From: Nitrococcus sp.
GTDB taxonomy: Bacteria > Pseudomonadota > Gammaproteobacteria > Nitrococcales > Nitrococcaceae
Length of the DNA stretch: 38,421 nucleotides
NCBI GenBank assembly: GCA_030452265.1
Contig: JAKDMQ010000006.1
Location: forward strand, 1-38,421
Reading direction: 5' to 3'
Position 1 is the first letter of the stretch. Every line of letters begins with the position of its first letter. Below are positions 1 to 38,421 of the stretch, one piece after another. The position numbers were made by a program, and so were the translations under genes. The notes beneath the pieces were generated by a model. That model ran no database searches. It saw only the letters and a list, made by a program, of their open reading frames with translations, and was not told where the DNA came from.

Positions 1-2
1 CG

Positions 3-185
3 GAACCTGTAATTGCCGGTAAGCCAGTGAGAGCGGCACGGACATTCGCTGATGTTACGCCTGGCACGGCTTTCTGGTATTGCAACTCAATCGGGTTGGT
101 AGAGATCGCGGTCAATCAGGGCAGTGCCGCGCGGCGGCTTGGCCTTCAAGTGGGTGATTCACTCCCGTTTCAGCAGTTGGCTTGA
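3..185 (+). CDS. C-terminal fragment of a SAM hydroxide adenosyltransferase / DUF62 (chlorinase-fluorinase-like) family protein; truncated by the window edge
   Basis: Frame 3 reads EPVIAGKPVRAARTFADVTPGTAFWYCNSIGLVEIAVNQGSAARRLGLQVGDSLPFQQLA* ; the 'SIGLVEIAVNQGSAARRLGLQVGD' tail resembles the DUF62 C-terminus. Not in the supplied ORF list because the start is missing. Confidence 0.7.
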   Translation, partial: EPVIAGKPVRAARTFADVTPGTAFWYCNSIGLVEIAVNQGSAARRLGLQVGDSLPFQQLA

Positions 186-301
186 GCTAGCGGCATTGGG
201 CGCGCCGGCCCGCTGCTCTTTGCTAGAATGCCATGAGGGCGCCGCTCGCCTTGGTGCGTCGTCTCAACATGCACTTTGTCCCAAGCACTAGGAGGCCTGC
301 C

Positions 302-1282
302 ATGAAAGCACCTGTACGCATTGCGCTAACTGGTGCCGCGGGGCAGATTGGTTATAGCTTGCTGTTCCGAATTGCCGCTGGCGCGATGTTCGGCAAGGAT
401 CAGCCCGTGAGGTTACAGTTACTGGAGATAACCCCGGCATTGGCCGCGCTTGATGGTGTGGTAATGGAGCTCGAGGACTGCGCCTTTCCGCTGCTGATGG
501 GTGTCGAGACCAGTGATCAGCCCAGAACGGCTTTTCGCGATGCGGACTTCATTCTGCTGATAGGCGCCAAACCGCGTGGCCCAGGGATGGAGCGCAAGGA
601 CCTGCTCGAGGCCAATGCCGCCATTTTCTCGGAGCAGGGCAAGGCGATCGATGAAGTGGCAAGCCGCAATGTGAGGGTTCTGATCGTTGGCAACCCGGCC
701 AACACTAACGCCTTGATCGTGCAAGGCAATGCCCCTAACATCGACCCTCGCTGTTTCACCGCCATGACACGGCTGGATCACAACCGGGCGCTGGCGCAGC
801 TAGCGCAGAAGGCGGGATCGCACGTGAGCGATCTAAGGCAAATGATTATCTGGGGCAATCACTCCTCGACCCAATATCCGGATATCAGCCAGGCTACGGT
901 CAAGGGGCGGCGGGTGAGCGATCTGGTCGACAAACAATGGCTAATCCAGGATTTCATTCCGACCGTGCAGCAACGCGGCGCCACCATCATCAGAGCCCGC
1001 GGCCAATCCAGTGCGGCCTCGGCTGGGAATGCCGCTATCGATCACATGCGTAGCTGGGTTTTGGGCACCCCAGGAGACGATTGGGTGAGCATGGCGGTAC
1101 GCTCCGATGGCGGCTACGGGATTGCCGATGGCCTCTTTTATTCCTTTCCATGCCGCTGCAGCGACGGCCACTATCAAGTGGTGCAAGGGCTCGGAATCGA
1201 TGAATTCAGTCGCGAGCGCATGCTCGCTACCGAGCAGGAGCTAGTGGAAGAGCGCAGCGCGATCAAACACTTGTTGCCCTGA
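302..1282 (+). CDS. mdh: Malate dehydrogenase
   Basis: [31 protein letters not shown], '[11 protein letters not shown]', 'MTRLDHNRA', '[13 protein letters not shown]' are type-2 MDH motifs. ATG at 302 preferred over the upstream ORF start at 233. Confidence 0.95.
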
Positions 1283-1343
1283 GGTGTCTACTCGGAGCTC
1301 GCTGAGCTGCGCTGCCTCAGCTTTGGATCCGAACGCCAGGGGC

Positions 1344-4199
1344 CTACTCGGCCGCGGCTCGACGCTCGCGCCTCGATGCCAGTAGCGGCTTCAAGAAACG
1401 TCCGGTGTGGGATTGTTGGGTGTGTGCGATCGCCTCCGGTGTGCCGGTGGCCACAATCCGGCCACCGCCGTCGCCCCCTTCGGGACCGAGATCGATGATC
1501 CAATCAGCCGTTTTGATCACATCCAAGTTGTGCTCGATAACGATTACCGTATTGCCGTGATCGCGCAGCCGATGCAGAACCTGCAGTAGTTGATCGATAT
1601 CGTGAAAATGCAGCCCCGTGGTGGGCTCATCCAGAATATAAAGGGTGCTGCCGGTATCACGCTTGGATAGCTCCCGTGCCAGCTTGACGCGCTGGGCCTC
1701 GCCTCCGGAGAGCGTGGTGGCGCTCTGGCCGAGCTTGATGTAGCTCAAGCCCACATCCACCAGCGTTTGCAGCTTACGCTTGATCACGGGCACGGCGTTG
1801 AAGTAATCGAGCGCCTCCGCCACGGTGAGCTCCAGGGTCTGGTAAATGTTGCGGCCCTTGTATTTGATCTCCAGGGTCTCGCGGTTGTAGCGCTTGCCAT
1901 TGCAGACATCGCAGGGCACATAAACATCCGGAAGAAAGTGCATCTCGACCCGAAGTACTCCGTCGCCCTGGCAGGCCTCGCAGCGCCCGCCCTTGACGTT
2001 GAAGCTGAAGCGGCCCGGCGGATAACCCCGGGCGCGGGCTTCGGGTGTCGCCGCAAAGAGCTCGCGCAGCGGTGCAAACATGCCGGTATAGGTGGCCGGG
2101 TTGGACCGGGGCGTGCGACCGATTGGGTTCTGATCGATATCCGTGACTTTATCGAACAGCTTCAGGTTATCGATGCCGTCGCAGGGCGATGGCGGCTCAC
2201 TGGCGCCGTTGATCTCGCGCGCGGCATAACGATACAGCGTATCGTTGATCAGGGTGGATTTTCCGGAACCGGATACTCCGGTTACGCAGATCATCAGTCC
2301 AGCCGGGATTTGGACATCGATGCCCTGCAGGTTATTGCCCCGGGCGTTGCGCAGCCGCACGATGCGGCTCCGCTCGATGGGCTTGCGCCGCGTGGGAACC
2401 TCGATGCGGCGCCGGCCCGAGAGATAATCCCCGGTGATCGATTCGCGGCTAAGCTCGATTTCGCCCGCACGACCTTGTGCCACCACGGCGCCGCCGTGCG
2501 CGCCGGCACCCGGGCCGATATCCACAATATGGTCCGCGCTGCGGATGGCATCTTCGTCGTGCTCCACCACGATGAGCGTATTGCCAAGATCACGCAGTTG
2601 CAGCAGTGTTTTTAGCAGCCGCTCATTATCCCGCTGGTGCAAACCGATGGATGGCTCGTCGAGCACGTACATCACGCCCACGAGCCCCGCGCCGATTTGA
2701 CTTGCCAGCCGAATGCGTTGGGCTTCACCGGCGGAGAGCGTGTTGGCGCTGCGCGCAAGGGTTAGATACTCCAAACCGACGTTGACGAGAAAGGACAGGC
2801 GCTTTTGAATCTCCTTGCCGATCGGGCCGGCAATATCACCTTTGCTGCCCGGCAAGGTCAACTGCTGGAAGAAATCGAGGGCGCGGCCTATGGAGTATTC
2901 GGCAAGACCCGGCAGACTCTGTCCGGCTACGAAGACATGCCGGGCGCCGCGATTGAGGCGGGTGCCGTGGCAGTCCGGGCACACGCGCAGAGTAAGATAA
3001 TGGGCGAGCGCCTCGCGCACGATGCTGGAGTCGGATTCGCGATAGCGGCGTTGCATATTCGGTATGACGCCCTCGAACGAATGGCTGCTGGTCTTGTGCC
3101 GACCCTTGGGCGTTCGGTAGTGGAATTCAATGCGCTCATCCCCGCTGCCATAGAGCAGGATATCGCGAAGATCCTGCGCAAGCGCTCGAAACGGAGTTTC
3201 CAGGTCAAACCCGTAATGCGCGGCGAGATCGCTCAGCAGTTGGCCGTAATAGGCGTTACGCCGATCCCAGCCCCGTATCGCGCCCGTAGCGAGAGAGAGC
3301 TCGGGGTGGCTGACGACCCGGTCGGGATCGAAGAACTGCTGCTGCCCGAGTCCGCTGCAAAGCGCGCAGGCCCCTTTGGGGTTGTTGAAAGAGAACAGGC
3401 GCGGCTCCAGCTCGGGCAGGGAATACCCGCACCGCGGGCAGGCGAAACAGGCCGAGAAGACCAGCTCATCGGGAGGTGGTTCCGCATCGAGGAAGCCGAG
3501 CCGGACAATGCCGCCCGTGAGATCGAGGCAGGTCTCCAGCGAATCGGCGATACGCGTCGCCTGATCCGGTCGCACCCGAAACCGGTCGACCACGGCCTCG
3601 ATGGTGTGCGAGCGTTTGGCATCGAGCTTCGGAATCTCGTCGAGCTCCACCACCCGCCCGTCGATTCGGGCGCGAATGAATCCCCCGCTGCGTAGCTCTT
3701 GCATGACCCCCAGATGCTCACCCTTGCGGCCATCCACGCGCGGTGCCAGCAGCATGAGCTTGGTTCCCTCGGGAAGGCTCAGAATCTGATCGGCCATCTG
3801 ACTCACCGTCTGCGCGTTGAGATCGATCCCGTGCTCCGGACAGCGGGGTGTGCCGGCACGTGCGTAGAGCAGGCGCAGGTAGTCATAGATCTCTGTCACG
3901 GTGCCGACCGTGGAGCGCGGATTGTGCGAAGTGGCCTTTTGCTCGATGGAAATTGCCGGTGAGAGCCCCTCGATATGGTCTACATCCGGTTTCTGCATCA
4001 GGGACAGGAACTGCCTCGCGTAAGCCGAGAGCGATTCGACATAGCGTCGCTGACCCTCGGCAAAGATCGTATCGAAGGCGAGCGAGGACTTTCCCGAGCC
4101 CGAGATGCCGGTGATCACCGTAAGCCGGTTACGGGGGAGCTCGAGATCGATGCCGCGCAGGTTATGAGTCCGTGCGCCTTGGATTCGAATACTGTCCAT
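1344..4199 (-). CDS. uvrA: Excinuclease ABC subunit A
   Basis: [64 protein letters not shown]; two ABC ATPase modules, zinc-finger cysteines, '[12 protein letters not shown]'. Start set at the internal Met (4199). Confidence 0.97.
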
Positions 4200-4522
4200 T
4201 CTTCCACAAACGAGTTTTGGATGGTCCAGAGAAGCCCGTAAGCCAAGGCTCTCCGCGGGGTTGTGACTACCTTGGTAGGGTATTGCATAAATGCGCACGG
4301 GTATTCTGCAATCAGGCCAACTTCAGGTTGGCGAATCTACCGAAAGTATTTTGCTTATACCAGGGTGGTACTGAGTGCCTGATTCTGTGTGAACTTCACG
4401 ACGTTGTGCTCAGTCGCCGGCGCTGCGGGAAACCTCTCGACCTCAGCCCCTCCTGCCAACATGACTCAGACAAAGTTGCCGTGTAGTTGCTCTACGCCAG
4501 AGATGAGCCTATTGTTTTTGGC

Positions 4523-4807
4523 ATGCTCGATACCTTGCGCTACTCCAAACGCCTGCAAAACGTGGGTTTCAATCAAGAGCAAGCGGAAGCTCAGGCCGAG
4601 GCGCTGCGCGATGAGATCTCGGAATCAGTTGCCACACGAGAGCAACTGGAAAACGCCACCCGGCGCCTCGATGCCAAGATCGAGGCTGTAGAGCAGCGCC
4701 TGAGCGCCGAAATAACATCGCTGCACTGCGCAATCGGGCTCTCGGCGGGGTTGGCTGCGGCCGTTTTGGGCATGACGACCGCTGTACTGATCAAGCTGTT
4801 GATCTAA
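4523..4807 (+). CDS. Small coiled-coil protein with C-terminal transmembrane helix, CCDC90/DUF1640-like
   Basis: MLDTLRYSKRLQNVGFNQEQAEAQAEALRDEISESVATREQLENATRRLDAKIEAVEQRLSAEITSLHCAIGLSAGLAAAVLGMTTAVLIKLLI; heptad-like region followed by one hydrophobic helix. Confidence 0.7.
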   Translation: MLDTLRYSKRLQNVGFNQEQAEAQAEALRDEISESVATREQLENATRRLDAKIEAVEQRLSAEITSLHCAIGLSAGLAAAVLGMTTAVLIKLLI

Positions 4808-5046
4808 CCGAATCAAGCGCCTGCTCCGCGGCTTGGTAGTGGAGATAAGCCACCAACGCCGTAAGCGCCATGGCGAAACCTTTTTTACGCACGCTCCGTC
4901 GCTTAGTAGCGGACACCGGTTGCGCAGCTTACGTCGCTCGGCTCGTTGCGGTACGCTACGCGTAGCTCATCTCTTCGGGGTGCTGATCGCGACCCGTTAG
5001 GGGATTCAGCTGAAATATCTCGGCTGGCCTGAACATGATAATAGGT

Positions 5047-5859
5047 TCAAACCACGTCAGAAGAGCCTGATTCTTTGGCCAGATGGGCCTGCAGACGTTG
5101 CTCCCACAACACCAGGTTGCGGCGCGCTTCGACCACGTAAGCAGTTTTCCGGAATAACCGCAGCATGATCCGGCTCAGCACGACACCCCTGCGCCGCATT
5201 GGCCGTTGCACGTCGATCAACAGTACCGCGCGCTCCTCGGCGGTATCGTTGTGGACCTCGTGCGCATAGCGGTCATCGAATACGAAAGCGCGCCCGTTTT
5301 CCCACACGCAGCGGACCCCGCCCACATCCATGTAGCACTGCTCGCGCGCGCGCGGAACCATGAGCCCGAGATGGCAGCGAATAAGGCTTTTGGTTACGCC
5401 GCGGTGGCGAGGTATATGCTTGCCCGGCGCCAGAATAGAGAAGAACGCGGTCTGCAAGTCCGGGATCCGCCGCAGCACAGCGGTCGTTTTCGGACAGAGC
5501 TCGCAGTTCAACCGCGACTTATAACCAAACCCATATAGGATGAACGTTCGCCATTGATCATCGGGAGAGATGCGGTATTGGTCGGCTGAGACATCCTGGA
5601 AGCGGGGAATGTGCTCGCGAAATTTGAGGATTTCATCGAGCTCGGCGCGAATATCGCGCCAGTTCGCCTCCAGCTCGGCCACCCAGGGAAACGCCTTGGA
5701 GTCGAGCACCGGCTGATCCGGCACCAAGGAGCTTGCCGCGATGTAGCGGTCGATGCTTCTCAGGATCGGCTTGCCCAAACTGCGCACATAGCGCCGACGT
5801 GTCGCTCGCAGCGCGTCAAGCAGCGCGGCTGGCTTCCTCTCTCGGATATTCTCCATCAT
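5047..5859 (-). CDS. Aspartyl/asparaginyl beta-hydroxylase (LpxO-like) family Fe(II)/2OG dioxygenase
   Basis: 'PGKHIPRHRGVTKSLIRCHLGLMVP' and 'FDDRYAHEVHNDTAEERAVLLIDVQRPM' match the family's Fe-binding region; C-terminal basic/aromatic segment. Confidence 0.85.
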   Translation of the reverse strand: MMENIRERKPAALLDALRATRRRYVRSLGKPILRSIDRYIAASSLVPDQPVLDSKAFPWVAELEANWRDIRAELDEILKFREHIPRFQDVSADQYRISPDDQWRTFILYGFGYKSRLNCELCPKTTAVLRRIPDLQTAFFSILAPGKHIPRHRGVTKSLIRCHLGLMVPRAREQCYMDVGGVRCVWENGRAFVFDDRYAHEVHNDTAEERAVLLIDVQRPMRRRGVVLSRIMLRLFRKTAYVVEARRNLVLWEQRLQAHLAKESGSSDVV

Positions 5860-5900
5860 TCATTCCTGACTTTGGTTGGGCGGCGCTGAATGTGACTACA

Positions 5901-6674
5901 TCATTCGGGGTCGGCCTTCAGCTTGGGCCTGAGGCCAGCGAGTAAGGCATCATACAGCCGTACCGGCAGCAACCGATAGACGTTGACGGCCAATACCAGC
6001 GGCCACGGGAACGCATAGCGCGGCTTTTGAGCCACGATCGCCCGGTGCATGCGCGCGGTTGCCGCCTCCAGCTCGAGCTCGAATGGCCGGCTCTTACGTC
6101 TGGGCTTAGTCCTGACGAAACCGGGCAATAACAATGTCACCTGGATGCCGCGCGGGCGCAGCTCCATACGCAGGCCTTCCATCATATTGGTAAGTGCCGC
6201 CTTGGCCGCCGAATAGCCCGCCGCGCCGGGCAGGCCGCGATAGCCCGCGAGGCTACCCATTGCGACGATATGCCCCGCTTTGCGCGCTAACATGGCGGGT
6301 AGAGCCGCCTCGATACAGATTGCCGTGCTCATGACGTTTAGGGCGAGCACGCGCTCGATATGCGCGGCCGAGAACGGTTCGATCTGGGTCCGCTCACCGC
6401 CGCCGACATTGGCGATCAGCCGCGTCACGGGCCCAAGCGCCGACTCCACCGTGCGCACCGCCTGGTGCACGCTCGCCGCGTCGGTTACATCGCAGGCAAT
6501 TGCCAGGGCCGTGCCGCCGGTCTGCTTGATCTCCAGCGCGAGCTCATCGAGCAAATCCTTGCGCCGCGCGATGAGCGCGACAGCGTGACCCTCATGCGCA
6601 ATGCGGCGCGCGAGGCTGCGGCCGATGCCGCTTGAGGCTCCGGTTATGAAGGAGACCGGCTGGCAGGTGCTCAT
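5901..6674 (-). CDS. Short-chain dehydrogenase/reductase (SDR)
   Basis: 'FITGASSGIGRSLARRIAHEG' Rossmann motif, 'IANVGG', 'MGSLAGYRGLPGAAGYSAAKAAL' YxxxK catalytic motif. Confidence 0.93.
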   Translation of the reverse strand: MSTCQPVSFITGASSGIGRSLARRIAHEGHAVALIARRKDLLDELALEIKQTGGTALAIACDVTDAASVHQAVRTVESALGPVTRLIANVGGGERTQIEPFSAAHIERVLALNVMSTAICIEAALPAMLARKAGHIVAMGSLAGYRGLPGAAGYSAAKAALTNMMEGLRMELRPRGIQVTLLLPGFVRTKPRRKSRPFELELEAATARMHRAIVAQKPRYAFPWPLVLAVNVYRLLPVRLYDALLAGLRPKLKADPE

Positions 6675-8419
6675 CGGGGCAAGGGTCGACGCCGCCTGTC
6701 GTTGCCGTTCTCTGCAGAGCGTTTATCTGGTTTGATCGCGCCTGCGCGCTCGATTTCCGCCTCGCGCAACGCACGCCGGAGAATCTTGCCCACGTTGGAT
6801 TTGGGTAACTCGCCGCGAAATTCAATCTCCCGCGGTACTTTGTAGCCGGTGAGCTGTTTGTGACAATGCTCGATCAGCTCGTGCTCGGTCAACGCGCCAT
6901 TGCGGCGCACGACGAATGCCTTCAGGCGTTCACCATGCTGCTCATCCGGGATGCCGATAACGGCCGCCTCGGCAACGTCAGGGTGACTTGCGAGCACGTC
7001 CTCGACCTCATTTGGGTAGACGTTGAACCCGGAGAAGTTGATCATGTCTTTCTTGCGGTCGACGATGTAGACATAGCCCTGCGCATCCATGCGCGCCACG
7101 TCGCCGCTGCGCAGCCAGCCACCTTCGTGGAAGGCGCTCTTGGTTTCCGCCGCGCGTTCGCCCCAGTAGCCGGCCATGACCTGTGGGCCGCGCACGCACA
7201 GCTCACCGTTGTCTCCGAGAACGACCTCATTGCCGTCATCGTCCCGAATGCTGACCTCGGTGGAGGAGATTGGTAAGCCGATGCTGCCCTTGTGATCAGT
7301 CAGGTCCAAGGGATTGATGCAGACCGCCGGGGACGTCTCCGTGAGCCCATAGGCCTCCACGAGCGTAGAGCCGGTCGTTGCCTTCCAGCGCTCCGCGGTG
7401 CGGTGCTGAACGGCCATGCCCCCACCGAGTGTCAGGCGCAAATGGCTGAAGTCGAGATCGGCAAACCCCTGGGTGTTGAGTAGGCCATTGAAAAGCGTGT
7501 TCACACCGGTAATGGCACTAAAGCGTACGCGGCGTAACTCCCGCACGAAGCCGCGCAGATCCCTTGGGTTAGTAATGAGCACGTTCTCGCCGCCGAGCTT
7601 CATGAACATCAGGCAATTGGCGAGCAGCGAGAAGATATGGTAGAGAGGCAGGGCCGTGATGATGACCTCTTGCCCGGGACGCATGGCATCGCCAATCCAT
7701 GCAGAGGCCTGCTGCAGATTGGCGACCATATTATGGTGAGTGAGCATCGCGCCTTTGGCGGTGCCGGTCGTGCCGCCCGTATACTGCAGGAACGCAAGAT
7801 CCTTCGGCGCCACCACGGTGGGCTCGGGCTCGAGGCCGGCGCTCTCCCGCAATGCTTGCCGAAAGGATACCGCCCCCGGCAAGTCAAACCGGGGCACGGC
7901 CTTTTTGATGTACTTCACGACGGCATTGACGAGCTGCGCTTTGGGTGTCGGCAGCAAATCGCCGATACGGGTGGTGAGCACCGTCTCTGGTCGCTGCCCG
8001 CTCGGGATTTGCTCGAGCGTGTGGGCGAAGTTCTCCAGAATTACGATCGCCCGTGCACCCGAGTCGGTGAGCTGGTGGCTCAGCTCGCGCGCGGTATAGA
8101 GCGGATTGACGTTGACCACCGCAAGCCCCGCGCGCAGGGCAGCGAATAGGGCAACCGGGTATTGCAGGACGTTGGGCAGCATGAGCGCGATTCGATCGCC
8201 CTTGCCGAGACCGGCGCGCTGCTGCAGCCAGGCGCCGAGCGCACGGCAGCGGGCGTCGAGCTCGCGATAGGTCAAAGCCGTGCCCATGTTGCTGAATGCC
8301 CGATGATTGGCGTAGAGGTGGACGCTGCGATCAAATACGTCATTGAGCGACGCAAATTCGCCGAGGTCGATCTCCGCGGGTACCCCTTGCGGGTAGCTCT
8401 CGAGCCAGATCTTCTCCAA
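6671..8419 (-). CDS. fadD: Long-chain acyl-CoA ligase (AMP-forming), FadD-like
   Basis: 'LQYTGGTTGTAKGAMLTHHNM' P-loop, 'VEAYGLTETSPAVCINP', 'GWLRSGDVARMDAQGYVYIVDRKKDMINFSGFNVYPNEVED', 'LPKSNVGKILRRALRE'. Confidence 0.93.
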   Translation of the reverse strand: MEKIWLESYPQGVPAEIDLGEFASLNDVFDRSVHLYANHRAFSNMGTALTYRELDARCRALGAWLQQRAGLGKGDRIALMLPNVLQYPVALFAALRAGLAVVNVNPLYTARELSHQLTDSGARAIVILENFAHTLEQIPSGQRPETVLTTRIGDLLPTPKAQLVNAVVKYIKKAVPRFDLPGAVSFRQALRESAGLEPEPTVVAPKDLAFLQYTGGTTGTAKGAMLTHHNMVANLQQASAWIGDAMRPGQEVIITALPLYHIFSLLANCLMFMKLGGENVLITNPRDLRGFVRELRRVRFSAITGVNTLFNGLLNTQGFADLDFSHLRLTLGGGMAVQHRTAERWKATTGSTLVEAYGLTETSPAVCINPLDLTDHKGSIGLPISSTEVSIRDDDGNEVVLGDNGELCVRGPQVMAGYWGERAAETKSAFHEGGWLRSGDVARMDAQGYVYIVDRKKDMINFSGFNVYPNEVEDVLASHPDVAEAAVIGIPDEQHGERLKAFVVRRNGALTEHELIEHCHKQLTGYKVPREIEFRGELPKSNVGKILRRALREAEIERAGAIKPDKRSAENGNDRRRRPLPR

Positions 8420-8652
8420 CGTTCCCCTCCATGCCGGGCGGCTGCGCGTCCTGTCGATCGCTAACCTTCAACACCAGTATAAGGAGGGAAAAGCTGTCGG
8501 GATAGCAGCGGGCGCACTGGCCTAATGGGGCGCGTGGATGAACGGTTGCCAATCCCGATGCGCTTTGGCGATTATGAGCAGTCAGCAAGAGAGGGCGGAT
8601 CTCTGACCTGAATTTGGGAGCACACGAGTGGCCCAGCGGATGAGGAGGCGCG

Positions 8653-9657
8653 ATGGGCAATCCGAGCATGCGCGCGATGGTATTCGATGGCTCCAAGCCA
8701 CGGCTGCGCCTGCGACAAGTCACTCGGCCTATGCCAGGACCGGGCCAGGTGCAGTTGAGGGTTCGCGCCTGTGCGGTCTGCCGTACCGACCTGCACGTGA
8801 TCGATCGGGAATTGCCGGAACCCAAGCGAGCGCTTGTTCCAGGCCATGAGATCGTTGGGGTGGTAGAACGCCTTGGCGAGGGTGTCACCCGCTTTCGGTC
8901 CGGAGATCGCATCGGTGTGCCGTGGCTTGGCTGGACTTGTGGTCAGTGCCGCTATTGCCGGTGCGCGCGAGAGAATCTCTGCCCGGCGGCGAGGTTCACC
9001 GGTTATACGCTTGATGGTGGCTATGCCGAGTATGTGGTCGCCGATGAGCGTTATTGTTTTCCGATCCCTGCCGACTACGGCGATGCGGCGGCTGCACCGC
9101 TGCTGTGCGCCGGTCTGATCGGCTATCGGGCCTATCGAATGACGGGCCCCGATGTGGAACGCCTGGGTTTGTACGGGTTCGGCGCCGCCGCCCATATCCT
9201 GGCGCAGATTGCCGTTCAGCAAGGGAAAAAGATATTCGCCTTTGCGCGGCCAGGGGATATCGAATCCCAGCAGTTTGCCTTGCGGCTCGGAGCTGTTTGG
9301 GCCGGAGATTGCGATGCAGCACCGCCAATGCCGTTGGATGGCGCGATCATTTTCGCACCGGTAGGCGATTTGGTGCCGAAAGCGCTCACGCATATTGCGC
9401 CCGGCGGGAGCGTCGTCTGCGCGGGCATCCACATGAGCGATATCCCGTCCTTCCCCTACCGCCTCCTCTGGGAGGAGCGTATCGTGCGCTCGGTGGCCAA
9501 TCTGACGCGGGCGGACGGCGATGCCTTTCTGGCGCTAGCGGCGCAGGTGCCGGTATGCACTGAGGTGCAAATCTTCTCTCTCGCGCAGGCGAACGAGGCA
9601 CTCGATTGTCTGCGCACTGGGCGTGTGCGAGGAGCCGCGGTGCTCACCATCGCCTGA
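8653..9657 (+). CDS. Zinc-dependent medium-chain alcohol dehydrogenase
   Basis: Catalytic zinc site 'CAVCRTDLHV...PGHEIVGVV', four-Cys structural zinc site 'CGQCRYCRCARENLC', 'LYGFGAAAHI' nucleotide-binding loop. Confidence 0.93.
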   Translation: MGNPSMRAMVFDGSKPRLRLRQVTRPMPGPGQVQLRVRACAVCRTDLHVIDRELPEPKRALVPGHEIVGVVERLGEGVTRFRSGDRIGVPWLGWTCGQCRYCRCARENLCPAARFTGYTLDGGYAEYVVADERYCFPIPADYGDAAAAPLLCAGLIGYRAYRMTGPDVERLGLYGFGAAAHILAQIAVQQGKKIFAFARPGDIESQQFALRLGAVWAGDCDAAPPMPLDGAIIFAPVGDLVPKALTHIAPGGSVVCAGIHMSDIPSFPYRLLWEERIVRSVANLTRADGDAFLALAAQVPVCTEVQIFSLAQANEALDCLRTGRVRGAAVLTIA

Positions 9658-9848
9658 AGGCGATGGGGTACAGGCATTAGCCCTGCCTCGTGCCTCCCTG
9701 AGTGAGGTTGCAACCGCGCACGAGCGTACGCGCAAGCCGTTTTCTCTGCGTTCGCCACGCCGCACGCGGATAGAATCCCCCACGGTTGCGAGCGCTTTTT
9801 GGCCGCGTGCGAGTCTGCTTGTATAATTCAATTTGAGTAGGATCCCGA

Positions 9849-9936
9849 GCGAAAGTGGCGGAACCGGTAGACGCGCTGGGTTTAGGTCCCAGTGGGGCGC
9901 TCCCCCGTGAGAGTTCGAGTCTCTCCTTTCGCACCA
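9849..9936 (+). tRNA. tRNA-Leu (anticodon UAG), CCA encoded
   Basis: GCGAAAG/CTTTCGC acceptor stem, CTGGG-TTTAGGT-CCCAG anticodon arm, long variable arm, GAGAGTTCGAGTCTCTC T-arm, ACCA end. Confidence 0.97.
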
Positions 9937-10007
9937 CACCGCGAATCGGCGCGTGCAGAACCGACCCTCAGCCGAGGTCGAGAAAGCCGCGCAACGAGGT
10001 AAGCTCG

Positions 10008-11369
10008 ATGGAAGTATCCGTGGAAACGATCCAGGGCTTGGAGCGACGTCTGAGATTTCAGGTGTCTCAGGAGCGTGTTGACAGGGAGGTGAAAACGCGA
10101 CTGACCGACTTGAAAGGTAAGGTGCGACTGGATGGCTTCCGGCCCGGCAAGGTTCCCTACAAGGTCGTTGAGAAGCGCTACGGCGCCGAGGTTCGCGACG
10201 AAGTGGTGACCGAGCTGCTCCGGGCCACCTATGTGGACGCCATGGAGCAGGCGGGGCTGCGCCCGGCCGGTGCGCCGGATATTCAGCCTCTGCCCACGCA
10301 AGCGGGTGAGGATCTCGAATATACGGCAACCTTGGAGGTGCTGCCGGAGGTTGAGGTCAAGGGTCTCGATGAGCTCGAGGTGGAACGCCCGGTGGTGGAG
10401 ATCGCCGATGCCGACATCGAGCAGGTGATCGAGCAACTGCGCCGGCAAAAGGTCGATTACACGGAGGTGGACCGCCCGTCGGTCGAGGACGACCGGGTCA
10501 TTATTGATTTTTCGGGACAGGTTGATGGCTCGGGGTTCAAAGGCGATAGGGGCAAGGATGTCAAGGTGCGGATCGGCTCGGGGCAGATGCCCGCGGAGTT
10601 CGAAAAGGCTTTGCTAGGCTTGCGTGCTGAGGACGTAAAGGATATCGAATATAGTTTTCCGGAGGGATTCCCTGATCAAGGGGTTGCGGGTAAAACCGCT
10701 AACTTTCACGTCACGGTCAATCGCGTCGAGGAACCGCGGCTACCGGCGCTCGATGATGAGCTCGCCAAGCACATGGGAATCGAAGAGGGCGGCCTCGAGC
10801 GACTGCGCGAGCAGGTTCGCGAAAGCGTTGCGCACGAGCGTGACCGGGCGGTGCGTACGCGGCTCAAACAGCAGGTGCTGGACAAGCTGTTGGCGAACAA
10901 TGACGCTCTGGAACTGCCGCAGTCGCTGGTGAGCGCGGAGCTCAAGGTGCTGCGGGAGCGGGCGCTGCGTCAGATGCAGCAATTCGGCCGCGATGCGCAG
11001 GAGCCGGATATTCCTGACTCAGCGCTCGAGCAGGGGGCGCGTCGCCGGGTAACGCTGTATCTGCTGATCAACGAGATCGTTCGCAACAACGATCTCCGGC
11101 TGGACGAGAAGCGCTTGCAGGAGACGCTGCACGAGCTTGCCGCCAGCCATGACCGGCCCCAGGAGCTTCTGCAGTATTATATGGAACATCGTCAGATGAT
11201 GGAGAGCCTGGAGCTTGCCGTGATCGAAGATCAGGCCGTCGACTGGATTCTGGAGCGAGCGAAAATACTCGATCAGGCGATGAACTTCGACGAGCTGATG
11301 GGCGTCAAAAGTGTATCCGACGCTCAAAGTGGGGAATCCGAAGGTGAAGGCAGCGAGGTGAACGCATGA
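10008..11369 (+). CDS. tig: Trigger factor
   Basis: [59 protein letters not shown] (ribosome-binding signature). ATG at 10008 preferred because the upstream ORF extension overlaps tRNA-Leu. Confidence 0.97.
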
Positions 11370-12010
11370 GCACATCCAGGGATCGGTGTCATGAACCGAT
11401 GGCCACCGGCCTCGTGCCGATGGTAGTGGAGCAGACCGCCCGCGGGGAGCGCGCCTATGATATCTACTCGCGGCTGCTCAAGGAGCGGGTCATCTTTCTG
11501 GTGGGTCCGGTGGAGGATCATCAGGCTAACCTGTTGATTGCGCAGCTACTGTTTCTCGAGTCCGAGAATCCCGACAAGGACATCCATCTTTATATCAACA
11601 GTCCCGGCGGTGTCGTGAGCGCCGGCTTGGCCATCTATGACACCATGCAGTTCGTCAAACCGGATATCAGCACGGTTTGTATCGGTCAGGCGGCGAGCAT
11701 GGGTGCGTTATTGCTCACCGGTGGCGCGGCCGGTAAACGTTACTGTCTGCCAAACTCCCGGGTCCTGATCCATCAGCCGCTCGGCGGTTTCCAAGGTCAG
11801 GCGACGGATGTGGATATCCATGCGCGCGAGATACTGGCCATGCGCGAGCGATTGAATCAGATCCTGGCGCATCATTCCGGACAAGACATCGAGACGATTG
11901 AGCGGGATACCGAGCGGGACAACTTCATGGGACCGGAAGCGGCGCAGGCCTATGGTATCGTGGATGGGGTGCTGCGCGATCGGGCGAAGCTTGCGGCTCC
12001 CGAGCAATGA
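11366..12010 (+). CDS. clpP: ATP-dependent Clp protease proteolytic subunit
   Basis: '[33 protein letters not shown]', '[11 protein letters not shown]', '[16 protein letters not shown]'; ATGA overlap with tig stop. Confidence 0.98.
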
Positions 12011-12231
12011 CACTAAAGGGTCGGACGTCATATGAGGGGTGGTGTTAGCGCTTGAACGGAAAGCTTGCTTGCGCCATCCTTGCAAGTAGGACGGTACGTC
12101 GGTGTGCCACTCGACGCAGGGCCTGCAGGGGGCTTTAGGCCTTAGTAGCGTGACCCCTTGCTCTTGCGCGAGCCAGCAAAAGAAGGCATGGTTTGGAGGG
12201 GGATCCGTCGGCCACGTTCGAGGTTACCATA

Positions 12232-13509
12232 ATGACTGACAGAGAGAACGGCAGGGGCGACGGGAGCGGCAAGCTGCTCTACTGCTCCTTTTGCGGTAAG
12301 AGCCAGCATGAGGTGCGCAAATTGATTGCGGGCCCGTCCGTTTTCGTCTGCGACGAATGTGTCGAGCTCTGCAACGACATCATTCGCGAGGAGATGGAGG
12401 AAAAGGCGGCGGGGACGGCTAGCAAGCTGCCCAAGCCGCATGAGATCAAGACCGTATTAGATGACTACGTCATCGGCCAGGAGCATGCGAAGAAGGTCCT
12501 GTCGGTTGCGGTCTACAACCACTACAAGCGCATGGAGGCCAGCCACTCGAAGAGCGAGGTCGAGCTCTCTAAGAGCAACATTCTGCTCATTGGCCCTACC
12601 GGCTCTGGTAAGACCTTGCTGGCGGAAACGCTGGCGCGGTTGCTCGATGTGCCATTCACGATCGCCGATGCGACCACCTTGACGGAGGCGGGTTATGTCG
12701 GTGAAGACGTGGAGAACATCATCCAGAAGCTGCTGCAGAAATGCGATTACGATGTCGAGAAGGCTCAGCAGGGCATCGTCTATATCGACGAGATCGATAA
12801 GATCTCGCGCAAGGCTGATAATCCCTCCATAACCCGCGACGTCTCGGGTGAGGGCGTTCAGCAGGCACTGCTAAAGCTGATTGAGGGAACGATCGCTTCG
12901 GTGCCGCCGCAGGGTGGGCGTAAGCATCCGCAGCAAGAGTTCCTGCAGGTGAATACCGGCAATATTCTATTCATCTGCGGTGGGGCCTTTGCCGGGCTGG
13001 AGAAGATCATTCAACAGCGCTCGGAGCGCGGAGGAATCGGCTTTTCGGCCGAGATAAAGGGCCGGGAACAGCGCAAGAGCATCGGTGATTCGCTGCGGGA
13101 TATAGAGCCGGAAGACCTCATTCGCTATGGATTGATTCCTGAGTTCGTAGGCCGCATGCCGGTGGTGGCGACGCTGGATGAGCTCGATGAGGAGGCGTTG
13201 GTACGCATCCTCACGGAGCCCAAAAACGCTTTGGTCAAGCAGTACCAGAGGCTTTTCTCGATGGAAGGGGCGGCGCTCGAATTCCGAGCGGATGCCTTGC
13301 GCGGCGTAGCGTGCAATGCCATGGAGCGCAAGACCGGCGCTCGCGGTCTGCGTACTCTGATCGAGCGCGTGCTGCTGGATACTATGTACGAGCTGCCTTC
13401 GATGGAGCACGTTAGCAAAGTGGTTGTTGATGAGGCGGTCATAAGCGGTGAGTCCAAGCCCTATGTCATGTACGCTGGCCCGGATCAGCCGGTGGCGGCA
13501 TCCGACTGA
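12232..13509 (+). CDS. clpX: ATP-dependent Clp protease ATP-binding subunit ClpX
   Basis: N-terminal zinc-binding '[11 protein letters not shown]...CDECVELC', Walker A '[17 protein letters not shown]'. Internal Met at 12232 preferred. Confidence 0.98.
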
Positions 13510-13557
13510 TCCCATTTGGGCGAGGTCCAATCGGACCCGCTTGTTTCGCCAGGAGAG

Positions 13558-13586
13558 CGCCGGCCGCCCGTGCGACCGGCGTTTTT
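13558..13586 (+). terminator. Rho-independent terminator downstream of clpX
   Basis: CGCCGG-ccgcccgtgcga-CCGGCG-TTTTT. Confidence 0.65.
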
Positions 13587-13592
13587 GTCTGC

Positions 13593-13623
13593 ATTGAAAA
13601 CCGCTCGGACTGGCCGCATATTT
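13593..13623 (+). promoter_or_regulatory. Candidate heat-shock sigma32-type promoter for lon
   Basis: aTTGAAA (13594-13599) - 14 nt - CCGCATATTT (13614-13623), similar to the sigma32 consensus CTTGAAA / CCCCATNT. Confidence 0.45.
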
Positions 13624-13697
13624 GGATTTAATTGCGCCCACGGGCCGCCGTGGGGTGGCGGGCGTGCCACTTAGCCGAGCTCGACGAGGATTCCGGT

Positions 13698-16124
<2,427 letters not shown>

Positions 16125-16465
16125 GGGGCGGGGCCGTATTGACGCCTTTCCAGTGCGTCTGTTATATAAAAAGCACGGCAGGTCGATTAATTCGGCCTGC
16201 CGTTCGCGTAAAACAAAGTTACCGCTTTTTAGGGACTCCATCCACGCCTAGGGTCATCGGGTGCCGAAGGACTCAATAGGAGAAGGGTACGACGCGCCTG
16301 TCGCCCCGAATGTCAAGATTGTTCTCGGAAATTTGGGGCGGTAGCATACCGCGATAACGTCTGCGGTGATGCTTGAGGATCGAGCGCAAGCCGGAATCGC
16401 GGGTTGATTGAGGCAGGCGCGTCAAGGGAATTTACTGGTGCAGAGAACAACAGGGGAATGTTCGA

Positions 16466-16738
16466 ATGAACAAATCGGAACTGATTGAAGTCGTTGCGCA
16501 GTCTGCCGACATTTCTAAGGCCGCGGCAAGCCGCGCTGTCGATGCGTTCGTTGCCTCCGTGACAGATGCCCTGAAGGAAGGTGATCAGGTGACCTTGGTC
16601 GGGTTTGGGACTTTTACAGTTCGTGAGCGTGCCGCGCGTACCGGCCGCAATCCTCGGACCGGCGCAAGCATCACCATTCCGGCATCAAAAGCGCCCGGAT
16701 TTAAGGCTGGCAAGGCTTTAAAAGATGCCGTGAATTAA
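16466..16738 (+). CDS. hupB: DNA-binding protein HU-beta
   Basis: [66 protein letters not shown]. Confidence 0.96.
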
Positions 16739-16752
16739 TTCGTTACCTGCTA

Positions 16753-16828
16753 GGGTGGTTAGCTCAGCTGGGAGAGCGTCGCCCTTACAAGGCGGATGTC
16801 GGGGGTTCGAGCCCCTCACCACCCACCA
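16753..16828 (+). tRNA. tRNA-Val (anticodon UAC), CCA encoded
   Basis: GGGTGGT/ACCACCC acceptor stem, anticodon loop CTTACAA, GGGGTTCGAGCCCC T-arm, ACCA end. Confidence 0.97.
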
Positions 16829-16835
16829 AAAGGAT

Positions 16836-16912
16836 GGAGCGGTAGTTCAGCTGGTTAGAATGCCGGCCTGTCACGCCGGAGGTCGCGGGTTCAAATCCCG
16901 TCCGCTCCGCCA
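16836..16912 (+). tRNA. tRNA-Asp (anticodon GUC), CCA encoded
   Basis: GGAGCGG/CCGCTCC acceptor stem, anticodon loop CTGTCAC, CGGGTTCAAATCCCG T-arm, GCCA end. Confidence 0.97.
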
Positions 16913-16931
16913 TCCTAGTTCCAGCAGTAGG

Positions 16932-16956
16932 AAGGCGCCTTATAGGCGCCTTTTTT
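16932..16956 (+). terminator. Rho-independent terminator downstream of the tRNA pair
   Basis: AAGGCGCC-TTATA-GGCGCC-TTTTTT. Confidence 0.85.
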
Positions 16957-16982
16957 CTAACCACTGAACGGATAGCTGCACC

Positions 16983-18905
16983 ATGTTGCAAACCATCCGA
17001 GATCGAGCGAAGGGTATCGTGGCCTACATTATCGTCGGCCTGCTGATTATTCCTTTTGCTCTATTCGGTGTTTATAACTACTTTACAGGAGGCTCAAATC
17101 CGCCTGCTGCGACCGTGAACGGGATCGATATCACGCGTAGCGAGCTCGACAATGCCGTGCAGCGCCAGCAGGCCCAGCTACGTGAGCTGCTGGGTGATCG
17201 GTATGACCCGGCACTGTTTGATGAAGAGCGCCTGCGCCGGCAGGTACTCGACCGTATGGTCGATCAGGCCGTGCTGCTGCATTTCGTTCGGCGCCAGGGG
17301 TTACGTATTACGGATGACTCGCTGCGCTCGATTATCCGCAGCCAGCCGTATTTCCTCGTGGATGGTCGATTCTCAGGCGAGCGTTACCGCACGGTGCTGC
17401 AGCAGAATGGATACTCTACGGAGCAATATGAGGCGCAGCTGCGCCGCGAGCACCTGCTGCGGCAGTTGGAATTTGCCATTGCCGCCACCTCCGTAATTAC
17501 GCAGCACGATGTGGCGCAATTTGTGGCACTCGAGCGCCAAAGCCGCAACCTCGCCTGGCTCAGAATCGACGCGGCAGGTTTCCGAGATCAATCCCAGGTG
17601 GATAAAAAAGCAGTTCAGCACTACTACGATACGCACAAGCAGGCGTTACGGCACCCAGCGCAGGTGAAGATCAGCTATATCGAGCTCTCCGAGAACGCGA
17701 TGGCACGTCAGACCCAGCCGGATGACAAGGCTCTGCACCGGTATTACGAAGAGTACAAAGACAGTCGCTTCACACTCCCGAGTGCGCGCAGTGTTCGCCA
17801 CATTCTGATCAAGCTGCCGGAGGTCGCAAGCAAAGAGCAGGTTGCAGCGGCGCGCAAGCAAATTGAAGCGCTGCGTAAGCAAATCGTACAGGGCGCGGAC
17901 TTCGCGCAGATCGCGCGGCGCCACTCGCAGGATGTGGGCTCAGCGAGACGCGGCGGCGAGCTCGGATTCGTGCGCCGGGGGGAGACGGCCGAGGCCGTCG
18001 ACGAAGCGGTCTTCAACCTCCAAGTCGGGGAGATCAGCAAGCCCATCCGCAGCCGCTTCGGCTGGCATTTGATCGAGGTCACAGCCATCCGCCCCGGAGG
18101 GGTTAAACCCTTTTCGCAGGTTAAGGCTCAGATTCGACGGGAATTGCTCGGGCGGGAGGCGGCCAAGCGCTACTATGAGCTTAGCAATCAGGTGGCCAAC
18201 TATGCCTACGAGCATCCTGATAGTCTCGAGCCGGTGGCTGAGAAATACGGCTTGGCGATCCAACAAAGCGAGTGGTTTTCTCGATCTGGCGCCGAAGAGG
18301 GTATTGCCGCTAATCCGCAAGTGGTTGAGGCCGCATTCAGTGCCGAGGTTCTAAAGCAAGGGCTCAATAGTCAAAGCATCGAGCTTGATGATGCACGGCA
18401 GGTCATCCTGCGCGTCGACCATCGAAAACCAGCCACCGTGCCCGCGCTCGAAGAAGTCCAAGATCAAATTCGTGCTAGGCTGATCGCATTGAATGCCGCT
18501 GAACAGGCCCAGGCTCTCGGCGCCGAGCTGCTCGAAAAAGCGAAATCCGGCCGCTCCCTCGAATCGCAAGCCGAGGGCAAGGGCATGCCCTACTCGGCCG
18601 TGGGATGGGTGCAGCGTGACAGCAAGAAGGTGCCGGCTGCCATTATCGAGCAAGGTTTTCTTCTGCCACGCCCGAGCGCCGATAAGCAGACACTGGCGGG
18701 CGTCGAGCTGCCAGATGGGGATTATGTCGTGCTGGCGCTGCGCGGCGTGCGCGACGGTGACCTCAGTGAGATCGATGACGCCGAGCGCAAGCGTGTGCGC
18801 CAGGCGCTGCAGCGCGTGGAATCCGAGCGCACCTTGCAGGCGATGATTGAGCTGCTGCGTAAGCAGGCCGATGTGACGTTGGACCGGAGGCTCACGGCTG
18901 GGTAA
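16983..18905 (+). CDS. ppiD: Peptidyl-prolyl cis-trans isomerase D (SurA_N_3/parvulin, inner-membrane anchored)
   Basis: N-terminal TM 'GIVAYIIVGLLIIPFALFGVYNYF', parvulin core 'VRHILIKLPE...GADFAQIARRHSQDVGSARRGGELGFVRRGE'. Confidence 0.93.
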   Translation: MLQTIRDRAKGIVAYIIVGLLIIPFALFGVYNYFTGGSNPPAATVNGIDITRSELDNAVQRQQAQLRELLGDRYDPALFDEERLRRQVLDRMVDQAVLLHFVRRQGLRITDDSLRSIIRSQPYFLVDGRFSGERYRTVLQQNGYSTEQYEAQLRREHLLRQLEFAIAATSVITQHDVAQFVALERQSRNLAWLRIDAAGFRDQSQVDKKAVQHYYDTHKQALRHPAQVKISYIELSENAMARQTQPDDKALHRYYEEYKDSRFTLPSARSVRHILIKLPEVASKEQVAAARKQIEALRKQIVQGADFAQIARRHSQDVGSARRGGELGFVRRGETAEAVDEAVFNLQVGEISKPIRSRFGWHLIEVTAIRPGGVKPFSQVKAQIRRELLGREAAKRYYELSNQVANYAYEHPDSLEPVAEKYGLAIQQSEWFSRSGAEEGIAANPQVVEAAFSAEVLKQGLNSQSIELDDARQVILRVDHRKPATVPALEEVQDQIRARLIALNAAEQAQALGAELLEKAKSGRSLESQAEGKGMPYSAVGWVQRDSKKVPAAIIEQGFLLPRPSADKQTLAGVELPDGDYVVLALRGVRDGDLSEIDDAERKRVRQALQRVESERTLQAMIELLRKQADVTLDRRLTAG

Positions 18906-18992
18906 CGAGCCGTAATCGGCTCTCAGGCGTTCCGCTGCAGCCTCGCCTGCATCCCGCCGGGCGAGGCGAGCAGCCGTAGGGAGCGTCGGCCG

Positions 18993-19793
18993 CTACGGAC
19001 TATCCGTCAGTTCGGCGCCGGAGAGTGCGACCGCATGGAAGCCGGCATCCACATGCAGCACTTCGCCTGTTATGCCCAACGCTAGGTCTGAGCAGAGAAA
19101 AGCGCTGGCGTTGCCGACATCCTCCAGCGTCACGTTGCGCCGCAGCGGTGCGGCCCTGAGGTTGAAATCCAGCATCTTGCGGAAGTTGCCGATCCCGGAG
19201 GCGGCCAGAGTGCGGATGGGGCCAGCCGAGACCGCGTTCACTCGGATTCCGTCCGGGCCAAGATCATAGGCCATGTACCGTACGTTGGCTTCGAGGCTCG
19301 CCTTAGCCGGACCCATGACATTGTAGTTCGGCAGCGCGCGTTCGCCCCCCAAATAGGTGAGTGTCAGCAGTGCGGCGTTGCGGCCTTGCATCAGTGGCCG
19401 CGCAGCTCGAGCCAGGGCGATGAAGCTGTAGCTGCTGATATCCTGCGCCATCCGGAACCCGGCTCGCGTTGTATTATCGACAAATGAGCCTTGCAGCTCT
19501 TCGCGCGGAGCGAAGCCGACAGCGTGAACCACGATGTCGATTCCTTCCCAACGCGTGCCGAGTTCGTCGAATACTGCCTCAATTTGGTCATCTTGGGTAA
19601 CGTCCAAAGGCAGCACGAGCTCGCTGGCGCAGGCCTGGGCACACTGCTCGACGCGCGCTCTGAGCTTGTCGTTCTGATAGGTAAGGGCGAGCTTCGCCCC
19701 TTCGCGGTGCATGGCCTCGGCAATGCCCCAGGCAATAGAGCGATTACTGGCAATTCCGACAACGAGGGCATGTTTGTCCTTGAGAAATCCCAT
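18993..19793 (-). CDS. fabI: Enoyl-[acyl-carrier-protein] reductase (NADH)
   Basis: [40 protein letters not shown] ... '[57 protein letters not shown]'. Confidence 0.97.
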
Positions 19794-19846
19794 GTCATCT
19801 CCCAACTGCGATAGTCCAAATTAAACGGCTGTATTAGGCCGCAAGC

Positions 19847-21295
19847 ATGAACCCCATGGAACCCGTAATCGTCCTGGTAGGGCGGCCCAATGTGGGCAAG
19901 TCGACACTGTTCAATTATATTACACGCCGCCGCGATGCCCTTGTAGCGGACTTCGCGGAGCTGACGCGTGACCGCCAGTATGGTCTGGGCCGAGTCGGAG
20001 CGCGTTCCTACATCGTGGTGGACACCGGCGGTATGGGCGAGGACAACGGGGATATCCGCGCCGGTGTTCAGGCCCAGGCGCGCCGGGCGATCGCGCAAGC
20101 CGACGCGCTGCTCTTTCTGGTGGATGCGCGCAGTGGCCCTACCGCGGTGGACGAGGTGCTTGCAAGTGAGCTTCGCGCGCAAGGCAAGCCATTGTTCCTG
20201 GTTGTCAACAAAACCGATGGCGTCAACGCGAGCGCGGCGGCCGCGGATTTTTACGCGCTTGGTTTGGGAGATCCGCATCCGATAGCCGCCGCCCACGGCA
20301 CGGGGGTGGCTCGGCTCATGGCGGCGATGCTCGAGCGCGTGACGACGAGGGCGCAAGATGATGCGCCGGTGTTCAGCGAGCAAGCGCATGCCGCGAGCAG
20401 GCGCATCCGGGTCGCTGTTGTCGGACGTCCAAACGTCGGCAAGAGCACGCTGATCAACCGCCTGTTGGGCGACGAGCGGGTGCTCGTCCACGGTGAGCCC
20501 GGCACCACCCGGGACAGCATCTTCATTCCCTTCGAGCGCGACGCAATCGCCTATACGCTGATCGATACGGCCGGGCTTCGCCGTCGCGGCCGGGTCTATG
20601 AAGCGGTGGAGAAATTCAGCGCCATCAAGACCCTGCAGGCCATTGCGGCGGCGCATGTGGCGATCATTGTGCTCAATGCCCACGAGGACGTGGCCGAGCA
20701 GGATGCCCGTATCATCAATTATGTCCTCGATGCCGGGTGCGCGTTGGTGCTCGCGGTCAACAAATGGGATGGGCTGGATCCCCCGCATAAGAAGCACATG
20801 CGCCGCGCTCTGGAGCGCAAGCTCGCCTTCGTCGATTTCGCCCAAGTGTATTTCATCTCGGCGCTGTGTGGCACCGGCGTGGGGCTGCTCTACGAGGCGG
20901 TGCGGCGGGCTAATGAATCCGCCTGCCGTGAGCTCGATACGCCGTTGCTCAATCGGATATTGGCCGATGCGGTGACGGCGCATCAGCCGCCCTTGGTTCG
21001 GGGCCGCCGGGTTAAGCTGCGTTATGCCCACCAGGGCGGCTGTAATCCCCCGCTAATCGTTATCCATGGTAATCAAACGGCATGTCTGTCCGCGGCCTAT
21101 CGGCGCTATTTGACCAACGTCTATCGTCGCGAGCTGGACCTCTGGGGCACGCCCATTCGACTCGAGCTGCGCACGGGCCGCAACCCTTACGCGGGACGTC
21201 TCAACGTGCTCTCACCCCGCCAACAGGCCCGGCGCAAACGCCTGCTCGCCTTCGTAAAGAGAAACCGGCTGCGGCGCAAGCGTCGCCGCCAATAG
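19847..21295 (+). CDS. der: Ribosome-associated GTPase Der (EngA), tandem G domains
   Basis: Two '[10 protein letters not shown]' P-loops, '[10 protein letters not shown]', '[11 protein letters not shown]', KH-like C-terminus. Confidence 0.96.
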
Positions 21296-21412
21296 CTGAG
21301 TGCTCTCAGCTAGGGGGGCGCGGGGAGCCGTTTATTCGCGGCGCGGTTGCGCGACTATAGCGCGGCTACTTGTAAAAGCTCGAGCCGCGTGCTACATATC
21401 TCAGCACGGGTT

Positions 21413-21438
21413 GTTGCAAAGTTCTTTGCAACGTTTTT
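21413..21438 (+). terminator. Perfect inverted repeat followed by T-run; terminator-like or operator-like element upstream of the nar/nxr cluster
   Basis: GTTGCAAAG-TT-CTTTGCAAC-G-TTTTT. Confidence 0.55.
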
Positions 21439-21578
21439 CATAACAGGGGCGTCGTACGTTGCGCATGGCTCGCGCGGAGCGCGAGCTGCTGCGTTTAAAT
21501 GCGGGCGGGCCTTTTCGTAGACGCGCGCAGGACGTTGGATATATGGAGAATCAGCGCCCTGGGTAAGGAGGTTAAGCG

Positions 21579-22457
21579 ATGCTGAATGCCCCGAGCAGGT
21601 GGCGAGCGCAGTTCAAGCAGGTGCTTCTGGTGTTGGTGGCGGTCGGCCTAGGCGTAGTCATCACGGATGCCTGGGCTGCCGATGCGTCCGCCGGTGCCAC
21701 GCTTTTCAAATCGAAATGCGCAGCCTGCCATACGATTGGCGGGGGTGACACGGTAGGTCCGGACCTTGCTGGAGTAACGGAGCGTCGGGACACGCAGTGG
21801 TTGAAGAGCTGGATTGCGGATCCCCCCGGAATGATTGCCTCCGGCGATGCGACCGCGACGTCGCTGAAGAGTAAATACGGCATGACCATGCCCGACCTCG
21901 GGCTCTCCGATGACCAGATCGCCAACGTGATAGCGTACTTGGCGAGCGGCGGCGCTGGCGGAGGGGAGGCCTCAGCGGCGGGTGCCGCGGCGGCGGGCTC
22001 CACGGCAGCAGCGGCGAAGCCGGAGAGCACAGGCTCGGCTGAGCAGGGCGAGCGGCTGTTCACCGGCGAGGCGAGCCTTCGCAACGGTGGTCCGGCTTGC
22101 TCCGCATGCCATGCCGTTGCCGGTGTAGGCGGTGGCAGCATGGGGCCTGATCTGACGACCACATACAGCCGGCTGGGTGATGCGATGATCACGTGGCCGC
22201 AGGCGATGCTGCCGATGAAGCCGATTTTCACCGAAGACCCCCTGACGGATACCGAGAAGGCGGATCTGCTTGCCTTCTTCAAAGAGAAGGCGTCAGGCGA
22301 CGAGCTATCGGCATCCGGGCCGGTGGCGATGCTCCTCGGGCTGTCGATCATTGGAGCCATAGTGCTCGCGGTGATCCTGAGCGTCGTTTGGAAGAAACGG
22401 CTCATTGCGGTCCGTGAGCCCATGGTGTCGGGCACCAATCGCTGGCGTCGAGACTAG
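21579..22457 (+). CDS. Membrane-anchored diheme c-type cytochrome (NarC-like / NXR-associated cytochrome c)
   Basis: N-terminal signal-like helix; two CXXCH motifs (CAACH and CSACH) separated by an Ala/Gly-rich linker; C-terminal TM 'VAMLLGLSIIGAIVLAVILSVVWKKR'. Confidence 0.9.
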   Translation: MLNAPSRWRAQFKQVLLVLVAVGLGVVITDAWAADASAGATLFKSKCAACHTIGGGDTVGPDLAGVTERRDTQWLKSWIADPPGMIASGDATATSLKSKYGMTMPDLGLSDDQIANVIAYLASGGAGGGEASAAGAAAAGSTAAAAKPESTGSAEQGERLFTGEASLRNGGPACSACHAVAGVGGGSMGPDLTTTYSRLGDAMITWPQAMLPMKPIFTEDPLTDTEKADLLAFFKEKASGDELSASGPVAMLLGLSIIGAIVLAVILSVVWKKRLIAVREPMVSGTNRWRRD

Positions 22458-22468
22458 GGGGGCGAAGC

Positions 22469-22491
22469 GCGATCGCGAAGCCCGCGATCGC
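22469..22491 (+). other. Intercistronic inverted repeat (stem-loop) between cytochrome c and narG/nxrA
   Basis: GCGATCGCG-AAGCC-CGCGATCGC, perfect 9-bp arms. Confidence 0.75.
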
Positions 22492-22537
22492 TTAGGCTGG
22501 TTACTGAATTACGATTCGACGAGGAGGTTCAAAAGCT

Positions 22538-25500
22538 ATGGGCTGGATTCAGGATCTAATCAACCCCAAGACTCGCCGGTGGGAGGAGTTTTATCGCAAC
22601 CGCTGGCAGCACGATAACGTCTTCCGCAGCACGCACGGCGTGAATTGCACGGGCGGCTGTTCATGGGCGATCTACGTCAAGGACGGCATCATCACCTGGG
22701 AGATGCAGCAGACCGACTACCCCTTGCTCGGGCGCGGTGAAGGCGGCCATGGTATACCGCCCTACGAGCCGCGCGGCTGTCAGCGCGGCATTTCGGCATC
22801 GTGGTATGTCTATAGCCCGATTCGTGTCAAGTATCCCTACTGCAAGGGCGTGATGCTCGATTTCTGGCGCGAGGCGCGCTCTCGCCACAACAACCCTATC
22901 GAGGCGTGGGGCTCGATGGTCTCCGATGAGAACAAGCGCACGCGCTGGCAGAAGGCCCGCGGCAAGGGCGGGTTTCGGCGCACGACCTGGGATGAGCTGC
23001 TCGAGCTCATCGCCTCCGCTTGTCTCTACACCGTGCAAAAGTATGGGCCCGACCGGGTGATGGGCTTCGCCCCGATTCCGGCGTTTTCGATGGTCTCGTT
23101 TGCGGGCGGCCAGCGCTTCTTGCACCTTCTCGGCGGTTCGACGATCAGCTTCTATGACTGGTACGCGGACCTGCCCACCGCCTTCCCTGAGATCTGGGGC
23201 GATCAGACCGATGTCTGCGAGAGTGCCGATTGGTACAACAGCAAGTTCATCGTCTCGATGGCGGCCAACCTCAATATGACCCGCACGGCGGATGTGCATT
23301 TTATTTCCGAGGCGCGTCATGAGGGCGCGAAGTTTGTGGTGCTCTCGCCGGACTTCAGCCAGGTCAGCAAATACGCCGACTGGTGGATTCCGGTCAAGCG
23401 GGGTCAGGATCTGGCATTTTGGATGGGCGTGGGTCATGTCATTTACACCGAGTTCCATATCAAGCGCCAGGTGCCCTACTTCGTTGACTACCTCCAGCGG
23501 TATACGGACATGCCCTTCCTGGTCAAGCTGGAGAAGGACGGTGACAGCTACCGCTGCGGGCGCTATCTGACGAGCGAGGAGGTCAAGAAGTACAAAAAGC
23601 AGGAGAACGCCGCTTGGAAGATGCTGGTGCTCGACCGTAAGAGCGGCGAGACTCGCTGCCCGAAGGGTCAGATCGGCCACCGCCACCAAAAGCAGCACGG
23701 CCAGTGGAACCTCAAGATGGAGGATGGCCTCGATGACAGCCCCATCGACCCCGTGATGAGCTTCATCGACCAGAGCGATGAAACCCCGCTGGTGCAGTAT
23801 TACGAGTACGCCACGGAGGTCATGTACAAGCGCGGCGTGCCGGCGAAAAAGCTCGAGACCAGCGATGGCCGTAGCGTACTGGTCGCCACGGTCTATGACC
23901 TTAATATGGCGCAGTACGCGGTGGACCGGGGATTGCCCGGCGATTATCCGAAGGACTACGACGACCCCGCGCCTTATACGCCGGCCTGGCAGGAGCAGTA
24001 CAGCGGCGTCGGCCGCCAGACGGTCATCCGCTTCGCCCGTGAGTTCGCCGGCACCGCCGAAAAGACCAAGGGGCGGTGCATGGTCATCTCAGGCGCCAGC
24101 GCCAACCACTGGTACCACAACAACTTCTATTATCGGGCGGACATTAACTGCCTGATCGCCTGCGGCTGCTGCGGACGCAACGGTGGCGGCCATAACCACT
24201 ACGTGGGCCAGGAGAAGCTCGCGCCGGTGGCCTCATGGGCGGCCATAATGAGCGGCGCGGACTGGGGTATCAAACCGCGTCTCACTCAGTCGGCGTGTTG
24301 GCATTACCCGAATAGCGACAGTTGGCGCTACGATGATTTGTTCGAGAAGTACTCGAACCTGCCGCCGCATTCCAAGTTCATGAAGGGCCAGCACTCGATC
24401 GACCTGATCGCAAAGGCCGTGCGCTTGGGCTGGATGTCGTATTACCCGCAGTTCAACCGCAGCCCGATCGAGCTCTGTCGTGAGGCAGAGGAGGCCGGGG
24501 CCAAGAACGACAAGGGTATCGTGGATTATGTGGTGCAGGGTCTGAAGAAGAAGACTCTTCAGTTTGCCATCGACGATGTGGATGCCCCGGAGAACTGGCC
24601 GCGGGTGTGGATCATCTGGCGGGGCAATGCCATGCAGTCGAGCGCGAAGGGGGCGGAGTTCTTCCTGCGCCATTATCTCGGCACGCATGACAACGCGGTC
24701 GCCGAGGAGCGAGCCAAGCCCCACGTCAAGCACGTGAAATGGCGGGAGCCCGCGCCGCGCGGCAAGATGGATTTGGTGCTCGACATCAACTTCCGCATGG
24801 ACACCACGGCGCTGTACTCCGATATCGTGCTGCCGACGGCGTTCTGGTATGAGAAGAATGATATCAATACCACCGACCTGCACTCCTTCATCCACCCGCT
24901 GGGTCAGGCGGTGCCACCGGTCTGGGAGTCCAAGACCGACTGGGATATCTTCAAGCTGTTCGCCAAGGAGGTTAGCAAGCTCGCACCGCAGGCGTTCTCG
25001 GGGCCAGTGAAGGATCTCTGGCATGGGCCGCTGGCACACGACACAGTCGATGGGATGGCCCAGCGAGAGGTGCGCGATTGGATGTATGGGGAGGGCGAGC
25101 CCATTCCCGGCAAGACCATGCCGCATTTAGCCGTGCTCGAGCGGGATTACACGCAGCTCTACGACAAGTACATCTCCCTCGGCCCCGCGATCCGGGAGAA
25201 GGGGATTACCGGTAACGGCTGCAACTTCCCGATCACCAAGCAGTACGATTATATGTGCGAGCAGCCGCTCGGTGCCTCGCCTGATCCGCGGCACAAGCGG
25301 GCGATCGAGTGGGGCGGTAAACGCTATCCCAGCCTCGAGGATCCGATCGATGGCTGCAACGCGATCATGTACCTAGCCCCGGAGACCAACGGTGAGGTCT
25401 GCTATCAAGCCTTCGAGGCCGAGCAGCACCACACGGGTGTCCCGCTGACCGACCTGGCCGAGCCGTACCGAAGCGTGGAGATGAACTTCTACGACATCAC

Positions 25501-26203
25501 CCGGCAGCCGCGGCGTGTGCTGACCAGCCCCTGCTGGAGCGGCAATATCATCGAGGGGCGAGCCTACTCGGCGTGGTGTCTGCAGATTGAGCGGTTGGTT
25601 CCGTTCCGCACGCTTACGGGCCGCCAGCACATCTACCTCGATGCTCCCTGGTATCTCGATTGGGGCGCGCATCTGTGCACCTATCGGCCGAAGCTGGACT
25701 ATCGCAATACCGATGATCTCAGTGTCAGCCCGATCGATGACAAGACGTTGATCCTAAACTACATCACGCCGCACGGTAAGTGGAACATTCACTCCACTTA
25801 CAAGGACAATCACCGTATGTTGACCTTGTCCCGCGGTATGGATCCGGTTTGGATCAATGACAAGGACGCCGAAAGCGTCGGCTTGAAAGACAATGACTGG
25901 GTTGAGGTCTATAATGACAACGGCGTGATTGTGACGCGGACGAATGTGAGCCGACGGGTACAATCGGGTATGTGCCTTTACTACCACGCTGTGGAACGGA
26001 CCATCTACATACCTAAGTCGCAGATCCGCGGCGGCCGGCGTGCGGGTGGTCACAACAGCGTGACGCGTACCCGCATAAACCCGCTGTTTATCGCCGGAGG
26101 GTATGGCCAGTTCACGTATCTGTGGAACTACTGGGGCCCGACCGGAGTATTGACGCGGGATACGCACGTCGCGATTCGCAAGCTCGAGAAGCTTGAATGG
26201 TAG
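22538..26203 (+). CDS. narG/nxrA: Molybdopterin oxidoreductase alpha subunit: respiratory nitrate reductase NarG or cytoplasmic nitrite oxidoreductase NxrA
   Basis: 1221 aa; N-terminal FS0 motif HGVNCTGGC...RGC, 'YDWYADLP' containing the predicted Mo-ligand Asp, '[13 protein letters not shown]'-type NarG region; no N-terminal Tat signal. Confidence 0.95.
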
Positions 26204-26231
26204 GGCAAATGAGAGCTTGAGGTGTAGGAAA

Positions 26232-26256
26232 GCGGCCGCGCGCAGCGCGCGGCCGC
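26232..26256 (+). other. Strong intercistronic stem-loop between narG/nxrA and narH/nxrB
   Basis: GCGGCCGCGCG-CAG-CGCGCGGCCGC, perfect 11-bp arms, 3-nt loop. Confidence 0.8.
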
Positions 26257-26286
26257 GACGATTTACGATCTCCTAGGAGGTAAAAG

Positions 26287-27825
26287 ATGGATATTCGAGC
26301 GCAAGTCTCCATGGTGTTCCATCTGGACAAGTGCATTGGCTGTCACACCTGCAGCATTGCCTGCAAGAACATCTGGACGGACCGCCAAGGCACCGAGTAC
26401 ATGTGGTGGAACAATGTTGAAACCAAGCCTGGTACCGGTTATCCGACGCAATGGGAGGACCAGGAGAAGTACAAGGGTGGTTGGGAGCGTGATTCTCGCG
26501 GGCGGCTGAAGCTGAAGCTGCAGGGCCGTGCGGGCGCTCTGACCAATATTTTCTACAATCCAAGCCTCCCGACCTTGGATGACTACTACGAGCCGTGGAC
26601 TTACGATTACAAGAACCTGTTCGATGCCCCGGAGGGCGACGACCAGCCGACGGCGCGGGCTGTCTCCCTGGTGACAGGCGATTTCATGGACACCCTCGAG
26701 GCCGGCCCGAACTGGGACGACGATCTGGGTGGATCGGAGGTCTACGCGGCTAATGACCCTAACATCCTGAAGAGTTTGAGCGACTCCGAGCAGCAGGCGG
26801 TGAAGTCCCTCGAGCAGACGGTCTTCTTCTATCTACCGAGGATCTGCAATCACTGTCTCAACCCAGGCTGTGTGGCCGCGTGTCCGACCGGGGCCATCTA
26901 CAAGCGTGGCGAGGACGGCATCGTTCTGATCAGCCAGAATCGCTGCCGTGCCTGGCGGATGTGCGTGTCGGGCTGCCCCTACAAGAAGACTTACTTCAAC
27001 TGGTCGACGGGTAAGTCCGAGAAGTGCATCCTGTGCTACCCGCGTCTCGAGAGCGGACAGCCTCCGGCCTGCTTCCATTCCTGCGTCGGGCGCATCCGCT
27101 ACATCGGCATGGTGCTCTACGATGCCGATGGTATCGAGCAGGCGGCGCGCTCACCCGATAGCGGTTTGGTAGATGCGCAGCGGGCGCTCATCATGGATCC
27201 GTTCGATCCTGAAGTTATCGCCGGCGCCAAGCGTAACGGTGTTGGTGACAGCGTGGTTGCGGCGGCGCAGCAGTCACCGGTCTACAAGTTCGTGAAGGTC
27301 TGGGGTCTGGCCTTGCCGTTGCACCCGGAGTTTCGGACCTTGCCCATGCTCTTTTACGTGCCGCCGGTGTTGCCCGTGATTGCGTCGATTCGCGATGGGC
27401 AGTACGAGACGACGGCCGGTATGGAGTCGGCGCCGGCGGATGAGACCGGGCCCGACCTCAATACCGTAGAGAAGGCGCGGCTTCCGATGGCGTACATGGC
27501 GAGCCTATTTACAGCGGGCGATTTGGACGAGATCAAGTTGGTCTACCGCAAGCTGATCGCGGTTCGCATGTACATGCGTCAGGAGCAAGTGGGCGATCAG
27601 AAGGAAGAGGAAGTGCAGGAGGCGATGCGGCTCGCGAAGTTTACCGGGGAGGATTGCTTGCGGGTCTTCGAGCTGACCTCATTGCCCACATTCGAGGAGC
27701 GCTTCGTGGTCCCGCCGATGGAGCGGGAGCGTGCTATGGATGGTGAATTGCCGCCGCTTGATCCATACAGCCGCAAAGCGGCCGGTGGGTTCGGCTTCAG
27801 GGATGCCCCGGCGCGGAGGTTCTGA
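26287..27825 (+). CDS. narH/nxrB: Iron-sulfur beta subunit, NarH or NxrB
   Basis: MDIRAQVSMVFHLDKCIGCHTCSIACKNIWTDRQGTEYMWWNNVETKPGTGYP; four ferredoxin-type Cys clusters including CRAWRMC (Trp-for-Cys, [3Fe-4S] site). Confidence 0.96.
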   Translation: MDIRAQVSMVFHLDKCIGCHTCSIACKNIWTDRQGTEYMWWNNVETKPGTGYPTQWEDQEKYKGGWERDSRGRLKLKLQGRAGALTNIFYNPSLPTLDDYYEPWTYDYKNLFDAPEGDDQPTARAVSLVTGDFMDTLEAGPNWDDDLGGSEVYAANDPNILKSLSDSEQQAVKSLEQTVFFYLPRICNHCLNPGCVAACPTGAIYKRGEDGIVLISQNRCRAWRMCVSGCPYKKTYFNWSTGKSEKCILCYPRLESGQPPACFHSCVGRIRYIGMVLYDADGIEQAARSPDSGLVDAQRALIMDPFDPEVIAGAKRNGVGDSVVAAAQQSPVYKFVKVWGLALPLHPEFRTLPMLFYVPPVLPVIASIRDGQYETTAGMESAPADETGPDLNTVEKARLPMAYMASLFTAGDLDEIKLVYRKLIAVRMYMRQEQVGDQKEEEVQEAMRLAKFTGEDCLRVFELTSLPTFEERFVVPPMERERAMDGELPPLDPYSRKAAGGFGFRDAPARRF

Positions 27826-27826
27826 C

Positions 27827-28624
27827 GTGCCGCGGATGAGCAATCTGGTAATGGTGGTGCCGAAGCGCGTGTTTATGCTCTTCGGCACCATACTGGACTA
27901 CCCGACCCGGGATCTGAGCGCACATATCGCAGAGTGTGCGGAGGTTATCGGCGACCGAGCTCCTGCATCGGTCGCCGATCTCGAATCGTTCCGCGAGGAG
28001 GTCGAAGGCGCCCCTTTGGGTTATCTCGAAGAGGTGCATACGGCCTTTTTCGATCTCAATCCTGTGTGTAGGCCTTATGTGGGCTATCACCTTTTTGGTG
28101 AAACCTACCGCCGTAGTATGTTCATGATCCGGCTCAAAGAGATCTACGCGCAAAACGGGTTCGAGTTCCCTAAAAATGACCTGCCTGACCGATTGTCCGT
28201 TTTTTTAAGCTTTCTAGGGACCAACGACGACAATGTGCTCGGGCGTGAGCTCATCGATGAGGCCTTGGCACCAACCATGGCCAAGATGACGGGCATGGAA
28301 GTTCCGGTAAGCCGTGTAGCGTCGGGTCGTGGCCGAGCGCGGTCAGCCAAAAAGGAGAAGGAAGAGGTCGGACCCGTTCCGGGTGGGGCAGAGGCTGGGG
28401 GCCCCGAGCGCCCAGGAACGGGCGGCGGGTCGGAGGAGTTGCAGGGCCATAGCCACGGAGGCGAGGTGGACGATGGTGTTCTGCTCGATGCTGTTCATGA
28501 ATCGGCGGGTGTAGCGAGCGGCGCCAGTTGTTTGTACGTAAAGCCATTACGGTCCCTCGCGCGGATTATCCCAGCGCTGTGGGAGCCCGGGCGGCAGGCG
28601 GCCGCTGGCCGCGGTGAGCTATAG
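27827..28624 (+). CDS. narJ: Nitrate reductase molybdenum cofactor assembly chaperone NarJ-like, with atypical low-complexity C-terminal tail
   Basis: 'FMLFGTILDYPTRDL', 'GYLEEVHTAFFDLNPVCRPYVGYHLFGETYRRSMFMIRLKEIYAQNGFEFPKNDLPDRLSVFLSFLG'. GTG at 27827 (or ATG 27836) preferred over the upstream ATG at 27731, which overlaps narH. Confidence 0.88.
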   Translation: MPRMSNLVMVVPKRVFMLFGTILDYPTRDLSAHIAECAEVIGDRAPASVADLESFREEVEGAPLGYLEEVHTAFFDLNPVCRPYVGYHLFGETYRRSMFMIRLKEIYAQNGFEFPKNDLPDRLSVFLSFLGTNDDNVLGRELIDEALAPTMAKMTGMEVPVSRVASGRGRARSAKKEKEEVGPVPGGAEAGGPERPGTGGGSEELQGHSHGGEVDDGVLLDAVHESAGVASGASCLYVKPLRSLARIIPALWEPGRQAAAGRGEL

Positions 28625-28635
28625 AGGAGCAAGCC

Positions 28636-29358
28636 ATGTCGGATGTGATATTAGTGGGGATTCCCTACGTCGCGGTAGCGCTCGCCATTTTGGTGGGGGT
28701 TTACCGGTTCAAAACGGATACATTTTCGCATTCTAGCTTTTCGTCGCAGTTGCTGGAGAACCAAAAGCTATTTTGGGGATCTGCGTTGTGGCATTACTCG
28801 ATCGTGCTGATATTGTTGGCACACTTTATCGCGTTTTTGATCCCGCCGTTGTGGGGCGCGATCTATGGTGGCGCGGAGGTGGCGTTCGAGGCGTTTGGAT
28901 TGATACTTTCCCTCGTGGGTTTCCTCGCGCTAGGCTGGCTGATGATGCGTCGTTTTAGCTCGCGGCGGATCTTCGTGGTCACGAGCCGTATGGACTGGGT
29001 GGTAATCAGTCTTTTGTTGTTGCAGATGGCGTTGGGCTTCTTGGTCGCGTTGTCCTACCGTTGGGGCGGTCAGTGGTTTGTTTCCAGCACCGCGCCATGG
29101 CTCTGGTCAATGGCGACCTTGAACCCGCAGCCAGAGTATGTCAGCGCGCTGCCGTTTTTGGTGCAGTTCCATTTCTTGGCGGGATTTGTGCTGATTGCGC
29201 TGTACCCGTTTTCTCGTTTGGTGCATTTGGTGTTTTTCCCCATCCATTATATGTGGCGGCCTTATCAGCGCGTTATTTGGAACCGGGCGCCGCGCCCAGG
29301 CCTTGGGTCGACCCGGTCGGTGCCTGAGGACATCAGGCTGCGTAGGTTGAGTTCCTAA
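28636..29358 (+). CDS. narI: Nitrate reductase gamma subunit (cytochrome b), NarI-like
   Basis: Five hydrophobic segments; paired His ligands 'WHYSIVLILLAHF' and 'QFHFLAGFVLIALYPFSRLVHLVF'. Confidence 0.94.
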   Translation: MSDVILVGIPYVAVALAILVGVYRFKTDTFSHSSFSSQLLENQKLFWGSALWHYSIVLILLAHFIAFLIPPLWGAIYGGAEVAFEAFGLILSLVGFLALGWLMMRRFSSRRIFVVTSRMDWVVISLLLLQMALGFLVALSYRWGGQWFVSSTAPWLWSMATLNPQPEYVSALPFLVQFHFLAGFVLIALYPFSRLVHLVFFPIHYMWRPYQRVIWNRAPRPGLGSTRSVPEDIRLRRLSS

Positions 29359-29403
29359 AGTTCGGAACGGGCCCGTTCGCATAGCATTGTAAGCTGGCCA
29401 AAC

Positions 29404-29465
29404 CGCCCGCCGCCCGAGCGTTTAAGCAAATTCACCGGATTTGCTGGTGCTTTGGGTGGCGGGCG
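29404..29465 (+). other. Nested inverted repeats 3' of narI (terminator or structured RNA)
   Basis: Outer arms CGCCCGCCGCCC (29404-29415) / GGGTGGCGGGCG (29454-29465) pair with one G-U; inner perfect arms AGCAAAT (29425-29431) / ATTTGCT (29439-29445). Confidence 0.65.
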
Positions 29466-29742
29466 TTTCCGTTGCACGGGCGAAACAGGTCCGAGTCGCC
29501 CGGGTGTCGCATTTTCCCCATCGCGCAACGAACTCAATCAGGAATCGTTTCATGAAAAGAGCAGACGGTGGCGACTGCGTGCGCAGGGGCAAATGCAGTT
29601 GCTGTATGGTTACAGTGCGATTTGGCCGTCCGGACCCGTTAATCGGGTGATTCACGGGGCGGCCTGTGGAGCAGGTGGGTTGCTTCTGGATTTGCGGAGC
29701 AACTCTTCGTCATAGACGGTGTTATTCTCGAGGAGGTGAAAG

Positions 29743-30330
29743 GTGGCCTATATTGCACTGTCAACCCGGTGTGTTTGGATATCGCCTGAAGAAGGCCCGC
29801 GAATGGTTGAGATTGCGTGTGTGGAGATGCGCGATGGGGTGGCGACGGGAGAGAGCTTGCATCGCTACGTAAATCCCGGGGTGGGCGTCAGTGATGAGAT
29901 TCTGGGGGATGTGGGAATAAGCTCCGCTGAGCTCGCTGACAAGCCTCCATTCGCGGAATTGGGCCCATACGTGTGTGACTTTCTGCGCGGGCGGGCGGTG
30001 ATTGCCTATGATTTAGATCAGGTGTCGGTGCTGGAAAGAGAGTTCACGGCGCTGGTTGCGCGTTTGTTGCCGCCTTGGAAGAGCGGGAACTGGGATCTAG
30101 ACGCACAATGTAGCCTGCAGTCTCTGTCCATGTTGGCGAGATTGATCGAGGTGCCGGGTGAGGAGCTCGGGGAGATATGTGCGCATTATAATATTGAGCC
30201 ACCTCGGTCACCGGGGGCGCTGGATGAGGCAATGTGCGTTGGAGCCGTATATCCGGTTATGGAACCGGATATTCTGGCGTGGGAGCGGGAGTACGGTGAG
30301 GGGCTCATCACGACGAGTCTGGATGAGTAA
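29743..30330 (+). CDS. DnaQ-like (DEDD 3'-5' exonuclease fold) protein with apparently degenerate catalytic residues
   Basis: GTG start with upstream GAGGAGGTG RBS. 'GPRMVEIACVEMRDGVATGESLHRYVNP' and 'DKPPFAELGPYVCDFLRGRAVIAYDLDQVSVLEREFTAL' align by eye with DNA pol III epsilon; ExoI/II/III residues not conserved. Confidence 0.8.
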   Translation: MAYIALSTRCVWISPEEGPRMVEIACVEMRDGVATGESLHRYVNPGVGVSDEILGDVGISSAELADKPPFAELGPYVCDFLRGRAVIAYDLDQVSVLEREFTALVARLLPPWKSGNWDLDAQCSLQSLSMLARLIEVPGEELGEICAHYNIEPPRSPGALDEAMCVGAVYPVMEPDILAWEREYGEGLITTSLDE

Positions 30331-30559
30331 GGCAGGCGGGTTAGGGTGATTTTGGTTTCACGATAAGAGCCTCTCACGCCGCCTATGGGCGGTGCGGTGT
30401 CGCTAGGAAAACGAGCGGCTGTTTGATGAGGTTTTGGCGCGAGCCGAGCCCTCGCCGCGAATGGCCTACGCTCGTGATCGTCGCCGCCAAGGCCGCTCGT
30501 GGCGGCAGTCGAGTTTAGGTGCTCTCCTTAGACGAGCTCTACTTCTCCTTGCCGGGGGC

Positions 30560-32497
30560 TCAGCGGTGGGCCCGGTCCACGACCAAGTGTTCCACCACCG
30601 ATGGGTCCGCCAGGGTGCTGGTATCGCCGAGATTGTCGACCTCGTTCATGGCGATCTTGCGCAGGATACGGCGCATGATCTTCCCCGAGCGAGTTTTGGG
30701 CAACGCCCCGGCCCACTGGATGACGTCGGGTTTTGCAATTGGGCCTATCTCCTTGCGTACCAGATCGATGAGTTCCCGGCGCAGTGGATCGGAAGGAGTG
30801 TTGTTCTTTACCAGGGTCACGTAGGCATAGACGCCTTGGCCCTTTATCGCGTGAGGGAAGCCCACCACGGCAGCCTCGGCGACAGCGGGGTGGAGCACCA
30901 GTGCGCTCTCGATTTCCGCGGTACCCATCCGGTGGCCGGATACGTTGAGGACATCATCGACACGGCCGGTGATCCAGTAGTAGCCGTCCTGATCGCGGCG
31001 CGCCCCATCACCCGTGAAGTACTTGCCGGGATATTGGGTGAGATAGGTGTTGAGAAAGCGTTCATGGTCGCCGTAGACGGTACGCATCATGCTGGGCCAG
31101 GGACGGGCTATGCACAGGTTGCCCTCGCCGGCTCCGTTCACTAGGTTACCCGCGGTATCGAGGAGCTGCGGCTCGACGCCGAAGAAGGGCAGGGTCGCGG
31201 ATCCCGGCTTGAGGTCGGTCGCGCCGGGCAAAGGCGAGATCATGATGGTACCTGTCTCGGTTTGCCACCATGTATCCACGATCGGGCAGCGAGTCTCGCC
31301 GACGACGCGATAGTACCACTCCCAGGCTTCAGGATTGATGGGCTCACCGACGGTGCCGAGCAGCCGCAGGCTGCGCCGGCTCGTCTGCTGGACCGGCTCG
31401 TTGCCCTCGCGCATGAGCGCGCGGATCGCCGTAGGCGCGGTATAGAAGATACTCACGCCATGTTTGTCGATGACCTGCCAGAAACGGGAAGCGTCCGGAT
31501 AGGTGGGCACGCCTTCAAAGATCAGAGTGGTCGCGCCATTGGCGAGCGGCCCGTAGACGATGTAGGAGTGCCCCGTTACCCAGCCGACATCGGCGGTACA
31601 CCAATAGACTTCGCGGTCATGGTAGTCGAAGACGTACTTATGCGTCATGGCCGCCTGTAGCAGGTATCCGCCGGTGGTATGGAGCACCCCTTTAGGTTTT
31701 CCGGTCGAGCCGGATGTATAGAGGATGTAGAAAGGATCTTCGGCGTCCATGGGCTCGGCCGGGCAGTCCGCGGAGGCCGCGCTGATTGCGTCGTGGTACC
31801 AGACGTCTCGTGCGTCGATCCAAGTAATATCCCCGCCCGTGCGCCGGACCACAAAGACCGTGGCGACGTTTGGGCATTCCTCGAGGGCGCGCTCGGCGTT
31901 TTCTTTCAGCGGTATGGGACGGCTGCCGCGTAGTCCTTCATCGGCGGTGATGAGGATGCGACAGTCGGAGTCGAGAATGCGATCGCGCAAGGCATGCGGC
32001 GAGAAACCGCCAAACACCGTTGAATGAACCGCGCCGATGCGGCTGCAGGCAAGCATGGTGACGGCGGCCTCCGGGATCATTGGCAGGTAGATGCACACCC
32101 GATCGCCTTTGCGTACGCCACGAGCCTTTAGTGCATTGGCGAATCGACAGACCTCTTCGTGCAGCTCACGGTAACTGATGCGCTTGTCCTGATCGGGCTC
32201 GTCTCCTTCCCAGATGATGGCGGTCTGATCGCCTCGGGTATTGAGGTGTCGATCTAGGCAGTTATAGCTTACGTTGAGCGTGCCCCCTTCGAACCAACGG
32301 ATATCGCCTTTGTCTAGGTCCGAGAAGTGGACGCGATTCCAGGGCTTGAACCAAGTGAGGAACGCCTCCGCTTGCTCAGCCCAGAAACCTTCCGGGTCGG
32401 TGATCGAGCGTTGGTACATCTGTTCGTATTGCTCCCGGTTCAACAGGGCATGCTCGGCGACGGTGGCCGGAACTGGATACAGTTTTGACTCGGGCAT
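30560..32497 (-). CDS. acs: Acetyl-CoA synthetase
   Basis: [31 protein letters not shown]..., '[21 protein letters not shown]', '[13 protein letters not shown]', '[16 protein letters not shown]'. Confidence 0.97.
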
Positions 32498-32747
32498 GAT
32501 CGGCCTCCTTCGTATTGGCTGCCTGCGCGCTCGCATGCGTGATGGGTCTAAGCGTTTTCTCGTCAACCGATCGCACGCGGTAGCATGAGAGCATCGCTAG
32601 TACGTGGTCCGCTCGGTAATCCTGCTAATCCTAGCTTAGCAGAGGTACACTCAGTTCCTCGGGCGCGCTGAGACATCGATTAGAGCCGACGGAGCTTGGC
32701 GCGCTCGCCTGGGCGCGCGAGGCCGCGCCGATACGCTGGCCAAGGCT

Positions 32748-33515
32748 CTAGCGCTCCCCCTGCTCCAAGCGCAATAACGTTGCGCCGATTACCCCAGTGG
32801 GCATGGCGATAAGATTGGCCACGGGGATGAGTGTGATGGCGAGTAGGCCGGCGCCGAAGCCGAGGTGGAGCATGCGCCGGCCTCGGACGAGCCGGCGCTG
32901 CTCCTTGAAGGCGATGCCGCGGTTGCCAAGCGGGTAGTCCATGTACTCGAGCGCCATAATCCAGGCGCCGTAGAGCAGCCACAGCGGTGAGGTCAGCAGG
33001 TTCGCCACCGGCACGAAGAAAAGGATTAGCAACGGTGCGGCGAGCAGCACGAAATAGGCGATCTTGCGCAGCTCGTCGCGGATCGCGCCTAGGGCGTCCA
33101 CGAATAGCCCGCCGCCGGACGCCTCCCGCGGCAGACGGCCGGTCACCTGTGCCTCTACCCGGGCGGAGAGCATGCCGTTGAAGGGCGAGCCGATGAGATT
33201 CGCGACCGCGGTGAAGGTGTAAAACATCACCACGAAGGCCATCAGCAGGAACAGCGGCCAGAGCAGCCAACGCGCGGCGACGACCAGAAAATCCAATATC
33301 GCACCGAGCCAGCCCTCGACCCGGATCTCCGCGGGCTCGGGTACCAGGTAGTTCATTAGCGACTGCAGCCAGTCGGCCCCGATCCAGAACAGCCCGGCGA
33401 ATACCAGCACGTTGACCACCACGGGCAGCCACACGTAACGTCGTAGTCCCACGGTGTTCAGCATCCGAAGGCCGCGAGGGACATAGGTGGCGCCGCGTAA
33501 GAAGTCGCCGAGCAT
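32748..33515 (-). CDS. cysZ: CysZ/EI24-family sulfate transport protein
   Basis: 'GLRRYVWLPVVVNVLVFAGLFW', 'NLIGSPFNGMLSARVEAQVTGR', 'YLDYPLGN..F' type motif 'MALEYMDYPLGNRGIAFKEQRRLVR'. Confidence 0.9.
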   Translation of the reverse strand: MLGDFLRGATYVPRGLRMLNTVGLRRYVWLPVVVNVLVFAGLFWIGADWLQSLMNYLVPEPAEIRVEGWLGAILDFLVVAARWLLWPLFLLMAFVVMFYTFTAVANLIGSPFNGMLSARVEAQVTGRLPREASGGGLFVDALGAIRDELRKIAYFVLLAAPLLILFFVPVANLLTSPLWLLYGAWIMALEYMDYPLGNRGIAFKEQRRLVRGRRMLHLGFGAGLLAITLIPVANLIAMPTGVIGATLLRLEQGER

Positions 33516-33910
33516 CAGGGCAGCTCCACTTGCGCGGCGGGCGCCCAGTCCGGCGCCCGATGTTCGGCCACCACACTGGTGTGGATGCCGCCGCGCACGT
33601 TAAATTGCGCTTTAACGCGAACGAAGCGCGGCGTCAGCGTTGCGACCAAGTCGTCGAGAATGCGGTTGGTCACCGCCTCATGGAAGGCGCCCTCGTCGCG
33701 GAACGACCAGAAATAAAGCTTGAGTGATTTGAGCTCCACGCAGTGTGCTGCCGGCACGTAGTCGATGATAATCGTAGCGAAGTCCGGCTGGCCGGTCACG
33801 GGGCACAAGCAGGTGAATTCCGGTACCCGGATGTGCAGCGTGTAGTCGCGTTCCGGTTTCGGGTTGGGGAAGGTCACCAGAGACTTGGTCGGTTGTGTGG
33901 TCATGGCCAT
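33515..33910 (-). CDS. queF: NADPH-dependent 7-cyano-7-deazaguanine (preQ0) reductase, short form
   Basis: '[58 protein letters not shown]'; ATGA overlap with cysZ. Confidence 0.96.
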
Positions 33911-34118
33911 GCGCTGAGCGTGAGGCAGTGAACGGGAATGATTTTAGCTCTCGTCCGTCGGTTTCGCTACCGGGGTGGATTTGCCTGCAAGGCGTGGGGC
34001 GTTATCGTATGTGGTCGTTGGCTGTTCCAAAGGCGCAAGGCGAACGGGGCCGGAGTGGACATGAGCCGGGAGAGAGCCGCCTCGGCCTTTACAATGAGCT
34101 CGATAATCCGCAAAGACC

Positions 34119-37100
34119 ATGCATCTAACTAAAATCAAGCTCGCGGGCTTCAAGTCCTTCGTCGAGCCGACGACCATTTCCTTGCCAGGTGCGATCATTG
34201 GCATCGTGGGCCCCAACGGCTGCGGCAAGTCCAATATCATCGATGCCGTGCGCTGGGTCATGGGCGAGAGCTCGGCGAAGTATCTGCGCGGCGAGTCTAT
34301 GGTGGATGTCATCTTCAATGGCACCGATTCTCGCAAGGCGGTGAGCGTGGCTTTCATCGAGCTCGTTTTTGACAATGTGGATGCCGCGGTCGGTGGTAAG
34401 TATGCGGCTTACAGCGAGATCTCGGTGCGTCGCCAGGTCAATCGCGACGGACAATCGACCTATTATTTCAACGGTACCCGCTGCCGGCGTCGGGATATCA
34501 CCGATGTCTTTCTCGGTACTGGCCTTGGGCCGCGCAGTTATTCCCTCATCGAACAAAGTATGATCGCCCGCATTATCGAGGCACGTCCGGAAGAGCTTCG
34601 GGCGCATCTGGAGGAGGCAGCCGGGGTCTCGCTCTACAGAGAGCGGCGCAAGGAGACCGAGCGCCGGATGCTCGATACCGGGGAGAACCTGGCGCGCTTA
34701 GATGATATGCGCGGCGAGCTCGCGCGTCAGCTCGGCAAGCTCAAACGTCAGGCGCAGGCAGCCGAGCGCTACCGGGCTTTGAAGAGCAAGCTGCGCGAAT
34801 GCCAGGCACATCTGCATGCGCTCAAGCTGAAGATGCTCGATAGTGAGCGCCAGCGCGTGCGCCACGAGACGGCGGTGCACGAGGACAATCTCGCCTCGCA
34901 GCTTGCTCAGCAGGGCGGGTTGGAGCGTAAGATCGAAGATCAGCGCGGCGCTTGCGCGCAGCGCAACGAGCGGGTCAATGACGTTCACGCTCGCTGTTAT
35001 GCGATTGGCAGCGAGATTGCCCGAGTCGAGCAGCAGATACAGCACCGTCGAGAGCTGTGTGAGACGAGCCGACGAGAGCTGGCGCGAACGCGTGAGGCGC
35101 TGCTCGAAATCGAGCGCAACGTCGATCAGGATCGGGATAAGCAAATGCAGCTACAATCGCGGGCCCAGGAGCTGGCGCTGGCGATTGCGGAGGCGTTTGC
35201 GGCCGAGACGGCGGCACGCGAGGTGGTCGAATCGAAGCAGGGCCAAATCGAGCAGTGGCGCGGGTGCTGGGAGCGGTTAACCGATGAGGCCGCGCAGCCG
35301 GTGCGGATTGTCCAGGTCGAGCGTGCCCGCATCGAGCAGCTCGAGCAGCGCGCGCGCGAGCGCGGCGAGCGCGGCGAGCGGTTGCGCGAGGAAAGCGAGC
35401 GGCTGATTCGCGAGAACCCGCAATCGGAGTTAGAACAGCGCATCGAGCGCGAGCAGGCGTTGCTCGATGAGGTCGCTCGGCTGCGGGAACGTCACCGGGA
35501 GCAACAGACCCGGCTCGGTGAGCTGCGCGAGCGGATAAGCCAATTGACCGATGGGGTGGATGAAATGCGCTCCGTACTGCATCGGGATCAGGCACGGCTC
35601 ACCTCGCTGGAGACGATCCAGCAAGCAGCCTTGGGCGAGGATGAAACGGTCAGGGCCTGGCTCGATGGTGTAGGGCTCGATGGCGAGCATCGGTTGTCGC
35701 AGTCGCTTGATGTCGAGCGTGGATGGGAGCATGCGCTGGAGACGGTGCTCGGCTGCGCGCTGCACGCCTTCGTGACGGAAAGTGCCGGCGGCGCGGGCGG
35801 CGAGCCGCTAAGTCCGCTCGGTACAGGGACCGTGATGCTGTTCAGCCCATGTTCTGGCTCAACGCCCGCGCGCCCGAAGCTCGGCCTTGCTCCGGCGCTG
35901 CGCGACAAGGTGAGCGCCCCCTGGGCCCTGGATGATCTGCTCGGTCATGTTTACTGCGTCGATGACCTTGCCGCGGCCCGCACCCTCGCCGTTGCCCTCG
36001 ATACGCATGAATCCGTCGTTACGCCCGAGGGTGTCTGGCTGGGCCGGCGCTGGGCTCGGGTGTATGGCGCCAATAGCCCCACGGCCGGCGTTCTCGCTCG
36101 CGAGCGGGAGATTGAGACGCTGCGTGCCGGCGTGGCTGCCAGGCGGCAGCGTTTGGCGGCCTTGCAGTCCGAACAGGGAAGCTTGCGCTCGGATTTGGCG
36201 GAGGCAGAGCCAGTTTTTGATGCGCTGCGCGAGGAGTTGGCCGATCGGCAGCGGGAGCTTGCAAGCGTACGTGCCCGCATAGATAGCCTGCGCGAGCGCC
36301 AGGATGAAATTGGCCAGCGGCGCCTGAAGATCGATCGGGAGCTCTTAGAGATTGCCGCGGCAAGTGAGGACACCGCCCAGGCCGTTTCTAGCGCGCGCGA
36401 AGGGCTGCAGGAGGCGTTGGCGCGTGGCGAGGCACTCGATCGCGAGCGCGCGTGCTACAAGGAAGAGGGGCAAGCTTTGCAGGTGCAGCTTGCAGCCGCG
36501 CAAGTGCGGTTCAAGGAGGCGCAGGCGCACCACCATGAGCTGAGCTTGCAGGAAAAGAGCGTCGCTACGGCGCGCGCGGCACTGGAGGAGTCCGTCGATC
36601 GGTTCGGTGAGCAGCGCCAGCGGCTTTTAACCCGCAATGCAGAGCTCGAGGCGCAATTAGCGCAGCTCGATGCCCCCGAGGGCGGCCTCGAGCTAGAACG
36701 CCGGCGTCTCGTGGATGAGCGGGCAACGATTGAGGAACGGCTGGCGCAGGCACGCCGCGAGCTTAGCGAATCCGAGCAGGCTCTGCGAGCGCTCGAGCCC
36801 CAGCGCGCGGAGAACGCTCAGCGAGTGCTGGAGCTGCGTGAAGCGCTGGAATCGGCCCGGCTGCGCGAGCACGAGCTGAGAATTCGGCTGCAGACCCAAC
36901 TGGAGCAGCTTGCGGAGCTGGGTTACGAGCTGGAGGCGCTGAGCGCCGGATTGGATCCCGAGCTTACCGAATCCGCTTGCGCTCAGGAGCTCAACCGCCT
37001 GCAGGAACAAATTAGCCGGCTCGAGCCCGTCAATCTGGCGGCTATCGGCGAGTGTTTGGATTTGGAGCAACGCAAGAGCTACCTCGACGCACAGCATGAC

Positions 37101-37634
37101 GATCTCAGCGCGGCTCTGAGCACTTTGGAGCGCGCCATCCGCCGCATCGATCAGGAAACACGGCAGCGCTTCAAGGAGACCTTCGAGCAGGTCGATCGAC
37201 GCCTGGGCGAGCTCTTCCCGCGCCTTTTTGGCGGCGGGCAGGCTCATCTCGAGCTCAGCGGTGAGGATCTGCTCGAGGGGGCGATTGCCATCATGGCCCG
37301 GCCGCCGGGCAAGAAGATCACCAGCCTGCATCTGCTCTCGAGCGGTGAGAAGGCGCTGACCGCGGTTTCCCTAGTCTTCGCCTTGTTTGAGCTCAATCCG
37401 GCGCCGTTTTGTATGCTCGATGAGGTGGATGCGCCGCTCGATGAGGCCAATGTGGGTCGCTTCTGCGACATGCTCCAGGAGCAAAGCGCGCGGGTACAAT
37501 TCATCATCATCACCCATAACAAAACCACCATGCAGGCGGCTAGCCACCTTCTCGGTATTACCATGAACGAGCCTGGAGTCTCTCGGCTGGTGGCGGTGGA
37601 TTTGACACGAGCGGCTGAACTGACGGCCGTTTGA
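34119..37634 (+). CDS. smc: Chromosome segregation protein SMC
   Basis: MHLTKIKLAGFKSFVEPTTISLPGAIIGIVGPNGCGKSNIIDAVRWVMGESSAKYLRG, long coiled coils, hinge, C-terminal 'HLLSSGEKALTAVSLVFALFELNPAPFCMLDEVDAPLDEANVGRF'. Confidence 0.98.
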   Translation: MHLTKIKLAGFKSFVEPTTISLPGAIIGIVGPNGCGKSNIIDAVRWVMGESSAKYLRGESMVDVIFNGTDSRKAVSVAFIELVFDNVDAAVGGKYAAYSEISVRRQVNRDGQSTYYFNGTRCRRRDITDVFLGTGLGPRSYSLIEQSMIARIIEARPEELRAHLEEAAGVSLYRERRKETERRMLDTGENLARLDDMRGELARQLGKLKRQAQAAERYRALKSKLRECQAHLHALKLKMLDSERQRVRHETAVHEDNLASQLAQQGGLERKIEDQRGACAQRNERVNDVHARCYAIGSEIARVEQQIQHRRELCETSRRELARTREALLEIERNVDQDRDKQMQLQSRAQELALAIAEAFAAETAAREVVESKQGQIEQWRGCWERLTDEAAQPVRIVQVERARIEQLEQRARERGERGERLREESERLIRENPQSELEQRIEREQALLDEVARLRERHREQQTRLGELRERISQLTDGVDEMRSVLHRDQARLTSLETIQQAALGEDETVRAWLDGVGLDGEHRLSQSLDVERGWEHALETVLGCALHAFVTESAGGAGGEPLSPLGTGTVMLFSPCSGSTPARPKLGLAPALRDKVSAPWALDDLLGHVYCVDDLAAARTLAVALDTHESVVTPEGVWLGRRWARVYGANSPTAGVLAREREIETLRAGVAARRQRLAALQSEQGSLRSDLAEAEPVFDALREELADRQRELASVRARIDSLRERQDEIGQRRLKIDRELLEIAAASEDTAQAVSSAREGLQEALARGEALDRERACYKEEGQALQVQLAAAQVRFKEAQAHHHELSLQEKSVATARAALEESVDRFGEQRQRLLTRNAELEAQLAQLDAPEGGLELERRRLVDERATIEERLAQARRELSESEQALRALEPQRAENAQRVLELREALESARLREHELRIRLQTQLEQLAELGYELEALSAGLDPELTESACAQELNRLQEQISRLEPVNLAAIGECLDLEQRKSYLDAQHDDLSAALSTLERAIRRIDQETRQRFKETFEQVDRRLGELFPRLFGGGQAHLELSGEDLLEGAIAIMARPPGKKITSLHLLSSGEKALTAVSLVFALFELNPAPFCMLDEVDAPLDEANVGRFCDMLQEQSARVQFIIITHNKTTMQAASHLLGITMNEPGVSRLVAVDLTRAAELTAV

Positions 37635-37755
37635 GGCCCTAGGGGTTGAGCTTCGCCTGCGCCGGGTGCAGTCTGTAAAGTTTCACGGGGGTGCCTAGCC
37701 GTTGAGGTTATCTCCCAAGAAATGGAATTATCGTTTCCTCGGAACGCCTGGCCGT

Positions 37756-37777
37756 CGGCGGCGGCGGCGGCGGCGGC
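37756..37777 (+). repeat. (CGG)7 trinucleotide repeat in the smc-zipA spacer
   Basis: cggcggcggcggcggcggcggc read directly. Confidence 0.9.
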
Positions 37778-37813
37778 TTAGGATGCTAAGGTTAAGGTCA
37801 CCGGGACGTATGC

Positions 37814-38421
37814 ATGGAAGAGCTTCGCTGGCTATTGCTGATTTTGGGTCTGCTGGTCATCGTGCTGGTATATGGTTACGGACGCGTCCAGCAATGGCGC
37901 AATGAGGGGCCGCCTTGGCGGCGCCGGCGTTCGGGGCCGGAGCCCTTCGCCGAAGATTTGCTCCTGAACGAGGATGTCGAGGAGTCGCTCAGCGAGCTGG
38001 ACTCTTTGATTAGCGAGCGCCAGGAGGAGCTTCGTGGAGTGCATCCGCTGGGCGAAGCCACGCCGGCAGATGAGCGCAGTGCGGCGGCTACGAATCGCCT
38101 CAACGAAGACGTGGACGTGCCTGCACAGCCGGGTAGCCAACGATCTGAACGCCGGGAAGGTCGGTTGGCGGCGTTGCTTGGCAGCCGTGGCAGAAATCCG
38201 CGGCCGGACCGCGAGCCGCAGGGTCATCCAAAGAGCCCGGACGAGGAGAAAATCGTCGTAATCAATCTAGTCGCGGTAGCGGAGGGCGATTACTTTTCGG
38301 GGCCGGAGCTGGTGCAGGCGCTGGAGGCGGCCGGCATGCACTTCGGTGAGCACAATATCTTCCACCGTTTGCTGGATACGCCGAGCGATCCCAGCACCCT
38401 TTTCAGCGCCGCCAACATTCT
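37814..38421 (+). CDS. zipA: Cell division protein ZipA, truncated at the window end
   Basis: MEELRWLLLILGLLVIVLVYGYGRVQQWRNEGPP... then 'EEKIVVINLVAVAEGDYFSGPELVQALEAAGMHFGEHNIFHRLLDTPSDPSTLFSAANI' (ZipA C-terminal FtsZ-binding domain). Open to the end of the window. Confidence 0.92.
   Translation, partial: MEELRWLLLILGLLVIVLVYGYGRVQQWRNEGPPWRRRRSGPEPFAEDLLLNEDVEESLSELDSLISERQEELRGVHPLGEATPADERSAAATNRLNEDVDVPAQPGSQRSERREGRLAALLGSRGRNPRPDREPQGHPKSPDEEKIVVINLVAVAEGDYFSGPELVQALEAAGMHFGEHNIFHRLLDTPSDPSTLFSAANI

Follow-up and report, generated by a model that had tools for sequence, protein, structure and literature searches.

Two predicted pseudo-exonucleases of the DnaQ fold in the nitrite-oxidising genus Nitrococcus

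Introduction

The 3'-5' exonucleases of the DEDDh type are recognised by four acids and a His, and their two-metal catalysis depends on the ExoI acids and the general-base His. Epsilon of the E. coli replicase is held in place mostly by contacts that its clamp motif and C-terminal tail make (PMC4703070). Metazoan Maelstrom (MAEL domain), which lacks the DEDD residues, became an ssRNA-binding module and keeps a non-catalytic role (PMC4408791). Among bacteria, pExoDinG carries a pseudo-exonuclease domain without an active site that is fused to a helicase (PMC11981726), while PolA/PolB2 carry inactivated DnaQ domains fused to a polymerase (PMC12926913). In the literature searched, we found no description of a standalone bacterial dnaQ pseudoenzyme, which is not proof of absence.

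Here, we describe gene A, found in a window of 38,421 nucleotides that is a contig from a 3.68-Mb genome of the marine bacterium Nitrococcus, and its paralogue B from the same genome. In contrast to the fused domains of pExoDinG and PolA/PolB2, A and B are standalone dnaQ paralogues. DnaQ (TIGR01406, PRK05711) is the best match to A in both sequence and structure, and the two are alike in fold, element order and first-half residues, whereas A lacks the active site, the clamp motif and the alpha-binding tail of DnaQ and has an extra insert. Like Maelstrom, A has a DnaQ/DEDD fold without the DEDD residues; Maelstrom differs in being eukaryotic, in having a zinc ECHC site and in its separate origin, and RNA binding has been shown for Maelstrom but not for A.

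Gene A and its neighbours

Gene A follows a nar/nxr cluster and is convergent with acs, and the features of its surroundings in the window are listed below.

22538..28624, + strand: NarG/NarH/NarJ-like genes (nxrA, nxrB, nxrJ), upstream context
28636..29358, + strand: NarI/NxrI-like gamma subunit (nxrI), upstream neighbour of gene A
29731..29736, + strand: Shine-Dalgarno AGGAGG of gene A, 6 nt before the GTG start
29743..30330, + strand: gene A, predicted catalytically dead DnaQ paralogue (pseudo-exonuclease), 195 aa
30560..32566, - strand: acs, acetyl-CoA synthetase, convergent downstream neighbour of gene A

An initial sequence-only reading had described an intact 195-codon frame with a good ribosome-binding site. 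The exact ORF (GTG start, 195 codons and a stop) and the AGGAGG are both confirmed, and the other four Nitrococcus genomes keep the N-terminus MAYIALS and a GGAGG-type site, with a weaker match in G003. A promoter scan found none, and around gene A no Rfam family exceeded its gathering score. The identified neighbours of A (nar/nxr, acs and others) include no defence gene, and the PADLOC matches of A to the DEDDh and PDC-S48 models are weak and arise through the common fold.

Further observations concern the surrounding genes. In three of the five genomes (L074:13780-14823, L076:13162-14178, L077:4847-5866), gene A and acs are separated by an ORF of ~340 aa that by eye resembles an alpha/beta-hydrolase; this ORF is missing from the window's genome and from G002. 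Upstream, NarG/NxrA (22538-23800) has Thermus NarG as its closest relative among plasmid records, at about 62% identity; the gene before it, at 21579-22457, encodes a cytochrome c and has two matched stretches.

Fold and family of A

The protein encoded by gene A belongs to the RNase_T/DnaQ exonuclease superfamily, matching Pfam PF00929 (RNase_T) at 30.4 bits against a gathering score of 24, while the orthologue in G001 reaches 46 bits. The best NCBIfam model is proteobacterial dnaQ (E 3.7e-16). Against the TIGR01406 dnaQ equivalog, A scores 59.5 bits, far under the cut-off of 222.7; the genome's own true DnaQ reaches 296.6 bits. With an AlphaFold model of high mean pLDDT (92.3; pTM 0.87), A is confidently predicted to have a DnaQ fold, as the sequence-only reading had proposed. 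The top Foldseek match in the PDB is E. coli Pol III epsilon (2ido, TM 0.81 by target), and a PDB sequence search agrees in placing epsilon as the nearest solved relative of both A and B. That A resembles DnaQ by chance is ruled out by its HMM scores, by the AlphaFold model and by the Foldseek hit on epsilon.

The PRK09145-type exonucleases (NF006601) are, like A, standalone proteins of about 200 aa, but they are not its nearest family. A dead PRK09145-type exonuclease linked to acs was considered and rejected, since the orthologue in G001 reaches 31 bits for this type versus 87 for DnaQ.

A second paralogue and its Cys-rich neighbour

In all five Nitrococcus genomes, A, B and DnaQ are each single-copy. 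In the window's genome, the intact DnaQ is encoded on C58 and retains LDTET, HNAPFD and LHGALLD, while B is found at a locus that is unlinked to nxr.

G000:C235:18159-18749 (L002:1498-2094), - strand: paralogue B, second predicted catalytically dead DnaQ, 193 aa from the conserved start
G000:C235:17243-18073 (L002:582-1415), - strand: Cys-rich DUF6894-domain protein of ~280 aa, directly downstream of B

Paralogue B was missed by a Pfam scan of its own genome and was detected by protein search; its copies in the five genomes are 85-91% identical to that of the window's genome. The AlphaFold model of B has a mean pLDDT of 89.7, with the same Foldseek outcome as A, and the best solved relatives of both proteins are the E. 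coli epsilon structures 2ido, 2gui and 1j53 (TM about 0.8 by target). The DUF6894 protein is next to B in all five genomes and, within the order, occurs in Nitrococcus only. Its many conserved CxxC motifs suggest metal binding; searches of this protein against the PDB and with PADLOC gave no match.

Loss of the active site

The motifs that had been read by hand in A (LSTRC, AYDLDQ and SPGALDE) are correct. In an alignment against 20 DnaQ sequences, the DEDDh columns of A carry D12 to S, E14 to R/K, D103 to Q, a gap at H162 and D167 to E, so that four of the five positions are replaced or deleted and the fifth is a conservative change. The corresponding columns of B carry E, V, R, G and V. Neither protein has the four acids and His of a DEDDh 3'-5' exonuclease: the active site is lost in all 10 A and B sequences (five species each) and intact in 20/20 DnaQ sequences, and the five A orthologues share the same losses.

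29761..29769, + strand: codons S7-T8-R9 at the old ExoI acids (D12/E14 in E. coli epsilon)
30019..30021, + strand: codon Q93 at the old ExoII D103 column
30226..30228, + strand: codon E162 at the old ExoIII D167 column, invariant in five A orthologues

The earlier view that the catalytic positions are replaced holds for both ExoI acids, for D103 of ExoII and for the His, whose column is deleted in A. To say that all acids are lost would be slightly too strong, since the change of D167 to E is conservative and D92 adjoins the deleted ExoII position, where the placement of the gap is uncertain. As D92, D161 and E162 are invariant across the A orthologues, with E162 standing at the D167 column, they could in principle form a rebuilt active site. 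We consider such a nuclease extremely unlikely, because A has neither of the ExoI acids nor the catalytic His, and B does not conserve residues at the corresponding positions. With the ExoI acids and the general base lost, two-metal catalysis of the DnaQ type is not expected in A.

T15, G17, H98 and F102, which surround the 3' nucleotide site in DnaQ, are replaced or deleted in A. R20, E23, H40, Y42, D66 and K67 are among the DnaQ-family residues that are common to A, B and DnaQ.

Selection and ancestry

Pairwise dN/dS values (NG86) among the five Nitrococcus genomes span 0.07-0.21 in A, 0.06-0.22 in B and 0.13-0.19 in DnaQ. These genomes form only two clades, which keeps the number of independent lineages small, and several of them are drafts or MAGs. 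As dS of A is near saturation between clades, the safer figures are those of within-clade pairs with unsaturated dS, for which omega is 0.095-0.21. These ratios, which resemble those of true DnaQ, exclude decay of A, in agreement with the initial judgement that it is not an obvious pseudogene. A local pseudogene would account for the lost active site and the very long branch described below, but the open frame, start and ribosome-binding site are kept in five species with an omega of about 0.1, and we reject this explanation as having a negligible chance of being right. Judged from their sequences, A and B are pseudo-exonucleases, having lost the active site in every orthologue while remaining under purifying selection. 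The proposal of a repurposed, catalytically dead exonuclease fold is thereby supported.

The phylogeny resolves a clade of A and B with high support (100/99), within which A (100/97) and B (100/99) are each recovered. The branch that leads to this clade is very long, at 7.9 changes per column, and arises within gammaproteobacterial DnaQ, at a point that the tree does not fix exactly and where long-branch effects are possible. Independently of the tree, A and B have in common an insert of ~9 residues, one residue deleted in ExoII and an ExoIII that lacks its Leu-His. The simplest history consistent with these sequences would be a duplication of dnaQ, followed by loss of the active site and a second duplication giving A and B; an intact dnaQ is found elsewhere in the genomes that carry A.

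The two halves of A differ in how far they have moved from DnaQ. Residues 18-85 are 41-45% identical to DnaQ and residues 86-173 only 19-24%, yet the latter are 78% identical among the A orthologues, which suggests that the half holding the old active site is under new constraint. Beyond the exonuclease domain, A ends after ~20 residues, and by alignment both A and B are without the clamp-binding motif (GGQTALAL in Nitrococcus DnaQ) and the C-terminal alpha-binding helix. This bears on whether A could change proofreading by joining the Pol III core, either as a decoy of epsilon or as an alternative to it. Pol III epsilon is indeed the nearest family, and the best-kept part of A is residues 18-85, but a protein lacking both the clamp-binding motif and the alpha-binding tail is very unlikely to play this role.

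Distribution

Relatives of A and B above threshold are found in 5 of the 54 genomes of the order, every one of them Nitrococcus, and in none of the remaining 49. When the search is extended to samples of the class and the phylum, no relative outside the genus passes the threshold: the best match outside it among 369 class genomes scores 105 bits versus 322 for A, and among 399 phylum genomes the window's own genome alone passes 1e-30. The strongest of the listed class matches to A have DnaQ-like frame lengths, and those included in the tree group with DnaQ rather than with A and B. As far as sampled, the A/B family thus appears confined to the genus Nitrococcus. A phage or plasmid origin of A was also considered and rejected, the best phage and plasmid matches being ordinary dnaQ where annotated.

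The link to nxr

Gene A comes after nxrI in all five Nitrococcus genomes, with gaps of 330-542 bp, and each gap contains a hairpin.

29404..29465, + strand: GC-rich hairpin after nxrI, present in 5/5 nxrI-A gaps

A trimmed form of the hairpin has folding z-scores of -6.5, -5.6 and -8.1 in three genomes; in the remaining two, longer segments gave -7.1 and -8.1. An outer stem of 11 bp is paired in every sequence (5/5), and 97.8% of the cells of the alignment are paired with no two-sided changes, such that the support comes from conservation and folding energy rather than compensation. The hairpin is probably the 3' end of the nxr transcript or a terminator, although its T tract is short and weak.

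The position of A raises the question of whether it is an accessory or assembly factor of nitrite oxidoreductase, acting with NxrGHJI. It adjoins nxrI in all five genomes of a genus of nitrite oxidisers, and in the samples of the order, class and phylum it is restricted to this genus. On the other hand, the conserved hairpin lies between nxrI and A, and sister B is unlinked to nxr. Moreover, wherever contigs reach, Nitrococcus genomes keep one gene order from ppiD, der and the cytochrome c gene through nxrGHJI as far as acs, and the neighbourhoods of B and DnaQ are also largely common across Nitrococcus genomes. Because of this genus-wide collinearity, adjacency is expected without any shared function and is weak evidence for one. 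We therefore regard a role for A as an NXR factor as quite unlikely; a link to nxr is not supported beyond adjacency, and this applies also to the specific tie to the nar/nxr complex that was initially suggested.

Discussion

The reading that we favour, with modest confidence, is that A and B are a genus-specific pair of pseudo-exonucleases derived from dnaQ that would act by binding, with a protein as the more probable partner. The metal-binding active site, the clamp-binding motif and the tail that binds Pol III alpha would have disappeared from a dnaQ copy of gammaproteobacterial type, which would have gained the insert of ~9 residues along with its own conserved signature. A duplication of this dead copy would then have produced A, next to nxr, and B, at another locus; purifying selection would maintain the two, with proofreading left to the true dnaQ. 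Without catalysis, A would work as a soluble binding module. We prefer a protein to nucleic acid as the partner in view of the strong acidity of A (pI 4.3-4.6, net charge -8 to -10 per 100 aa), its loss of residues around the 3' nucleotide site, and the position of its conserved new features in the half that holds the active site in DnaQ. Several points temper this preference. Acidity does not prevent a protein from binding nucleic acids and is a general tendency of marine proteins, and in B it is only moderate (pI about 5). In addition, the acids left near the old site of A (D92, D161 and E162) count against this reading.

The main alternative is that the dead groove of A still binds ssRNA, DNA or nucleotides without cutting them, as a regulator or sensor. 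The precedent of Maelstrom is in its favour, as are the intact predicted folds of A and B and the six family residues from R20 to K67 that both retain. The acidity of A and the changes around its 3' nucleotide site argue in the opposite direction, and we judge this alternative unlikely, if still a serious candidate; the nucleic-acid binding raised in the sequence-only reading is thus possible without being favoured. It is also improbable, but conceivable, that A and B (perhaps pairing) form a genus-specific regulatory module with the DUF6894 protein, which would sense redox state or metal and tune energy metabolism or replication.

For annotation, one consequence is that automatic pipelines may call the A and B genes DNA polymerase III epsilon. 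As standalone proteins, A and B can be expressed and assayed, which makes the function of a bacterial pseudo-exonuclease testable. In this single genus of nitrite oxidisers, a universal replication protein appears to have been copied, stripped of its catalysis and its polymerase contacts, and kept twice by selection.
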